From contig JAJVHX010000001.1 of assembly GCA_022072405.1 (NCBI GenBank), forward strand, positions 371,915 through 435,914: a stretch of DNA of 64,000 nucleotides, in the 5' to 3' direction. Numbering within the stretch: the stretch's first letter is position 1; the number at the start of each line of letters is the position of its first letter. The translations under genes and the position numbers were made by a program. The notes under the pieces were generated by a model. The model ran no database searches. It was not told the DNA's origin and worked only from the letters and a program-made list of their open reading frames with translations. Shown piece after piece: positions 1 through 64,000 of the stretch. The DNA is from Phycisphaerae bacterium (GTDB taxonomy: Bacteria > Planctomycetota > Phycisphaerae > UBA1845 > CAIVHJ01).

Positions 1-356
1 GGTCGGTTAATGGCCTGTTCGAGGTCGTACAACTGGTTGTAGATTTCGAGGATGCTATCCAGACGTGTGACCCGTACAGCGCTGCGCAGGCGGGCGTCCA
101 CGCCGATCAGTACCAGTCGCCGGCCATCGAGAGCAAAACTCTTGGTCATCTGCACCAGGCTGCCCAGGGCGATACTGGGGGCAAATTTCACTTTACTCAT
201 ATCGAGAACAATCGGCAGGGTAGGGTGGTTCGGGGCTGCGGTATAGATTTCATCCACCAGTTGACGCACTGCCGAATCATCTAGCGTGCGCTTCTGCACG
301 GCAATGATCAGGTAGCGGTCATGGGGCTGGATCAGAGAAACGATCTCTTCGGTCAT
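1..356 (-). CDS. STAS-domain protein, 3' end outside the window
   Basis: Reading the minus strand from an ATG at 356 gives 118 codons that run off the left edge. The protein starts MTEEIVSLIQPHDRYLI and holds the beta-alpha pattern of a STAS domain (anti-sigma-factor antagonist, SpoIIAA type): a strand PIVLDMSKVKF, then APSIALGSLVQM at the place where SpoIIAA-type proteins carry the phosphorylatable serine, then RRLVLIGVDARLRSAVRVT. Such proteins usually act in partner-switching control of sigma factors or other outputs. A GAGGCG Shine-Dalgarno lies 8 bases before the ATG. A second, separate STAS gene lies at 43445-43816. The cognate kinase or phosphatase is not in view. Confidence 0.8.
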   Translation of the reverse strand, partial: MTEEIVSLIQPHDRYLIIAVQKRTLDDSAVRQLVDEIYTAAPNHPTLPIVLDMSKVKFAPSIALGSLVQMTKSFALDGRRLVLIGVDARLRSAVRVTRLDSILEIYNQLYDLEQAINR

Positions 357-491
357 AAAGACGCCTCATTTTTTCAGTAGCACGATATCATAACTTTTTT
401 TGACGCCATTGCCCAGAAACCAAACCGCTCCAACCGATGGGGAGTGGAGCGAGCTGGTGAGGTCAAAAAACGGGCTATGAAATCCAACCGG

Positions 492-743
492 CTACTCTCG
501 AATATATTCCTCCCAAAGTTCGTTGGTGTTTTCGTGGGTATCCTGACAATTGTCGATCACATCCTGAATGACGTCTGTGCAGTCATAGAGAGTACAATTC
601 GGGAGATAACTGTAACCCAATTCGGCCAGGCTGGCTGGAATACAGCCACTGCAGAAAAACACATATAACACGCCAATTATTATCACCATTAACAGGATGG
701 ATAATCGATATTCACTCGCAGAGTTGCTGATGGTCCGTTTCAT
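492..743 (-). CDS. Small membrane-anchored hypothetical protein
   Basis: 83 residues. One hydrophobic segment (about residues 15-31, LSILLMVIIIGVLYVFF) is followed by FCSGC, which resembles a lipobox but has Cys at -3, so lipoprotein status is doubtful. The rest is a short acidic domain with two further cysteines (NCTLYDC and DNCQD) that could form disulfides outside the membrane. A strong GGAGGG Shine-Dalgarno 7 bases before the ATG supports translation. No family recognised. It stands alone; a weak hairpin (arms 426-432 and 445-451) lies downstream. Confidence 0.6.
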   Translation of the reverse strand: MKRTISNSASEYRLSILLMVIIIGVLYVFFCSGCIPASLAELGYSYLPNCTLYDCTDVIQDVIDNCQDTHENTNELWEEYIRE

Positions 744-895
744 GGTTTTCCCTCCAAAGTGGGGTCAGTCCACTCTGTTAGGCATCAAAGCAGAAGGAAT
801 GCCAGAAAGTCTGATGTGCTTAGAGATGGCTTGAAGGCTGTTGGCTGAGGTATAGATGGTCACAATTTACCATTTGGGCATTATTGGGTGGGTAA

Positions 896-2524
896 TTAAA
901 CTGTGAAAGTAGGCAATTCGAGCTGTTGTCGACGGCGGACCGACAGGCCTGCCTGATCCAGAATTGTCCGGGCGACGTTCAGGCCGGTATCGGCAGCACC
1001 ATTCATATAGCCTTGATAATCGTAGCTGCAGTGTTCACCAGCGAAGTAAATATTGCCGACGGTCAGGCTTTCGGCGCCGGCGATCGTGGTCCATTGGCCT
1101 GGTCGATAACAGGCGTAACTACCCAGAGTCCAGATATAGGTCGGCCAGTGAAAGCGCTCGACGGTGCTGTTGCGCTGGGCAGTCAATCCGGGAAAGGCCT
1201 TTTCCAGACCGGGCAACAACAGGTCAGCTTGTTCAGCAGGTGTGCCGTTACCGACGGTTACGCCCGAAGTACCGCCGGAATAAAGGGTCAGTCCGCCGGC
1301 GTTACCGTTTTGTTGCCGACTGTTATCCCAGGCGAGTTGAAACGCCTCGTCACTGAAAATATTGCCGGATGATCCCAGTTCCCGCCATAATCGTTGATTG
1401 AAGCCGATCATCAGTTTGGCGTTGGTACCGTAGCCCAGATCGTCAATGACCCGGCGTTTCACTTCGGGCATATCAACATTGAATTCCACTTGTCGCAGGC
1501 GGGTAAACGGCAGGGCGAGGATCAGCACATCAGCATTGACTTCAACCGTCTGGCTGCCGGAAGCGAACGACAACCGGTAGCTGCTGCCCAGGTCGTTGAT
1601 GGCCAGCAAGGCATGTTCGAGGTGAATCTGTTCGGTGAGGCGAGCAGCCAGTTGATCGACGATCTGCTGATTACCTCCCCGGATTTTGTAGCGTTCGTCA
1701 CTTTCACCAAACACTTCGAAGCGATTTTCGGATGTGTCCAGGCCGATCAGAAACAACAGGTTTAACGCGGATTGTTCGTCTGCGTTCAGACCATATTCCG
1801 TCACATAGGCCACTTCCAGCAGGGATCTGATAAAACCGGTGGCGCCAAGTTGATCGAGATATTCGCTGATGGAAAGCTGATCAAGCGCGGTGGCGTTGCC
1901 CTCATTCTGATAATCAACAATTTCGCCGGTAGTGTCATAGTCTGCCGACATCTGTTCTGCCAGAGGACCCAATGCCGCCACCACCTCTGCTTCACTGTAT
2001 GCCGTGTTACCGAAGTAATAACTCTCGCGCATCAAAGTGGCGTCATCGAGGGTCGTATCGATCAGTTCCAGGCCCAGTTCCGCCGCGAGTTCAAGCATGG
2101 CGGTGTGGCCGGTGTCGATGAACTCGCCGCCCAATTCGGTAGTCAGCCCCTCAGCCATGATATTATTGGCGGTATAGATACGTCCGCCGCTTCGTGGGGC
2201 GGCATCATAAAGCGTCGCGCTTATGCCGGCCTTTTGGAGTTCGTGGGCAGCAGCCAGACCAGCCATGCCGGCTCCGACAATAACCACCCGTGCGGAACCG
2301 AGATTGGGTGCACTCTGCCTGGGATTAATGCAGCCGCGACTCAACCAGCCGGCGGAGAGCAATGCGGCAGATGCCACTCCCTGATGCAACACCTGTCTCC
2401 GGGACCAGCGACGTTGACGCTGAACTTCCAGCAACTCGGATATGGAGGGGGCTGAGGGCTGACGCAACTGACGTGACAGCCGAAAGAGCTGCTGCAGACG
2501 ACTGAATAGCGGCGTACGGGCCAT
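896..2524 (-). CDS. Flavin-containing amine oxidase, Tat-exported
   Basis: 542 residues. A long N-region ends in a twin-arginine motif, SRRQVLHQG (41-49), followed by a hydrophobic stretch, so export by the Tat pathway as a folded flavoprotein is likely. The FAD-binding Rossmann motif VVIVGAGMAGLAAAHEL is at about 80-96 and the second flavin signature GNIYFAGEHCSYDYQGYMNG lies near the C terminus, as in monoamine oxidases, which oxidise amines to aldehydes with release of hydrogen peroxide. The substrate cannot be told from sequence; amino-acid oxidases share the fold. A GAGGTGA Shine-Dalgarno precedes the ATG. It lies directly downstream of icd on the same strand (35-base gap), but a metabolic link is not evident. 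Confidence 0.85.
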   Translation of the reverse strand: MARTPLFSRLQQLFRLSRQLRQPSAPSISELLEVQRQRRWSRRQVLHQGVASAALLSAGWLSRGCINPRQSAPNLGSARVVIVGAGMAGLAAAHELQKAGISATLYDAAPRSGGRIYTANNIMAEGLTTELGGEFIDTGHTAMLELAAELGLELIDTTLDDATLMRESYYFGNTAYSEAEVVAALGPLAEQMSADYDTTGEIVDYQNEGNATALDQLSISEYLDQLGATGFIRSLLEVAYVTEYGLNADEQSALNLLFLIGLDTSENRFEVFGESDERYKIRGGNQQIVDQLAARLTEQIHLEHALLAINDLGSSYRLSFASGSQTVEVNADVLILALPFTRLRQVEFNVDMPEVKRRVIDDLGYGTNAKLMIGFNQRLWRELGSSGNIFSDEAFQLAWDNSRQQNGNAGGLTLYSGGTSGVTVGNGTPAEQADLLLPGLEKAFPGLTAQRNSTVERFHWPTYIWTLGSYACYRPGQWTTIAGAESLTVGNIYFAGEHCSYDYQGYMNGAADTGLNVARTILDQAGLSVRRRQQLELPTFTV

Positions 2525-2559
2525 AAGTCAATCACCTCAAACCGAGGCAGACGGTCTGA

Positions 2560-3933
2560 TCAGTTCATGTGTTTAATCATGGCGTCTGCAAACTCGGAAC
2601 ATTTCAGCAACTTGGCGCCGGTCATCAGCCGTTCAAAATCGTAGGTAACGGTTTTGGCGGTGATAGCGCCCTCCATGCCTTTCATGATCAGGTCGGCGGC
2701 TTCGTTCCAGCCCAGATAGCGGAACATCATTTCGCCACTGAGAATAACCGACCCGGGATTGACCTTGTCCTGATTGGCATACTTGGGAGCCGTGCCGTGG
2801 GTGGCTTCAAAAATTGCATGGCCGGTAACGTAATTGATATTGCCGCCGGGGGCGATGCCAATCCCTCCGACACAGGCTGCCAGGGCGTCAGAAATGTAAT
2901 CACCATTGAGATTGAGGGTGGCGATGACATCATATTCATCCGGACGGGTGAGGAGCTGCTGGAGAAATGCGTCGGCGATGACATCCTTGATAATGAGATC
3001 ATGTTTGGGGGCGATACAGTCGGGTCCGGCACCGGGCATTTTGGTTCCGGCTTTGATCACATGCCACGGGCCGCCATCCAGCTCGACGGCGCCCCAGTAT
3101 TTTTTCGCAACCTGGTAACCCCAGTCGCGGAAGGCGCCCTCGGTAAATTTCATGATATTGCCTTTATGCACCAGCGTGACATTCTTGCGGTTCTGCTGAA
3201 TGGCATAGCCGATGGCGCTGTGTACCAGACGTTCTGTCGCCAGGTAACTGACCGGCTTGATACCGATGCCCACTTCAACGGTCACTTCGCGCTGGGGCGC
3301 GCCGATCCGCTCCAGCTCCTTTTGCCACTCCTGACAGGCGGTCTGCTGGCCGAAGCGAATTTTTTTGAATTCCTTGGGAAATTCCCGGGAGAAGAAATCC
3401 AGAATTTTCTGTGATTCCGGTGAGCCGCCTACATATTCAATACCCGCGTAAATATCTTCCGAGTTCTCTCGGAAGATGACCATATCGGTCAACTCCGGGC
3501 GTATGACCGGCGAAGGTACCCCGTTGAAATAACGGACCGGGCGCAGGCAGACATAGAGGTCCAGCAGTTGTCGCAAGGCGACATTCAGTGAGCGGATTCC
3601 GCCACCGACCGGTGTGGTGAGCGGGCCCTTGATGCCGACGCGAAATTCCTTGAAAGCTTCCAGGGTTTCATCGGGCAGCCAGTTATTGAATTTGGTGAAG
3701 GCTTTTTCACCGGCATAAACTTCCATCCAGGCGATCTGCTTCTTGCCCTGATAGGCTTCTTGTACAGCGGCGTCAAAAACTTTCTGCGAGGCCCGCCAAA
3801 TATCGGGCCCCGTGCCGTCTCCTTCGATGAAGGGGATGATGGGGTGGTTGGGAACTTGTAAACGTCCGCCGGCTGCAACGGTAATTTTTTCACCGTTGCG
3901 TGGCACTGAAACATGCTGATAATGATGGCTCAT
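2560..3933 (-). CDS. icd: Isocitrate dehydrogenase (NADP type)
   Basis: 457 residues, cytosolic TCA-cycle enzyme converting isocitrate to 2-oxoglutarate. Family landmarks are close to those of the E. coli enzyme: the substrate loop [13 protein letters not shown] with the serine that Icd kinase targets in enterics, [14 protein letters not shown], the metal-binding [13 protein letters not shown], and [19 protein letters not shown]. The C terminus [15 protein letters not shown] is also typical. The NADP assignment rests on overall resemblance to E. coli Icd. I chose the ATG at 3933 because AGGGG lies 7 bases upstream; an upstream TTG at 3948 would add only five residues. Citrate synthase lies about 50 kb away in this window. 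Confidence 0.95.
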
Positions 3934-3990
3934 GGGTTCACCCCTCAAGCTGGAACAAGGTTAAGTCGCAGAAATATATTGTGAGAGGAT

Positions 3991-4018
3991 GCTATCGAAT
4001 GCATACCCTGAATGTCAA
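3991..4018 (-). promoter_or_regulatory. Candidate promoter for icd
   Basis: On the minus strand a perfect -35 hexamer TTGACA (4018-4013) is followed after 16 bases by GATAGC (3996-3991), a poor -10 (3 of 6). It lies about 60 bases before the icd start in the icd/tpx divergent gap. The -35 is convincing, the -10 is not. Confidence 0.35.
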
Positions 4019-4165
4019 ATTCAGGTGGCTGGAAAATATTACTCTTTTCCAAATGAGGTATCGATGTTGAAAATCGATCGGCTGGCGCTATCATCCACGG
4101 TATTGGTGACCATTCTGATTTTGACCAACCCAGACCTGTTAAAATCGCAGACAAAGGAGCAAGAC

Positions 4166-4699
4166 ATGAGCCAGAAACGAACCGGTGTGCAGAGCTTTAA
4201 GGGCGGACCCATGACGCTGCGGGGACCTGCATTGGAAACCGGCACGGCAGCGCCGGACTTCAAGCTGACCCGAAATGATCTGAGTGATGTGAACCTGAAA
4301 ACCTACCAGGGTAAAATCAAAATTCTTAATATCGTCCCGTCGCTGGATACCCCGGTCTGTGATGCCCAGACCCGGCGGTTCAATCAGGAAGCCACCGGGC
4401 TGGGTGACCAGGTGGTGGTTCTGGGGATCAGCAAGGATCTGCCTTTTGCCCAGAAACGCTGGTGTGCGGCGACAGGGGTCACCCGCGTCGAAACTTTGAG
4501 TGATTTTCGGGGCAACTTTGGTGAGCAGTATGGCGTATTAATTGGGGACGGGCCGCTCAATCATCTGTTGGCCCGGGCGGTCTTTGTGGTGGATCAGAAT
4601 GATCGGCTGGTTTATCAGCAGATTACCCCGGAACTGGCCAAGGAGCCGGATTATGCTCCGGTTTTGGAGGCGGTACGCAAGCTCACCGGCGGCAAATAA
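4166..4699 (+). CDS. tpx: Thiol peroxidase (Tpx, atypical 2-Cys peroxiredoxin)
   Basis: 177 residues, reducing hydrogen and lipid hydroperoxides with electrons from thioredoxin. The peroxidatic cysteine is C65 in SLDTPVCDAQTRRFN and the resolving cysteine C100 in KRWCAATGVTRVETLSDF; the spacing matches the C61/C95 pair of E. coli Tpx. The chosen ATG has AAGGAG 7 bases upstream and gives a normal family length. The same frame stays open upstream: another ATG at 4064 with GAGGT in front would add 34 residues, including a hydrophobic segment (LALSSTVLVTILIL), so a membrane-anchored or exported form is possible. A terminator follows at 4757. Confidence 0.93.
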   Translation: MSQKRTGVQSFKGGPMTLRGPALETGTAAPDFKLTRNDLSDVNLKTYQGKIKILNIVPSLDTPVCDAQTRRFNQEATGLGDQVVVLGISKDLPFAQKRWCAATGVTRVETLSDFRGNFGEQYGVLIGDGPLNHLLARAVFVVDQNDRLVYQQITPELAKEPDYAPVLEAVRKLTGGK

Positions 4700-4756
4700 G
4701 CGCTGGTGGATGGTGATACCCACCCGTAACCTTTTCGATGAGTTATTATTATCTTA

Positions 4757-4786
4757 CCCGACGGCCTCCGGCTGGTCGGGTTTTTT
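4757..4786 (+). terminator. Rho-independent terminator after tpx
   Basis: Stem CCCGAC (4757-4762) pairs with GTCGGG (4775-4780), extended by GGCC against GGCT, and is followed by six T (4781-4786). It lies 57 bases after the tpx stop. Confidence 0.85.
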
Positions 4787-5028
4787 ATTAATAACCGAAT
4801 TATAAAAGTACTGAAAATTTGTTGTCGCCGGACTCATGGAAGGGTAGTAAGTTATTACCGGGTAAGGTGCAATCCAGCTATTGTCGGTATAATTGCCTGC
4901 GACAGGTTATGAGCGGATTAATGATCGCTAATGATTGGCGCGGAAGCAGGTCGGCTCGGAATGTATCAAAACTAAAATTCGCAGAAGAAATAGGTTGGTT
5001 AGCGGGGATAGTATTCATCAGACAGAAC
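4787..5028. other. Intergenic region before the ABC cassette
   Basis: About 240 bases without a supported gene, between the tpx terminator and the signal-peptide start at 5029. The downstream reading frame stays open back to 4819, but that extension has no similarity or ribosome-binding site that I can see. A TATAAT (4887-4892) lacks a convincing -35 partner. Confidence 0.4.
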
Positions 5029-7377
5029 ATGCGTTACATAATTTCGACAATCGGGCTGATCCTGTTGCTGACTACTCCGGCCTGGGGAAGTATTGATCTG
5101 GAAGTGGTGACGATTGGATTTCCCAGCGACGGATCAGTGAAATGGCTCTACCGGGGAGGGGCTTTTGCTCCGGTGGGAGTACGGTTGACCCTGAAGGGTG
5201 AATCGGCCCGAACGGTCTATTTGCGCGTCGAACAGTTTGATGGTGATGGGGATATTGTCTATACGGATAAAATGATCGCCCTCACACCGGATCAGGAGGG
5301 CGTCGTTCGTACCCACTGGGTCTATTACGTACCCAATCCCGAAACAGGTGTCCGGGCGCAGGGATTAACGCTGCAATTACTCGATGAATCATCTGAGGCT
5401 GTGGCGGTTAACTACGATGGGCAGACGGTGCGCCGCGTAGTCGTTCCGGATATGCCTGAAGTGATCGAAGATGAGCAAATGATCATCCTCAGCATCGGTG
5501 AGGGAACGGCGGGCAAGATTCGCGCCCTGAGCGATGCCAAAGCGCCGGAAGACAGCAAATTCAATCGCCCGGTGCGGGTGGCTCATATCTCTCCCGATCT
5601 GATACCGGACCATTGGCATGGTTTGGAGATGGTGGATGCCATCGTCTGGGAAGCGGCCAACCCCAGCACCCTGTCGCCCGTGCAGATGGAAGCGATGCGA
5701 CAGTGGGTCCATTTCGGCGGTCGGTTGTTTATCGCCGCAGGTGAAACCAGTGATCTATTGGCCAAGAGCGAGCTGCAGGAGCTGCTGCCGGTAAAGATGA
5801 GCGGTGTGCGACCGGCTGTCGCTCTGCCGCGCAGGTTACTTGATGGCAATTGGCGATTGCAGAATGCTGAGGAGGTAACCGTTCCTCAACCGATCGCCAT
5901 GACGCAGTGTCAACCGGCTGCGGAAGCGAGAGCGCTGGTCCAGAGCGTCGCCAAGACTCAGACCTATCTGGCTAAGCGTTCATACGGTCGCGGACAGGTG
6001 GTGTTTCTGGCATGCACATTGCGCGATCTGTTTCAGGTCCCTAATAGTGACCCGGTAAACTTCTTTCAGAAAGTGCTGCAGCTACGGGATAATTTCAAGA
6101 TTCAAGAAAATGATTTCGGCCAGTTCAATCTGCTTGAACGTGTGGATTTGCCGGCCTATCTGCTGGAACCGATCAGTTTTCAGGTGGCCACCACCAAACG
6201 TATGTTCATCGCCATCCTTTTCGTCATCATTTATGGATTGAGTGCCACCTGGGGCAGTTGGCTGGTGTTGCGTTCCCGTCAGCAATTGAAGCATAGCTGG
6301 TCGGCCTTTTTTGTTGTCGCGGCGGCGGCGAGCATCATCAGCCTGCTGGCGGTCCGGGCGTTACAGGGGATCGGACGACAGTTACACCAGGTGACTATTG
6401 TTGATGCCACCGTGGATAGTTACGCGGCGGAGGCCTTCTGTTACTTCGGTATCAAATCCAGCACCTTTGAGGATCGGTTCGACTTGTGGCTTCCGGATAA
6501 CCCGCCCGCCAGCGAGGCCCCCGAACGCGGGTACAACTACCTGCGGCCATTGTCGCCGCGCCTGGGGCTGCCCACAGCCAGCTTTACCGATACACAACGA
6601 TATCCGGCTCGCACCACTTCGGCAGCGCTCGATGATGTACCGATACGGGCCACGCTCAAGCAATTTGAAGGGTATTGGCGCGGACAGTTACCGGGTCAGT
6701 TGCACGCCAATCTGCGCCGAGCTCTGAAAGATACCGGCGGTTTGCTGGAGCTAGCCCCGGACAGTACCATCACCAATCAACTGGGTGTGGATCTGGAATA
6801 TTGTTTTCTGCTTCATTTCCGTAACGAGGCCGATGTGGTGGATTGGAGCCGCAATACCCAGGCCTGGGTTTATCCACTGGGCACCCTTGCGGACCAGCAG
6901 GTGTTGAACGTACAGCAGTTGATCAATATCGATCCGACAACGCGACTACCCTATCAACAGCAGCAATTGCAGGAACGCTTTGAAGCATTCAAGCTGCAGA
7001 ATGTGCAGGAAAAGTGGCGGGATAGCTTCCGTCGCGGTGGTTCGTTCTGGAACAACCCCTTTGAAAATATCCCCGACATGCTACGTTCAGTCCTGATGCT
7101 GTCCAGCATGATAGAGTATCAACCGGTTGCATCGCAGAATGAATACATGGGACCCCGACCGATCACGTTTACCTATGGGCGATGGCTGGATCGTTCCCTG
7201 AATCTTGGACCGGACAAGGTGCTGTTGATCGGTTTCACCCGTGAACCCAGTCGGGCCTTGCTGCAATACCGCCTGGACGACGGCAAATATCAACAGATGC
7301 AGCCGCGCGATGGCGGCACCATTTATCGCATTGTGATCCCGCTGCAGGCCGCCGCAGCGAGTGCCGGCGGGAGTTGA
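5029..7377 (+). CDS. Large exported membrane protein of ABC cassette, unknown function
   Basis: 782 residues from the ATG at 5029, chosen because it starts a clean signal peptide (MRYIISTIGLILLLTTPAWG). A beta-rich N-terminal region (about 25-180) is followed by a domain with the look of a class-I-glutamine-amidotransferase-like fold (AHISPDLIPDHWHGLEMVDAIV, then WVHFGGRLFIAAGE). Two transmembrane helices come at about 390-435 (MFIAILFVIIYGLSATWG and FFVVAAAASIISLLAV). A long extracytoplasmic C-terminal part follows. It ends about 26 bases before the ATPase gene, so it probably forms one transporter complex with the next two products, perhaps as a periplasmic accessory subunit. Family not recognised. 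Confidence 0.7.
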   Translation: MRYIISTIGLILLLTTPAWGSIDLEVVTIGFPSDGSVKWLYRGGAFAPVGVRLTLKGESARTVYLRVEQFDGDGDIVYTDKMIALTPDQEGVVRTHWVYYVPNPETGVRAQGLTLQLLDESSEAVAVNYDGQTVRRVVVPDMPEVIEDEQMIILSIGEGTAGKIRALSDAKAPEDSKFNRPVRVAHISPDLIPDHWHGLEMVDAIVWEAANPSTLSPVQMEAMRQWVHFGGRLFIAAGETSDLLAKSELQELLPVKMSGVRPAVALPRRLLDGNWRLQNAEEVTVPQPIAMTQCQPAAEARALVQSVAKTQTYLAKRSYGRGQVVFLACTLRDLFQVPNSDPVNFFQKVLQLRDNFKIQENDFGQFNLLERVDLPAYLLEPISFQVATTKRMFIAILFVIIYGLSATWGSWLVLRSRQQLKHSWSAFFVVAAAASIISLLAVRALQGIGRQLHQVTIVDATVDSYAAEAFCYFGIKSSTFEDRFDLWLPDNPPASEAPERGYNYLRPLSPRLGLPTASFTDTQRYPARTTSAALDDVPIRATLKQFEGYWRGQLPGQLHANLRRALKDTGGLLELAPDSTITNQLGVDLEYCFLLHFRNEADVVDWSRNTQAWVYPLGTLADQQVLNVQQLINIDPTTRLPYQQQQLQERFEAFKLQNVQEKWRDSFRRGGSFWNNPFENIPDMLRSVLMLSSMIEYQPVASQNEYMGPRPITFTYGRWLDRSLNLGPDKVLLIGFTREPSRALLQYRLDDGKYQQMQPRDGGTIYRIVIPLQAAAASAGGS

Positions 7378-7403
7378 ATGCTCACCGTCGAGAAACGAGC
7401 AAT

Positions 7404-8333
7404 ATGATTATTCAGACCATCAATCTGACCAAGAAATATGGCAAGCTGGTCGCCCTGGATAACTTGAACCTGGAGATCCAGGAAGGGGAGTGTTTTGGCT
7501 ATATCGGTCCGAACGGTGCAGGAAAGACCACGACCATTAAAATCCTGGCGACGCTGCTGCAGCCAACCTGGGGTGAGGCTCGCGTCGGCGGATTCGTCGT
7601 AGGGTATGAGTCCCGCCGGATTCGCCCGCTGATTGGATATGTCCCCGACTTTTTCGGTGCTTATGAAGACATGGTCGTTCAGGAGTATCTGGAATTTTTT
7701 GCCTCGGCCTACAACATTCAGGGTGATCAGCGTCGGCGGATTGTCGGAGATGTTCTGGAACTGACCGACCTAGGCTATAAGCGTGATGCCATGGTGGATG
7801 GTCTGTCGCGGGGGATGAAGCAGCGACTGAGCGTGGCCCGGGTGCTGCTGCATGATCCCAAGGTGTTGCTGCTGGATGAGCCGGCCAGCGGACTGGATCC
7901 TCGTGCCCGTATCGAATTACGCGAGCTGCTCAAAGAGCTGCGGCGGATGGGTAAGACAATTATCATCAGTTCGCATATTCTGCATGAGCTGGCGGAACTG
8001 TGTACCACGGTGGGCATCCTCGAGCAGGGCAAGCTGCTGTTCCATGGTTCCATCGCCGAGATCGTTCGCCGCGCCAAACTGGGAACGCGCCTGCAGGTGC
8101 GAGTTCTAGAGCAGCAGCCGCTCGCTGCCCAGTTGCTGCTCAAGCATCCCGCGGTCAAGCATGTTGAGCAGGAGGATGGCTTTCTCGCGGTCGAATTGAA
8201 GGAGGATACGCACGATTTTACCCCCGTCGCCCAGTCGTTAATTGACAATAAGTTTCGTCTCCGGGAGCTGAAGGAAGAGGAAGTTAACCTGGAGACGGCG
8301 TTCATGCGGCTGACCAAGGGCATAGTGCAATAG
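7404..8333 (+). CDS. ABC transporter ATP-binding protein
   Basis: 309 residues. Walker A GPNGAGKTT, the ABC signature as LSRGMKQRLSVARVL, Walker B VLLLDEPASGLDP and the switch histidine in IISSHILHE are all intact, so this is an active ABC-2-type ATPase, followed by a C-terminal domain of about 90 residues. I use the ATG at 7404; a TTG at 7374 in the same frame would overlap the previous stop and add ten residues. It sits between the exported accessory protein and the permease, with 14 bases to the permease start, so the three genes are surely co-transcribed. It would power export of an unknown substrate. Confidence 0.9.
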   Translation: MIIQTINLTKKYGKLVALDNLNLEIQEGECFGYIGPNGAGKTTTIKILATLLQPTWGEARVGGFVVGYESRRIRPLIGYVPDFFGAYEDMVVQEYLEFFASAYNIQGDQRRRIVGDVLELTDLGYKRDAMVDGLSRGMKQRLSVARVLLHDPKVLLLDEPASGLDPRARIELRELLKELRRMGKTIIISSHILHELAELCTTVGILEQGKLLFHGSIAEIVRRAKLGTRLQVRVLEQQPLAAQLLLKHPAVKHVEQEDGFLAVELKEDTHDFTPVAQSLIDNKFRLRELKEEEVNLETAFMRLTKGIVQ

Positions 8334-8347
8334 CGGCGGAGAGCCAC

Positions 8348-10198
8348 ATGGCTAATGATGTCGTCAGCAATCTGGGAAAATGGTTCTGGTACCTGATACC
8401 TGCCAATCCGATCCTGATCCGTGTGGTTCATGGCGGCAGCCGACGGCTTCGACATTTATGGTATCGTTTCGGCTATCTGACGGTGTTGTTCCTGGTCTTC
8501 GTTTTTTCTTACCTGAGCAACTCCAATCAACTGCATGGAACGCTGACCGACGTAGCCAAAACCTCGGCGAGCCTGTTTGTCGGTGTTTCGATTACCCAGT
8601 TGCTGCTGATGTGTTTTCTGGCGCCGACTTTTACCGCCGGAGCCATCACTCAGGAAAAAGATGCGGAAACTTTCAATATTCTGCTGACCACTCCGCTCAG
8701 CAACGCGCAAATTATATTTGGGTCGCTGCTCAGCCGCCTGTTTTTCGTGATCATGTTGCTCTTTTCCGGGTTGCCCATCTTTTTCATTACCATGATTTAC
8801 GGCGGCGTGACTCTGGGACAGGTGATCATGAGTTTTGCCATATCCGGTGCCACTGCCGTGGTTACCGGCTCGCTGGCGATCATGATCGCCATGGTCAAGG
8901 TGGGTACGCGGCGGACGATATTTTCATTTTACCTGCTGATTGGCTTGTATCTGTTACTGGTCTGGATACTAGGCAACGGCTGGAGTTTCACTCATGTAAT
9001 CGAAGCCAAGGTGAATGCTGCCGGAGATCGAATGAGCTGGCTTGCGGCGTTTCATCCTTTTTTGGCATTAAAGGTTGGACTGAATCAGACCGTGGCTCCG
9101 GGGCTGGCAGAAGTTGCTCATTACGGGGCGCCGTGGAAATATCTGGCGGCTTATCCCCACGTTTCTTATGTAGTGATCATGCTGTTGTCATCACTGGGTA
9201 TGGTGGTATTGGCGATGCTTTTCGTCCGTCGCGGGGCTTCTGAGGGGGAGACGACTTTCTGGACCACGCTGATGGCGCGTTTGACCCGGCGTGAGCTGGT
9301 TGGTGAGCGTCGCCGTAAACCACATCGTGTCTGGGCCAATCCGGTGGCTTGGCGTGAAGCGAATACCCGTGCATCCGCCGCAGCTGCCAGTTGGATGCGC
9401 TGGGGTATGATGGGCGGGGGGCTGCTCATATCCATCGTATTGTTGTTTTATCTGATCAACGGCACGCCCATCAACTGGGATGGCAACCTGGTGCCATTCG
9501 GGCCGGATCAGGCTCGTCGGATACTCACCTACCTGGTCATGGTGGAGTTCGTGTTGATCGTATTGGTGGCGATCAACGCCTCTGCGACCAGCATGACCAA
9601 GGAGCGCGAGTCGAATTCAATGGATATCCTGCTGACCACGCCGCTGACCAGCAAGTATATTATCTGGGGTAAATTACGGGGTCTGATTTCCTTCACCATG
9701 CCGCTGGTAGCCGTGCCGATAATGAGTGTGTTTATTTTCACTATTTATGATCTGATCACCATGGTCCGCAAGCAGCCGCCCGTCGCTAATTTTGAAAGTG
9801 CCGTTACGCTGACCGCCATGATCATCATCTACACGGCGCTGGCCTGTGTCATTGGGTTACAGACCTCACTGAAGAGTAAGAAAACGGTTCGAGCGATGTT
9901 GCTGAGCATTACCATCATGGTCATGGTCACCGGCTTGTTATCGCTGATTGGAAATGAGATAGTCGGTAATGCCGGCATAGTGGGTGCGGTGCTGGCCCCA
10001 TTGACCCCCTTCACCGGAATCATGATGATCATGGATCCCACGACATATGCTCAGCCAATGGGGGATCCGGGGGTTCGATTTTCGATCCTGGTCGGGACCG
10101 TTTTTGCCCTGCTCGCTTATGGTGCCATTATCTGGGGGATGTATAACTCCCTGGTGAAAAATTTTGATATGATCCTCCGCAAGCAATCAGCGACCTGA
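8348..10198 (+). CDS. ABC-2 type permease, internally duplicated
   Basis: 616 residues with about twelve hydrophobic segments. The family motif appears twice: EKDAETFNILLTTPLSNAQI with GSLLSR in the first half and KERESNSMDILLTTPLTSKY with GKLRG in the second. The protein is therefore two permease halves fused in one chain, able to form the whole channel with an ATPase dimer. GGAGAG lies before the ATG. It is the last gene of the three-gene cassette. Substrate unknown; the closest functional analogies are lipid, polysaccharide or cell-surface exporters, but nothing in the sequence decides between them. Confidence 0.85.
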   Translation: MANDVVSNLGKWFWYLIPANPILIRVVHGGSRRLRHLWYRFGYLTVLFLVFVFSYLSNSNQLHGTLTDVAKTSASLFVGVSITQLLLMCFLAPTFTAGAITQEKDAETFNILLTTPLSNAQIIFGSLLSRLFFVIMLLFSGLPIFFITMIYGGVTLGQVIMSFAISGATAVVTGSLAIMIAMVKVGTRRTIFSFYLLIGLYLLLVWILGNGWSFTHVIEAKVNAAGDRMSWLAAFHPFLALKVGLNQTVAPGLAEVAHYGAPWKYLAAYPHVSYVVIMLLSSLGMVVLAMLFVRRGASEGETTFWTTLMARLTRRELVGERRRKPHRVWANPVAWREANTRASAAAASWMRWGMMGGGLLISIVLLFYLINGTPINWDGNLVPFGPDQARRILTYLVMVEFVLIVLVAINASATSMTKERESNSMDILLTTPLTSKYIIWGKLRGLISFTMPLVAVPIMSVFIFTIYDLITMVRKQPPVANFESAVTLTAMIIIYTALACVIGLQTSLKSKKTVRAMLLSITIMVMVTGLLSLIGNEIVGNAGIVGAVLAPLTPFTGIMMIMDPTTYAQPMGDPGVRFSILVGTVFALLAYGAIIWGMYNSLVKNFDMILRKQSAT

Positions 10199-10241
10199 AA
10201 TAACGATACCATACTAATCAGCCTATTCCCCAGGAGTTAAT

Positions 10242-11243
10242 ATGTCACCAACGCGAAGCAGGTTATTTTTGTACATCAGCCTGATGTTGTTGGCTGGTGG
10301 TTGTACACCGATGTCCTTTAAGATCACTCCAATCTCCGCCGACCGGACCCTTGAAGAGCGGGTGGTCTATGCCGATGGGGGATGGGTGGGCGAGAAGGTG
10401 GCAATTATTGATATCGACGGAGTACTGCTCAACAGTCATACCGGAGGTTTGTGGTCACCTGGGGAGCATCCGGTATCCTTGTTGGCGGAAAAATTGCAGC
10501 TAGCTCGACGTGATCCACAGGTCCGCGCCGTTATTCTGCGGATCAATTCGCCCGGCGGTTCAGTGACCGCCAGCGATCTGATGTATGACGAGGTGCGGCG
10601 CTTTCGCACCTGCGGTAAGCCGGTGGTAGCGGTGCTGATGGATGTGGCGGCCAGCGGCGGATATTACATTGCTTGTGCCGCTGATGAGATAATCGCCCAT
10701 CCCACAACGATCACCGGCAGTATCGGGGTGGTGATGTTGAACCTGAATATTTCCGGCAGTCTGGAGATGATCGGTGCTCGTGCAGAAGCCATTAAATCCG
10801 GACCGCATAAAGATGCCGGTTCGATGTTTCGGGAAATGACCCCCGAAGAACGGCAGGTATTTCAGACCATGATTGATGAAATGTACGAGCGCTTTGTCAC
10901 CGTCGTACAGGAGGGACGACCGCAACTGACGCGCGAGAAAATTCTGCCACTGGCGGATGGTAGAATCTACACCGCCCGGCAGGCCGAAATCACCGGGTTG
11001 GTTGATCGTCTAGGGTCGATATACGATGGGCTGCAATCTGCGAAAGCACGGGCCGGGATCAGTCGCTGCAAGGCCGTAATCTATCAGCGGCCGGAGGACT
11101 GGACGCCTAATGTTTATGCCGAAAGTACGACACCGCCACCCTTGGCCCAGCAGATCAGCCTGATTAATCTGGATTGGCCGGCGTGGTTGACGCCGGGCAC
11201 CACCCACATCATGTATTTATGGTTGCCCAGCGGAAGTCACTGA
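10242..11243 (+). CDS. sppA: SppA-type signal peptide peptidase, lipoprotein
   Basis: 333 residues. The N terminus ends in LLAGGC (Cys21), a usable lipobox, so it is probably tethered to a membrane. The S49 serine protease core is present: INSPGGSVTASDLM, the catalytic serine S138 in DVAASGGYYIAC and the catalytic lysine K190 in IKSGPHKDAGS, 52 residues apart as in Bacillus SppA. The length fits the single-repeat form that assembles as an octamer, not the duplicated E. coli form. Its role is to degrade cleaved signal peptides and other membrane-embedded fragments. AGGAG precedes the ATG. It converges on the spoVR gene with only 9 bases between. Confidence 0.88.
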   Translation: MSPTRSRLFLYISLMLLAGGCTPMSFKITPISADRTLEERVVYADGGWVGEKVAIIDIDGVLLNSHTGGLWSPGEHPVSLLAEKLQLARRDPQVRAVILRINSPGGSVTASDLMYDEVRRFRTCGKPVVAVLMDVAASGGYYIACAADEIIAHPTTITGSIGVVMLNLNISGSLEMIGARAEAIKSGPHKDAGSMFREMTPEERQVFQTMIDEMYERFVTVVQEGRPQLTREKILPLADGRIYTARQAEITGLVDRLGSIYDGLQSAKARAGISRCKAVIYQRPEDWTPNVYAESTTPPPLAQQISLINLDWPAWLTPGTTHIMYLWLPSGSH

Positions 11244-11252
11244 ACCCGGTCA

Positions 11253-12830
<1,578 letters not shown>

Positions 12831-12842
12831 AGAGATATCGAG

Positions 12843-13940
12843 TCAGATTCCTTTGGAGAAAAAAGTTTTAATACTTTCGTAGATATCGTCCTTGTTGTTG
12901 ACCCGGCTGGTGATCACATTGGCTTCCTTGCCGAGTTGTTCTAGGACCACGTTGATGAAATTGCCGCTGCCATAGGCACTGGCCACCTGGCAGTAACCGA
13001 ACAGGTTGATTTTGGCGAGCAGCTGTTCGCGCAACATTTTGCAGCATTCGCGGCTGTCTGATTCGCTGCTGTTATCGCCATCTGAAAAATGAAACAAATA
13101 GATGTTCCATTCGTCACTGTGATAGTGTTTGTCGAGCAGTTCGATGGCGGTGCGGAAGGCGCTGCTGATGCGGGTTCCGCCATCCTCACGCAGATGGTAA
13201 AAAGTCTCGCGGTCCACTTCCGCCGCCCGGACATCGTGGACGATGTAACGGCTGTCGATACCCCGGAAATTGCGCCGCAACCAGGCATCGATCCAGAACG
13301 CTTCGAGGCGGACCAGTTCTTTCTGTTCATCGCCCATGGAGCCGGAGACATCCATCATGTAGACAATGACCGCGTTGGATTGCGGGCTGAGCACTGTTTT
13401 CCAGCTGCGATACTGCTTATCCCGGCGTTCGATGATGATGCGCGGGTCTTCCGGATTATACAGTCCGGTGATGATCTGGCGGCGGAGGGCCCGCTTGAAT
13501 GAGCGTTTGAAATGGCGCAGTGATTCGGGACCGGCTTGTCGAATGCCGCTGTAGCGGTCCTTTTCGGCGGTGATACGATTTTTACCCTTGGGTTGAATGC
13601 GGGGCAAAGACAGCTCTTCACCCAGAATATCAGCCAACTCCTCCAGCGAGACATCCACCTCCATCACATGGCGACCTTCCTGCTCACCACCCGGGCCGCT
13701 GCCTTCACCGTCGCCTACCTGGTCGCCGGGTTTGCCATCACCCTGTCCGACGCCGGTATCCTTATTGTCGCCATAACGGAAATTGGGAATCTCGATACCA
13801 CGTACCGGTATACTGACGTAGCGTTTCCCTTCCTTGCCCAGCAATTCGCCGCGGCTGAGGAATTTGCGCAGATCCTTACGGATGCGACCTTTGACGATCT
13901 GCCTGAAGCGCTGATGATCTTTATCTATCCGCAATGCCAT
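12843..13940 (-). CDS. DUF444 (YhbH/YeaH) family protein with vWA-like fold
   Basis: 365 residues. The middle carries a von Willebrand A-type metal site, MDVSGSMGDEQKELVRLEAF (DxSxS), and later HFSDGDNSSESDS. A Gly/Asp-rich stretch (GVGQGDGKPGDQVGDGEGSG) lies around residues 65-90, as in other members. DUF444 proteins are invariably paired with PrkA, here 17 bases upstream, and with SpoVR downstream. Moderate evidence from the family suggests the three work together in a stress or starvation response, with PrkA as the AAA/kinase partner of this vWA protein. Confidence 0.92.
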   Translation of the reverse strand: MALRIDKDHQRFRQIVKGRIRKDLRKFLSRGELLGKEGKRYVSIPVRGIEIPNFRYGDNKDTGVGQGDGKPGDQVGDGEGSGPGGEQEGRHVMEVDVSLEELADILGEELSLPRIQPKGKNRITAEKDRYSGIRQAGPESLRHFKRSFKRALRRQIITGLYNPEDPRIIIERRDKQYRSWKTVLSPQSNAVIVYMMDVSGSMGDEQKELVRLEAFWIDAWLRRNFRGIDSRYIVHDVRAAEVDRETFYHLREDGGTRISSAFRTAIELLDKHYHSDEWNIYLFHFSDGDNSSESDSRECCKMLREQLLAKINLFGYCQVASAYGSGNFINVVLEQLGKEANVITSRVNNKDDIYESIKTFFSKGI

Positions 13941-13957
13941 GTATAAGTCGTTATTAT

Positions 13958-16024
<2,067 letters not shown>

Positions 16025-16309
16025 CGCGTCACTCCTTCCGGATTATACGCGCTAGAGGCGGGCGTTAGTCCGGGTGATTTTCCTCGTGAAGATCACTCCG
16101 GTTGAGTGCAACATCGGGCTGGTGGGCAGGGCGAGGACATGCGCTCCTCGATTCATCGGCCATCCTAGCCCCCACAGCTTAGCGGTCGTCGATAATATAT
16201 GTATCGTCAACTTCCAAGTCAAATGACAAGTCACATAAAATCAGTAAAAACATGAAGATACGTATTGCAAATCCTGCAGCGGAAACGGTTCTGGCTTTCT
16301 TGGTGTTGA

Positions 16310-17410
16310 TTAGGGCTTTCCAAGGCAAACGCCGATATCTTCTGCGGACAGCAGCAGGGGATGGTCGAGCGAGACCAGTCGTTGTCGATTGGCGACTTCG
16401 GCGATCGGCACGGTATCAATTTGTCCATTTCGATAAATTACCAGCTGATTGAATTGTTCCTTGGCCAATAGTTCGATGGCTTTGTGACCATATTGCGTAG
16501 CCAGGATGCGATCAAAGGCAATCGGACTGCCGCCGCGCTGGACATGTCCCAGAATGGTTGAACGACATTCAATTCCGGTCTGAGATTCAATCTGCAAGGC
16601 TAACTGGTTACTGATACCACCGAGTCGGATCGCTTCGAAAGAATCTTTCACGATGCGATCCACCACCACTTGTCCACCGATGGGTTTGGCGCCTTCGGAC
16701 ACCGTGATAATAGTGAATTTTTTACCACTCTTGAAGCGGTCCTGACAGAAGCGGCTGATCAGTTGAATGTCGAAAGGAATTTCCGGCAAGAGGATGATGT
16801 CGGCTCCGCCAGCCATCCCGGCATGCAACGCCAACCAGCCGGCATTGCGTCCCATCGTTTCGACCAGCATGATGCGCTGATGGCTGGACGCAGTGGTATG
16901 AATGCGGTCCAGAGCATCGCAGGCGGTCTGGACGGCGGTGAAGAATCCGAAAGTTACGTCGCAGTACATCAGATCATTGTCGATGGTTTTCGGAACTCCG
17001 ATGCAGGGAATTCCCCGCCGGATGATTTGATGAGCACAACTCATCGTGCCATCCCCGCCGATAACCACAATGGCATCGAGCTTATTACTGCGGACGTTGT
17101 TCACCACTTTCTCCGTGACGTCGGAGAATATCGGTTCACCGGAAGCATCTTTACCGGTCATGAATCGTTCGGGATTGGCCTTGTTGCTGGTGCCCAGAAT
17201 GGTTCCGCCCTGGGTCAGGATATTGGAAACGGATTGCCAGGTAAGCGGTTGCATGCGATTTTCGATCAATCCGAGAAATCCGTCGAAGATGCCGTACACT
17301 TCCAGACCGTGCTGAAAAATGGCCGTTTTGGTCACGGCCCGGATCACGGCATTAAGACCAGGACAATCTCCACCGCCAGTCAGAACACCGATACGTTGTA
17401 GTTTACCCAT
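16310..17410 (-). CDS. pfkA: 6-phosphofructokinase
   Basis: 366 residues. The phosphoryl-donor loop GGGDCPGLNAVIRA (12-25), the substrate motif PKTIDNDL and GRNAGWLALHAGMAGGAD identify a PfkA-family enzyme. Donor choice in this family is read from two positions: here GGDGT (G121, as in ATP enzymes) is combined with GVPKTIDND (K141, as in PPi enzymes). Known ATP enzymes of the actinobacterial type have this mix, so ATP use is the better guess. AAAGGAG lies 7 bases before the ATG. It is probably monocistronic and lies downstream of the flagellin cluster on the same strand. Confidence 0.92.
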   Translation of the reverse strand: MGKLQRIGVLTGGGDCPGLNAVIRAVTKTAIFQHGLEVYGIFDGFLGLIENRMQPLTWQSVSNILTQGGTILGTSNKANPERFMTGKDASGEPIFSDVTEKVVNNVRSNKLDAIVVIGGDGTMSCAHQIIRRGIPCIGVPKTIDNDLMYCDVTFGFFTAVQTACDALDRIHTTASSHQRIMLVETMGRNAGWLALHAGMAGGADIILLPEIPFDIQLISRFCQDRFKSGKKFTIITVSEGAKPIGGQVVVDRIVKDSFEAIRLGGISNQLALQIESQTGIECRSTILGHVQRGGSPIAFDRILATQYGHKAIELLAKEQFNQLVIYRNGQIDTVPIAEVANRQRLVSLDHPLLLSAEDIGVCLGKP

Positions 17411-17521
17411 GCATCTACTCCTTTAGGGAATAATATCGGTTGGCTGGTGCGGTCCCATGCAATAATGCTGTACGGCGGGCCGGCCGAAAATCACATAAAC
17501 CATTCGTTTCGTGAGGCCAAT

Positions 17522-17554
17522 AAAAAACCCGGGGATGTGGGTACGGCCCCGGGT
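17522..17554 (-). terminator. Rho-independent terminator downstream of flagellin 1
   Basis: On the minus strand ACCCGGGG (17554-17547) pairs with CCCCGGGT (17534-17527) and runs into six T (17527-17522). It is the first intrinsic terminator after the flagellin at 17721, leaving a 3' region of about 170 bases that contains two further long hairpins. Confidence 0.75.
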
Positions 17555-17603
17555 AGGAACCAATCCTTATGGGTTTAAGGATGGCGGTTATGGGTGAGTA
17601 GAA

Positions 17604-17641
17604 GATCACCACCGGCCCGGCGAGCGTAGCCGGTGATGATC
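17604..17641. repeat. 13-bp hairpin in the flagellin 3' region
   Basis: GATCACCACCGGC (17604-17616) and GCCGGTGATGATC (17629-17641) pair over 13 positions with one mismatch that becomes a G-U wobble in the minus-strand transcript. No T tract follows, so it is more likely an mRNA-stabilising or regulatory structure than a terminator. A related string, CCGGTGATCATCTGAA, occurs upstream of flagellin 2 near 21004. Confidence 0.5.
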
Positions 17642-17676
17642 TGAAGTCCGAATTTATCGAGTATTGAACCCCTTTA

Positions 17677-17706
17677 GTGATCCGGAGCCTCATCGCTCCG
17701 GATCAC
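17677..17706. repeat. Perfect 12-bp inverted repeat after flagellin 1 stop
   Basis: GTGATCCGGAGC (17677-17688) and GCTCCGGATCAC (17695-17706) form a perfect 12-bp stem with a 6-base loop, 14 bases after the flagellin stop codon. Without a T run on either side it is probably a 3' stabilising hairpin of the flagellin mRNA. Confidence 0.6.
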
Positions 17707-17720
17707 GGTACGAACACGTA

Positions 17721-19151
17721 TCATCCCAGCAGCGAGAGAATCTGAGCCGCCTGCTGATTGGCCAATCCCAGCAAGGAAATGCCGGATTGCAGCAGTACTG
17801 TCTGTTTGTTCAGGTCCGCAGTGGCCACGGCATAATCGGTATCGCCGATGACACTGGCTGCGGCGCTGAGGCCTACCTTGTTGGCCTGCAAACTGCGTAT
17901 CGATGGCTGCACCTGGAACTTCTGGAATCCGCCGATGCGTCCCTGGGCCACCGCAACCTGGTTGATGGCCTCACGAACCACTGCCAAGGCAGTAGAGCGG
18001 CTGTCCGAAGTGCTCAAGTCGGCATTGCCGCCGCTGGCGATTTCACTCAGATATCCACCGCTGTCACCTCCACCCAGCTTGTGGGCAAAGAGGGCATCGA
18101 TACCGATCGACACCTGCGAGCTGGATTCGCTACCCAGCTGGAAGGTAAATCCACCGGTGGTCTGAACCGTAAATGTCTCTGTCGTGGCATCGGTATCGAG
18201 GGATAAACTACCGCTGACGCCGCCGACATTAAAGGTGACCTTTTCGCCATCGGCGGTGAAACTCTGACCGTTGATGTTGCCCACGGCATCCGTACCGAGC
18301 GTCTTGCTGACATCGGCAAAAGAATCCGGGGCTCCACCGATCGCGCCACCACTGAGCACATCAATCATCAGATAATTTTCACTGCCCGTTTGTGTTGAGC
18401 TGTAAACCAGATAGTTGCCCGAAGCCACGGCGGAAACGCCGGTCGAATCTTTGGCCGCGTTAATGGTGGTGACAGCGGTCGCCAAGCTGGCACTGCTGGC
18501 AATGGTCACCGTGGCTGTTCCGAGTGAACCAGTCACCGCCAGTTCCACTGCGCCGTTGGTTGTTGAGCCGTTAAAATTGACGCTGTTGGCGGTGTCATCG
18601 GATGTGCTGGCTTCGGCAGCCGCCGTAGACACGGTAACAGTAAGGGTCAAATCGTTTTCGAGATTACTGCGGCTGAACACCTGGAGGTCCAGAATGTCGC
18701 CGCCGGTATTAATCGTATCAATGCTGCCCGAGCCATCCAGCAGACGTTTGCCATTAAATGAGGTCGTACGCACAATGCGGTTGATACTGGAAATGGCATC
18801 GTCAATCTGCGCCTGGTTGGCGGAGCGTTCTGATTCGGACAGGTTGGCTTCACTGGAAGAAGAGATGATCAGACTTTCAATTTCATTCAACAGCCCGTGT
18901 ATTTCACCAATCGCGCTGTCAGCCACGCCGAGCACGGCATCGGTCCGTTGACCGTTGGAAATCGCTTCATCGACTGCGGTAATTTCGGCATTAAGATTTT
19001 TAAGGGCAATGAGTCCGGCGGGATCGTCTGCTCCCCGATTGATGCGTAATCCTGTGGAGAGCTGTGTGAGTGTGTTGTTCTGGGAGCGTTCTGTCTGTCC
19101 CAGAATGCTCAACAAGTTAAGTGTGTTTGTGTTTGTGACTGTCAGCCCCAT
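17721..19151 (-). CDS. Flagellin (copy 1)
   Basis: 476 residues. The conserved N terminus (GLTVTNTNTLNLLSI, LSTGLRINRGADDPAGLI, NEIESLI) and C terminus (REAINQVAVAQGRIGGFQKF, LLQSGISLLGLANQQAAQI) are the D0/D1 coiled-coil regions of flagellin that form the filament core. The Ser/Thr/Gly/Ala-rich centre is the exposed D2/D3 region. The protein is exported through the flagellar type III apparatus. I start at the ATG at 19151, where GGGGG precedes and where all three copies align; the longer open frame upstream is not supported. Most similar to copies 2 and 3 downstream and upstream; the copies differ by scattered substitutions. Confidence 0.95.
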   Translation of the reverse strand: MGLTVTNTNTLNLLSILGQTERSQNNTLTQLSTGLRINRGADDPAGLIALKNLNAEITAVDEAISNGQRTDAVLGVADSAIGEIHGLLNEIESLIISSSSEANLSESERSANQAQIDDAISSINRIVRTTSFNGKRLLDGSGSIDTINTGGDILDLQVFSRSNLENDLTLTVTVSTAAAEASTSDDTANSVNFNGSTTNGAVELAVTGSLGTATVTIASSASLATAVTTINAAKDSTGVSAVASGNYLVYSSTQTGSENYLMIDVLSGGAIGGAPDSFADVSKTLGTDAVGNINGQSFTADGEKVTFNVGGVSGSLSLDTDATTETFTVQTTGGFTFQLGSESSSQVSIGIDALFAHKLGGGDSGGYLSEIASGGNADLSTSDSRSTALAVVREAINQVAVAQGRIGGFQKFQVQPSIRSLQANKVGLSAAASVIGDTDYAVATADLNKQTVLLQSGISLLGLANQQAAQILSLLG

Positions 19152-19196
19152 GATTAACCCCCTTAAAGTATGTGTCTTACCAGACCCTATAGAACG

Positions 19197-19224
19197 TAAA
19201 ATACGCGCAACGCTGCTGCCAAAA
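19197..19224 (-). promoter_or_regulatory. Flagellin 1 promoter, sigma-54-like
   Basis: The minus strand reads TTTTGGCAGCAGCGTTGCGC (19224-19205): a sigma-54 type -24/-12 element with GG and GC exactly 10 bases apart and both TTGGCA and TTGC present. It would start transcription near 19195, about 45 bases before the ATG. The same segment also fits, with one extra base, the TTTTGsC...TATnTTA pattern found before copies 2 and 3 (here TATTTTA at 19203-19197), so the sigma factor is uncertain. Confidence 0.55.
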
Positions 19225-19375
19225 GAAATTCTGATTTTCCCCGACTTCAACCACCGAACGGTGGTAATAAGACCTTGCAGCAGGTGGGCTGATGATGAAG
19301 TCCTGTCTTCCTGAAATCATTATTATGACACCATTATGGTTTGCAAAAGGGTGGCTCAACTGCGTATTAATATAG

Positions 19376-19407
19376 AAAAGCCCGAAGAGGGATCACCTCT
19401 TCGGGCT
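19376..19407 (-). terminator. Rho-independent terminator after flagellin 2
   Basis: A perfect 11-bp stem, GCCCGAAGAGG against CCTCTTCGGGC (19380-19390 and 19396-19406), followed on the minus strand by TTTT. It lies 43 bases after the stop of copy 2. Confidence 0.88.
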
Positions 19408-19449
19408 GGTATTGGAAGAAATGTGGGCGGAGTAACGCATGTTATCTGA

Positions 19450-20880
19450 CTAACCCAGCAGTGACAGAATTTGTCCCGCCTGCTGATTGGCCAATCCTAA
19501 CAGTGAGATACCGGATTGCAGTAACACCGTCTGCTTGTTCAATTCAGCCGTCGCCACCGCGTAATCGGTATCACCGATGACACTGGCTGCTGCACTCAAC
19601 CCGACCTTGGTCGACTGCAGGCTGCGAACGGATGGCTGCACCTGGAACTTCTGGAAACCGCCGATGCGCCCCTGGGCCACAGCTACCTGATTGATTGCTT
19701 CACGTACAATGGCCAGTGCTGTAGCACGACTATCCGCATCGCTCAAATCGGCACTGCCGCCACTGGAAATCTCGCTCAGGTAACCACCACTGTCGCCACC
19801 TCCCAGCTTATGAGCAAAGAGTGCGTCGATACCCAGGGTTACTTGAGTATTGGCTTCGCTTCCCAATTGGAAGTTAAAGCCGCCGGTGGTCTGAACTGTA
19901 AATGTTTCCGTAGTCGCATCGGTGTCAAGTGATAAGCTGCCACTGACGCCGCCGACATTAAAAGTAACTTTCTCACCATCTGCGGTGAAGGTCTGGCCGT
20001 TGATATTGCCTACTGCATCGGTACCGATGGTTTTGGAGACATCGGCAAAAGAGTCCGGTGCTCCACCAATCGCACCGCCGCTGAGTACATCAACCATCAG
20101 GAAATTTTCGCTGCCGGTTTGCGTTGAGCCGTAGACCAGATAGTTGCCCGAAGCAACGGCGGATACACCCGTGGAATCTTTGGCCGCGTTAATGGTGGTG
20201 ACCGCGTTCGCCAAGTTGGTACTACTGGCAATGGTGATGGTGGCCGTTCCCAACGATCCTGTAACGGCCAGTTCCACCGCGCCGTTCGTGGTTGAACCGT
20301 TGAAATTGACGCTGGCCGCCGTATCACCTGACGTGGTCGCTTCCGCAGCAGCCGTGGATACCGTTACGGTGAGAGTTAAATCACTTTCGAGATTGCTGCG
20401 GCTATAGATGTTCAGATCCAGGATATCGCCGCCGGTATTGATCGTATCAATACTGCCTGAGCCGTCCAGCAGTCGTTTGCCGTTGAATTCCGTGGTCCGC
20501 ACGATGCGGTTGATACTGGAAATGGCATCATCAATCTGCGATTGGTTGGCGGCCAGTTCGGACGACGACAGATTGGCTTCGCTGGAGGATGCGACGATCA
20601 GGCTTTCCACTTCATTCAGCAATCCGTGAATCTCGCTGATGGCGTTGTCCGCCACGCCCAGCACGGCGTCAGTGCGCTGATTGTTGGCAATGGCCTGATC
20701 CACTGCGGTAATTTCGGCACTGAGGTTGCGCAAAGCGATAATGCCGGCCGGATCATCAGCCCCACGGTTGATCCGCAACCCGGTTGATAACTGGGTCAGC
20801 ACATCGCTCTGTTGCTTCCCTGTGTTGCTCACAATGCTCAACAGGGAAAGTGTGTTTGTGTTCGTAATCGTTAAACCCAT
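19450..20880 (-). CDS. Flagellin (copy 2)
   Basis: 476 residues, the same length as copy 1, with the same D0/D1 ends (GLTITNTNTLSLLSIVSNTG at the start, REAINQVAVAQGRIGGFQKF near the end). The start is the ATG at 20880 with AAGGGGG upstream; the open frame beyond it is unsupported. The central region is nearly identical to the other copies (for example NINGQTFTADGEKVTFNVGG), pointing to recent duplication or gene conversion. It has its own upstream element and terminator, so each copy can be expressed separately. Copies may be used in different parts of the filament, as in other bacteria with several flagellins. Confidence 0.95.
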   Translation of the reverse strand: MGLTITNTNTLSLLSIVSNTGKQQSDVLTQLSTGLRINRGADDPAGIIALRNLSAEITAVDQAIANNQRTDAVLGVADNAISEIHGLLNEVESLIVASSSEANLSSSELAANQSQIDDAISSINRIVRTTEFNGKRLLDGSGSIDTINTGGDILDLNIYSRSNLESDLTLTVTVSTAAAEATTSGDTAASVNFNGSTTNGAVELAVTGSLGTATITIASSTNLANAVTTINAAKDSTGVSAVASGNYLVYGSTQTGSENFLMVDVLSGGAIGGAPDSFADVSKTIGTDAVGNINGQTFTADGEKVTFNVGGVSGSLSLDTDATTETFTVQTTGGFNFQLGSEANTQVTLGIDALFAHKLGGGDSGGYLSEISSGGSADLSDADSRATALAIVREAINQVAVAQGRIGGFQKFQVQPSVRSLQSTKVGLSAAASVIGDTDYAVATAELNKQTVLLQSGISLLGLANQQAGQILSLLG

Positions 20881-20937
20881 GATAAACCCCCTTCTTCTCA
20901 AAATGTTCTGGCGGGAAACGATGCAACAGAGGAAAAG

Positions 20938-20964
20938 TAAGATATAAAAACCGTTTGGGCAAAA
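20938..20964 (-). promoter_or_regulatory. Conserved promoter-like element before flagellin 2
   Basis: Minus strand TTTTGCC-N10-TTATATCTTA, 57 bases before the ATG. All 17 defined bases and the 10-base spacing recur before copy 3 (22746-22772), although the surrounding DNA is unrelated. It does not match the FliA consensus (TAAA...GCCGATAA). Confidence 0.55.
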
Positions 20965-21188
20965 TAGGTGAGATGAATTATCTGGGATGACCATGTCGAA
21001 TAACCGGTGATCATCTGAAAAGTCGCCAGTATGGATAAAAAAGGGTTGATTATGGACTACTCAATTTGCAGGGACACGAGCGATAACCGGCCATTTGCCC
21101 GCTACGACACGGTCTGACTGACGTTTAAAAGGTGTGCGGCGTAACCTCCAGAAATAATTTCCCGTCTGCATGTAGGCGTAAGAACAAT
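20965..21188. other. Gap between flagellins 2 and 3
   Basis: Together with the promoter element and the copy-3 terminator on either side, this makes a 370-base gap. I see no gene. It holds a short string, CCGGTGATCATCTGAA (near 21004), resembling part of the copy-1 3' hairpin, and GTAGTCCAT on the minus strand (21060-21052), which also occurs upstream of copy 3 (22801-22793). Confidence 0.4.
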
Positions 21189-21222
21189 AAAAAAAAGCCC
21201 GAAGTGATGAACCACTTCGGGC
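21189..21222 (-). terminator. Rho-independent terminator after flagellin 3
   Basis: GCCCGAAGTG (21197-21206) pairs with CACTTCGGGC (21213-21222) and is followed on the minus strand by eight bases that are almost all T. It lies 28 bases after the stop and shares the GCCCGAAG core with the terminator of copy 2. Confidence 0.9.
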
Positions 21223-21250
21223 GTTGACTGATGGAAATCAGCGCTGCGTA

Positions 21251-22684
21251 TTATCCACCGATCAGACTGAGAATCTGCGCGGCCTGCTGATTGGCCAACC
21301 CTAATAGGGAGATGCCGGATTGCAGCAGTACGGTCTGCTTATTTAATTCCGCCGTCGCTACGGCGTAATCCGTGTCACCGATGACACTCGCTGCGGCACT
21401 GAGTCCGACCTTGCTGGATTGCAGGCTGCGGATCGACGGCTGCACCTGGAACTTCTGGAAGCCTCCGATACGCCCTTGAGCAACTGCAACCTGGTTTATG
21501 GCTTCACGTACCACGGCCAGTGCCGTTGAACGGGAATCCGCATCACTCAGATCGGCGGTACCGCCGCTGGCGACCTGGCTGAGATAACCACCACTATCAC
21601 CACCACCCAGCTTGTGAGCGAACAGGGCATCAATACCCAGCGTTACCTGGGTTGAGCCGTCGCTACCCAACTGGAATGTGAAACCGCCGGTGGTTTGAAC
21701 CGTGAATGCTTCCGTCGTCGCATCGGTGTCCAGCGAAAAGCTGCCGCTGACGCCACCGACGTTGAAGCTGACTTTTTCACCATCAGCGGTAAAAGTCTGG
21801 CCGTTAATATTACCGACTGCATCAGTACCAGTGATCTTGGTAACATCCGCAAAAGTATCCGGTGCTCCGCCAATGGCGCCACCGCTCAGAACATCCACCA
21901 TCAGAAAGTTATCACTGCCGGTTTGCGTAGAGCTGTAGACCAGATAGTTACCTGAAGCCACAGCCGAAACACCCGTCGAATCCTTGGCGGCATTGATGGT
22001 GGTGACCGCCGTCGCCAGACTAGAACTGCTGGCGACCGTTATAGTGGCCGTTCCGAGTGAACCAGTTATGGCTAACTCGACCGCGCCATTCGTCGTCGAT
22101 CCGTTGAAATTAACGCTGTCAGCGGTATCACCGGAAGAAGTTGCTTCCGCAGCCGCAGTCGTTACGGTGACGGTCAGAGTCAGGTCGCTTTCAAGGTTCG
22201 ACCGGCTGTAAATATTCAGATCCAGAATATCACCACCGGTATTGATGGTATCAATCGCACCGGATCCGTCGATTAAGCGTTTGCCATTGAAGGCCGTCGT
22301 ACGCACGATCCGATTAATGCTGGAGATTGCATCATCAATCTGGGCCTGGTTGGCGGAAAGCTCGGAAGCGGAGAGATTCGCTTCACTGGAAGAGGCGATG
22401 ATCAGACTTTCAATTTCATTCAACAAGCCATGAATTTCCCCCAAGGCGGTATCCGCGACACCCAAAACTGCATCTGTTCGCTGGTCATTGGCAATGGCTT
22501 GATCGACGGCAGTAAGTTCGGCTTGAAGATTCTTGAGAGCGATGAGTCCGGCTGGATCGTCTGCACCCCGATTGATCCGCAGACCTGTGGAGAGCTGTGT
22601 CAAGACGTTGGTCTGTGACCGCTCTGTGTTGGACAAAATGCCCAACAGATTCAGTGTGTTTGTGTTTGTGACCGTGAGACCCAT
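21251..22684 (-). CDS. Flagellin (copy 3)
   Basis: 477 residues, one more than the other copies because of a final glycine (SLIGG). Flagellin N- and C-terminal D0/D1 regions are intact. It is the most upstream copy in the transcription direction, with AAGGAACC before the ATG. Differences from copies 1 and 2 are scattered substitutions (for example DTFADVTKITGTDAVG where the others have DSFADVSKT), which suggests sequence drift with partial homogenisation. Own promoter-like element (22746-22772) and terminator (21189-21222). Confidence 0.95.
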   Translation of the reverse strand: MGLTVTNTNTLNLLGILSNTERSQTNVLTQLSTGLRINRGADDPAGLIALKNLQAELTAVDQAIANDQRTDAVLGVADTALGEIHGLLNEIESLIIASSSEANLSASELSANQAQIDDAISSINRIVRTTAFNGKRLIDGSGAIDTINTGGDILDLNIYSRSNLESDLTLTVTVTTAAAEATSSGDTADSVNFNGSTTNGAVELAITGSLGTATITVASSSSLATAVTTINAAKDSTGVSAVASGNYLVYSSTQTGSDNFLMVDVLSGGAIGGAPDTFADVTKITGTDAVGNINGQTFTADGEKVSFNVGGVSGSFSLDTDATTEAFTVQTTGGFTFQLGSDGSTQVTLGIDALFAHKLGGGDSGGYLSQVASGGTADLSDADSRSTALAVVREAINQVAVAQGRIGGFQKFQVQPSIRSLQSSKVGLSAAASVIGDTDYAVATAELNKQTVLLQSGISLLGLANQQAAQILSLIGG

Positions 22685-22745
22685 AAATTGGTTCCTTTTT
22701 CGCGGCGATTAGTGAAGGCGAGTAAACCCATAACCACCTGGAACC

Positions 22746-22772
22746 TAAGATATAAGGAAATGGCAGGCAAAA
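22746..22772 (-). promoter_or_regulatory. Conserved promoter-like element before flagellin 3
   Basis: Minus strand TTTTGCC-N10-TTATATCTTA, identical in all defined bases and in spacing to the element before copy 2, and 61 bases before the ATG. A perfect 7-bp inverted repeat (CCGAACG/CGTTCGG, 22807-22823) lies just upstream and could be an operator. Confidence 0.55.
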
Positions 22773-22885
22773 CTGGCATGCAGATTGTCAGGATGGACTA
22801 CCTAAGCCGAACGGAGCGTTCGGTATCAGCTATTACAGGGCCATTGCGGATTTGAGTCCCTTTTCTCGAGGAGTGCGCAATCAAT

Positions 22886-22923
22886 ACCGGACATACGGAA
22901 AATATGGGCTTGCTCTGTCCGGT
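22886..22923 (-). terminator. Possible hairpin downstream of efp
   Basis: ACCGGACA (22886-22893) pairs with TGTCCGGT (22916-22923), 28 bases after the efp stop on the minus strand. The loop is long (22 bases) and no T run follows, so it is a weak terminator candidate. Confidence 0.3.
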
Positions 22924-22951
22924 GTGACGCTGACCGAACGTGTGTAGTGGA

Positions 22952-23515
22952 TCAGGCTTTGGCCCGCTCGACATACTCGCCGGAACGCGTGTCGACGCGG
23001 ATTACTTCTCCCGGCTCGATAAATGCCGGCACACGCACCCGCGCACCGGTTTCCAGAATGGCATCCTTGGGTTGTGGAGAGGCGGTTGATCCTTTCAATA
23101 CCGGTGGAGTGTCCTTGACTACTAGATCCACCACGTTGGGCAATTCCACCTGAATCACCTTGCCGTCATAGATCAAGCCCGTAATCGGCATATTCTCCTT
23201 GAGAAACTGCAGGGCTTCGCCAAAAACCTCGCCTTCGAGCGGGAGCTGGTCGTAGTTTTCCTTGTCCATCAGCACATACTTCTGGCCTTCCTGGAAGAGA
23301 TATTCATACTCGCGCGTTTCGAGAAAGGGGATTTCGATCATGTCATCCACACGATAGCGGACATCAATAATCTGGCCGGTCTTGAAATTCTTGAGCCGTG
23401 CGGACATATAGCTGCGCTTGTTGCCCTTGGCGACATGATGAATTTCATGACAGGTATAGAGATCGCCCTCATAGATACAGGCGCGCCCCTTTCGCATTTC
23501 CACCGCTTTGATCAT
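22952..23515 (-). CDS. efp: Translation elongation factor P
   Basis: 187 residues, the standard EF-P length, from the ATG at 23515 with GGGAG upstream (the open frame before it is not part of the family). It rescues ribosomes stalled at consecutive prolines. The C-terminal signature FIEPGEVIRVDTRSGEYVER is clear. The tip of domain I, which carries the modified residue in other bacteria, reads AKGNKRSY, with K33 at the apex; the E. coli PGKGQ context is absent, so the modification pathway, if any, is not the one read from enteric sequence. The gene stands alone between the flagellins and the seven-gene cluster. Confidence 0.92.
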   Translation of the reverse strand: MIKAVEMRKGRACIYEGDLYTCHEIHHVAKGNKRSYMSARLKNFKTGQIIDVRYRVDDMIEIPFLETREYEYLFQEGQKYVLMDKENYDQLPLEGEVFGEALQFLKENMPITGLIYDGKVIQVELPNVVDLVVKDTPPVLKGSTASPQPKDAILETGARVRVPAFIEPGEVIRVDTRSGEYVERAKA

Positions 23516-23584
23516 GTGACACTCCCAGGTTGCTGATAAATGAGGTTCGAGAAAGTCAATTATGCTCAATTTGACGGGCCTTTG

Positions 23585-25378
23585 TCAATGCGGCGGTGTC
23601 GGGGATAGTGACTGACTGGTGGGGATCAGACAGAAATCCTGTATCGTACGACCATGCCAATGTTGTGCGGTTAAACGATAGGGTGGAGACTGGGGTTGCA
23701 CGGTCGGCCAGTAAAAGATTTGATCACGTTGCGCATTCATGGCCAGCACAACCAGTTCAGAGGCGGCGAAGCGGCGTAGTGGTTCACCAGGACCGATGTA
23801 CTGGCAATTAAATACATCGCCGAGAATCAGACCATGGACCGCAGTTGAGTAATCGCAATACAGCAGGCCGCGGATTTGCGGATGGGGCAACAGGTATATG
23901 CTCTCGATGGGATTGGACTGGCTACGGAGCAACAGGCGCGGTACAGCAGAATCCGCCAGGGTCCACATCCAGATGGTTCCCTCGCTGGTTCCCGCGAAAA
24001 TGATATCCTGATGTACGAGTAATGCCGTGATCGAGCCGGATGATTCCACGACCCAGGAGCGCACGGATTGAATCTCTCGCATCGTGATCTCCCGCCAGGG
24101 AAAATTTACAACACGATTATCTATGCTGAGCCATACTTGCTCTCCAACGACCTGAACATGGCGAATCGTTTTTGCCTTCCGGGTCAGCTCCGACAATAGG
24201 TCAATATTAGTCTCAGGTTGATCGATCGGCCAGGCTCTCAAGCCTAACTCAGAATGACTTCCAAACAGATAATTATCCGCACGCGCTAGGGCATTAAAAC
24301 CCCCTTGTGGAGCAGTTCCAGGGCAGGTTCTATAATACGCTTTGACCGTTCCGGTCGATATATCAATTAACTGAATTCCGGTCGCTGTACCGATCATCAA
24401 TTCTGAAACTCGATTCGACCAACTGATCGAGCGGGCTGGTCCGGCACTCATATCGAGGGGGATTACGCGCCGGGGCTGGTCTGGTTGCTGCAAATCCCAG
24501 ATATACAAATGCGTCGCCGTGATAATGGCTGCAGCACCCGCAGCAATGTCGTGATGCTCGTGTGTCCATAGTGCTTCATAGTAGGCGCCTCGTTGTGTCA
24601 GTGGTATTTGTGCGGCAGCAAAAGCCAGGGGGTATTGATCAGCGGTCGTCGCCGCAGCACAGTTCTGCTGCCACCAGCCCTGGGCTCGTTGCAGCCGTTC
24701 CTGGCGTTCATGCTCTAATTTTTTTTGCCAGTGTTGATCTTCATGCTGTTGAGTCGTGCGTAAATGGTGCCATTGTTGAACAGCAGTATGTTCCTGTCCC
24801 GCAGCACTGCTGAAATGGCAATGTGCTACTCTTTGCCACATCAACCCCAATACGAATAGTGTTGTTTCGCATCCTGATGCGAGTATCTGATCCAGAGTCG
24901 GTGAGTGGGGCGTTTGTAATAATTGAGCGTAACTCTGCGTTTGCAGCCACTGCTGCAGGCCGGGGAAAAACCCGGAGATGAGTACTTCAGCTAACCGTGA
25001 TCGCGTTAGTCCATCTTCTAGCGTTTCACAATAATTAAGCCAGGTCGTACAGTCCGAGGGGTCGTTACCGGGCAGCACATCCAATCGGATTGTTGCCTGA
25101 CACATGAATCCTTCTGCAGTATAAAGACCCATTAATACACAATCCACTGACCATATTCCGGCCCGCATCAGTAATAAGCGTTCATAATTGGCTGTTGGTA
25201 TCTCTGAACCGGGCGGATATTTATCAATCGTAGCAGCACCTACCGCGACGGCCATCCAATCATTTGGTAATTGCACGCTGCGAGTGAACAGGGTTGAGAA
25301 ATTTGTGGTGGGGATGACCAGTGCAAGCAGATCGTTGGATTGTGACAGTCGATTCCACATCCCGCCAAAGTTGGCCAT
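23585..25378 (-). CDS. Beta-propeller protein of the ESCRT-like cluster
   Basis: 597 residues from the ATG at 25378 (GAGGT upstream), last gene of the seven-gene cluster and 10 bases after the Vps4-like ATPase. The N-terminal 190 residues form an unrecognised domain (FGGMWNRLSQSNDLLALVIP onward). A charged, Trp/Gln-rich helical stretch (about 200-250) leads into a C-terminal region of repeated WD40-like blades: YIWDLQQPDQPRRV, IGTATGIQLIDISTGTVKA, FAGTSEGTIWMWTLADS. Propellers of this sort usually bind proteins or lipids, so it may be an adaptor or coat-like component for the ESCRT-III-like proteins. No signal peptide, so cytoplasmic. Confidence 0.65.
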   Translation of the reverse strand: MANFGGMWNRLSQSNDLLALVIPTTNFSTLFTRSVQLPNDWMAVAVGAATIDKYPPGSEIPTANYERLLLMRAGIWSVDCVLMGLYTAEGFMCQATIRLDVLPGNDPSDCTTWLNYCETLEDGLTRSRLAEVLISGFFPGLQQWLQTQSYAQLLQTPHSPTLDQILASGCETTLFVLGLMWQRVAHCHFSSAAGQEHTAVQQWHHLRTTQQHEDQHWQKKLEHERQERLQRAQGWWQQNCAAATTADQYPLAFAAAQIPLTQRGAYYEALWTHEHHDIAAGAAAIITATHLYIWDLQQPDQPRRVIPLDMSAGPARSISWSNRVSELMIGTATGIQLIDISTGTVKAYYRTCPGTAPQGGFNALARADNYLFGSHSELGLRAWPIDQPETNIDLLSELTRKAKTIRHVQVVGEQVWLSIDNRVVNFPWREITMREIQSVRSWVVESSGSITALLVHQDIIFAGTSEGTIWMWTLADSAVPRLLLRSQSNPIESIYLLPHPQIRGLLYCDYSTAVHGLILGDVFNCQYIGPGEPLRRFAASELVVLAMNAQRDQIFYWPTVQPQSPPYRLTAQHWHGRTIQDFCLIPTSQSLSPTPPH

Positions 25379-25388
25379 TGGCGTTACC

Positions 25389-26504
25389 TCATTGTCCGCT
25401 GTTCTGGAAGCGTACAAAACGCTCCAGATCGCCGGCTTTCACGGACGGCGGGGTGGCTTGAATCACGTTAATGATATCCTGTTGTATGATGGTCCGGGCC
25501 TGTTGTCCGGCGATGGATTCCAAAAAGGCCTGACGAGCAGCTACTTCGGCGATATGGGTGATATCGGCTCCACTATAACCATCCAGCATATCACACAACG
25601 GGCCGAAATTGACATCTTCTGCCAACGGCTTATCAGCCAGGTTGATTTCCAGTAGCTTGAAACGTGCGGGGGCATCAGGCAGTGGTACATAAATCATCGT
25701 ATCGAATCGGCCTGGCCGGCGCATCGCTTCATCCAGCAGCCAGGGTTTGTTGGTTGCTCCGAGGAACAATAAGGGTTGCCCCTTCTGTTCACCGAAGCCC
25801 TCCAACTCCTGCAGAATCTGCGGGACCACCCGCTGCATGACACTCGAGCCATGTCCTTCACGACGGGGAGTCAACGCTTCAATTTCATCCATGAATATAA
25901 TGGCTTGTGGTTCGGCGCGGGCCGCTTCGAATAACTTTTTCAGGTTCTGCTCCGCTTCACCCACCCATTTGCTCAGAATATCCGCCGGGCTGACCAGAAA
26001 GAATGTCGCTTGCAGCTCGAAGGCGATGGCTTTGGCCATCATGGTTTTTCCCGTACCGGGCGGTCCATACAATAACACTCCGCCACCCGGATTGATGCCA
26101 TATTTCGCCGCCAGCTCCCGGTGCTGCAGCGGATAAATCATTTTTAACCGGATTTCATTTTTGACGTTTTCCAGGCCGGCGATGTCGTCGAAGCCGATAT
26201 TCGGCTTTTCCCGTACGATCCATTCCGAGGCAGACTGGTCTTCATCTTCATTTTCACCGGCACGCTGCCGGGCGGGCGAACCGGACTTTTTATTCTGCTC
26301 ACATTTTTTCGCCAGTTCGATGAGTTCTGCGGCATACGTTTCCTGCTGCTGGCGAAGTTGGGGGGTCTTCGCCTGTTCAGCCAGCTCGATCATGCACTCG
26401 GCCGCTTCAATCAGGTAGGAACGCGCCGCAGCGTATTCGCCCTGGCGATAGGCTTTCACGCCTTTCTCTTTCAGTCGTTCAAAAGTCGAAAATACGGTAC
26501 TCAT
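25389..26504 (-). CDS. Vps4/CdvC-like AAA ATPase with N-terminal MIT domain
   Basis: 371 residues. Residues 4-70 read as a three-helix MIT domain (AYRQGEYAAARSYLIEAAEC, then LRQQQETYAAELIELAKKC), the module Vps4 uses to bind ESCRT-III tails. After a charged linker comes one AAA cassette: GPPGTGKT (147-154), pore loop LSKWVGEAEQNLKKLFEAAR like Vps4 SKWLGESE, Walker B IIFMDE, sensor GATNKPWLLDEAMRRPGRFD and GYSGADI (309-315). The C terminus TPPSVKAGDLERFVRFQ (351-367) matches the Vps4 C-terminal helix pattern; FtsH, p97 and katanin-like relatives need excluding, but MIT plus this tail point to the Vps4 group. The Vps4 beta domain is missing, as in some archaeal CdvC. It lies 14 bases after the ESCRT-III-like gene. 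Confidence 0.85.
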   Translation of the reverse strand: MSTVFSTFERLKEKGVKAYRQGEYAAARSYLIEAAECMIELAEQAKTPQLRQQQETYAAELIELAKKCEQNKKSGSPARQRAGENEDEDQSASEWIVREKPNIGFDDIAGLENVKNEIRLKMIYPLQHRELAAKYGINPGGGVLLYGPPGTGKTMMAKAIAFELQATFFLVSPADILSKWVGEAEQNLKKLFEAARAEPQAIIFMDEIEALTPRREGHGSSVMQRVVPQILQELEGFGEQKGQPLLFLGATNKPWLLDEAMRRPGRFDTMIYVPLPDAPARFKLLEINLADKPLAEDVNFGPLCDMLDGYSGADITHIAEVAARQAFLESIAGQQARTIIQQDIINVIQATPPSVKAGDLERFVRFQNSGQ

Positions 26505-26518
26505 TTCAGCGGCTATCT

Positions 26519-27133
26519 CTATTTCTGTTTTTCATTGACTTGCTGTCGTTTCAGAGCGTCCAGTTCCGCACGCAGACCGACCAGCTGGTCCATCTCTTTT
26601 TCATGTTCAGCCTGCGCTTCTACGTCGATTAACCGGTCGATTTCCTCGTCGCTGACGGTCAGATCACCGCTGCTCAGGCTGGAATCCTGAGCAGCCACAT
26701 CCTCGATCGAATCGAGAAACATGTTCATGCGTTCTTCCATGCTTTGCGACTGGACCATGGCCTTCTCCCAGTCCAGCTGAGTTTTTACCAGATCGGTCTG
26801 GCCGAATAGCCGACTGATTTCATTGGCCATCATGCTCATCGATTTGGCAAAATCGGCACTGGTTTCGGCTTGGCGCTTGATCAGCAGTGCGTTCTTGATG
26901 GAGAGTAATTGACGTTCCAGCAACCGTTGGATCGTCGCGGTTTTCTTGAGCGAATTGCGAATAAAAATATATTGTTTGTTGTCGCCGATTTGTTTAGCCC
27001 GTTGGGCATTACGGATGAATTCGTCCTGAAACTGTTTTTGTTCTCGAATGGCCTTTTCAACTCGGCGGATACCCTGGCGGACCTTCATATCCCGCTCCAC
27101 CCGCCGTTCTTCTTCTGATTTGAACAAACCCAT
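26519..27133 (-). CDS. ESCRT-III-like protein (CHMP2/Vps24 type)
   Basis: 204 residues, almost all helical. It begins MGLF, like many CHMP proteins, then a basic helical hairpin (about 8-92) and a short-helix region ADFAKSMSMMANEISRLFGQ. Next comes EKAMVQSQSMEERMNMFLDS (123-142), which has the spacing of the CHMP3/CHMP2 helix 4. An acidic stretch (143-180) follows, then a terminal helix LVGLRAELDALKR (184-196). That helix fits the MIM1 pattern at four of six positions (L187, L191, L194, K195). Basic-then-acidic polarity with a MIT-binding tail is the ESCRT-III hallmark, and the MIT-bearing ATPase is the next gene. PspA/Vipp1 are known bacterial ESCRT-III relatives but lack this tail. Similarity is by eye. 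Confidence 0.75.
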   Translation of the reverse strand: MGLFKSEEERRVERDMKVRQGIRRVEKAIREQKQFQDEFIRNAQRAKQIGDNKQYIFIRNSLKKTATIQRLLERQLLSIKNALLIKRQAETSADFAKSMSMMANEISRLFGQTDLVKTQLDWEKAMVQSQSMEERMNMFLDSIEDVAAQDSSLSSGDLTVSDEEIDRLIDVEAQAEHEKEMDQLVGLRAELDALKRQQVNEKQK

Positions 27134-27183
27134 ATCTCAATTCCTTTTAACCGCATAGTGCGCTGAGGACGCTGTGATTGATT

Positions 27184-27795
27184 CTATGCCTCTTCCGGGG
27201 TCTTATGTTTTTCGCGGACGCGACGATCGGCTTCATCAAACGCTTCATGGGCATCGGTGAGCACGCCGTTATCCATCTTGTCCCAGATGTTCAACACTTC
27301 CTGGCCGGCTTTGGAAATGCCTGCCGCACCTTCATCCACTTCACGGCCAAGGGACATCAACTGGTCCAGCCGTTCCTGGTATAACTCGGCACTGATGGCA
27401 TCGTTTTCTATCAGCTTGCTGATGGTCAGCATGTCTTTTTCGCTGATCAATCCCAGATGGCTGCCGGCATTTCTGGCCCGTTCCTGGTTTTCCCGCAGCA
27501 TCCGCAACCTCGACACGGTGATCATTTCTTTGGTGCGGATATTCAATTGACGGGCGAGCATTAGTTGTTCAGTGGTTTTCAGTTCAAATTCCTGAGCCAA
27601 AGCGCGGCGGATTTCGGGCGTTTTCTCGCCGGCGCCTTTCTGAAAAAGTACCTGCTTATCACCCGCCAGTTTCTGTACCTTCTTCAGCATCTGGTTGCGG
27701 TCTTTTTCAAGAAGAAGTTCCTGACGACGCAACTCGGCGCGATCCATGCTGGAAAGAGCTTTATGACCTTTGAGCAGCCATTCAATAAACGACAT
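27184..27795 (-). CDS. Helical protein, probable second ESCRT-III-like subunit
   Basis: 203 residues from the ATG at 27795, chosen for GAGGT 6 bases upstream; a TTG that overlaps the previous stop would add ten residues. The start MSFIEWLLKGHKAL is an amphipathic helix suited to membrane contact. A long basic helical hairpin follows (about 17-105, with LARQLNIRTKEMITVSRLRM), and an acidic C-terminal half with helices at 118-150 and 160-195. Length, helix layout and charge polarity match ESCRT-III subunits and resemble the next gene's product, but I see no MIM-like tail, so the assignment is weaker. It lies in the middle of the cluster, 50 bases before the CHMP-like gene. Confidence 0.6.
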   Translation of the reverse strand: MSFIEWLLKGHKALSSMDRAELRRQELLLEKDRNQMLKKVQKLAGDKQVLFQKGAGEKTPEIRRALAQEFELKTTEQLMLARQLNIRTKEMITVSRLRMLRENQERARNAGSHLGLISEKDMLTISKLIENDAISAELYQERLDQLMSLGREVDEGAAGISKAGQEVLNIWDKMDNGVLTDAHEAFDEADRRVREKHKTPEEA

Positions 27796-27821
27796 GAGTA
27801 ACCTCGGGAGCCGGGGCTGAT

Positions 27822-29255
27822 TCAATTGGCTTCCGGCTGGCGACTGGGTGGTACCTGATCCTTACCTGTTGCCGGCGAAACGGCTGATTCGCGTACCCCG
27901 GCGGCTTTTAACTTATCAGCATTGGAAAGCGATGGCGCTTCAAATTCCTGCATGATCGCCATCTCATCAGCGGAGACCAATGATTCATTGATACCGGTGG
28001 AGAGCGAACCCACCAGATCGGCATCGGCGTTGAGCGATTCCAGCATTTCCTCCGCCGCCACGGCCGTTTCCGTGAGTTCCTCCGTCGTGGGTAATTTGGC
28101 CTTCTGGCCCTGTTGAATCAGCGCTAAATTATGAATGTTGGTGCTGAGAATATTGATTTGCTTGTTCAAAACCGCCGCCGCCGCATTCTGACGGGCGATG
28201 TCCTGGCGCAGCTGCGAAACCTGGGCGGCAATTCGACGGCGAACCACCTGAGACTGATTTTCGCGCCCCTGAGTCATCAGGTCCGCCTCGCGTTTTTCGA
28301 GCTGGGCGATTTCGTCATAAAGACGATCCCGCCGTTGGCTGAGGGCCGCCCGCCGTTCAGCCAGCTCGTTGATCTTCCTGGTTTCGTCACCTTCCCGGCT
28401 GAATAATTGCCGAATACGATCAATCATCGACATGCCCGCACGCTCCTGTCCCTCATCGGCGATACCGCGATACAGAAAAAGTTCACCCGCTTCCTGGCCC
28501 AGCTGGTATTCGGGCTCGCGGGTGGTCAATCGTCGCAATCCTTGTTCAACTACCTTGGGTTCCAGTTGCAACCGTTCGACCAGTTGCGAAACGGTCAGCC
28601 CACCGGTCACCAGCTCGGATCGATGTTCAGCCACATAATTCGCTACCCGTTCAATTTTATCATCATTATCCTCAGGATCGAATAATTCTCTTAAACGAGG
28701 ATCTTCCTGCCCCGGACGGCGGATCACCTGCCAGCCGCCATGGGAGCCGGGTTCAATCAGCACCAACGTTATATCACGCATCTCCGGCAGCCATTCACGG
28801 GCTTCAGCCGTAAAGCCGCTGGGACTTAACACCCCGATAATATGGGGGATGTGCGGGGTGATGTTCAACGTCCGCAGGTGTTCCTGCAAGGTCAGGCGGT
28901 CGATCGGTGGAGCCGGCGCTGCGAGTGAGGCTTGCTGCACCTGCCATTCCAGCGGAGTCAGCACACTCGCGATCGCCACTCCGGTACGTTGTTGTCCGAA
29001 AAACCACCAGGGTCGCTGAAATCCCTGCAAGATCAGCCGGCGATTGCGCGATAAACTGGTCAGTAATTGCCGATCAAATTTCTGATGACGGGCCATCAGG
29101 GCGCGCAGGCGATCGGCCTCATCTGTTTCGGTCAGCGTCCAGCTTCGCCCACGCAACAATCGGCCCTTGGCCTGTTCAAAATTACGAATCATGCCCGCCA
29201 GGTAGCGTGATTCCAGTTCCATGGGCTGGTGAGTATTATTGGCCACAGTCCTCAA
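27822..29255 (-). CDS. Winged-helix plus Snf7-like fusion (CHMP7-like layout)
   Basis: 477 residues. Residues 1-195 form an unrecognised N-terminal domain (IIGVLSPSGFTAEAREWLP, DITLVLIEP). Residues 197-265 read as a winged helix (ERVANYVAEHRSELVTGGLT, VSQLVERLQLEPKVVEQGLR, then a strand pair). Residues 275-438 look like a Snf7/CHMP4 core: an amphipathic start SMIDRIRQLFSR, a hairpin from 291 to 370 including INELAERRAALSQRRDRLYD, then LPTTEELTETAVAAEEMLES and an acidic tail. Human CHMP7 has the same order (winged helices, then ESCRT-III core) at similar length. The TTG start overlaps the kinase stop by 4 bases; GTG at 29246 or ATG at 29222 are alternatives. A coiled-coil protein unrelated to ESCRT-III remains possible. 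Confidence 0.65.
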   Translation of the reverse strand: MRTVANNTHQPMELESRYLAGMIRNFEQAKGRLLRGRSWTLTETDEADRLRALMARHQKFDRQLLTSLSRNRRLILQGFQRPWWFFGQQRTGVAIASVLTPLEWQVQQASLAAPAPPIDRLTLQEHLRTLNITPHIPHIIGVLSPSGFTAEAREWLPEMRDITLVLIEPGSHGGWQVIRRPGQEDPRLRELFDPEDNDDKIERVANYVAEHRSELVTGGLTVSQLVERLQLEPKVVEQGLRRLTTREPEYQLGQEAGELFLYRGIADEGQERAGMSMIDRIRQLFSREGDETRKINELAERRAALSQRRDRLYDEIAQLEKREADLMTQGRENQSQVVRRRIAAQVSQLRQDIARQNAAAAVLNKQINILSTNIHNLALIQQGQKAKLPTTEELTETAVAAEEMLESLNADADLVGSLSTGINESLVSADEMAIMQEFEAPSLSNADKLKAAGVRESAVSPATGKDQVPPSRQPEAN

Positions 29256-30346
29256 GCTTTCTCGGCCTTAATCAATTGTTGGCCGCAATAAATGCAGTAT
29301 GGATCGTTGCCCAAAGCCCACCGACCGCATACCTCACACCGCTGGGTATGTTCATTCACATTCAATCCGCACTGTACGCAATAAAGATCGCCGACCCGAA
29401 TGGCTTGCGTGCAGCGCGGGCAGCTGCCGATCAGTGGTGGCAGTTCAGTATCGACCAGATCTAGTTCCGTCTGACTGTCGGTTGCTTCGCCACGTGCCGA
29501 TATCCATTCATGAATTAAATTCAATATTTCGCTGCTGTCGGTGAATCGAGTTTCTCGACGTGTGTAACTGCGTTCGAATAACTTGTCGGCCAGCGGTGGC
29601 AGATTTTTTACCAGATCTGATGGCCAATCGTGACCCTGGGGACGAATACCAGTCAACATCTCAAACCAGATAATTCCTACGGAAAATAGATCGCTGCGGC
29701 TATCAACGGTCAGTCCGTCGCGCTGTTCAGGTGACAGATAGGCTATGGTTCCGGATAACGATTGATCGCCATCGGTCCGTAAACTGCCCGATTGCAACAG
29801 CGTCTGAGTCGTCAACCCGCTGATCACTCCCAGCCCGAAATCACTGATCCGTATATCTTTGGCCCGCAAGGTAGCCAGGCTGGCGGAACCGATGTTGAGC
29901 AGAATATTTTCCGGTTTCAGGTCTCGATGAACGATTTTGTTCTGATGGGCAGCATGCAGCGCGCGCAACAGCCCATCCAGTATGGTCAGCGCGATCGGCA
30001 GCGGTAACCCCTGTCGATGCTGCTGAAGCAAGGTTCGCAGGTTTGGCCCGTCGATATACTCCATGATCAGGTAGGGGGGATCGGCAAAGGGATCAAAATC
30101 ATAAAGAGCGACGATATTGGGATGCTGCAACCCATACAGCAAAACACCTTCGTGGCGGAGTTGGCGGACATATTCAGCATCGGTGGGAATTTTAATGGCT
30201 GCCGGGCGATTCAGGTATAAATGTCTAGCCCGCCAGACCTGACCATAGCTGCCCGAACCAATCAGCTCTTCCAGCTGGTAGTTGCCGAGTCGTTGTTCAG
30301 GGGTACCTGGCACCATTGTATGTCGCTCTGTATTCATACCGATCAT
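29252..30346 (-). CDS. Ser/Thr protein kinase with two C-terminal zinc ribbons
   Basis: 364 residues. A complete Hanks-type kinase domain covers about 23-285: ELIGSGSYGQVWRA, lysine K52 in AAIKIP, catalytic HRDLKPENIL (D142), DFG at 169-171 and GTIAYLSPEQR. Two zinc ribbons follow: C309/C312 with C323/C326 and C337/C340 with C351/C354. There is no transmembrane segment, unlike the kinase at 57059. Its ATG overlaps the stop of the membrane-protein gene by 4 bases, and its own stop overlaps the next start, so synthesis is coupled to the cluster. It probably phosphorylates one or more of the ESCRT-like proteins; that is inference from position only. Confidence 0.85.
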   Translation of the reverse strand: MIGMNTERHTMVPGTPEQRLGNYQLEELIGSGSYGQVWRARHLYLNRPAAIKIPTDAEYVRQLRHEGVLLYGLQHPNIVALYDFDPFADPPYLIMEYIDGPNLRTLLQQHRQGLPLPIALTILDGLLRALHAAHQNKIVHRDLKPENILLNIGSASLATLRAKDIRISDFGLGVISGLTTQTLLQSGSLRTDGDQSLSGTIAYLSPEQRDGLTVDSRSDLFSVGIIWFEMLTGIRPQGHDWPSDLVKNLPPLADKLFERSYTRRETRFTDSSEILNLIHEWISARGEATDSQTELDLVDTELPPLIGSCPRCTQAIRVGDLYCVQCGLNVNEHTQRCEVCGRWALGNDPYCIYCGQQLIKAEKA

Positions 30347-30774
30347 GGCCCGGCGTCAGCGCGACTGGCCAGATAATCGGCCACCAGAAAATTATAGAGA
30401 CTCGCCACCAGGAAGCCAATCATCCGCACGCTCCAGGTCAGCGCGCCGCCTTCAAAATCCCAATCCGCCAACCACCAGGCCATCAGTACATCCAGTATCG
30501 CATAGCAGATCAGCAAGCCGACACCCGCCAGATTATTTTCAAATCGCAGGATCATTTGCGGCAGGAAAAATAAAGCCCAGGGCAGTACCGCAACAAAACC
30601 AATCCAGATCAGAGTATACTTGACGACCTGCCAGATAGACTGGAGTTGTTCGGGGTTCTGATAAAACCAATAACCCGTCAGGCATACCGCCAGTAGCAGC
30701 AGGGCCGTCAGTACCTTCCCGCCGATATGGCGCCCGAGACTCACCCAGATCGATTGATTTACCGGTTCGTTCAT
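30343..30774 (-). CDS. Four-helix membrane protein, first gene of the ESCRT-like cluster
   Basis: 143 residues from the ATG at 30774, with four transmembrane helices: LTALLLLAVCLTGYWFY, TLIWIGFVAVLPWALFFLPQ, AGVGLLICYAILDVLMAWWL and MIGFLVASLYNFLVADYL. Start choice is uncertain: no clear Shine-Dalgarno is seen, and an ATG at 30813 would add 13 residues. It could serve as a membrane anchor or target for the soluble cluster proteins. Family not recognised. Confidence 0.6.
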   Translation of the reverse strand: MNEPVNQSIWVSLGRHIGGKVLTALLLLAVCLTGYWFYQNPEQLQSIWQVVKYTLIWIGFVAVLPWALFFLPQMILRFENNLAGVGLLICYAILDVLMAWWLADWDFEGGALTWSVRMIGFLVASLYNFLVADYLASRADAGP

Positions 30775-30777
30775 TAT

Positions 30778-30808
30778 CTGATATTCGCACCCGAGTAACT
30801 GATATTCG
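30778..30808. repeat. 21-base-period direct repeat before the ESCRT-like cluster
   Basis: CTGATATTCG occurs at 30778-30787 and again at 30799-30808, a spacing of exactly two helical turns, immediately before the first start codon of the cluster. It could be a regulator site. If translation starts at 30813 it would instead encode a repeated EYQ. Confidence 0.35.
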
Positions 30809-31014
30809 AACATTCTAACAACGATCTCAGATGAAATAATGGCAAAATCTGAAGAATATGGCTTAGAGCGTGTGTGAAAAGCGTTCCAGGGTCCAGTTAT
30901 CGTCGAGGAATCATGAAGTGGATCAAAACGCAACCGAGTAAGGTGGCGCGTTGTGGGAATAGGGATCGTCGTCCCGGCGCCGCTGTTGACGAAGTCCGCA
31001 AGCGGTGGTTCACC

Positions 31015-31121
31015 GACCAGCCGCTGGTCAACCCTACGCCAGCCTTTGGTCAGTCGTTGACCAGCCGCTAGTCAACCCTACGCCAGCCTTTGGTCAATCG
31101 TTGACCAGCCGCTGGTCAACC
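31015..31121. repeat. 44-bp tandem repeat, 2.4 copies, with internal hairpin
   Basis: Two full 44-base units (31015-31058 and 31059-31102) differ at two positions, and a third partial copy covers 31103-31121. Each unit begins with GACCAG-CCG-CTGGTC, a 6-bp dyad, and in the second unit the change CTGGTC to CTAGTC weakens it. The repeat lies in the 600-base gap between the cluster promoter and the ExeA-like gene terminator. The plus-strand frame through it has no supported start and no similarity, so I do not call a gene. The rest of 30809-31312 shows nothing I can name. Confidence 0.75.
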
Positions 31122-31312
31122 GTTCAGCAGCCCCTGCTCCGGTTCTGCTCTGCGTCGGGTCGTTGTCGCCATGATGATTATATATACTCGTCCGCCGATC
31201 GCTGAACCTTATCTGAGGAACAGGAACGAGGAAATTGGCCGATACAGGCGCATGCCCTTCCCAGGCCTCAACGATAGCCTACTCACACGCTTTCTTAGAC
31301 GGGTAGTCCTGA

Positions 31313-31346
31313 AAATAAAAACGCCTGCCTTATTAGGCAGGCGTTT
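31313..31346 (-). terminator. Rho-independent terminator after the ExeA-like gene
   Basis: AAACGCCTGCCT (31319-31330) pairs perfectly with AGGCAGGCGTTT (31335-31346) around a 4-base loop. On the minus strand it runs into TTTTTATTTT. It ends the transcript of the gene at 31376-33751. Confidence 0.88.
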
Positions 31347-31375
31347 GTTCATTAGACGATTAAGTATGTTGTTAA

Positions 31376-33751
31376 TCAACTGTTTTCAGTTATCGGGATC
31401 ACCGGCTTTACGGTGGGGGTGATCCGGGATTTTCGCATGGTTTCCGCCAGCGACTCAATTTTCTGGGTCAGGCTGCTTTGTCGTTCGGTCAATGCTGCTT
31501 CGGCCAGTTCCTGATTGACCCGGCTGCTGGAAATCATTTCAGCCTCCGCGGGTGCTACCGGCCGACGTTTTTCTGCCACCAGGCGTGTGGCATGGATCAG
31601 GGCTTCAATGGATTTGCGGGCCCGATCAGCCTTCTCGATCATGTTCTGTAGTTCGTTCAAGCGCAGCTGACCGTCATGCAGGTTGCGCTCGGTCGCCGAT
31701 CCCATGGTCCGCAGTTCGCGCATCAGCTGGGTGGGTTTTTCCACCGTATCCCGCAACTCGGCAATTTTCTTGGTCATGCGACCCACCACTTGATCGGCAT
31801 CACGTACCTGTTCCGAGAGTCGATGAACCTGCTCCTCGGAATGTTTATAAATCTGGCCGAGTACCTCGCGTAATTTCTGGGTACGCGAGACCTGCTGATT
31901 CAAATCAACAATGGACTCCTGAGCATTTTCATCCAGTTCGGTCAATCGCTGACAGGTAGTCTCGCCCTGCACCGTGGCTTTCTTGCTGGTCTCAACAGAG
32001 CGTTCCACCGATTTCTGCAGGGCTTCACTGGCCTGTTGCACAATCGTGCTCATTCGTTCGACCTGTTCCACCTGGCGGGCCGTCTTGACCAGTATCTCTT
32101 GCGGTTGATTCAGCAGGGTGGTCGCCACATTTAAGAGATGATCAAGTTGTGTGACCAGTTGCTGGGCGTCGGTCTGACGAGCGGAGAAACTGGCTTCGAA
32201 TTCCTGGCGGATGCTCTGTGATTCGCTGATCACTCCCTGTATTTGCATTTTAGATGCATGTAATTGCTGTTCCTGGCTGTTCAACTGCTGCAGCAGGTTA
32301 TCATATCGACCCAGACGTTGATCGAGCAGTTCGATTCGTTTCTGGCGATCCTGTTCCTGATCCTGAGCGATGGTGACCAGATCCTTGATTTCCGTCCATT
32401 TGCGATTGATCAGCCGCTTGCACTCATTCAGTTCCTGATCAAAGGCCACCTGACGGTTGGCCAGTTTTTTATCGATAAAAGTAGCCCGCTCAGTCAGTTT
32501 CTGATCCTGATCAACCAGTAGCTGTGTGGCCCGGTTCATCTCCTGGACTTGCTGGCCCATGCGTGCCTCACGCTCCGCCAGGGCTTTTTCCTGCGTATCC
32601 AGCTTATCCGACAGAATGCGTAATTCCTCCAGCCGGGTGGTCAGGCTTTTTTCCCGATTGCTCAGGGTATGCTCCTGTTCCTGCAGAACCACGGTCAGGC
32701 GGTGCAGGTCGCGCAATTTGGAGTCAATCAGTCCCTGATGTTCGTTGAATTTCAGTTCCTGGCTGCGCAGCTTGGCACTAAGCCGATGCAATTCCTGAAT
32801 CCGTCGATCGGTATCGACGGCGGCGGTTTCCAGTTCATTGATCTGGTTTTCCAGTGACTGCACATACTGTTCTGTCATCTGGGAAATGGCCTGATCGACT
32901 TCATCCGGCTGCTGATTGAAAGCCGCAGCATTTTCTTCCGAACCGGTAACAATCTCATCGATAACCAGTTGCACCTGCGGTGCGTCGATGATGGACTGGC
33001 CGCTGGAAAAGGCACTGATCAGCAGATTATCGCACAGGTTATTGATCAGGCGGGGCGTCCCATCCGCGTATTGGTGAATGATATCCAGTGCTTCGGGGGT
33101 AAAGAGTGCTTCCGTGCGGGAAAAGCCCGCCACCCGCAAACGATGTTGAATATAACTTTCGGTCTGTTCCTGCTTGAAGCGTGTTAGATGGAATGATCGG
33201 AAAATACGCTGCGAGAGTTGTTTCATGCTGCTGCGTTTCAGCAGGTTCTGCAGATGAAACTGTCCCAGTAGAACGATCTGCACGAGCTTGCCGCCCGCCA
33301 CTTCCAGATTGCTCACCAGGCGCAACTGTTCAAAATGAACTTCCTGCAGGGTGTGTGCATCATCGATTACGATCAGGGAATTGCGATCCTTGGACTGCTG
33401 GGTAAGTAAGTAATCTTCCAGTGTCGCCAGCAACTCCATGGTGGTGCCGGTCGGCTCGAAGGGTATCTGAAACTCCCGGCAGATCGCCGGCAATATATCC
33501 GTTCCCGGCAGTTGCGAGTTGTTGATGACGGCGGTGCTCACCTGGCTGCCCAGGTGGGTTAACATCAGCCGGCTGAGCATGGTTTTGCCCATACCCACTT
33601 CACCGGTCACCACTACCAGGCCTTTTTTCTCTTTGGCCGCGTAGATCAATGATGCCAACGCCTCTTCATGTTGCGGGCTGGCAAAAAAGAACTTGGGATC
33701 CAAGGTGCCGTTGAACGGGGCCTCACGTAACCCGAAAAATTCCGTATACAT
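31376..33751 (-). CDS. ExeA-like AAA ATPase with very long coiled coil
   Basis: 791 residues. The first 270 match the ExeA/GspA-type AAA proteins: EFFGLREAPFNGTLDPKFFF at the start, Walker A TGEVGMGKTMLSRL, Walker B SLIVIDDAHTLQ and the C-terminal LINNLCDNLLI. These ATPases drive assembly of the secretin in type II secretion or act with polysaccharide export. Residues 290-770 are an almost continuous coiled coil rich in Glu, Gln, Leu and Arg (for example AEREARMGQQVQEMNRATQL). There is no peptidoglycan-binding domain or transmembrane helix. The family is thus a cytoplasmic ATPase with a long rod, which could organise a structure near the membrane. Shine-Dalgarno GGAG is 11 bases from the ATG. 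Confidence 0.75.
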   Translation of the reverse strand: MYTEFFGLREAPFNGTLDPKFFFASPQHEEALASLIYAAKEKKGLVVVTGEVGMGKTMLSRLMLTHLGSQVSTAVINNSQLPGTDILPAICREFQIPFEPTGTTMELLATLEDYLLTQQSKDRNSLIVIDDAHTLQEVHFEQLRLVSNLEVAGGKLVQIVLLGQFHLQNLLKRSSMKQLSQRIFRSFHLTRFKQEQTESYIQHRLRVAGFSRTEALFTPEALDIIHQYADGTPRLINNLCDNLLISAFSSGQSIIDAPQVQLVIDEIVTGSEENAAAFNQQPDEVDQAISQMTEQYVQSLENQINELETAAVDTDRRIQELHRLSAKLRSQELKFNEHQGLIDSKLRDLHRLTVVLQEQEHTLSNREKSLTTRLEELRILSDKLDTQEKALAEREARMGQQVQEMNRATQLLVDQDQKLTERATFIDKKLANRQVAFDQELNECKRLINRKWTEIKDLVTIAQDQEQDRQKRIELLDQRLGRYDNLLQQLNSQEQQLHASKMQIQGVISESQSIRQEFEASFSARQTDAQQLVTQLDHLLNVATTLLNQPQEILVKTARQVEQVERMSTIVQQASEALQKSVERSVETSKKATVQGETTCQRLTELDENAQESIVDLNQQVSRTQKLREVLGQIYKHSEEQVHRLSEQVRDADQVVGRMTKKIAELRDTVEKPTQLMRELRTMGSATERNLHDGQLRLNELQNMIEKADRARKSIEALIHATRLVAEKRRPVAPAEAEMISSSRVNQELAEAALTERQSSLTQKIESLAETMRKSRITPTVKPVIPITENS

Positions 33752-34106
33752 GGCCGCTGGTGCTCCACTAATTCGTGAAAGTGCTTGTCCGAAGGTGGAT
33801 ATCGGTCGTTATCTCTAGTGGCTTCATCATACTTTTGACAAAATTAATCAATCTCTCCGGCAAGCGCTTAAATCAGGGCCGACAACCAGTTAGTCCTAGC
33901 CGGAAACCTGTCTGGCAGTACTGAAAAGGGCGTCAAGTCTTCAGAAGGTTATTAGACCAATACGAAGATTAAGCGCTTATGTAAGGTAACCGATATGGAT
34001 GATGGATACTTGGCTGGATATTGGCAGGTATCTTGAGTACGTCTGATTATTTTTCAGTCAGGAAGAACTGTCTGAGGTACTCCGGCAAACTCAGAGGACG
34101 ATCACC
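33752..34106. other. Divergent intergenic region, 355 bases
   Basis: It separates the ExeA-like gene (minus) from the zinc-ribbon gene (plus) and should hold both promoters. A plus-strand GG-N10-GC pair (in CTTGGCTGGATATTGGC, near 34009) has sigma-54 spacing but a poor -12. TTGACA near 33835 has no -10 partner. AAGCGCTTA occurs twice (near 33863 and 33971). No gene seen. Confidence 0.35.
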
Positions 34107-34586
34107 ATGACCACCTCCATCTTGTCCAGTGTAAACGAGACCGGGAACCAGATGGTTCAGGAGGAGTTGCCGCCACAGCCTGCAACGCGAATGGCTGCGA
34201 CTCGCCCGGCGCCTAATTCAGCGCGGTTCCAGTGTAGTCGTTGCATGCATACCTTTGAAATAGCCGCGGATGATTTAACCAATGCCAAGCGAATCCACTG
34301 CGCTCGTTGTCGACGCAGCCTAAAATTGCCAACCAGTATTATTCAGGTATGTCTGGCTTGTCATACACATCGTGAATACCCTCCGGAGACCTCGGGGCGT
34401 CATGTGCGTTGCAAACAATGCGGATCGCCTCTGTCAATTTCAGTATTGAATCTGCAATCTTCCCGCCGTCGTCGTCGCCGCTCGCAGAGTCCACCGCAAG
34501 AATCCTCTTTTTTGCCGATGCTGATTACCTTGTGTGTATTCATGATTGGCATGTTACTTTGTTACCGGATTGTGACGACACTGTAA
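34107..34586 (+). CDS. Tail-anchored zinc-ribbon protein
   Basis: 159 residues. After a 40-residue Pro/Ala-rich N terminus come two zinc-ribbon-like units: CSRC...CARC (about 43-72) and CLAC...CKQC (about 83-110). A basic stretch (SSRRRRRRSQ) precedes one C-terminal transmembrane helix (LPMLITLCVFMIGMLLCY), so the protein is a tail-anchored cytoplasmic sensor or scaffold. The first unit resembles the MJ0042-type finger found in many planctomycete and proteobacterial membrane proteins. GAGGA lies before the ATG. Function unknown; it is encoded next to the ExeA-like gene and before ftsK. Confidence 0.7.
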   Translation: MTTSILSSVNETGNQMVQEELPPQPATRMAATRPAPNSARFQCSRCMHTFEIAADDLTNAKRIHCARCRRSLKLPTSIIQVCLACHTHREYPPETSGRHVRCKQCGSPLSISVLNLQSSRRRRRRSQSPPQESSFLPMLITLCVFMIGMLLCYRIVTTL

Positions 34587-34776
34587 CCGCTTATTGGCTC
34601 ATCCATACACCACGCAGTTTTGAATATCGCGTCACGATTTTCTTCTCATTAGCCTATGTAAGAAATGTACGGGTCGTGGGTATTTACGGTGCATAGACCA
34701 GTTCGGACCTTATATTGATTACTTGATGAGAAAACTTGATGCTGCGTCAATCCCAGATTGGCGAGGGATCATTTTT
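34587..34776. other. Non-coding leader of a terminator, possible small RNA
   Basis: About 190 bases follow the zinc-ribbon stop before the strong terminator at 34777. No supported gene is present. The distance is long for a simple 3' end, so a small RNA ending at that terminator is possible, but I see no promoter that would prove it. Confidence 0.3.
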
Positions 34777-34813
34777 AAGGATACCTCTTCGACCCCAGGA
34801 GGTATCCTTTTTT
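34777..34813 (+). terminator. Rho-independent terminator
   Basis: AAGGATACCTC (34777-34787) pairs perfectly with GAGGTATCCTT (34799-34809), followed by a T run. It points rightward and insulates ftsK from the zinc-ribbon gene. The 180 AT-rich bases from there to ftsK hold no gene; TATACT at 34919-34924 is a possible -10 without a good -35. Confidence 0.88.
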
Positions 34814-34993
34814 ATTGTCGCATAATATCATATCAACACAATAATTATGATGATTGCCACTTACCGGAATACCTCAAATAAATTATTCAGGCCTTCCTTA
34901 ACTCGATAGCATTTTGCTTATACTCTATATGCGGCTTTGACCGATAACCTTTAATCTGAAACTAATGCGCGGCAAGATGTTCCTGAATAATAC

Positions 34994-37525
34994 ATGAAAC
35001 GAAAAACAAAAAAATCTCGAACGGTCCGGAGTGTTAGTCAAACCAGTCTGGGTCTCGAGCCCTATCTGGCTATGTTTGGATTGTTGCTGGTGGTGTTTAT
35101 CACTACAGCCCTGGTGACTTTTTCACCCCTGGATTGGCCCAACCCACACGTCGGCCCCCATTCCGCAGAGGTGCACAATCTCTGTGGTCGTTTTGGTGCC
35201 TGGGTAGCTTATCACCTGTTCCGGTTGCTGGGATTGGGTTTACTGCCAATTTTGTTATTTGTGGGTGCAGGTCTGATGATGCGGATCGCCGGCCGCCCTC
35301 TGACTCATCTCCTGCAACGTTGCTTGGCGGTCATGGTAATTACGGTGGCTACGGCTACCGCGATACATCTGGTTCATCATCAGTCCTGGGCAAATATGCC
35401 CAATGGTTACTCCGGCATTTTAGGGTTAGCCATGGGGCAACTGATGCGCGAGAATTTTTCCTCATTCGGTGCATTCCTTATTCTCGGCTACGGCGTTTTT
35501 GCCGCTTTTCTGTTTCTATTTGATGGCTTCTGGTCTCGTGTTCAGAAAACGACGGATGGTACTATTCAGGCCGGTGCCCAACTGTGGAACCTGCTTCGCC
35601 AGCTACCTCAAGTATTGGTCGGCGCGATTTGGGCGGTAGGCCGCTGGCCGGTTCTAATTGTATCCGCCGCCGGTAAAACCAGCTGGGAAGTGCTCCGCGG
35701 TTCACGGCGAGATGCAGCCCTTACAACAAAAGTTAGTGAACCCCGTACACCAGCAACGAACGATCGCCATCAGGTTACTTCGCCAGTAGATTTGGTCGAT
35801 AGTTCAACGACTGAAGTACCTAAAAATCCACGCAATAAGGTCGTTGAAAAATCGGAATCAGACGATGCTATTACAACTGCTAGCGTCCGAACGAATCCCG
35901 TAATTAAAGCAATATTTCGCTCCAATCAACCACAGCCGGAATCTACAGCCGGGTGTTATCCAGCCGTGCTCGATGACTGGGTGTTGCCGCCAACATCACT
36001 CCTGGAAGAAATTCAGTACACCTACACCGAACAACAAGAGTCCCACGCCCGCGATAAAGCCCGGATTCTGGAAGATACGCTCCGGGAATTTCGAGTGGAA
36101 GCCAACGTGGTTGAGATTGATACCGGCCCGGTCATTACCATGTTTGAACTGCGGCTGGGCCCCGGTGTCAAAGTCAGTGAAATCAATGCCCTGGATAAGG
36201 ATATTGCTCGCGCTTTAAAAGCACCTGGTGTTCGCGTGGTTTCGCCCATCCCCGGGAAAAACACCGTCGGTATCGAAGTTCCGCGCCTGGATCGTGAACG
36301 TGTACGGTTAAAAGAATTAATGACCGTGGCTGGCCAGAAAGCGACCACTATGGACCTGCCGCTGTTTCTGGGCAAGGATGCCAGCGGCAATCCCATGATT
36401 TACGACTTGGCCCGTATGCCCCACATGCTCATTGCCGGCACCACCGGTTCGGGCAAGAGTGTCTGCATCAATTCGATCATCATGAGCCTGTTGATGACCC
36501 AACGCCCTGATCGGGTCAAGCTGATCCTCATTGATCCCAAGATGGTTGAGCTTTCCGTATTCAAGGATGTTCCGCATTTGATGTGTCCCATCGTTACCGA
36601 TATGAAGCGTGCGGAAAAAATCCTGGAATGGGCCGTCACCAAAATGGATGAGCGTTATGCGTTACTGGCGGAAGCGGGGGTTCGCAATATCGCCAGTTTC
36701 AACCAGCTAAGCCGTGATGAAATTCTGCATCGTTTCCGACCGGCATCGGAAGAAGAAGCCAAGCAGATACCAACCCATCTGGCCCATGTCATTATCGTTA
36801 TCGATGAACTGGCCGACCTGATGATGACTTCCGCCAAAGAAGTTGAACATTATCTGGCCCGTATCGCACAGAAGAGCAGAGCGGTCGGCATTCATGTGGT
36901 GGTGGCTACGCAACGACCCGAAGCCAAAGTGGTAACGGGTCTGATCAAATCCAATCTGCCTTGTCGCTGTGCATTCCGCGTGGCCGCCCGGATTGATTCA
37001 CGCATCGTACTGGACCAGTCGGGGGCCGAGGTCTTGCTGGGTTCGGGTGATATGCTCTTTTTGCCGCCCGGTTCTGCCAACCTGATCCGGGCGCAGGGCA
37101 CTTATATCGAAGATCAGGAAGTGCATCAGGTCGTCAGTGATCTGCAGAGCAAAGGCCAATCCGATTTTCATCCGGAACTCATGCGCTTGCGCAGCGCTGA
37201 AACTGCCGAGGATGGTGAACGCGACGAGATGTTCAATCAGGCGGTACGCATCGTACTCGATACACAACGCGGAAGTGTCAGCCTGTTGCAACGCCGCCTG
37301 GAAGTGGGGTATTCGCGAGCTTCTCGTCTCATCGACCAGATGGCCGCTGCGGGTATCGTCGGGGATTATAAAGGATCGCAGGCCCGGGAAGTGTTAATTA
37401 CTCTGGAAGAGTGGGACAACATGGCCAATGAATCCCCATCGCCGCGGTCAACATCTGCAGTAAACGACCATTGGGAAGATGATCCCTTTAACGATGACAC
37501 AGAGGATGACTCCTCCACCACCTAG
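34994..37525 (+). CDS. ftsK: DNA translocase FtsK
   Basis: 843 residues. Four transmembrane helices in the first 180 residues anchor it to the membrane (for example FGLLLVVFITTALVTFSPLD and FGAFLILGYGVFAAFLFLF). A variable linker (about 235-330) precedes the motor: Walker A AGTTGSGKSVCINSIIMSL, Walker B HVIIVIDELADLMM and QKSRAVGIHVVVATQRPEAK. The C-terminal gamma winged helix (GSVSLLQRRLEVGYSRASRL) reads directional KOPS-like sites. It pumps the chromosome termini through the closing septum and activates dimer resolution. The linker is short compared with E. coli FtsK. It is monocistronic here and lies about 4 kb from the end of the ESCRT-like cluster. Confidence 0.95.
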   Translation: MKRKTKKSRTVRSVSQTSLGLEPYLAMFGLLLVVFITTALVTFSPLDWPNPHVGPHSAEVHNLCGRFGAWVAYHLFRLLGLGLLPILLFVGAGLMMRIAGRPLTHLLQRCLAVMVITVATATAIHLVHHQSWANMPNGYSGILGLAMGQLMRENFSSFGAFLILGYGVFAAFLFLFDGFWSRVQKTTDGTIQAGAQLWNLLRQLPQVLVGAIWAVGRWPVLIVSAAGKTSWEVLRGSRRDAALTTKVSEPRTPATNDRHQVTSPVDLVDSSTTEVPKNPRNKVVEKSESDDAITTASVRTNPVIKAIFRSNQPQPESTAGCYPAVLDDWVLPPTSLLEEIQYTYTEQQESHARDKARILEDTLREFRVEANVVEIDTGPVITMFELRLGPGVKVSEINALDKDIARALKAPGVRVVSPIPGKNTVGIEVPRLDRERVRLKELMTVAGQKATTMDLPLFLGKDASGNPMIYDLARMPHMLIAGTTGSGKSVCINSIIMSLLMTQRPDRVKLILIDPKMVELSVFKDVPHLMCPIVTDMKRAEKILEWAVTKMDERYALLAEAGVRNIASFNQLSRDEILHRFRPASEEEAKQIPTHLAHVIIVIDELADLMMTSAKEVEHYLARIAQKSRAVGIHVVVATQRPEAKVVTGLIKSNLPCRCAFRVAARIDSRIVLDQSGAEVLLGSGDMLFLPPGSANLIRAQGTYIEDQEVHQVVSDLQSKGQSDFHPELMRLRSAETAEDGERDEMFNQAVRIVLDTQRGSVSLLQRRLEVGYSRASRLIDQMAAAGIVGDYKGSQAREVLITLEEWDNMANESPSPRSTSAVNDHWEDDPFNDDTEDDSSTT

Positions 37526-37594
37526 TGGGTTACTGTGAATAACGCTGGTCACCGCTTCACGAATGATCCGGCTACATCTCCTGTCAATGAATGA

Positions 37595-38065
37595 TTACTT
37601 AATCAAATTTTTCAGCTGATTGATTAACTTTTCCCCGGTAATATCAACGGCAACTACTTTTCCATTGGCATCGATCAGAAATGTCGCCGGGATCATGCTC
37701 ACGTTATAAAGTTTGGCGATCGGATTAATTTCCGCCGGACCTTGAACAGTAATATCCCAGGTAATTTTCTTGTCCGCGATAAACGATTTAACCAATTGTT
37801 CTTCAGAATCCAGGCTGACGCCGAGAACGACAAATTTTTTATCTTGACCAAATTGTTCCAGTGCCTGCTTGATGTGCGGCATTTGGGCAAGACAGGGACT
37901 GCACCAGGTGGCCCAGAAATCAAGCAGAACAACCTGACCACGATAATCCGAGAGCTTCCTGGTTGCTCCGTCCGTGGTGGTAAATGTAAAGTCCGGAGCC
38001 TGCTCGCCGGGATATACGCCTAGAAATTTTTCAATTTTCACGACCAACGGTTCATTCTCCCGCAC
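37595..38065 (-). CDS. TlpA/ResA-like thioredoxin domain, cut off from its upstream half
   Basis: 156 residues from a GTG at 38065. The domain is a complete thiol-disulfide oxidoreductase of the TlpA/ResA type: PGEQAPDFTFTTTDG, the redox motif WATWCSPC and the cis-proline region VSMIPATFLIDANGK. The same frame, without any further stop, continues upstream through 17 codons to a TGA at 38116-38114, which ends the gene at 38114-39121. No Shine-Dalgarno precedes the GTG, so I think the domain is really the C-terminal half of a single protein of about 508 residues and is expressed only by read-through, if at all. No signal peptide of its own. Confidence 0.65.
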   Translation of the reverse strand: MRENEPLVVKIEKFLGVYPGEQAPDFTFTTTDGATRKLSDYRGQVVLLDFWATWCSPCLAQMPHIKQALEQFGQDKKFVVLGVSLDSEEQLVKSFIADKKITWDITVQGPAEINPIAKLYNVSMIPATFLIDANGKVVAVDITGEKLINQLKNLIK

Positions 38066-38113
38066 GGGGAGTTGGACATCCAGTTGTTGCTGGATATCCC
38101 TGGGGCCGGGCCC

Positions 38114-39121
38114 TCACCCACCGCCGGTTTTTATCACATGTCGAAAGACATTCATGGTGTATTTACCGGGAGGTACACCGGTTATGGAATAGCGACCATC
38201 GGTATCTGTTACGCATCCATATTGATACTTCAAACCATCTTTTTCTGTTTCTAAAACCACTGCGGCATCAGCAATATTTGTATCATTCGGCCCTTTGATC
38301 AGGCCGCTCAATTGGTGCAGGGCTTTGAAATCATAATCAATTGTGGCCGATTGCCCCTCAGTGATATTGAACGGGATCGTCAGCCGATTAAATGAGAAAT
38401 TTCGGCTCGGTACGGATTGACTGATTTCCAAAGCCCATCTTCCTCCCATCGGCAGCGGGCCAATTGAAAATTCTCCATTCGCATTGGTCTCGGCAGTTAA
38501 TTGCATCCAGATCTGGGGGGTGGGAAAAATTAAATTTCGGTCGACGGCTGCAGACGGTTCTTTTTCCCAGGGTAGCCGATCTACGTTATTGAGAGTGATA
38601 TATTGATCTTCTGGCAGATGCAGCAGTTTTCCTTTAACAAAAGTGGGGGCATTCAATTGCACGATGAGAGGCTGATGAGTATTGGGTTGCTTGATCTGGG
38701 TAACGACAGCTATGCCGCGTGTCGGATGGACAACCAGCAAGTCAAAATTACCTTTCTTTAGTTTCGGAATACTGAATTGGCCTGCCTGATCTGTAACGGT
38801 TGAACCCGTTGAGCGATTTTTATTCTTTTTGAACAAGCCGAAGAAGCTGGAATCGTTGCCCCAATCATCCAGTACTACTTTGGTCGCACTGCTGTAACTG
38901 ATATAACCTTCACCGTGAGCTACCGCATATACACTGGCCCCGGCCACAACCTGTCCGGAGTGATCCTTCACGGTGCCGACCAATCCAATTACAGCTGGCT
39001 GAGTAGCCGCGACTTCCGCTGCTGGCTGAGTAACAGCTGGTGTGGAATCAACTTGGCTGACTCCGGAATGCGATGCGAAACTCGCGAATGAGAAGGCGGT
39101 TAGACTCAGTATCAATTCCAT
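38114..39121 (-). CDS. Carboxypeptidase-regulatory-like exported protein, truncated by in-frame TGA
   Basis: 335 residues. It starts with a signal-like segment (ELILSLTAFSFASFA) and contains at least two carboxypeptidase-regulatory-like beta-sandwich repeats: LVGTVKDHSGQVVAGASVYA near residue 50 and LSGLIKGPNDTNIADAAVVL with YSITGVPPGKYTMNVF near the end. Such domains are commonly fused to a TlpA thioredoxin in planctomycetes. Here a TGA (38116-38114) ends the frame right where the linker to the thioredoxin half should continue, and the downstream frame is the same. It reads as a nonsense mutation in a fused gene, a sequencing error, or a read-through site. Confidence 0.65.
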   Translation of the reverse strand: MELILSLTAFSFASFASHSGVSQVDSTPAVTQPAAEVAATQPAVIGLVGTVKDHSGQVVAGASVYAVAHGEGYISYSSATKVVLDDWGNDSSFFGLFKKNKNRSTGSTVTDQAGQFSIPKLKKGNFDLLVVHPTRGIAVVTQIKQPNTHQPLIVQLNAPTFVKGKLLHLPEDQYITLNNVDRLPWEKEPSAAVDRNLIFPTPQIWMQLTAETNANGEFSIGPLPMGGRWALEISQSVPSRNFSFNRLTIPFNITEGQSATIDYDFKALHQLSGLIKGPNDTNIADAAVVLETEKDGLKYQYGCVTDTDGRYSITGVPPGKYTMNVFRHVIKTGGG

Positions 39122-39269
39122 TATCCACCCCCAGGTTAAATACTGTGTAACTGCGCATCATGATACCCAGTAATTCATAACCTTGTGGAGTTAAATTCGA
39201 TTCAGAAATAAAGCCATGGGTATTCACATACTTCTCATATGCAAGTAATAAATTTAATTATAATTCATA

Positions 39270-39297
39270 TTGACATAAAAAATCAATTAATTAAGAT
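39270..39297 (+). promoter_or_regulatory. Candidate glnA promoter
   Basis: A perfect -35 TTGACA (39270-39275) followed after 16 bases by TAAGAT (39292-39297; 4 of 6) in a very AT-rich gap, about 42 bases before the glutamine synthetase ATG. Confidence 0.5.
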
Positions 39298-39339
39298 AAA
39301 TTCTGATGTAGTTAAACTAATATTGTCGAGGAACTATTA

Positions 39340-40782
39340 ATGTCACCGACTGATATCCGTGATTTTCTCTGCATACCGTATGATCAACTGGAAGAGATGA
39401 ACCTGCAGGTCAAACAGGAACGACTGGACCGGGTATCTGCCGGTGAACTGGAAGAACGTCGTCGTCATTACCTCGCAGAGGAGAAGCGAATCAAGGCGAT
39501 CACCGTCTGCTTTACAGACCTTGAAGGTCGCTTTCACATGATTGATTATGACAAAAAGCATCTACTCAAGGCCGGCGATAATCTGACCTTTGACGGTTCA
39601 TCGATCCGAGGTTTTACCGTTCAGAAGGAATCGGACCTGATCCTGCATCTGGATTGGGGCGCCTTCTGGTGGCTGCCGAGTGATGTGTTCGGGCCGGGCA
39701 AGGTGATTCTGTTTGCCGAAGTTTATGACCGTGACGGAACACCCTATCACGCTGATTTTCGATCACAATTGAAGCATTATTGCGCTGCGCTTTTTGAGAG
39801 GCATCAGCAGGTGGCTCACGTGGCCGCCGAGATTGAGGGCTTTCTATTTCGTGGGCGTGATGCGGAACGCCGCTTTTTTGAAACACCCCATTTCGAATTT
39901 ATCTCGACCGGTGGTTATTATCACTCACTTCCACAGGATCCCCTTCGGCAATTCATTGATCGGGCGGCTGAAGCGCAGCGAGCGATGGGGTTTGAAAATG
40001 ACAAGGATCACCCGGAAGTGGCTCCTTCGCAGTTCGAGATGAATTTTTCGTTCAGTGATGCCCTGATAATTGCGGATGAAATTCAGCTTTACAAACTGGT
40101 CTGCCGCCAGGTCGCTCAGAGTCTGGATATGACAGCCAGTTTTCTACCCAAACCAGTCGTGGGCATTAATGGCAGCGGCATGCACACCAACATCTCCATC
40201 AGTCGTCGTGGCGAGAATCTGTTTTATGACAACACGGGTGAGGATGGGTTGTCGCGCGACGGCTGGGAGTTCATTGAGCGCATTCTGTATAGTGCGAATG
40301 ATATTTGCCTGATACTGAATTCCAGTGTGAATTCTTATCGTCGGCTTGATCCCCATTATGAAGCCCCCAATCAAATAAAGGTATCAGCAGTGAATCGCGG
40401 GGCCATGATTCGCATTCCTTTGGCCAATAAACGCTCTGCCCGTATTGAGGTTCGCTCGGTCGCGCCGGATGCCAATCCCTATCTGTTGATCTATACCTTG
40501 CTGAAAACCGGTCTGGAAGGCCCGATTTCCACCAGCGACGATAGCGATGCCAAGCGGCCTCGTACGCGTTTTCTACATTCGAATATTCACGATGCCATCC
40601 GATCATTCCGCGGTAGTGAAGTGGTGCATCAGTTTTTGGGTGAACAGGCTCAGAGTAAATTTGCGGAACTCAAGCAGGCAAGTGCCGATCGCTGCCCCAA
40701 GGAATTAGGCTCACTGGTTAAAATCCAGGAAATAATGTTTCATCACGAAGTAACCAATCAATATCTGTGGAGTAAATTTTAG
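39340..40782 (+). CDS. glnA: Glutamine synthetase, class I
   Basis: 480 residues. It joins ammonia to glutamate using ATP and acts in the cytosol. The class I motifs are FDGSSIRGF (beta-grasp), the metal ligands in VAAEIEGFLF, the nucleotide loop NGSGMHTNIS, and NSYRRLDPHYEAPNQI with IEVRSVAPDANPYL. The Asn after NGSGMHT is as in Bacillus-type GSI-alpha (GMHCN). I do not see the NLYDLPPE adenylylation tyrosine of enteric GSI-beta, so it is not expected to be controlled by GlnE. GAGGAA lies 7 bases before the ATG. It is monocistronic. Because the sequence diverges from well-studied enzymes, a related gamma-glutamyl ligase cannot be fully ruled out. Confidence 0.85.
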   Translation: MSPTDIRDFLCIPYDQLEEMNLQVKQERLDRVSAGELEERRRHYLAEEKRIKAITVCFTDLEGRFHMIDYDKKHLLKAGDNLTFDGSSIRGFTVQKESDLILHLDWGAFWWLPSDVFGPGKVILFAEVYDRDGTPYHADFRSQLKHYCAALFERHQQVAHVAAEIEGFLFRGRDAERRFFETPHFEFISTGGYYHSLPQDPLRQFIDRAAEAQRAMGFENDKDHPEVAPSQFEMNFSFSDALIIADEIQLYKLVCRQVAQSLDMTASFLPKPVVGINGSGMHTNISISRRGENLFYDNTGEDGLSRDGWEFIERILYSANDICLILNSSVNSYRRLDPHYEAPNQIKVSAVNRGAMIRIPLANKRSARIEVRSVAPDANPYLLIYTLLKTGLEGPISTSDDSDAKRPRTRFLHSNIHDAIRSFRGSEVVHQFLGEQAQSKFAELKQASADRCPKELGSLVKIQEIMFHHEVTNQYLWSKF

Positions 40783-40920
40783 CCGGCGGTTAGTCCACCT
40801 GCTTCTTCGAGGCAAAAACGAACATCGGTTACTGTATGACTTGGTTGTATATTGATCCGGCGCTGACATACTGCAAAATGCTTGGTTCTGAATAGGGATG
40901 CCAATGGTCACTTATTATGA

Positions 40921-41355
40921 TTAATCAGCATTTTCCAACCTTCGCAATGCTTCACGTTTACGAATGGTGCGAATAGTGGCGAGGGCTTGAAGTTGCTTTC
41001 GACGAGGCTTGGACTTTTCCTTTTCCCAGTTGTAAATGGTTAATCCGGAGACACCTAATAAGCGGCCATAATCAGCTGCGGATAGACCCAAGCGATCACG
41101 ATGAGCTTTTACCCATTTGGCAGAATAGCGCACATTTGACGAATCAGAATCATCCGACGCATCGACCTGGCGTTTTCCGGAGCGGCTTTCCAGTTGATTA
41201 ATTCGACGAACAAGCTGTTGCTGGAGACGCCGTAATTCTGCCAGATGCCGGCGATGTTGAGTGCTGAGTCGCTTAACAGCGATGATATTCTGTCGCACTT
41301 CCTTCCGGGCCAGACGGCGAATTTCTTCTTTGAATACTTTGGCGAGATTAGCCAT
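40921..41355 (-). CDS. Helix-turn-helix protein with basic coiled-coil N terminus
   Basis: 144 residues from the ATG at 41355 (GGAGC upstream; the longer frame is unsupported). The first 75 residues are a strongly basic helical segment (LARKEVRQNIIAVKRLSTQH, LRRLQQQLVRRINQLE), suited to dimerisation and nucleic-acid contact. The C-terminal part is an XRE-type helix-turn-helix: HRDRLGLSAADYGRLLGVSG followed by LTIYNWEKEKSKPRRKQL. It is probably a DNA-binding regulator; its target is unknown. It converges on glnA with 138 bases between and lies 98 bases downstream of the beta-CASP RNase gene on the same strand. Confidence 0.75.
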   Translation of the reverse strand: MANLAKVFKEEIRRLARKEVRQNIIAVKRLSTQHRRHLAELRRLQQQLVRRINQLESRSGKRQVDASDDSDSSNVRYSAKWVKAHRDRLGLSAADYGRLLGVSGLTIYNWEKEKSKPRRKQLQALATIRTIRKREALRRLENAD

Positions 41356-41453
41356 TATATAAAGCTCCATGACAGAATAGATTGAAACTATCAATTTACA
41401 AACAGGGTATTATAGTCTGCTAACAGACGGTTGAAAATACGTTTGGTGAATAA

Positions 41454-42848
41454 TTAGATGGCAGCGCGTAAATCCCGTTCGGCAATTTTTACTTGCCAGA
41501 AGCCGACTTCACGGGCTTTACCAGCCAACGTGTTGGCTGGCATCAATTCACCATGGACCAGAAAGAGGGTTTCAGTGTGACTGGCACAAGGTGCTAAGTA
41601 TTTTAACAGATCAGCCTGATCGGCATGTCCGCTGAAACCATGTAACTGAATAATTTCCGCATTAACCTGGAAAGTCTCATTAAAGAGTGAGATGGTCTTG
41701 GCACCGTCAGCAAGTTTGCGCCCCAGTGTATTGACTGCCTGATACCCAGCCAGGAGTAGTGTGTTCTTTGGATTTTCAATATTATTCTTAATATGATGAC
41801 GGATGCGACCGGCTTCACACATTCCACTAGCGGCAATAATTATACAGGGATCGCGACGATCATTTAATGTCTTGCTCTCTTCAACATGTTCAATAAAAGT
41901 ACCACCGCTGGTATTGAACAATCCGCCGGTATGCTTGATCAGATCCAAAGCCTGGGCATCATAGCAATCGGGATGCATTCGAAAAATTTCACTTGCTTGC
42001 GTTGCCAGGGGACCATCAACAAAGATCGGCATGCCGGGGAGATCGCCACGGCTCATCGCTTCCTGTAGAAAATATACCAGAGTCTGAGTACGACCAACGG
42101 AGAAGGCGGGTGTAATCACCTTGCCGCCGCGATTCCAGGTTCGTTTTACCGTGCTGACCAATTCTTCCTGGGCATGATCAACTGACTCGGTTATTTGATG
42201 GCCGTAAGTCGATTCACATATCACCGTGCGTGCGAGGGGGAATGGTGCGGGATCCCGCAAGATAGGCTTATTGGGGCGACCAACGTCGCCGGTAAAATAC
42301 AAAGTATCAGCATGCCCTTCCTGCTCCCATTCCAGAAAAATCCCGGCCGAACCCAACATGTGACCTGCTTCAACAAAGCGTGCATGAATCCCCTGCAGAA
42401 CACTGAAGGTTCGATCGTAAGAGATTCCCTGCATCAGGCGTATCACCTGACGTGCATCCTCCTCCGTGTAGAGCGCTTCCACGGGGGGCAGATGGTTCTT
42501 GGCCCGTTTCTTATTGACATACTTAATATCTTCCTGCTGGATATGTGCGGAATCCATCAGCATGAGTGAACATAAATCGCGCGTAGCCGGTGTGCAGAAG
42601 ATCGGCCCATCAAAGCCATCGTGGACCAGTTTCGGTAATCGGCCGGTGTGATCGATATGCGCATGCGATAGTACAACTGCCTCAATTTTGGAGGGCGCCA
42701 TAGGCCAGCTGCGATTCTTGGTTTCTGACTCGGCGCGACGTCCCTGAAATAGCCCACAATCCAGTGCGATCCAGTGATTCTGCACATTGAGCATGTGCAT
42801 GGAGCCGGTGACTTCACCCGCCGCGCCATGAAACAATAATTCAGCCAT
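41454..42848 (-). CDS. Metallo-beta-lactamase / beta-CASP RNase
   Basis: 464 residues. The MBL zinc motif SHAHIDHTGRLP, then H in VEAGHMLGSAG, D in YFTGDVGRP, and the beta-CASP and late motifs (AFSVGRTQTLVY, IIAASGMCEAGRIRHH, HGFSGHADQADLL) place it in the RNase J/CPSF-73-like RNA-processing group (YsgA/RNase-type exonucleases). In bacteria such enzymes cut or trim RNA; direct physiological role here is unknown. AGGAGG lies 8 bases before the ATG. A terminator for the preceding gene lies between it and the mini-lipoprotein, so it has its own promoter. Confidence 0.9.
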   Translation of the reverse strand: MAELLFHGAAGEVTGSMHMLNVQNHWIALDCGLFQGRRAESETKNRSWPMAPSKIEAVVLSHAHIDHTGRLPKLVHDGFDGPIFCTPATRDLCSLMLMDSAHIQQEDIKYVNKKRAKNHLPPVEALYTEEDARQVIRLMQGISYDRTFSVLQGIHARFVEAGHMLGSAGIFLEWEQEGHADTLYFTGDVGRPNKPILRDPAPFPLARTVICESTYGHQITESVDHAQEELVSTVKRTWNRGGKVITPAFSVGRTQTLVYFLQEAMSRGDLPGMPIFVDGPLATQASEIFRMHPDCYDAQALDLIKHTGGLFNTSGGTFIEHVEESKTLNDRRDPCIIIAASGMCEAGRIRHHIKNNIENPKNTLLLAGYQAVNTLGRKLADGAKTISLFNETFQVNAEIIQLHGFSGHADQADLLKYLAPCASHTETLFLVHGELMPANTLAGKAREVGFWQVKIAERDLRAAI

Positions 42849-42914
42849 ATTTCCAGCCTCCTGAATTCATCCTATGAGCATTATTCCTGTATATCAAGCA
42901 TTCAATTTTATGAA

Positions 42915-42947
42915 TAAAAAAACCGTTCATTGCCTGGAATGAACGGT
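42915..42947 (-). terminator. Rho-independent terminator after the mini-lipoprotein
   Basis: ACCGTTCATT (42922-42931) pairs perfectly with AATGAACGGT (42938-42947) around a 6-base loop. On the minus strand it runs into seven T. It ends the transcript of the small gene at 42990. Confidence 0.9.
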
Positions 42948-42989
42948 CAATAAATGATTCAGTGATTCGATTGTATTGGAAAACGTGGT

Positions 42990-43196
42990 TTAATCATCCC
43001 AGCAGACAAACCAGACACATTCATGGTCATCGCCGAAATGAACATCGACCGAGAAGCCATCGTCATCCCACTCATCGAAGATATCTTCGATATCCTCTGC
43101 GACATCTTCCCAATCATCACAACCTGCCAGCGGTAAAACCAGTCCTGATATCAACATTATGCTGCTAAGCCAGTTCCATACCCGACGTCTAGACAT
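42990..43196 (-). CDS. Very acidic mini-lipoprotein
   Basis: 68 residues from the ATG at 43196 with an excellent GGGAGGAG 7 bases upstream. The signal peptide RRRVWNWLSSIMLISGLVLP ends in the lipobox LAGC, leaving a mature part of only about 43 residues that is crowded with Asp and Glu (DWEDVAEDIEDIFDEWDDDG) and ends in VWFVCWDD. It has its own terminator and two DNA dyads upstream, so it is an independently regulated gene. Function unknown; metal or cationic-peptide binding would fit the charge. Confidence 0.7.
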   Translation of the reverse strand: MSRRRVWNWLSSIMLISGLVLPLAGCDDWEDVAEDIEDIFDEWDDDGFSVDVHFGDDHECVWFVCWDD

Positions 43197-43220
43197 GTTA
43201 TATCTCCTCCCGGAATTCAA

Positions 43221-43240
43221 CTGATCATACAGATGATCAG
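43221..43240. promoter_or_regulatory. Dyad operator-like site 1
   Basis: CTGATCAT (43221-43228) and ATGATCAG (43233-43240) form a perfect 8-bp inverted repeat with a 4-base centre, in the leader of the mini-lipoprotein gene, 24 bases before its ATG. Confidence 0.5.
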
Positions 43241-43270
43241 CGGCGACGAGGCTTATTTGACTATTGTTAA

Positions 43271-43288
43271 ATATACATCAGTGTATAT
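43271..43288. promoter_or_regulatory. Dyad operator-like site 2 inside a candidate promoter
   Basis: ATATACA (43271-43277) and TGTATAT (43282-43288) form a perfect 7-bp inverted repeat. On the minus strand it overlaps the -35 and spacer of a possible promoter, TTGATA-N17-AACAAT (43291-43263), for the mini-lipoprotein. A repressor bound there would block RNA polymerase. The rest of the gap up to 43444 shows no gene. Confidence 0.45.
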
Positions 43289-43444
43289 CAATAGGCAAAA
43301 AAATTATGCTATACTGGTGATAAGCCACCCGTCACCTGGAATTAATTTACGCTTGCAACATCGACACATAGTGGATTTGACAACGAGTCAGGCCACGGGG
43401 TTCCAGGAAATTCAATCCCAACTACTGCATTGAGTTGAGATGGA

Positions 43445-43816
43445 TTAATCCTTATCTGGAGGGGTTATCGCAGCCATTGCAGTCGCAATGGAGTCATGCA
43501 CTTCAAACAGTGTGTCCAGACGACTAAGGCGGATGGTGGGGCGATTGTGTTTACTGAGACCGACCAGAACCATGCGTTTACCTTCATCCTGCAGTTTCTT
43601 CAGCATTTTGACCAGTGCACCAAGGATCAGGCTGGAGATTAGCTCTATGCCGGTCAGATCAACAATGACCGTGTGTTTCGCATTGGACATGGCTTGAACA
43701 CCGACCTGCCGTTGTATTTTTTCCATGGTCATGTAATCGATCTTTCCACAGATCGGACGGACCAGCAATGCGTGCTTGAGGGGTTCGATGATAATGGTAT
43801 CTGCAGTTTGCATCAT
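43445..43816 (-). CDS. STAS-domain protein (anti-sigma-factor antagonist type)
   Basis: 123 residues, one STAS domain: ALLVRPICGKIDYMTMEKI, the strand TVIVDLTGIELISSLILGAL and RMVLVGLSKHNRPTIRL. The serine pair in LISSLILG sits where SpoIIAA and RsbV are phosphorylated, so a partner-switching role with a GHKL anti-sigma kinase is expected. No such kinase gene is adjacent. It differs clearly from the STAS protein at the left edge. It is flanked by the pyrC stop-side gene on the right and a 250-base gap on the left. Confidence 0.85.
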   Translation of the reverse strand: MMQTADTIIIEPLKHALLVRPICGKIDYMTMEKIQRQVGVQAMSNAKHTVIVDLTGIELISSLILGALVKMLKKLQDEGKRMVLVGLSKHNRPTIRLSRLDTLFEVHDSIATAMAAITPPDKD

Positions 43817-43881
43817 TGTGCTCGATTATGATTGCCAGAAAAATGAATAATAACCTGTAACTTTGGTGAAATGAGTGGGTT

Positions 43882-45186
43882 TCAGTTCTGGGTCAATAAA
43901 TGCTGATAATGTGGATCAAGATACACCCATTGACCCGCCACAATTGTGGCTACTGTTTTACCGCGTACTGGCCAGCCATTAAAGGGGCAATTACGTGATT
44001 TGGAAAAAAACTGATTGACGTCTATGGTCCACTCGAGATCAGGATCGATAATGGTGATATCTGCCGGCGCACCGCGCTGCAATGTTCCGCCGGGAATTCG
44101 AAATATTCGAGCCGGGTTCGTACTCATTAGTTCGATGAGCCGGTACCAGCTGATATGGCTGGGAGTGATCAGGGCTTTGATGAAAGTCGCCAGCGCTGTT
44201 TCCAAGCCGATAATACCAGCCGGAGCTTCCACAAATCCACGACCTTTCTCCGCCGACGTATGGGGGGCATGGTCGGTGACCAGCATTTCGATGGTGCCAT
44301 CAATTATCCCTGCGATACAGGCATCGATATCGGCTCGGGGGCGAAGTGGGGGGTGCATCTTGTAATTTGGATCCAGTCCACGGCAATCTTCGTCGGATAG
44401 CAACAGATGGTGAGGACAGACTTCAGTCGTTATCGGCCATCCTTCCGCCCGTGCCTGTCGCACCATGTTGACAGCACCCGCCGTGGAAACATGACTGACG
44501 TGGTATCGACCCTTAACAGATTTGGCTAACCGGAGATCGCGTTCGATCATATCTTCTTCTGCTAAATGACTCATTCCGGGTACGCCCAGATCTCGGGAGA
44601 CCCGACCGTCATGCATTACACCTTTAGGTTGTTGATGAAATTCACAATGCTGAGTAGCCAGCGCGTTGATGGATTTCATCTTTTCAAACGCTTGACGCAT
44701 GATCTTTTCATCCTGCACGCCATCGCCATCATCAGTAAAACCTATAGCTCCTGCACTCTGCATGGCGGCGTAATCACCGGGAATTTCGCCTTTTCTTCCA
44801 AGTGTAATGCAACCCAAAGGGTAAACTCTGCAGTGGGCCCGCTGAGCGGCTTGCTGAACCAGCCACTCAATTTGCTCGGCACTGTCTAATGCAGGCAAGG
44901 TATTCGGCATGCATCCGACTGCAGTAAAGCCACCAGTAATTGCAGCTTTGGTTCCGGAGTCGATATCTTCCTTATGCGTCTGTCCCGGTTCACGCAGGTG
45001 AACATGGAGATCGATAAGCCCCGGTGAAACAATAAGGTTAGACGCCTCGAATTTCAGTCGGATTGGTGTCAGCAGGGAATCTACAATCTGACCATTATTG
45101 ATATATAAATCACCATTCTCATCGATCCTACGGCTGGGATCGATGATGTGGCCATTGCAGATAGAAAGACTCTTGAGTGTGCTCAT
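43882..45186 (-). CDS. pyrC: Dihydroorotase (class I)
   Basis: 434 residues. It cyclises carbamoyl-aspartate to dihydroorotate in pyrimidine synthesis. The zinc motif DLHVHLREPGQTHKEDIDSG with CMPNTLPALD, the central TQHCEF and THVSTAGAV-like HVSHVSTAGAVNMV, VCPHHLLLSDEDC and VTDHAPHTSAEKGRGF are all present, which argues for an active enzyme and not the inactive PyrC-like partner found beside some PyrB proteins. No other pyrimidine gene is adjacent. The start is ATG 45186; no strong Shine-Dalgarno is visible. Confidence 0.93.
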   Translation of the reverse strand: MSTLKSLSICNGHIIDPSRRIDENGDLYINNGQIVDSLLTPIRLKFEASNLIVSPGLIDLHVHLREPGQTHKEDIDSGTKAAITGGFTAVGCMPNTLPALDSAEQIEWLVQQAAQRAHCRVYPLGCITLGRKGEIPGDYAAMQSAGAIGFTDDGDGVQDEKIMRQAFEKMKSINALATQHCEFHQQPKGVMHDGRVSRDLGVPGMSHLAEEDMIERDLRLAKSVKGRYHVSHVSTAGAVNMVRQARAEGWPITTEVCPHHLLLSDEDCRGLDPNYKMHPPLRPRADIDACIAGIIDGTIEMLVTDHAPHTSAEKGRGFVEAPAGIIGLETALATFIKALITPSHISWYRLIELMSTNPARIFRIPGGTLQRGAPADITIIDPDLEWTIDVNQFFSKSRNCPFNGWPVRGKTVATIVAGQWVYLDPHYQHLLTQN

Positions 45187-45384
45187 AAAACCGTAAACAT
45201 AGCGATATTCAGATATAATGCCAGTTCAGTAATGAACAAGATCGAATTAATTCCAGTGTCAAAAACTCATACTCTGCTTAGTTATTGTAATATTCTGCGA
45301 ATTAAAGGCTTATGGTTCATTCTGATTTCATGACAGCCTGTGACAGAATATTTGGATATTTTTTGTGTTTGATGAAATTTCTCA

Positions 45385-45414
45385 TTAGCATGCCATGTAA
45401 GTGCAAGCTATAAT
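45385..45414 (+). promoter_or_regulatory. Candidate promoter for the DUF2617 gene
   Basis: A perfect -10 TATAAT (45409-45414) preceded by TTAGCA (45385-45390; 4 of 6 to TTGACA) with an 18-base spacer, about 55 bases before the ATG at 45469. Confidence 0.45.
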
Positions 45415-45468
45415 CGCGTCGAGACGGCAGACTTCCCGTTATAACTACAGTAGATAGAAAGTCATTTT

Positions 45469-46053
45469 ATGAAGAATAAAGTTGATTTAGGTGCAGTGCC
45501 CCAAAAAGTAGATGACCTGCACTTTTTCCTCTATCATCGTGCGCTACATCCTGAGTTATTCAATATCCACGAAGTCCGACACCTCCGTCAGAAGCGCTAT
45601 TCCGCTGAAATCTGGGTGATTGGTCTGTCGCACATGGTCATGGTGCAAACGAATAACCAGGTGGTTACGGAATTGACCGGTATTGAGAGTGATCTTCTAC
45701 CTAAGAATGGCGTGGTCACGCGGTTTCGATTCCGTGGCGAAAAAGATCATCTGTACAGCTTTGACAATGGCATTCAACATATCATGTCCAGCCAGGTTGA
45801 GCGAATGACGCCCAATCTTTTCGTTGCTTCGCATCGTGACTTGATGCGTCATGGTCAGAAACGGGGAATTTTAGCAACCTTCCCGGATTGGTCTAACAGC
45901 GAGCTGGTTCCATTTACTTTTATTGACTATGAAGCACGTGAGAACGAATTACATATCCATGCCTTCCATGCTTTCCCCGATGAGCTGACCCTGTTAAAAA
46001 CGCAATCGATCGTTGAACTGGGGCCACGGAGTTCCGGGGTCTTGCGCGGCTAA
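45469..46053 (+). CDS. DUF2617 family protein
   Basis: 194 residues, cytoplasmic, no membrane segment. The string FFLYHRALHPELFNIHEVRH near the start and the later VVTELTG and FRFRGEKDHLYSF resemble the DUF2617 proteins common in planctomycetes (LYxRxLHPELFxI). Function of the family is unknown to me. A C-terminal beta-rich extension (FTFIDYEARENELHIHAFHA) distinguishes it. It has its own candidate promoter. Assignment is from memory of the family pattern. Confidence 0.6.
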   Translation: MKNKVDLGAVPQKVDDLHFFLYHRALHPELFNIHEVRHLRQKRYSAEIWVIGLSHMVMVQTNNQVVTELTGIESDLLPKNGVVTRFRFRGEKDHLYSFDNGIQHIMSSQVERMTPNLFVASHRDLMRHGQKRGILATFPDWSNSELVPFTFIDYEARENELHIHAFHAFPDELTLLKTQSIVELGPRSSGVLRG

Positions 46054-46201
46054 TCACTACATAACCTCTCCTGTTACTTAACTGTAACTGGTTACCTTCT
46101 GATTAGTTAGAGAACAAATCAAGGGGTAACTTTGTTACGTCCGATATTAATTATTGAGCCAGAATGAGGGACTTGGCATCATCGCAGGTGGAGGTTGAGT
46201 T

Positions 46202-47464
46202 ATGTGGTGGCATATCTATTCTGCCGCTTTCGTACTGCTATCAGTTTCCAGTCCCGGAGAAGTGCCTGCATCCGATCAGCCTGATAGCGCCGTTCCGATG
46301 ATTTCATCCCGGTCAATGGAAATTGCATACCAGGTCCCATCACAGGCATACCCACTGCAACGGGTTGAGTTGTGGATCACGCGTGATTCGGGCCAATCAT
46401 GGCGGAGTGTGGGACTGGATGAAGATCTGCATCCGCCCTTCGCGTATACGGCTGATGGTGATGGTCATATCGGGCTATTCTTTGTAATCACGAATATGGC
46501 TGGTGCATCCTCTGCTGCACCGGAGCCAGGTACCCAACCCCATCATTCGATCAGGGTTGATAGTACCGATCCTTTGATCCAACTGCAGCAGGTGAAAATC
46601 ATGCCCGTCCAGCCGCAAAGTCACTTACTCTCCTTGGCTTGGACGGCGTATGATGCCAATCTGGGACAGCGACCAATGGCCATCTTCTTTCAGCGACAGG
46701 AAGAAACCGGTTGGCATCTACTGGCTGATAATGTCGAAAACAATGGGCGGTTTGACTGGCCCATCCCGGATCAACTACGGGGTCATGTGCAGGTAAAAAT
46801 CCAGGTTACCGATCAGGCGGGTCACCAGCAGAGTGCTATTTCCAATTTTGTTCTGGTATCACAAGCAAATACGGCAACAAATACTCTCGGATCGGAAGCG
46901 GATATTTCTGTCGCTCAAGCTACTCCAATACTTACCGGCATGGAAGAAATTGTGCCCACGAGCCAGCCAGCAACCACTCCCAGTGGCTCCGTGCTGGATG
47001 TATACAAACTGGGATTATGGCATAAAGAGCGCGGTGATTATGGACAGGCGATTAACCAGTTTCTGGAATGCATCAATACTGCTCCGGAGTTTTTACCGGC
47101 GGCCTACGAACTGGCCAACATCTATTATGCGGAAAACAACTATCAGGGCGCCATGAATATCTATAAAAATATTCTGGATCGCTATCCTGAAGATCGCGAT
47201 GCTCTGCGCGGCTGTGCGCTCACCCAGGTGGCACTGAAACAATATTCCAAAGCGCTGGTCTATATGGACAAGGTATTACTGAAACATCCAGAAGATGCCC
47301 AGACCTGGTTGGATACGGGCGATGTCTTTGTCTGGATGGGTGAGCGGGAATCGGCGAAAAAATACTGGTCGGAAGCCAGACGGTTGAGCCAGAAAAATCC
47401 GACCATCAATACTGCGGCTCAGAAGCGGCTTGAGAAACTGGTGTCGACCGTAGACAATAAGTAA
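46202..47464 (+). CDS. Exported TPR protein with Ig-like N-terminal region
   Basis: 420 residues. A signal peptide (WWHIYSAAFVLLSVSSPGEV) is followed by two beta-sandwich-like segments (RVELWITRDSGQSWRSVGLD and VKIQVTDQAGHQQSAISNF). The C-terminal third holds tetratricopeptide repeats: LWHKERGDYGQAINQFLECI, LANIYYAENNYQGAMNIYKN, LTQVALKQYSKALVYMDKVL and WLDTGDVFVWMGERESAKKY. TPR regions mediate protein contacts, so it is likely a periplasmic or surface scaffold. It is 35 bases upstream of holA. Confidence 0.75.
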   Translation: MWWHIYSAAFVLLSVSSPGEVPASDQPDSAVPMISSRSMEIAYQVPSQAYPLQRVELWITRDSGQSWRSVGLDEDLHPPFAYTADGDGHIGLFFVITNMAGASSAAPEPGTQPHHSIRVDSTDPLIQLQQVKIMPVQPQSHLLSLAWTAYDANLGQRPMAIFFQRQEETGWHLLADNVENNGRFDWPIPDQLRGHVQVKIQVTDQAGHQQSAISNFVLVSQANTATNTLGSEADISVAQATPILTGMEEIVPTSQPATTPSGSVLDVYKLGLWHKERGDYGQAINQFLECINTAPEFLPAAYELANIYYAENNYQGAMNIYKNILDRYPEDRDALRGCALTQVALKQYSKALVYMDKVLLKHPEDAQTWLDTGDVFVWMGERESAKKYWSEARRLSQKNPTINTAAQKRLEKLVSTVDNK

Positions 47465-47499
47465 ATAGCCAATGAATTCCTCTGCTGTGCAGGAGCACC

Positions 47500-48480
47500 A
47501 TGGTCAGGAAATCTGAAAATCAGATGGATACCAGTCCTCAACCAGTCTATCTGATCGCAGGTGCCGATCACTGGTTGCGGGCGACACGCCGCCGGCAACT
47601 GGTACAACAATTACTTGGGCTTGATCCGGGAAGCGAATCGGCGGTGACAACTTTGCCTCCGGATTCATCTTTGGCGGTGGTTCTGGATGAATTGCGCACG
47701 GTGCCCATGTTTTCGGCCTATCGGGTTGTAATAATAGACCCGGCGGATGATTTAGTGAGCAGTTATGGTGAAGAACTCGAACGATATATGTTGAAACCCA
47801 GCCGCACCGCCAGCCTCCTGATGGTCGTAGATAAAGCGGATGGTCGAACCCGGCTGGTCAAGAACCTGAAGAACCTGGCGGCGGTACTGGAATGTCAGCC
47901 GCTGGAAAAGCAGGCGATGCTGCAATGGATTATGCAGCATGCGCAGGAGTGTTACCATCGCAAAATACAGCCGCAGGCAGCTGCGGAACTGCAGCGCCTG
48001 ATCGGTGATGATCATGCCCAACTTGATGGCGAACTGAACAAATTGTCCATCTATATTGGTGAGCGGCCGCTTATTACGGTAGAGGATGTTCAAGCACTGG
48101 TCGGTCAGCATCGTGAAGAGATGGTTTTTCGGATCGTCGAATACATCAATCAAAACCGGCGAGCCGATGCCTTGCAGCAATGGCATCAGGTCTGGAAAAG
48201 CGATCGGGCGGCTTCCAAACGAGCGGTTGGAGGTTTGGCTTATCAGGTACGCAAATATCTTGAAACGCTGTATCAGAGTCTGCAGGGTAAAGTACCGGGT
48301 AATGCCCACTGGATGCTGGGGATGAGTAGCGACGAACTGCGGCAGTGGCTGAAAAAAACCGACCCTCAAAGAGTCGAAAACCAGTTGCGCCGATTGTTTC
48401 GTGCAGATCTGGAAAGTAAGAATGGCGTGAGTAATACTTTAACGGCCATCGAAAAGCAATTGATCGAAATGACCGGGTAA
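47500..48480 (+). CDS. holA: DNA polymerase III delta subunit
   Basis: 326 residues. The delta subunit opens the beta clamp inside the clamp loader. Recognised by the start QPVYLIAGADHWLRATRRRQ, the strand YRVVIIDPADDLV, and the C-terminal regions LQRLIGDDHAQLDGELNKLS, YIGERPLITVEDVQALVGQH and LRRLFRADLESKNGVSNTL. AGGAG lies before the ATG at 47500; a second ATG at 47524 is possible. It sits between a TPR protein and a lipoprotein, an unusual place without an obvious replication partner. Confidence 0.88.
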   Translation: MVRKSENQMDTSPQPVYLIAGADHWLRATRRRQLVQQLLGLDPGSESAVTTLPPDSSLAVVLDELRTVPMFSAYRVVIIDPADDLVSSYGEELERYMLKPSRTASLLMVVDKADGRTRLVKNLKNLAAVLECQPLEKQAMLQWIMQHAQECYHRKIQPQAAAELQRLIGDDHAQLDGELNKLSIYIGERPLITVEDVQALVGQHREEMVFRIVEYINQNRRADALQQWHQVWKSDRAASKRAVGGLAYQVRKYLETLYQSLQGKVPGNAHWMLGMSSDELRQWLKKTDPQRVENQLRRLFRADLESKNGVSNTLTAIEKQLIEMTG

Positions 48481-48539
48481 ACCAGAAGATTCACATTCGT
48501 CAGTGAAATATTTTGATCGGATTGTGCCAGGAGGGCGTT

Positions 48540-49808
48540 ATGATGATGCAGGGAGGCATAAGTCGTTGGCTATTGTGGGGTGCTCTACTGCTATCCACAG
48601 GATGCACGACAGAAAATAATCTATTCCGACGAAATAGCGAACCACCAGCCAAACAAGTCGTTGAGACCAGTACGACACAATCTTCCACACCCACATCGCC
48701 AGGTGACGAGGCTGCGGTTCAGACCGGCCAGGACGGCCGCGTCGCTGAGGAATATCAAAATTACATCAACTCACTACAAGAACAACACGCTACGAATAAT
48801 GATTCTGCATCAAATGGTACACCAGATTCAGCCAGTCAAACCCCGGTAACAACAGCTCCCGCGGATGATCACAAAGAAGGTCAGATGCATTATGCCGATA
48901 GTGAGCTGAGCACCAATCGGGCAGTGATATTATCTGACGACGAAGTCATCGGCCAAAAGCAGCCTGGATTGGATGCCCCTCAGGCCCCGCCGGTCATCGA
49001 GGCGGTCACGATCAAGCCAGTTACTGCTAATAACACTAGCGCGACAGACCAGCAGGTCATGGTAGTAAATGCACCAGTAGAAATGGCAGTAGAAGCGACG
49101 GGCAACACTATTGATCGAGAGATTCAACAATTGCAGGAATATCTTCGCAGTCATCCTCAGGATGTTCGTAAGCACATGCAGTTAAAATACTTGTATCTGG
49201 CCAAACAGGATGTGGATCGGGCGTTGGCTTTACCAGAAGGTCTGGAACAGGAACAGGCGCAAATGGCCCAGCGAACCGTTCGGGCGATTCTGGCAGGCGA
49301 AAAAGCGATGGAGCAACCTGCGCAACTGGAAATAGAGACCAATCGAAATGTGGAGGAGTTCAGTGCTGCAATCCGTCGTCGTGCCGAATTGGACATTCCA
49401 CGTGTTGCTTTGTGCAGCAGTATTCAAAGCTATGGGCAGTATACGGAAATTCCTCCAGGATATTTTGTTCAGGGGCGGCGGAATCGAGCATATCTCTACT
49501 GCGAAGTAGACTATTTTGCTTCGGAAAAAACGACCACCGGTCAACATCGCGTAAATATTGCCCATCGATTAGCTCTGCTCCGTTCCAGCGATGGACAAAC
49601 CGTCTGGACGGATACGCAGCCGTTAACAGTTGAAGATATTTCTAATAATCAACGCCGGGACTTCTTCTTTAATCGGCTGCTGCAATTGCCGCCGGGATTG
49701 CCGGCGGGAGAATATACCCTCAAGGTCACAGTTGAAGATTTGATTAAGCAGCAACTATGTGAAACGACTTATAAAATAATGGTGCAGTCTGCGACGCTGA
49801 CGCCCTGA
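48540..49808 (+). CDS. Lipoprotein of unknown function
   Basis: 422 residues from the ATG at 48540 (AGGAGG 5 bases upstream). The signal peptide ISRWLLWGALLLSTGC ends in the lipobox STGC. A long low-complexity Ser/Thr/Gln/Ala region follows (about 25-190), suited to spanning the periplasm. A helical segment (IDREIQQLQEYLRSHPQDVR) and a beta-rich C-terminal domain follow, where EIPPGYFVQGRRNRAYLYCE and LPAGEYTLKVTVEDLIKQQL suggest a carbohydrate- or ligand-binding sandwich. Family not recognised. It is 60 bases after holA and may share its transcript. Confidence 0.7.
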   Translation: MMMQGGISRWLLWGALLLSTGCTTENNLFRRNSEPPAKQVVETSTTQSSTPTSPGDEAAVQTGQDGRVAEEYQNYINSLQEQHATNNDSASNGTPDSASQTPVTTAPADDHKEGQMHYADSELSTNRAVILSDDEVIGQKQPGLDAPQAPPVIEAVTIKPVTANNTSATDQQVMVVNAPVEMAVEATGNTIDREIQQLQEYLRSHPQDVRKHMQLKYLYLAKQDVDRALALPEGLEQEQAQMAQRTVRAILAGEKAMEQPAQLEIETNRNVEEFSAAIRRRAELDIPRVALCSSIQSYGQYTEIPPGYFVQGRRNRAYLYCEVDYFASEKTTTGQHRVNIAHRLALLRSSDGQTVWTDTQPLTVEDISNNQRRDFFFNRLLQLPPGLPAGEYTLKVTVEDLIKQQLCETTYKIMVQSATLTP

Positions 49809-49927
49809 GGCAGATTAGAGTCTTATTGGACATTAGAATTATTCATTGACGTCGGCTGTTGGCTTTGGTAGTTTTTTTGAGAAGTAATGGTTCGGGTAAC
49901 CCTCACACTCAGTATGGGATAATCGTG

Positions 49928-50329
49928 ATGATGTCGGCTACGGAATTGCAATCCAAACCGAAATATTTTTCGATTGATCAGGCTAACGCCGCTCTGCCGC
50001 TGGTGCGGCGCGTGGTAGAAGACGTGGTGCGCCAGTATCACACCGTGGTGGAATTACATCAACAGCAGCAATCTCTTGCTGCCGATAATAATCCCGGCCA
50101 ATGGGATACTCTGGAAATCAATCGCCAGGAAGCCACGACCCGCCTGAATGAACTGATCGAAGAACTGAATGACATCGGAGTGGAATTAAAGGACTGGGAA
50201 AAAGGGTTGATTGACTTTCTGTCACGTAAAGATGGCCGGGATGTCTATCTGTGCTGGAAGCTGGGGGAAGAGCGCATCATGTACTGGCACGATCTGCATG
50301 CCGGCTTTTCCGGCCGACAAATACTTTGA
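49928..50329 (+). CDS. DUF2203 family protein
   Basis: 133 residues from an ATG at 49928 (GGGA upstream; the open frame before it is unsupported). The family pattern is clear: KYFSIDQANAALPLVRRVVE at the start, a helical hairpin, then GVELKDWEKGLIDFLSRKDG and CWKLGEERIMYWHDLHAGFS at the end. Function is unknown; the proteins are small, soluble and cytoplasmic. It converges on the topoisomerase VI operon with 27 bases between. Confidence 0.85.
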   Translation: MMSATELQSKPKYFSIDQANAALPLVRRVVEDVVRQYHTVVELHQQQQSLAADNNPGQWDTLEINRQEATTRLNELIEELNDIGVELKDWEKGLIDFLSRKDGRDVYLCWKLGEERIMYWHDLHAGFSGRQIL

Positions 50330-50356
50330 TCCGGAGTCGGTCGACAGGGGTGGGGG

Positions 50357-51490
50357 TCAATCCAGCCATTCGGTCTTGTTATTCAGTTTATAGGGCAGGT
50401 ATTCCTGAGTCAGATAAGTCAGGCTCTTGCTGATCATGGCTTCCACTTCCATCTTAAAACCGTTTGATAACAACTTCTTGATTTCACGCTCCCAGTTTTT
50501 TTTGCCCTGAAACCAGGGATATTCCAGAATCTGACGTGAGCGTTTAATGTCCGCCTGATCCAGTTCCAGCTTCACATCATCCGTCAACCCGCAGCGATCG
50601 TAATCGAAACTCGATACCCCAATATATTTCGCTTCTGGTACGGCCATACGCTGTGATTCATAAGCCAGGTTGATCGATCCCTGCTTGATTACCGAGTAGA
50701 TATAATATCCCCAGGGGTCATTATCCAGCAGAACGTATACCGGCAATTTCAGTTCATGATGCAGTCGATATAACAGGCGACGAACACCGCGTGGGGGTTG
50801 GCCGCCACCATGGGTGATGATACAGTGATGTTGTTCCCAGAAACGATCTTCAACGAAACGTCGCCACACCGTATCTTTTTCGACATGTAGTACGAATTTC
50901 GCCGAGCATTTCCGGAACTGGATCACTTCCGGCTCGACGATGCTGGGGATAGCGTAGCCGCCGCTGCCCAGGTGCGTAGCGTCGATCGAATCACCGGAAT
51001 CGATAAATTGCAGTTCGCCGATCAGCGCGCCGCGATTGGCGGCAAAAACATGTAACTCTTCCCGCAAGGACGCAGTGGCCACCTCGAGATCTTCGAGGAT
51101 GGGATCAGACTCACTCTGGTCAACAAAAGTTTTTTCCTGCGTACCGGCGATCGTGTGCTTGGCCATGTAGTATATTTGACGAATACTGGCCGATTTGCCG
51201 GCATCCAGTAATTCCTTGCACTTGGCGGCTACCAGAATAGTCTGCATAAAACGCTTGGCTTGGCCATAGTTGAAAAAATTGCGTGTCTGTTTGGATCGGC
51301 CCATCTCGATGATACGCGATTTGGTGTTGAAATGTACGTTGCTCAGGGTGCGTAAAGGAATATCCACCGATGGATCTCGCCCCTTCTGGGCATGCTCATA
51401 CACCAGCTCTGCCAGTTGCACCAGCTTTTTCAGCGTATCAGGTGAACGGCCCGAGGGTCGACCCTTGGTTGTGTTTCGTGATTTACTCAA
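50357..51490 (-). CDS. top6A: DNA topoisomerase VI subunit A
   Basis: 377 residues. The DNA-cutting subunit of a type IIB topoisomerase and a relative of eukaryotic Spo11. The 5Y-CAP domain has the catalytic tyrosine in ASIRQIYYMAKH (Y107-Y108; the second aligns with the catalytic one). The Toprim metal site follows, with the glutamate in VEKDTVWRRF and the aspartates in YVLLDNDPWGYYIYSVIKQG. Nothing essential is missing. It follows top6B by 12 bases, the usual order B then A. Topoisomerase VI is the rule in archaea and plants but rare in bacteria. Confidence 0.93.
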   Translation of the reverse strand: MSKSRNTTKGRPSGRSPDTLKKLVQLAELVYEHAQKGRDPSVDIPLRTLSNVHFNTKSRIIEMGRSKQTRNFFNYGQAKRFMQTILVAAKCKELLDAGKSASIRQIYYMAKHTIAGTQEKTFVDQSESDPILEDLEVATASLREELHVFAANRGALIGELQFIDSGDSIDATHLGSGGYAIPSIVEPEVIQFRKCSAKFVLHVEKDTVWRRFVEDRFWEQHHCIITHGGGQPPRGVRRLLYRLHHELKLPVYVLLDNDPWGYYIYSVIKQGSINLAYESQRMAVPEAKYIGVSSFDYDRCGLTDDVKLELDQADIKRSRQILEYPWFQGKKNWEREIKKLLSNGFKMEVEAMISKSLTYLTQEYLPYKLNNKTEWLD

Positions 51491-51502
51491 AATCTCACTC
51501 CG

Positions 51503-53488
51503 TCAGGAAAGCGTACGAATTTTCTTTCGGGCGCGACGCTTCTTGCTGGGTTCGGTTGTAGTCGCGTCCGACTCAAAAAGGGAAACATTGGAAGTATCCG
51601 GCGCAGTGGTCGGTTTGACCACGATGGTATTGGCTAGCGGGGTATCTGCCTGGTCCTGCTCAATCAGTTTGCCGTGTTCATCATATTGCTGGTCAGCAAC
51701 ACGGGTATGACGTTGAGCTATTTTGAGCAGATTGTTGCGCAGGCTCTCGCGATTGATCCGGGCGATGGCGACAGTGGAACTGACCAGTTCGTCGATATAC
51801 CGGGTAAAGACATCACGCCGCCGGGCGAAGGCTTGGCTGCGTTTTTTTCGACTGAGCAGCAAACCCAGTCTGCGGGCACATTCCTGCAAAGCCAGCCGAA
51901 TTTCCTTGCGGATTTCGTCATAGTCTGCAATGGCTTCTTTGGCTTCGGAGGTGAAGGGTACCCAGACGCTAGCCAGGTGAATCATGATCAACAGTGGTGC
52001 CGACGGCAATGCACCACGTGATTGGCTGATGCTGTAGTTGCTCCAATTGATATCCAGCACGCTTTTGAACATACAGCAGGCTGATTGCTGGTAAAGCAGC
52101 GGTACACGATTCGCAAAACGTATGACTCGTGCAGCAGGGGGGGCTGCAGTTTCGTTACCGAAGGAAATATCGGTGGGTGATGGTCCCAGCTCCCCACCAT
52201 AAGCCAGGCCGACCTCTACCTGAAAGGGATTCCCGCGATAGACAGCCGGAGGACGGGTACTGGCGGTGTAGAATTCAGCTTTGACGCCCTGTAATAAGCC
52301 TGACAAAATTTGTTCCGCGCCAATCGGAGCCAGGCAATTAGTCGGCGGAGCCATGAGCTTGGCCTGCTGCAGTGCTTTGTAGATTTTCTCGATTTTGGTG
52401 CCGTCCAGCTGCTTGATTGATGTTTTCGCTGAAAGCCCCGCCTGTTTGCAGACCTGCTGACAAAGCCCCGGGCTGACCCGACAGAATTCTGATTGGAGAA
52501 ATCCACCCAGAAATTTTGCCGCCGTATCATCCAGCATTTTAATCATCGTGCCCAATTCGACGCCGTGCGGGTGGGGTTTGATCTCATCCGGTATCAGCGG
52601 CAATTGATTGACCGTTCGACGGTATTCGACCTGCGGGTCTTGCGAAGACTTGTAAATAATCGTGCAATGCGGATTGGCGATGGCGGTTTGCAGAAGGTAC
52701 TCATCGACCGACTGGCGTCCTTTGATATAACTCGCCAACAGATCAATGGTCACTTCGGTGCCATTGGCCCAGTCCACCGGAACAATATCTTCCTTCACGA
52801 TATCGGGTTTATTTTTCTTAGTGTCAATCTGCAGTTGATAGTGATGAGCCTCTTTCTTTTTAGGCAAACGTGAGGTGATCTGGATGGGTCGGCCTGTGGT
52901 CAACAGGCCGTATAATCCCGCCGCCGAAATGCCGATACCCTGCTGGCCTCGCGACATGCGTAAGCGATGAAATTTCGAACCATAGAGCAATTTTCCGAAA
53001 ATATTGGGTATCTGGTTTTTTACAATTCCCGGGCCATTATCTCGCACAGTGATTCGAAAACGATCTTCATCCTGTTGGGCAATGGTGATCTGAATTTCCG
53101 GGAGGATATGGGCTTCTTCGCAGGCATCGAGACTATTATCCACCGCTTCCTTAACAGCCGTGAGCAGGGCTTTACGCTTGTTATCAAAGCCAAGCAGATG
53201 GCGATTTTTTGCGAAAAACTCTGAAATGGATATTTCGCGTTGGGCTGCAGCCATGGATTCGGCTGTGGCGGCCTTGGTACGTTTACGGGTGGGACGAGCT
53301 GCGGAAGTTTCGTCTGGTGTGGAATCGGGTGTTTTCTGCGAAGCGGCAACGGATTGTGCCTCCGGGTGGCTGGACGGTTCCGGGCTGTCATCCGTTCGCT
53401 TTTTTTTCAAGGTACCGGCAGTGGAATTGAAAGTCAGCTGTAATTGATCCGTCGCGGCTGGTTGACTTTGTTTCTTTTTGGCTGCCAT
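51503..53488 (-). CDS. top6B: DNA topoisomerase VI subunit B
   Basis: 661 residues. The ATPase subunit that closes on DNA and drives strand passage. After a low-complexity 80-residue extension (Lys, Pro, Ser, Thr) it has the GHKL ATPase motifs: AVKEAVDNSLDACEEA (N118), VRDNGPGIVKNQIPNIFGKL, GQQGIGISAAGLYG and DWANGTEVTIDLLA. The H2TH-like segment (GLSAKTSIKQLDGTKIEKIY) and the transducer domain follow (RVPLLYQQSACCMFKSVLDI). The N-terminal extension is absent in most archaeal subunits. Forms an A2B2 enzyme with the next gene. Confidence 0.93.
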   Translation of the reverse strand: MAAKKKQSQPAATDQLQLTFNSTAGTLKKKRTDDSPEPSSHPEAQSVAASQKTPDSTPDETSAARPTRKRTKAATAESMAAAQREISISEFFAKNRHLLGFDNKRKALLTAVKEAVDNSLDACEEAHILPEIQITIAQQDEDRFRITVRDNGPGIVKNQIPNIFGKLLYGSKFHRLRMSRGQQGIGISAAGLYGLLTTGRPIQITSRLPKKKEAHHYQLQIDTKKNKPDIVKEDIVPVDWANGTEVTIDLLASYIKGRQSVDEYLLQTAIANPHCTIIYKSSQDPQVEYRRTVNQLPLIPDEIKPHPHGVELGTMIKMLDDTAAKFLGGFLQSEFCRVSPGLCQQVCKQAGLSAKTSIKQLDGTKIEKIYKALQQAKLMAPPTNCLAPIGAEQILSGLLQGVKAEFYTASTRPPAVYRGNPFQVEVGLAYGGELGPSPTDISFGNETAAPPAARVIRFANRVPLLYQQSACCMFKSVLDINWSNYSISQSRGALPSAPLLIMIHLASVWVPFTSEAKEAIADYDEIRKEIRLALQECARRLGLLLSRKKRSQAFARRRDVFTRYIDELVSSTVAIARINRESLRNNLLKIAQRHTRVADQQYDEHGKLIEQDQADTPLANTIVVKPTTAPDTSNVSLFESDATTTEPSKKRRARKKIRTLS

Positions 53489-53553
53489 CCTGGCATTGCT
53501 CCCAGCTTCATGCCGGTCCTGTTCAGGTTGAGTTCACGAAGGAAGAATTCCAA

Positions 53554-54843
53554 TTATTTACGCTTTTCAATGGCTTCATAGGAGCGCAATAAGGAGCCGG
53601 AGTAAATCTGCCTGGGGCGATAAATTTTCAACTGGCTGCCCGTATGAACTTCCCGCCAGTTGGCAATCCAACCCGGCATACGGCCAATTGCAAACATCAC
53701 TGTGAACATATCCACCGGAATTCCAATAGCCCGGAGGATGATACCGCTATAGAAATCGACATTTGGATAGAGCTTGCGTTCGACGAAGTAGGGATCTTTC
53801 ACCGCGACCTCTTCCAGCTTGACAGCCAATTCCAACAGAGGATCGTGGATACCTAATTTATTCAGCACCGTATGGCAGGTTTTCTTGATGAATTTCGCCC
53901 GAGGGTCATAGTTTTTGTACACACGATGGCCAAACCCCATCAGGCGAACACCCGCGTCATGTCGCTTAACGCCTTCGATGAATTGATCCAGTGGTTGACC
54001 GTCCTCGTGGATGCGCTCCAGCATTTTGATAACGGCGACGTTGGCTCCACCATGTAAAGGACCCCACAAGGCACAGATGCCCGCCGCGGCTGATGCATAG
54101 AGGTTCGCTTGACTGGAGCCCACCATTCGTACGGTTGAAGTTGAACAGTTTTGTTCATGATCGGCATGGAGAATAAAAATCTGATCCAGAGCGCGCACAA
54201 TTTCCGGTTCGGGATGACAGGTCTTATTGGGCATGCAGAACATCATGTGCAGGAAATTGGCGGTATAATTCAAATCAAAGCGAGGATAAACGATCGGCTC
54301 GCCAATGGAGGTTTTATAACTGGCGGCTGCGATAGTGCGGACTTTGCTCATCAGGATGGCAGCAGTTTCCATAAAGCTGCTTTCATCCGCCGGTTGAACC
54401 AGTTCCGGCTGAAAGCAGCCAGCGGTATTAATCATGGCCGACAGAATCGCCATGGGCGGGGCACTGGCTGGAAATCCCTGGAAATGGTGCCGCATATTCT
54501 CATGGATGAACTGATGCCTGGTTAACAGTTCGTGGAATTCCTGCAACTGAATCGGAGTGGGCAATTCACCGAAGATCAGCAGATAAGCTGTTTCTGTAAA
54601 CGAGGAATACTCGACGAGTTCCTCAATCGTGTAACCACGATAGCGAAGAATACCCCGTTCGCCATCGATGTAAGTGATCTTGCTGTCGCAGGAACCCGTG
54701 TTTGCATAACCTTCATCGAGCGTAATCAGTCCGGTTTGGGCACGAAGCTGGCTGATATCCATACCCAGTTCATTTTCTGAGCCGACCTGGACTGGAAATT
54801 CGTACGATTTACCCGAGTAGGTTAAAGTCGCCTTTTCGCTCAT
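53554..54843 (-). CDS. gltA: Citrate synthase
   Basis: 429 residues, long hexameric-type enzyme. It condenses acetyl-CoA and oxaloacetate to start the TCA cycle. Catalytic and substrate residues are in the expected strings: LHADHEQNCSTSTVRMVGSS (histidine), GPLHGGANVAVIKML, VRLMGFGHRVYKNYDPRAKF and the aspartate in NVDFYSGIILRAIGIPVDMF. The N-terminal small beta domain (TLTYSGKSYEFPVQVGSENE) is typical of the enteric-like type, which is often inhibited by NADH, though I cannot judge regulation. AGGAG lies 8 bases before the ATG. It is monocistronic. Confidence 0.95.
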   Translation of the reverse strand: MSEKATLTYSGKSYEFPVQVGSENELGMDISQLRAQTGLITLDEGYANTGSCDSKITYIDGERGILRYRGYTIEELVEYSSFTETAYLLIFGELPTPIQLQEFHELLTRHQFIHENMRHHFQGFPASAPPMAILSAMINTAGCFQPELVQPADESSFMETAAILMSKVRTIAAASYKTSIGEPIVYPRFDLNYTANFLHMMFCMPNKTCHPEPEIVRALDQIFILHADHEQNCSTSTVRMVGSSQANLYASAAAGICALWGPLHGGANVAVIKMLERIHEDGQPLDQFIEGVKRHDAGVRLMGFGHRVYKNYDPRAKFIKKTCHTVLNKLGIHDPLLELAVKLEEVAVKDPYFVERKLYPNVDFYSGIILRAIGIPVDMFTVMFAIGRMPGWIANWREVHTGSQLKIYRPRQIYSGSLLRSYEAIEKRK

Positions 54844-55009
54844 CGAAGAGACTCCTAGTAGGTTTGGGCCTGTTCAGCCGCCAGCACGCCTGCACAATTT
54901 AGCGTGCTTCGTCGTTGGGGACAAGTCAGACCCCGGGACAGTTATTACTAATATTCCTGGGTGGGAGGTAATAGCGACAGATTATCCCCAGCCTCAGCGG
55001 TGGGAGTGC

Positions 55010-55333
55010 TCAGGCGGGTTCGAGGGTGGTTATCAGGCGACAGGAAGCAAATTGTTCGACGTATAGCTCACCACGTTCCCGGTGGGTAACCAGTAGCAGA
55101 CTATAACTCTTGTGGTGGGCTTCGAGCATGCAGCGTATCGCGTGGCGGATACCCAGGGGAGTCAAATTTACGATGGTCCGCACGACGTCTACCATGGAAC
55201 TGACATCGTCATTGTGCAGGATCAGCTTGTAAGGGGGAAGGGTTTCAGGGGGCTTCACCTCCGGCTTTTTTTGTGGGGGAGCTTCGACCACAGCTGTATT
55301 GGTAGAAGGATTTTGGATGACTTCCTGGCTCAT
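55010..55333 (-). CDS. clpS: ClpS adaptor protein
   Basis: 107 residues. ClpS delivers N-degron substrates to ClpAP. A proline-rich N-terminal tail (EAPPQKKPEVKPPETLPPYK) precedes the core LILHNDDVSSMVDVVRTIVN, with the NDD and M residues of the N-degron pocket, and AHHKSYSLLLVTHRERGELY. The Shine-Dalgarno is weak. No clpA is adjacent, unlike in many proteobacteria. It diverges from the ACT-domain gene. Confidence 0.85.
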   Translation of the reverse strand: MSQEVIQNPSTNTAVVEAPPQKKPEVKPPETLPPYKLILHNDDVSSMVDVVRTIVNLTPLGIRHAIRCMLEAHHKSYSLLLVTHRERGELYVEQFASCRLITTLEPA

Positions 55334-55442
55334 TACGCAATATCCAAAAAATTGCCAAACGCCGTGATTGATTATAGTATACTCGATGCGCCATTTTCAA
55401 TCACGGTAATAAAACCACCCCTTCACTGAAGAGGAAGTATGT

Positions 55443-55907
55443 ATGAGCAGTGGTAATGGCCTGACGCAACAGACGCAGTTTTCAATTTATATGATCAACA
55501 AGCCGGGGGTTCTGCAGCAGGTGTGCCAGCGACTGGCTGACGCTCGTATTAACATTATTGCCCTGGCCATGATGGACTCCATGGAACATGGCGTCTTACG
55601 CGTGGTTTCAGACGATTCGACTGCCGCTCGTGATGTGCTGAAGCAATTGGAAGTGCCGATTTCTGAAACGGATGTTTTACTGGTACCCATGCCCAACCAT
55701 CCGGGAGCGATGGCTGATATCTGTAATCGATTGGCGGCTGCTAAATGTAAAGTCAGCTATGCCTACTGCACGGCCGGTACCAAGGGCGGCCGAACGACAG
55801 GAATTTTCAAGGTGGCAAACACCTCCAAAGCGATGACGACGCTGAACAAGCCGATCAATAAATTACGCGACACCTTGCCGATTCGCATGCCCAAATCAAG
55901 ACGTTAA
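55443..55907 (+). CDS. Double ACT-domain protein
   Basis: 154 residues forming two tandem ACT domains: QFSIYMINKPGVLQQVCQRL (first, about 12-80) and LLVPMPNHPGAMADICNRLA (second, about 81-140). The basic end LPIRMPKSRR is unlike stand-alone regulatory ACT proteins. ACT domains usually bind amino acids and control enzymes or transcription. No enzyme domain is attached, so a small ligand-binding regulator is likely. GAGGAAG lies before the ATG. Confidence 0.8.
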   Translation: MSSGNGLTQQTQFSIYMINKPGVLQQVCQRLADARINIIALAMMDSMEHGVLRVVSDDSTAARDVLKQLEVPISETDVLLVPMPNHPGAMADICNRLAAAKCKVSYAYCTAGTKGGRTTGIFKVANTSKAMTTLNKPINKLRDTLPIRMPKSRR

Positions 55908-55944
55908 TAGATGGGCTGCAATAAATAACGATTAAGATGGCCTG

Positions 55945-56742
55945 TCAGGCAACCATTTCGTGGCTTTCGCGATCGGCAAAGCGTTGACGCAATCGGTGCA
56001 GAACATCTTTGTGAATTTGGCTGACGCGCGATTCCGACAAGTCCAGAACCAGGCCGATCTCTGCCATGGTCAACTCTTCATAATAATACAGGATCAGAAC
56101 CAGTCGTTCTTCGCGAGTCAAACCGCGTGTAATGTAATTCGTCAGTAGCTCTCGGTTCAGACGCGCCGTCGGATCAATCTGCTTGGGATCACCCACGTCC
56201 CAGCTTCGCCCGCCAGCTCGGCTGCGATTTTCAGATTCCGGTTCCATGGCACTGAAGTGCACTTCCCGGCCCAGTTGCGAAAGTCGTGAGAGATGTTCGA
56301 AACGATCCAGCGTCATGCCCAGATGCCGAGCAATCTCGGAATTGGTTGGTGGCCGGCCGAGTTCGTTATCCAGCCGTTCCTTGGCATGATTACGTCTTTT
56401 CTCGAAGGTGCGTACGGTTCGCGATTGCGCATCGAGGCTGCGCAACCAGTCCATGACCGCACCGGTGATACGCTGCTGGCAGAAGGTTTCAAATTTTGCC
56501 TGCCGTGACGGATCGTATGCTTCCACGGCTTCGATCAGACCATCGAAGGCGGCGCTGCAGATCTCATCATAAGTGATCTGCGCCGGAAGCTTGCGCGTCA
56601 GTCGCGAGGCATGGGCGTAGACCAGCGGGCTGAGATGCTCAACGATGCGATTGCGCGTGGAGAGATCACGCCGCTTGAGATAACGCATCCACAGTTTTTC
56701 AATATCGGTAGCACCATTCAGACTGGAACTCGATCTCTTCAT
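55945..56742 (-). CDS. RNA polymerase sigma factor, FliA/WhiG type
   Basis: 265 residues from the ATG at 56742 (AAGGAG 7 bases upstream; the GTG before it is also open). Region 2 (LWMRYLKRRDLSTRNRIVEH, AFDGLIEAVEAYDPSRQAKF, ITGAVMDWLRSLDAQSRTVR), region 3 (LDNELGRPPTNSEIARHLGM) and region 4 (LTREERLVLILYYYEELTMA, EIGLVLDLSESRVSQIHKDV) match the sigma-28 group, which lacks region 1.1. It would direct late flagellar genes such as the flagellins, although the elements before the flagellins do not match the usual sigma-28 consensus. No anti-sigma FlgM is adjacent. Monocistronic. Confidence 0.9.
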   Translation of the reverse strand: MKRSSSSLNGATDIEKLWMRYLKRRDLSTRNRIVEHLSPLVYAHASRLTRKLPAQITYDEICSAAFDGLIEAVEAYDPSRQAKFETFCQQRITGAVMDWLRSLDAQSRTVRTFEKRRNHAKERLDNELGRPPTNSEIARHLGMTLDRFEHLSRLSQLGREVHFSAMEPESENRSRAGGRSWDVGDPKQIDPTARLNRELLTNYITRGLTREERLVLILYYYEELTMAEIGLVLDLSESRVSQIHKDVLHRLRQRFADRESHEMVA

Positions 56743-57058
56743 CACAACACTCCTTTGTTGTAATAGAGAACAGATTGGCCATGATCGTGGAATCCATCCA
56801 CGGCACGTCAGCAGACCGGACTTGATACCAGGAACAATATGATAGGATTGAACAAACGAAAGGCATTCTGGCTGACCTCCCTGTCATGCCATCTTCCATA
56901 AGATATATATACCTGAAATTTACCGAATGAAAAGACGTCCGATATTAATTCTTGAAAATTATTTTACACGTTGGCATTTGAACAACTAAAGTCAGAATTT
57001 TCACAGGGGATTGGGCGATTTCAGTATTGAAAACTGATTTTTGCGCGGCGGAGTGCTG
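56743..57058. other. Intergenic region, 316 bases
   Basis: Between the sigma-factor start and the kinase stop, both on the minus strand. AT-rich, without a supported gene. It should contain the sigma-factor promoter, but I found no convincing one, and no intrinsic terminator for the kinase. A 16-base string (ACGTCCGATATTAATT at 56935-56950) also occurs at 46137-46152. Confidence 0.35.
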
Positions 57059-58315
57059 TTAATCGCCGAGTATCATCACGATGTTAATGACGATAGAAAG
57101 GATCAACAAAAAGCAAAGAATTCCCACCACAGGCCAAAGGTTGTACTCCTTTTCCCTGGTTTCGACCACTTCGATGGCCGGCATCGAGATGGTTTCGCCT
57201 CCGACAGCGAGCTCGTGCAGCACGTTCTGATCATATTTGCTGCGCGCGATGAGGGGTGGCTCGCCGCGAACGATTGCATCGAGATCCATGATCAGATCCT
57301 TGGTGCTGATGTAGCGATCTTCACGCTTCTTGGCCATCATTACCTCAATGACTTCACCCACGCCGGCGGAAAGCGTAGTGTTCAGGTGATCCGGTGGAAC
57401 GAGGGGTTCCTTCAGATGTTTGTGCATGACGGCGGAGGGCGTGTTACCTTCAAACGGGACACGGCCGGTCACCATGTGATAAAAAGTAGCTCCTAGTGAG
57501 TAAATGTCGGCTCGCAGATCGATGTTGACTTCACCACGAATCTGTTCGGGACTGATGTAGTAAGGCGTACCATAAGCGCGACCCGCTTCTGCCATCGCTG
57601 CTTCCATGTCGCTCATTTCACGCGCCAAACCCAGATCGGCCAGTTTCACCACGCCGGTCTTGGTGATCATGATGTTTTTCGGTTTGATATCGCGGTGGAT
57701 CAGGCCTCGTTCGTGGGCGTGCTGCAGGGCCTGGGCCGATTGCGTGACAATATCGAGCGCTTCTTTTTCGTTGTAATTGCCGCGTTCGCGCAGATCATCC
57801 CAGACGGTTTTACCATCAATAAATTCCATCACGAAATAGTGATAACCACCCGCTTCACCGACGTCGATAGCCTGAACGATGTTGACATGATTCAGTTTGG
57901 CGGCGGCGCGGCCTTCACGATAAAAACGATTAACGAATTCCGAATTTTCGCCCATCCGTTTAGGCAGAACTTTGATGGCGACGATACGATCCAGACTGAT
58001 CTGCTTGGCTTTATAAACGGTGGCCATGGCCCCCTGGCCGATCTTACCCTGAATCTGAAAGCCGGGGATCTGCTGAGCGGGTCGATAGGTCGTGTCGCCG
58101 CGGCTGTCCTCGCTCAAACGCCGCCGTTGTGATTCAGTAATATAACCCTGCTCCACCAGCAACTCTGCCAGGCGAATTACGGCCGATCCCTCGCGGTTAA
58201 TACGCCGTACCTCCGCCACGCAGGTGGCAACCTCGTCAGCGGTAGCCAGCTTGGCGTCGATTACGGTACGCGCGAATACGGAGTCTTCATCGTGACGTGT
58301 GCTGTTGGAATCCAA
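57059..58315 (-). CDS. Membrane-anchored Ser/Thr protein kinase
   Basis: 418 residues. A helical N-terminal region of about 85 residues (ATCVAEVRRINREGSAVIRL, VEQGYITESQRRRL) precedes the kinase domain: KIGQGAMATVYKAKQISLDR, lysine in VAIKVLPKR, HRDIKPKNIMI, ADLGLAREMSD and AYGTPYYISPEQIRGEVNID. The DFG motif is DLG, which is seen in active bacterial kinases. A C-terminal transmembrane helix (VVGILCFLLILSIVINIVMI) anchors it with the kinase inside. The start is TTG (58315) with AGGA upstream. Substrate unknown; not linked to the kinase at 29252. Confidence 0.85.
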   Translation of the reverse strand: MDSNSTRHDEDSVFARTVIDAKLATADEVATCVAEVRRINREGSAVIRLAELLVEQGYITESQRRRLSEDSRGDTTYRPAQQIPGFQIQGKIGQGAMATVYKAKQISLDRIVAIKVLPKRMGENSEFVNRFYREGRAAAKLNHVNIVQAIDVGEAGGYHYFVMEFIDGKTVWDDLRERGNYNEKEALDIVTQSAQALQHAHERGLIHRDIKPKNIMITKTGVVKLADLGLAREMSDMEAAMAEAGRAYGTPYYISPEQIRGEVNIDLRADIYSLGATFYHMVTGRVPFEGNTPSAVMHKHLKEPLVPPDHLNTTLSAGVGEVIEVMMAKKREDRYISTKDLIMDLDAIVRGEPPLIARSKYDQNVLHELAVGGETISMPAIEVVETREKEYNLWPVVGILCFLLILSIVINIVMILGD

Positions 58316-58485
58316 TTTTTCATTCCTATAGCCGTAATCCCAGCAGGGTTACGACCTGATTACTGCGAAATGTTATACATACAGGCTGACCGCGAAAATG
58401 GTATAAGCGATGAAGTCTAATCTTTTGTGAATTCTGCATCAATAGAGTTCAGCCACTCCTTGTTAAATAATAGGCGTAAACATCT

Positions 58486-59709
58486 TCATCTTCGGCTTAA
58501 AAATATGCGGGATAGAGTCCGAGCTGCGGTTAGTGGGTCCGAATAGGCTTGACGGACTGCCAAAGTAATCTGTTTTAACTGTTCTGCATCCCAAATTGCC
58601 GGGCAAGGCCAGTTATCAGGTGTGATCTGCAGACGTTCGAGTATCGTATCGCGAAGTGCATCAATCCCTTTGACTTGAATCGCGGATACCATTAGAGAGT
58701 TGTAATTTTTTGCTGCACAGGAGTTACTCAGCCATTGCTGAGTCTGATTGTTCCAATATTCCTGAGTATGTTCAGAAATCAGGTCGACTTTATTTAACAC
58801 AAAAATTATTTGAGGATGCTGCAGTATTTCCCGGCATAAATTTATTTCAGCAACACTGCATGAGTGAGTGTGATCTAAGACAAAAACAAGTAGATCAGCC
58901 TGTTGAATTTTTTTCAACGTGGACTGAATTGCTTGTTGTTCAAGTTCATCGGGCGAATTCCGTATTCCTGCAGTGTCAACCAGGCGTAAGGGGGCGCCTC
59001 TTATCGAAATTGGCTGTGATACCCAGTCGCGTGTTGTGCCTGCCTCTGAATGTTCGATACTCCAGGGTTGATCAAAGAGACAATTGGCCAATGTAGATTT
59101 TCCAGCATTGGCCAATCCGACCAGAGCGATTTCTGCTCCGTGAATTAATCGATAACCAACAGCATAGGTCTGGGCCAGGTCTGTGAGTTGTTTGATACCC
59201 AACGCATAATCATCGCCCGGCAGATAATCACAGCATTGATTAATGTAAGGTTCGAGCGCCTGTGGTTGACGAAGCAGCCATTGCGCGACCGCGGTGGTTT
59301 GGGCTTGCAGCAATCCTTCCTGCAAGGCGATCGCTGCATGACTACCGGTTGACCAATGATCATATTCATCGGCCGGTAGTGAATCTGCCAGAATAGCGCC
59401 GGCCTGGGATAGAGATTCCATAATTGTTTCGGCTATATGAACCCCGCCATGGGCACTAATCAGTACGCGTTGGACGTCATTATGATGGTCAACTGTGATC
59501 AATATCTGATCCAGAAATTCAGAATTGATCTGGAAGCGACACAAGAAAATCTCCTGGCCAACAGGTACCGGATTTAGGGCCCGCGAAGGAAACAAAAAGG
59601 GTTGGACGACAGGCCAGGCGGTCGGCCCGAGCACTTCAATCAGACAGATTCCCCCGGTGCCCAATGGGCTGCATAACCGGTAGTAGTTCGAAGCCGCTGC
59701 CTGGCTCAT
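58486..59709 (-). CDS. MnmE-like GTPase lacking the C-terminal catalytic motif
   Basis: 407 residues, shorter than MnmE (about 450). It follows the MnmE plan: an N-terminal tetrahydrofolate-type domain (about 1-110, divergent), a helical domain, and a G domain inserted in it with GLANAGKSTLANCLF, GTTRDWV, DTAG in LVDTAGIRNS and NKVD. The C terminus ends LSRIFLSRR, where MnmE has FCIGK with the essential cysteine, so it should not perform the tRNA wobble-uridine modification. It overlaps coaX by 4 bases. It is probably a paralogue with a different role; a true mnmE would lie elsewhere. Confidence 0.8.
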   Translation of the reverse strand: MSQAAASNYYRLCSPLGTGGICLIEVLGPTAWPVVQPFLFPSRALNPVPVGQEIFLCRFQINSEFLDQILITVDHHNDVQRVLISAHGGVHIAETIMESLSQAGAILADSLPADEYDHWSTGSHAAIALQEGLLQAQTTAVAQWLLRQPQALEPYINQCCDYLPGDDYALGIKQLTDLAQTYAVGYRLIHGAEIALVGLANAGKSTLANCLFDQPWSIEHSEAGTTRDWVSQPISIRGAPLRLVDTAGIRNSPDELEQQAIQSTLKKIQQADLLVFVLDHTHSCSVAEINLCREILQHPQIIFVLNKVDLISEHTQEYWNNQTQQWLSNSCAAKNYNSLMVSAIQVKGIDALRDTILERLQITPDNWPCPAIWDAEQLKQITLAVRQAYSDPLTAARTLSRIFLSRR

Positions 59710-60512
59710 TCGGTCGATCCACCACCCGCTGGCGAACAGGATGACTCAAAGGCCAGTACGGCGCCACGCAGGCAGAGGTTAGGAATTATTTTATCAATGA
59801 TATCGCTGACCTGGGCGATCAACTCCGCATCACCACCAGTGGCAATTAACGTCGGCCAGTGGCCCAAATGCGTGGCATAGCGCTCGGTGATCTCACGGAT
59901 TGCTCCCGCGCAACCAAGAATAATGCCCAACTGAATGGCTTGCTGGGTATTTTGACCAAAATAGTTTGATGGTAACTCAATGGCTACTTCGGGTAATTGT
60001 GCTGTGCAACGTGCCAAAGCTTGCGCTTGCATATGTAATCCGGGCAGGATGGTGCCCCCCAGAAATTGCCCCTGGTCATTGACGCAATCCACTGTCAGCG
60101 CGGTACCAAGGTCGGCAACCACACAGGAACGTTGTTCACCCTGATAGGCAGCGAGTGCCGTGCAGAGCCGGTCCACACCCACTGATTGCGGCTCAGATAT
60201 GGCGATGTCTATCGGCATCGGTATATCGTCACCGATAACCTGCAGCTTGGTCTGCAAGCGCACTTCGCATATCCGTCGCACTTCGATTAGCGCTGCCGGT
60301 ACGACAGTACAGCAGAGCGCCGTCCGCGGCTCCTGCAGCGCAGACCAGTATTGCACCAGCATGCTCTCCAGTCCGCCGCGTTCCTCCCGGGAAATTTTAT
60401 GCGTTGATCGAAAGGCGCCATGGGTCCATAGCCCGATGTTGATATTCGTGTTCCCCAGATCGATCACCAGAAGGTCGTGCTGGGCAGGTGGAGAATTCAA
60501 CGGGGCAATCAT
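59706..60512 (-). CDS. coaX: Type III pantothenate kinase
   Basis: 268 residues. It phosphorylates pantothenate, the first step to coenzyme A, and uses ATP without feedback inhibition by CoA in this type. Motifs: VIDLGNTNINIGLW at the start, VGVDRLCTALAA, VADLGTALTVDCVNDQG and GGTILPGLHMQ, then LIATGGDAELI. The ASKHA fold needs a monovalent cation. Its start overlaps the obg stop (ATGA) and its stop overlaps the GTPase start, so the three genes are translationally coupled. Confidence 0.92.
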   Translation of the reverse strand: MIAPLNSPPAQHDLLVIDLGNTNINIGLWTHGAFRSTHKISREERGGLESMLVQYWSALQEPRTALCCTVVPAALIEVRRICEVRLQTKLQVIGDDIPMPIDIAISEPQSVGVDRLCTALAAYQGEQRSCVVADLGTALTVDCVNDQGQFLGGTILPGLHMQAQALARCTAQLPEVAIELPSNYFGQNTQQAIQLGIILGCAGAIREITERYATHLGHWPTLIATGGDAELIAQVSDIIDKIIPNLCLRGAVLAFESSCSPAGGGSTE

Positions 60513-61549
60513 AGCGTTTCACTCGCATGAGGTGGGGTGGTTATTTGAGGGTTACTTGCGGTTAATTGCAATTGACTCCAGACATATTCCACCAGAGTAT
60601 CCAGACCCTGGCCGGTTACTGCACTGATTGGAATAACCGGCGTGGACAATTGCTGACGAAGTTGTTCAAGTTGCTCGTCAGCAGCGGTTAGATCCATCTT
60701 ATTGGCAACAATGATTTCAGGCTTGTCAGCCAGGTTGGGACTGTATTTCCGCAATTCGGTGCGGATGGTCTGATAGGCTTCGAGAGGTTGGGGCAAACCC
60801 TCAAGCGGGGCGATATCCACGAGGTGGATAATCAGTCGCGTCCGCTCAATATGCCTTAAGAACGCGTCACCCAATCCTACGCCTTCGTGGGCTCCGGCGA
60901 TAAGGCCGGGGATATCAGCCAGTGTGAAGCTGCGCAGATTACTAAGGTAGACGATACCCAGTTGTGGAGCCAGTGTAGTAAACGGGTAATCTGCAATTTT
61001 CGGTTTGGCTTTGGTCGTGCGGCTGAGCAGGGTGCTTTTGCCGGCGTTCGGCAGACCGACCAGCCCCACATCGGCAATCAATTTCAGCTCCAGATGGAGC
61101 AAGCGTTGCTGGCCAGGCTCCCCCCTCTGGGAATGTCGTGGGGTTTGATGAGTGGGGCTGACGAAGTAAGCATTACCGCGACCACCGCGTCCACCGGGTA
61201 GCAGAATCACTTGCTCATTCGGTTCGAGTAGCTCTTTGATCAACAAACCATGCTCACGATCGTAGATCAACGTTCCGGGCGGCACGGGGATAATCAAATC
61301 TTCGGCGTCGCGACCCGCTCTGTTGCTGCCTTCGCCCGGCCGGCCATTATCCGCAATCCATACGCTTTTTCCGGCGAATAGCATCAGGGTGTTCATCTGC
61401 GGATCGACGCTTAAAATGACTGAACCACCCAACCCGCCATCGCCGCCATCCGGCCCGCCTTTGGGCAGATATTTTTCACGACGGAAGCTGACACACCCTG
61501 GTCCGCCGGCTCCGGATTGCACGAGGATGTCTGCTTCATCAATAAACAT
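60509..61549 (-). CDS. obg: Obg GTPase (ribosome assembly)
   Basis: 346 residues from the ATG at 61549 (a TTG six codons earlier is also open). The glycine-rich Obg domain (KYLPKGGPDGGDGGLGGSV, GEGSNRAGRDAEDL and GGRGGRGNAYFVSPTHQTP) precedes the G domain: GLPNAGKSTLLSR, TTLAPQLG, DIPGLIAGAHEGVGLGDAFL and ANKMDL. No long C-terminal extension. The protein acts on the 50S subunit and in stress control. It follows rpmA with one lipoprotein gene between and leads coaX. Confidence 0.93.
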   Translation of the reverse strand: MFIDEADILVQSGAGGPGCVSFRREKYLPKGGPDGGDGGLGGSVILSVDPQMNTLMLFAGKSVWIADNGRPGEGSNRAGRDAEDLIIPVPPGTLIYDREHGLLIKELLEPNEQVILLPGGRGGRGNAYFVSPTHQTPRHSQRGEPGQQRLLHLELKLIADVGLVGLPNAGKSTLLSRTTKAKPKIADYPFTTLAPQLGIVYLSNLRSFTLADIPGLIAGAHEGVGLGDAFLRHIERTRLIIHLVDIAPLEGLPQPLEAYQTIRTELRKYSPNLADKPEIIVANKMDLTAADEQLEQLRQQLSTPVIPISAVTGQGLDTLVEYVWSQLQLTASNPQITTPPHASETL

Positions 61550-61589
61550 GTTCTTACTCTGCGGCAAAATGAGGGTGCAGCTGGGTTAG

Positions 61590-62102
61590 TTAGTCGTGGG
61601 GTTCTTCCGCTGTCCAGCGGGCGATGAGCTGGCCATCCAGCTGCCAACTGACCGGACCATCATGTGGGGCGACCAGAATCACTTTTTCATAGGGCATGAC
61701 GATCTGAGTGCAGAACTCTTTGTCCGAGGAATCGGTCAGCACCTGAATTTCCAGCGTTTGTTCATTATTCTCCGTCAGGTCCGAGATGAGATAATCAACA
61801 CAGGGATTCGGTCGATACCAACGCAGCCAGATGACGGATGATTCATCGAAATTAAGTTGTTCGACGATTTCATCCGGCAGAGATTCGCCCGCAGTCGACG
61901 GATCGTTAAACAGACGAATCTCCGGTTCCCAGGAGTAACCATCCAGCGAAATGATGGACTGTACTCTGCCAGTCAACGCATGGTCTGTGGCTGCTGCAGC
62001 ATCTGAATCCGAGTCTGCGTCAGAAGTCGAGCAGCCCGTCATCAACATCATCACCAGGATGATAGACAGTTTATACGTAGCTGAACTCGCCCTGCGGATC
62101 AT
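61590..62102 (-). CDS. Lipoprotein of unknown function
   Basis: 170 residues. The signal peptide ATYKLSIILVMMLMTGC ends in lipobox MTGC (with Cys24). A Ser/Asp/Ala-rich stretch (STSDADSDSDAAAATDH) follows, then a beta-rich domain (SSVIWLRWYRPNPCVDYLIS, IVMPYEKVILVAPHDGPVSW) with two cysteines that might form a disulfide. Family not recognised. It lies between rpmA and obg, where most bacteria have nothing or a short gap. Confidence 0.65.
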   Translation of the reverse strand: MIRRASSATYKLSIILVMMLMTGCSTSDADSDSDAAAATDHALTGRVQSIISLDGYSWEPEIRLFNDPSTAGESLPDEIVEQLNFDESSVIWLRWYRPNPCVDYLISDLTENNEQTLEIQVLTDSSDKEFCTQIVMPYEKVILVAPHDGPVSWQLDGQLIARWTAEEPHD

Positions 62103-62162
62103 GTTACGCCCACCAGTAGTCAGGAGAACGGAACAGATACAGGCGAGCGCCGGTCAACCGGG

Positions 62163-62405
62163 TTAGTTGGCAGGCTGGACGCTGACTTTCCGCCCCTGAA
62201 AAACCACCACACCATCTACTTCAGCAAATAAAGTGTCATCACGGCCACGACTGACATTCTTGCCCGGCTGGAAGGGCGTACCCCGCTGCCGAACCAGAAT
62301 CGTGCCAATCGTCACCTTTTCACCGCCAAAGCGTTTGACACCCAGATATTTGGGTTGTGAATCACGACCGTTACGTGTGGACCCTTGTCCTTTTTTATGT
62401 GCCAT
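62163..62405 (-). CDS. rpmA: 50S ribosomal protein bL27
   Basis: 80 residues. [20 protein letters not shown] and [20 protein letters not shown] are highly conserved; the N terminus reaches towards the peptidyl transferase centre. It lacks the cleaved N-terminal extension found in Firmicutes. GGAGTG lies 3 bases before the ATG. It precedes obg as is usual, but bL21 (rplU), its usual upstream partner, is not here: the next gene upstream encodes an exported protein. Confidence 0.97.
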
Positions 62406-62477
62406 GACACTCCGACTCCCTTAACTCATCTCCAGTTGCTGTTTCTATTATAGACCAGTAAATCGCTTATTTCCTCA

Positions 62478-63122
62478 TCAGCGCATGACCCACTCACGAC
62501 TGATACGAACCGGATGGATCTCCTCACGTGTTCGGGGATCACCCGGTAACTGATATTTCACTTCCAGCGTTTTTCGAAGCGTAAACAACCGGGGATTGGT
62601 TTCGCTGTCCGGTTGGCTGGCGACAAAGCTGGGATTCTGGATACGCTTGATCTCGCCCGATAATCCACTGATAAAAATGGAGAAGGAATTATCCTGCAGG
62701 TTAAACTGGCGGAAGACAAAAATGCTGGATTTCTGATTATCTTCACCCTGCAGCAAGGTGCCGAGAATCTGGCCTGGATCAACCATAAACGGATCAGTCG
62801 TTTTATGCTTTTGGCGAATGGCGTCATAAACAGTTGGGCTGATTTGTTCGCCAGCGAGTACTACTTCCAGTGAATCACTGACCAGTTCCGCCGCTGGGAA
62901 AAACTGAATATCCGAGCCGGAATCGTTTTCGACGTTATAGCGGATATACCAGTAGGTGGTCGGATGGTGGTCCCCAGGCAGGGTCAGCGTGATGCGCTCC
63001 GGATCAGAAAAGGTAAACTTCAATTCCCAGCTTTGTGGAGCCTTATTGGGTGTGGGGATTGAGGCTGCACCGGTCCACAGGAATAAACCGAGACCCAATA
63101 TGATGATTGTTCGACGCTGCAT
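62478..63122 (-). CDS. Exported protein of unknown function
   Basis: 214 residues with a signal peptide (RRTIIILGLGLFLWTGAASI) and a beta-rich mature part: SWELKFTFSDPERITLTLPG and TTYWYIRYNVENDSGSDIQF suggest an immunoglobulin-like sandwich. No cysteines in the mature part. Family not recognised. It lies upstream of rpmA on the same strand, 72 bases away, and could share a transcript with the rpmA-obg unit. Confidence 0.65.
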   Translation of the reverse strand: MQRRTIIILGLGLFLWTGAASIPTPNKAPQSWELKFTFSDPERITLTLPGDHHPTTYWYIRYNVENDSGSDIQFFPAAELVSDSLEVVLAGEQISPTVYDAIRQKHKTTDPFMVDPGQILGTLLQGEDNQKSSIFVFRQFNLQDNSFSIFISGLSGEIKRIQNPSFVASQPDSETNPRLFTLRKTLEVKYQLPGDPRTREEIHPVRISREWVMR

Positions 63123-63365
63123 AAGCGAACCTCGTGTAGGGCTATCCGTGACTGAAACTAACCGGGGTTTGGATTTTTACGACTGTATATAATAACGATT
63201 TCATGGAATCGGTCAAGAGTATAACTTGAACCGCTCCAAATGGTTAACTTCATATAATTTTTCTCTGATAACGCCATCATACTCATAAAGCGGAATTGAC
63301 AACTAGAAACGAGTATGCATGATGTATTGCGATTCAGATGAATCTGCCTCTTTGGAGATTAAATC

Positions 63366-63839
63366 ATGCCCAGTAGTGATCCTATTGCCCAGGTTATCGG
63401 TTCCATACCCAGCGGTTGTGCGGTCTTGACCGCACGAAGTGGTTCGCAAAGTACCGGTATACTGGCATCCTGGATTCAGCAAGCTTCATTTCAGCCAATA
63501 CTTCTATCTGTTGCCATTAAACAACATCGACCTATTGAGCAATTGATTAAAACCTCCGGACGGCTGCTTCTGAATATCATCAACGGCGACCCGAAACCCA
63601 TTTTCAAACATTTTGCCCAGGGTTTTGCCCCCGATCAGCCGGCCTTCACCGGATTGGAAACCGATGAATCGGACTACGGGGTGATATTAAATAAATGCCT
63701 GGGTTATGTTGGCGGGCGAGTGGTGAATCAAATCGTTACCGGTGATCATCATCTGTATATTGTTCAACCGGAGACCGCGCGCATCATTATGGGCGGAGAA
63801 GCCTATGTTCATACCAGAAAGTCAGCGTCGAATTATTAA
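63366..63839 (+). CDS. Flavin reductase-like (FMN-binding) protein
   Basis: 157 residues. The split-barrel FMN-binding pattern of the flavin reductase family is seen in GSIPSGCAVLTARSGSQSTG, ILASWIQQASFQPILLSVAI and FKHFAQGFAPDQPAFTGLET. It is likely a small flavoprotein or a NAD(P)H:flavin oxidoreductase; several planctomycete proteins of this fold sit on their own like this one. GGAGAT lies 8 bases before the ATG. Confidence 0.75.
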   Translation: MPSSDPIAQVIGSIPSGCAVLTARSGSQSTGILASWIQQASFQPILLSVAIKQHRPIEQLIKTSGRLLLNIINGDPKPIFKHFAQGFAPDQPAFTGLETDESDYGVILNKCLGYVGGRVVNQIVTGDHHLYIVQPETARIIMGGEAYVHTRKSASNY

Positions 63840-63958
63840 TTCTCAGCCACGGCTTACTGAACAAAAAATGAAATGAGCTCTCTGAATAACCCTTGACAAG
63901 GATGGTAGAGTGAGTGGGGTTTTGGATCAAGGGAGTCCAGTTTAGCAGGGAGGCAGTT

Positions 63959-64000
63959 ATGGAACGACGCTGTGCGGATCGGAGCTTTGTGGATGAGTTG
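63959..64000 (+). CDS. Start of a gene that continues beyond the window
   Basis: An ATG at 63959 has GGGAGG 5-6 bases upstream and opens a frame reading MERRCADRSFVDEL to the right edge. Too short to identify. TTGACA at 63893-63898 could be a -35, but no -10 follows at a normal distance. Confidence 0.45.
   Translation, partial: MERRCADRSFVDEL

Follow-up and report, generated by a model that had tools for sequence, protein, structure and literature searches.

Do some bacteria own an ATP-driven membrane-remodelling machine of a kind that has been described as exclusive to archaea and eukaryotes? The question is raised by seven genes in a 64,000-nt stretch of DNA from a Phycisphaerae bacterium (contig JAJVHX010000001.1; hereafter, the window), which a first-pass annotation read as a small bacterial ESCRT-type system. 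That main claim holds, and neither the structural comparisons nor the ATPase phylogeny, by which it might have fallen, counts against it; the bacteria analysed here likely do own such a machine.

The ORF list places the seven genes at 23585–30774, all on the minus strand (as are all features below), in the order P7-P6-P5-P4-P3-P2-P1. P6 overlaps P7 on one side and P5 on the other, by 4 nt each, and the remaining neighbours, P5/P4, P4/P3, P3/P2 and P2/P1, are spaced by 26, 50, 14 and 10 nt, respectively, matching the earlier description of close-packed one-strand genes with some 4-base overlaps. Inverted repeats within the cluster region offered nothing telling. In 32 order-level loci (L022–L053), several of which end at contig ends, complete ORFs are found for P3 (32), P4 (30), P5 (28), P2 (25) and P1 (24, downstream of P2), and the gene order is identical in every such locus with at least two of the genes found. 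The ORFs and their constant order across the 32 loci indicate that the cluster is more than chance.

P3 (26519–27133) is ESCRT-III-like, nearest CHMP3 and CHMP2A, with a four-helix layout, as judged from profiles, Pfam matches of relatives, AF2 and Foldseek. The window copy alone gives no Snf7 match in Pfam (best match 0.078, below cut-off, to an unrelated family), and the Snf7 model finds no match in the window's own genome. Among 66 P3-family members, Snf7 is the commonest Pfam family (17 members with E-values no higher than 1, the best being 2.8e-8), and two of 20 members viewed singly exceed the Snf7 cut-off of 27.3 (L162, 34.0; L152, 27.8). Furthermore, a profile built from 28 P3 relatives and run against all PDB sequences returns CHMP3 (four) and CHMP2A (one) as its top five matches, at E-values of 6.7e-5 to 0.0053, followed by a sixth match at 0.29; the order-level P3 profile (A1) gives no ESCRT match in the PDB. 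Sequence comparison shows that the P3 family is homologous to Snf7/CHMP3, a relationship detected via distant relatives rather than the window copy.

The AF2 model of P3 (pLDDT 75) contains helices at residues 7–49, 52–109, 116–149 and 162–203, which form an alpha1-alpha2 hairpin and then further helices, so that a four-helix ESCRT-III fold is predicted. Foldseek with this model ranks ESCRT-III superfamily structures at positions 1–16, with weak E-values, and the check for unrelated coiled coils did not go against the ESCRT assignment. In a second structure comparison, unrelated helical proteins score like ESCRT-III ones for both the P3 and the P5 models.

The P3 C-terminus carries the motif LRAELDALK (residues 187–195, 26549–26575), a MIM1-like candidate MIT ligand picked out by alignment and by its family-wide pattern. 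Specifically, 31 of 33 aligned order-level P3 rows fit LRAE[LI]xx[LV]K. The relaxed pattern [LIVM]xxx[LIVM]xx[LIVM]x?[KR] occurs in 116 of 142 P3 tail rows, as against a shuffled mean of 10.3 and maximum of 18, and strict MIM1 in 3 of the 142, rows that overlap rather than being independent, since L022–L053 and L084–L163 share genomes (e.g. L022 and L084). These tails were scored with what we take to be the MIM1 consensus.

P5 (27822–29255, TTG start) is predicted to be composed of an N-terminal alpha/beta domain, a winged helix and an ESCRT-III-like helical domain, assigned from AF2 and Foldseek. Its AF2 model (pLDDT 83.5) shows the winged helix (residues 197–263, 28467–28667) together with an ESCRT-III-like hairpin in the helical domain (residues 277–439, 27939–28427), which begins with a short N-terminal helix (277–286). 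In Foldseek, the winged helix matches mostly regulators, and also the ESCRT-II structures 2zme, 1u5t and 3cuq. In VIA, the helical domain matches CHMP3, Snf7, CHMP1B, Vipp1 and CdvB2, ranked behind HP0958 and Rad50 coiled coils. Pfam Snf7 is found in 4 of 49 P5-family members (best E 0.077), the window copy has sub-cut-off Pfam matches to unrelated families (best 7.3e-4), and the order-level P5 profile (A3) run against the PDB is headed by designed coiled coils. In CHMP7, a winged helix is followed by ESCRT-III helices, and the predicted layout of P5 is CHMP7-like. The winged-helix/Snf7 fusion proposed earlier is seen in the predicted model, with weak scores and coiled coils ranking ahead.

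P4 (27184–27795, 203 aa, ATG start) is a relative of the P5 helical domain, to which hhalign aligns it with a probability of 95 and an E-value of 3.9e-8; hhalign of P3 against P4 or against the P5 helical domain gives no match. The best Pfam match of the P4 window copy is below cut-off and to an unrelated family (2.1e-4), Snf7 is absent among the 25 of 32 Pfam families listed for the P4 family, and the order-level P4 and P5 profiles (A2 and A3) give no ESCRT match in the PDB. P4 would thus be ESCRT-III-like through its link to P5 only. Of the one to three ESCRT-III-like proteins foreseen by the annotation, P3 stands through its family's reach to Snf7/CHMP3, while P5 enters via its predicted fold and P4 via P5.

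P2 (25389–26504) is a Vps4-like ATPase with a MIT-type N-terminus and a single AAA domain (Pfam AAA 2.4e-39), as assigned from Pfam, profiles and the tree. Four elements are invariant in an alignment of 24 rows (A4), the first of them invariant or nearly so: Walker A GPPGTGKT (147–154, 26043–26066), KWV (179–181, 25962–25970), Walker B D206-E207 (25884–25889) and RPGR (263–266, 25707–25718). By analogy with Vps4, KWV is presumably pore-loop-1, and we take RPGR to be the arginine-finger region. The Vps4_C match of the window copy (E 0.0017) scores 18.7, below the cut-off of 21.3; Vps4_C lies over the cut-off in the Clostridia loci L158, L161 and L163 and under it in L162 and L147.

A MIT domain is predicted at the P2 N-terminus (about residues 1–75, 26280–26504) from the CdvC model, which aligns to residues 14–362, from the family profile and from Pfam MIT matches in 5 of 19 P2 relatives; the window copy alone has no Pfam MIT match. 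The P2-family MIT profile finds in the PDB the SKD1/Vps4B MIT chain 1wr0 (E 8.3e-4) and 2w2u (E 0.0097), which we take to be the Sulfolobus MIT domain. Designed TPR repeats lead the same search, and it is on the MIT rows lower in the list that the domain assignment relies.

In an AAA tree of chosen representatives (spastin included; Asgard, thaumarchaeal, katanin and fidgetin rows not), P2 falls in a group that also holds CdvC, Vps4, spastin and type B, with support of 99/93, away from FtsH and Cdc48, and forms a separate clade beside CdvC/Vps4/spastin; A7, A8, A9 and A11 were likewise built on chosen representatives rather than all rows. In the AU test, neither a grouping of P2 with Cdc48 D2 (p 0.243) nor one with CdvC (p 0.161) is rejected. 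The best-tree position of P2 is therefore beside CdvC/Vps4/spastin, with a Cdc48-D2 grouping not rejected. Taken together with the MIT matches, this supports the claim of a MIT-domain Vps4-like ATPase, and the FtsH/p97 placement that would have spoken against it is not the one in the best tree. Being encoded beside ESCRT-III genes is criterion ii for Vps4/CdvC in PMC10936438, and P2 lies next to ESCRT-III-like genes in the window and in relatives.

The other three genes encode a kinase, a membrane protein and a large soluble protein. P6 (29252–30346) is a Ser/Thr protein kinase (Pfam Pkinase 9.9e-37, conserved position) with a C-terminal double zinc ribbon, as in the expected zinc-ribbon kinase; the ribbon (DZR) match is weak, at 1.8e-5 and below cut-off. 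P7 (30343–30774, ATG start) is the small membrane protein anticipated, with three TM-like stretches by hydropathy and the same position in order-level relatives, and is likely the membrane anchor of the system. P1 (23585–25378, ATG start) exists as an ORF encoding a large soluble protein; the C-terminal beta-propeller ascribed to it is possible, from weak Pfam matches to WDR36/PorZ propellers (best 0.013).

One Planctomycetota order keeps the seven-gene cluster, other groups of the phylum have relatives, and Clostridia have a shorter form, with the P3-P2 pair in five of six loci. P3 occurs in 33 of 41 order-level genomes, the window's own counted, and P3 and P4 are jointly present or jointly absent in 40 of the 41. 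For the wider survey, 80 of 85 confirmed loci were retained; an AAA match follows P3 at 48 loci, two of which were excluded as not proper P2 relatives, L092 because its match is weak and on the other strand, and L160 because it is RuvB-type, and the names Kuenenia (L153) and Alphaproteobacteria (L113) are possibly wrong bin names.

We consider it probable that the seven genes constitute a bacterial ESCRT-III/Vps4 machine, in which P3, P4 and P5 would form filaments and P2 would pull subunits from them, so that membrane is predicted to be bent, cut or sealed. In the mechanism that we propose, P3 would polymerise on a membrane's inner face, together with P4 and P5, whose ESCRT-III-like nature is predicted, to give filaments, and the predicted MIT domain of P2 would bind the P3 tail. 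Extraction of subunits by the P2 ATPase would then bend, cut or seal the substrate, which may be the cytoplasmic membrane or an internal one. The P5 winged helix may recruit or nucleate the filament, as in CHMP7/ESCRT-II, P7 may anchor the system in the membrane, and the P6 kinase and P1 may regulate or scaffold it. In Planctomycetota the machine would most likely serve to vesiculate, remodel or repair inner or internal membranes; a contribution to division without FtsZ is possible, though less probable.

That division role can be stated as a cytokinesis machine like Cdv of Sulfolobales, in which filaments of P3, P4 and P5 would narrow the division site with P2 as the motor of the constriction; we judge it unlikely. 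None of the 41 order-level genomes and none of the 294 phylum genomes has FtsZ above the model cut-off, and the search recovered FtsZ in 13 of 14 controls, the sole miss being Sulfolobus acidocaldarius, whose order, Sulfolobales, divides by ESCRT according to PMC11796394. For Phycisphaerae and Brocadiales, PMC6952346 describes an FtsZ-independent division resembling binary fission and asks for the driving protein. Against this, only 54 of the 294 phylum genomes and 40 of the 150 class genomes carry P3, and 8 of the 41 order-level genomes, some of these incomplete, lack it. Sub-cut-off FtsZ matches in 10 of 294 phylum genomes (best E 3.2e-47) suggest that FtsZ loss in the phylum may not be total. 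Furthermore, the Clostridia genomes with P3 have FtsZ, above cut-off in five of six and in two partial pieces in the sixth, as has the genome of L152. This co-occurrence weakens the connection drawn earlier with division in the absence of FtsZ, as does the lack of P3 in 240 of the 294 phylum genomes, none of which has FtsZ above cut-off. The same distribution rules out the cluster as a universal FtsZ replacement.

A PspA/Vipp1-type membrane-stress or repair complex that gained an ATPase and kinase control is quite unlikely. PspA/Vipp1 belong to the same superfamily, and their ATPase partner is left open, in PMC8281802; they share with the cluster a bacterial host and a hairpin fold, Vipp1 structures are among the structural matches to P3 and P5, and membrane repair stays a plausible job for the machine. 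PspA/Snf7 relatives, moreover, lie near AAA ATPases in some bacteria, as Ravi et al. 2024 (PMC11237479) describe. The best profile matches of P3 are nevertheless CHMP3/CHMP2A rather than Vipp1/PspA, and the PspA_IM30 model, run on the window's own genome at E 1e-3, leaves P3, P4 and P5 unmatched, its single match being on contig 13.

We regard as very unlikely a non-ESCRT assembly of generic coiled-coil proteins and a Cdc48-like unfoldase under kinase control, acting for instance in the quality control of proteins, in signalling or in gene regulation through the winged helix. The P3 window copy lacks a Snf7 match, structure matches of helical bundles are prone to chance, and the CDC48 (236.5) and PAN (228) models give P2 a slightly better score than CdvC does (219.6); the Snf7 and CHMP3 sequence matches across the P3 family and the MIT profile matches of the P2 family argue against such an assembly. 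An anti-phage defence system of kinase plus AAA ATPase is extremely improbable and was rejected, as PADLOC yields domain-level matches alone (P2 to IetA, P6 to kinase families) and no complete system, P1, P3, P4 and P7 are unmatched at E 0.01 with P5 weakly matched, and the gene order is kept in many relatives.

Read as an ESCRT-III/Vps4 machine, the cluster shares with eukaryotic ESCRT-III and VPS4 the CHMP3/CHMP2A profile matches and candidate MIM1-like tail of P3, and with CHMP7 the predicted order of winged helix and ESCRT-III-like helices in P5. In contrast, P2 lacks the long lid insert of VPS4B (alignment judged by eye), and a ubiquitin-sorting gene is absent among the seven genes. Winged-helix parts are common in archaeal Cdv/ESCRT (CdvB, CdvC; Sulfolobales and other archaea), as set out in PMC10936438. 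The cluster differs from the archaeal systems in being bacterial, in its own AAA clade, in its linkage to genes for a kinase and a TM protein as well as for a possible propeller, and in window ESCRT-III parts too diverged for the Snf7 model.

A fuller version of the machine, which we hold to be doubtful, is a true bacterial ESCRT with an A-type P3, a second type in P4/P5, a winged-helix nucleator, a MIT-Vps4 and kinase control, cutting membranes in Planctomycetota and Clostridia and performing cytokinesis in FtsZ-less Phycisphaerae. If it were true, the position of the AAA clade next to archaeal CdvC rather than within it would mean that the ESCRT-III/Vps4 pair predates the archaea-bacteria split or was transferred very early. 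An ESCRT-III relative and a Vps4-like ATPase in one conserved cluster in two bacterial phyla would redraw the map of ESCRT origins and would supply bacteria for the study of ATP-driven ESCRT-III remodelling; for FtsZ-less Phycisphaerae the cluster is a concrete candidate force generator, though its distribution makes that role less likely.

Searches of open-access PMC papers listed no report of a bacterial MIT-Vps4 adjoining ESCRT-III. The nearest are the loci of Ravi et al. 2024, which share a bacterial Vps4-like AAA and in which snf7 is said in PMC11237479 to be displaced by a TPR-6TM protein, whereas here an ESCRT-III-like gene adjoins P2. As a separate observation, the ORFs that separate P3 from P2 in some relatives belong to several small groups, each in at most 10 loci, and are insertion-like.

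Seven ORFs fill positions 23585–30774 of the minus strand, with two 4-nt overlaps and remaining gaps of 10–50 nt, in agreement with the tightly packed, same-strand genes with 4-base overlaps described by the first-pass annotation. In 5′-to-3′ order they encode P7 (a transmembrane protein), P6 (a kinase with a zinc ribbon), P5 (a winged-helix/ESCRT-III-like fusion), P4 (a relative of the P5 tail), P3 (ESCRT-III-like), P2 (an AAA ATPase) and P1 (a large soluble protein), followed on the same strand by the gene for elongation factor P. The source genome comprises 3.57 Mb and is 94% complete. Just upstream on the same strand (31376–33751), a 791-residue product starts with an AAA_22 domain and, by eye, also contains a long coiled coil; a pair of neighbouring, mutually similar ORFs, flagellin-like by eye, lies downstream (19450–22684).

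Family profiles and the predicted fold identify P3 as an ESCRT-III relative, upholding the earlier proposal. The window copy of P3 by itself matches no Pfam family over cut-off in a Pfam scan. Among 66 P3-family members scanned singly, Snf7 is the commonest Pfam family (17 members, best E 2.8e-8), and it exceeds Pfam's own cut-off in two of the 20 members inspected individually. When a profile built from 28 family members, both close and remote, is compared with all PDB sequences, it retrieves CHMP3 four times and CHMP2A once, and then noise. CHMP2A and CHMP3 are filament partners, and VPS4 acts on both. The AF2 model of P3 consists of four long helices; its best 16 Foldseek matches all belong to the ESCRT-III superfamily, with weak E-values, and in a second structure comparison the scores of unrelated helical chains are almost as high.

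After a variable linker, P3 ends in the motif LRAE[LI]xx[LV]K in 31 of 33 aligned order-level proteins, and the other two (loci L032 and L041) deviate by one residue. A relaxed MIM1-like pattern occurs in 116 of 142 P3 tails, a set that includes overlapping loci, against a shuffled mean of 10.3. The strict MIM1 pattern occurs in three (L153, L064 and L081), which equals the highest count among the shuffled tails. The natural reading is that the P3 tail is a putative MIT ligand.

P2 is, by sequence, a Vps4-like ATPase with predicted activity. Its Walker A, Walker B, pore loop KWV and RPGR motifs are invariant or nearly so across 24 aligned order-level rows. The CdvC model covers residues 14–362, including the MIT region, and is slightly outscored by the CDC48 and PAN models. 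The P2-family MIT profile matches the MIT domains of SKD1/Vps4B and of PDB entry 2w2u, a Sulfolobus MIT; Pfam MIT is found in 5 of 19 P2 relatives, and Vps4_C exceeds its cut-off in three of four clostridial homologues checked. In the AAA tree, the bacterial type A (P2-like, downstream of P3) and type B (a second ATPase, upstream of P3 in distant relatives) fall on one side with CdvC, Vps4 and spastin (99/93), and type A forms its own clade uniting Planctomycetota and Clostridia (99/94). A grouping of type A with Cdc48 D2 is not rejected (p-AU 0.243), nor is one with CdvC (p-AU 0.161).

The AF2 model of P5 (pLDDT 83.5) comprises an alpha/beta domain, a winged helix (197–263) and a helical tail, the same predicted layout as that of CHMP7, in which a winged helix precedes ESCRT-III helices. 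For the winged helix, the matches include ESCRT-II as well as many regulators. The first hairpin of the predicted tail matches CHMP3, Snf7, CHMP1B, Vipp1 and CdvB2, but these are outscored by the coiled coils of HP0958 and Rad50, so that the fold match is unspecific by itself. In hhalign, P4 is paired with the tail of P5 (probability 95%, E 3.9e-8), and no alignment of P4 with P3 is obtained.

The gene order P7-P6-P5-P4-P3-P2-P1 recurs in order-level loci wherever several genes were found, with complete ORFs across 32 loci for P4 (30), P5 (28), P2 (25) and P1 (24). P3 is present in 33 of 41 order-level genomes, the source included (58–81% identity outside it), and P4 in 34; their presence is concordant in 40, the exception, G007, having P4 without P3. 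In L041, P3 is solitary, P4 being encoded at another site of the contig. Across the class, P3 matches occur in 40 of 150 genomes, and across the phylum in 54 of 294; a P2-profile AAA gene lies near P3 in 22 of 29 short phylum-search loci (2–3.6 kb each). A named-genome scan returned 80 of 85 confirmed P3 loci, with titles mostly Phycisphaerae, Phycisphaerales or Planctomycetota; six of the 80 are titled Clostridia or Clostridiales.

A P2-like gene follows P3 in five of these six, at 20 nt or less in four (L159 being broken by a contig end) and at 1.5 kb in L161. Spacing is below 60 nt in 16 of 46 loci having both genes in this order (L092 and L160 excluded). In some distant Planctomycetota (such as L147, L153 and L156), P3 is flanked by two MIT-type AAA genes, type B upstream and type A downstream, with P1-, P5- and P6-like genes nearby. 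In L157 (7313–9990), P5 is split into a winged-helix part and a helical ESCRT-III-like tail encoded by its own small gene, followed by P4.

Several further features of these loci were observed. Type B lies upstream of P3 in L147, L150, L152, L153, L154 and L156 and forms its own clade near Vps4/spastin; by eye, those of L147, L153 and L156 have a MIT-like N-terminus and lack the RPGR motif. In clostridial L160 (8689–12175), a P3-like gene precedes a RuvB-type AAA gene with a winged helix and follows another AAA gene, CbxX-like by eye, both products showing MIT-like N-terminal stretches by eye. Small ORFs, named by eye as nucleotidyltransferase-like and HEPN-like, are recurrent P3/P2 insertions (e.g. 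L088, L092, L094 and L105). Clostridial P2 homologues of L158, L162 and L163 carry a C-terminal extension of about 110–130 residues whose end is acidic; neither L161 nor the Planctomycetota rows inspected show it.

FtsZ scores above cut-off in none of the 41 order-level and none of the 294 phylum genomes, using a model that detected it in 13 of 14 control genomes; sub-cut-off matches occur in one and ten, respectively (best E 3.2e-47). This makes the cluster a candidate for driving FtsZ-less division, raised as an open question in PMC6952346 and PMC5147048. However, 240 of the 294 phylum genomes have no P3 match, nor do 110 of the 150 at class level, and among the six P3-bearing Clostridia genomes FtsZ is above cut-off in five and in two pieces in the sixth. 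This distribution is more in keeping with a general role at membranes than with one in division.

A search of open-access papers in PMC found no report of this cluster. Passages of PMC11237479 report Snf7 relatives in some bacteria, and Vps4-like AAA proteins in some where snf7 is displaced; PMC8281802 does not settle whether Vipp1 has an ATPase partner in the way that ESCRT-III has Vps4. On a contig of the source genome apart from the cluster (C13, 77658–80032), a PspA_IM30 gene adjoins a gene with an AAA-type match, and this pair is possibly an instance of the PspA/two-AAA pairing that Ravi et al. (PMC11237479) describe.
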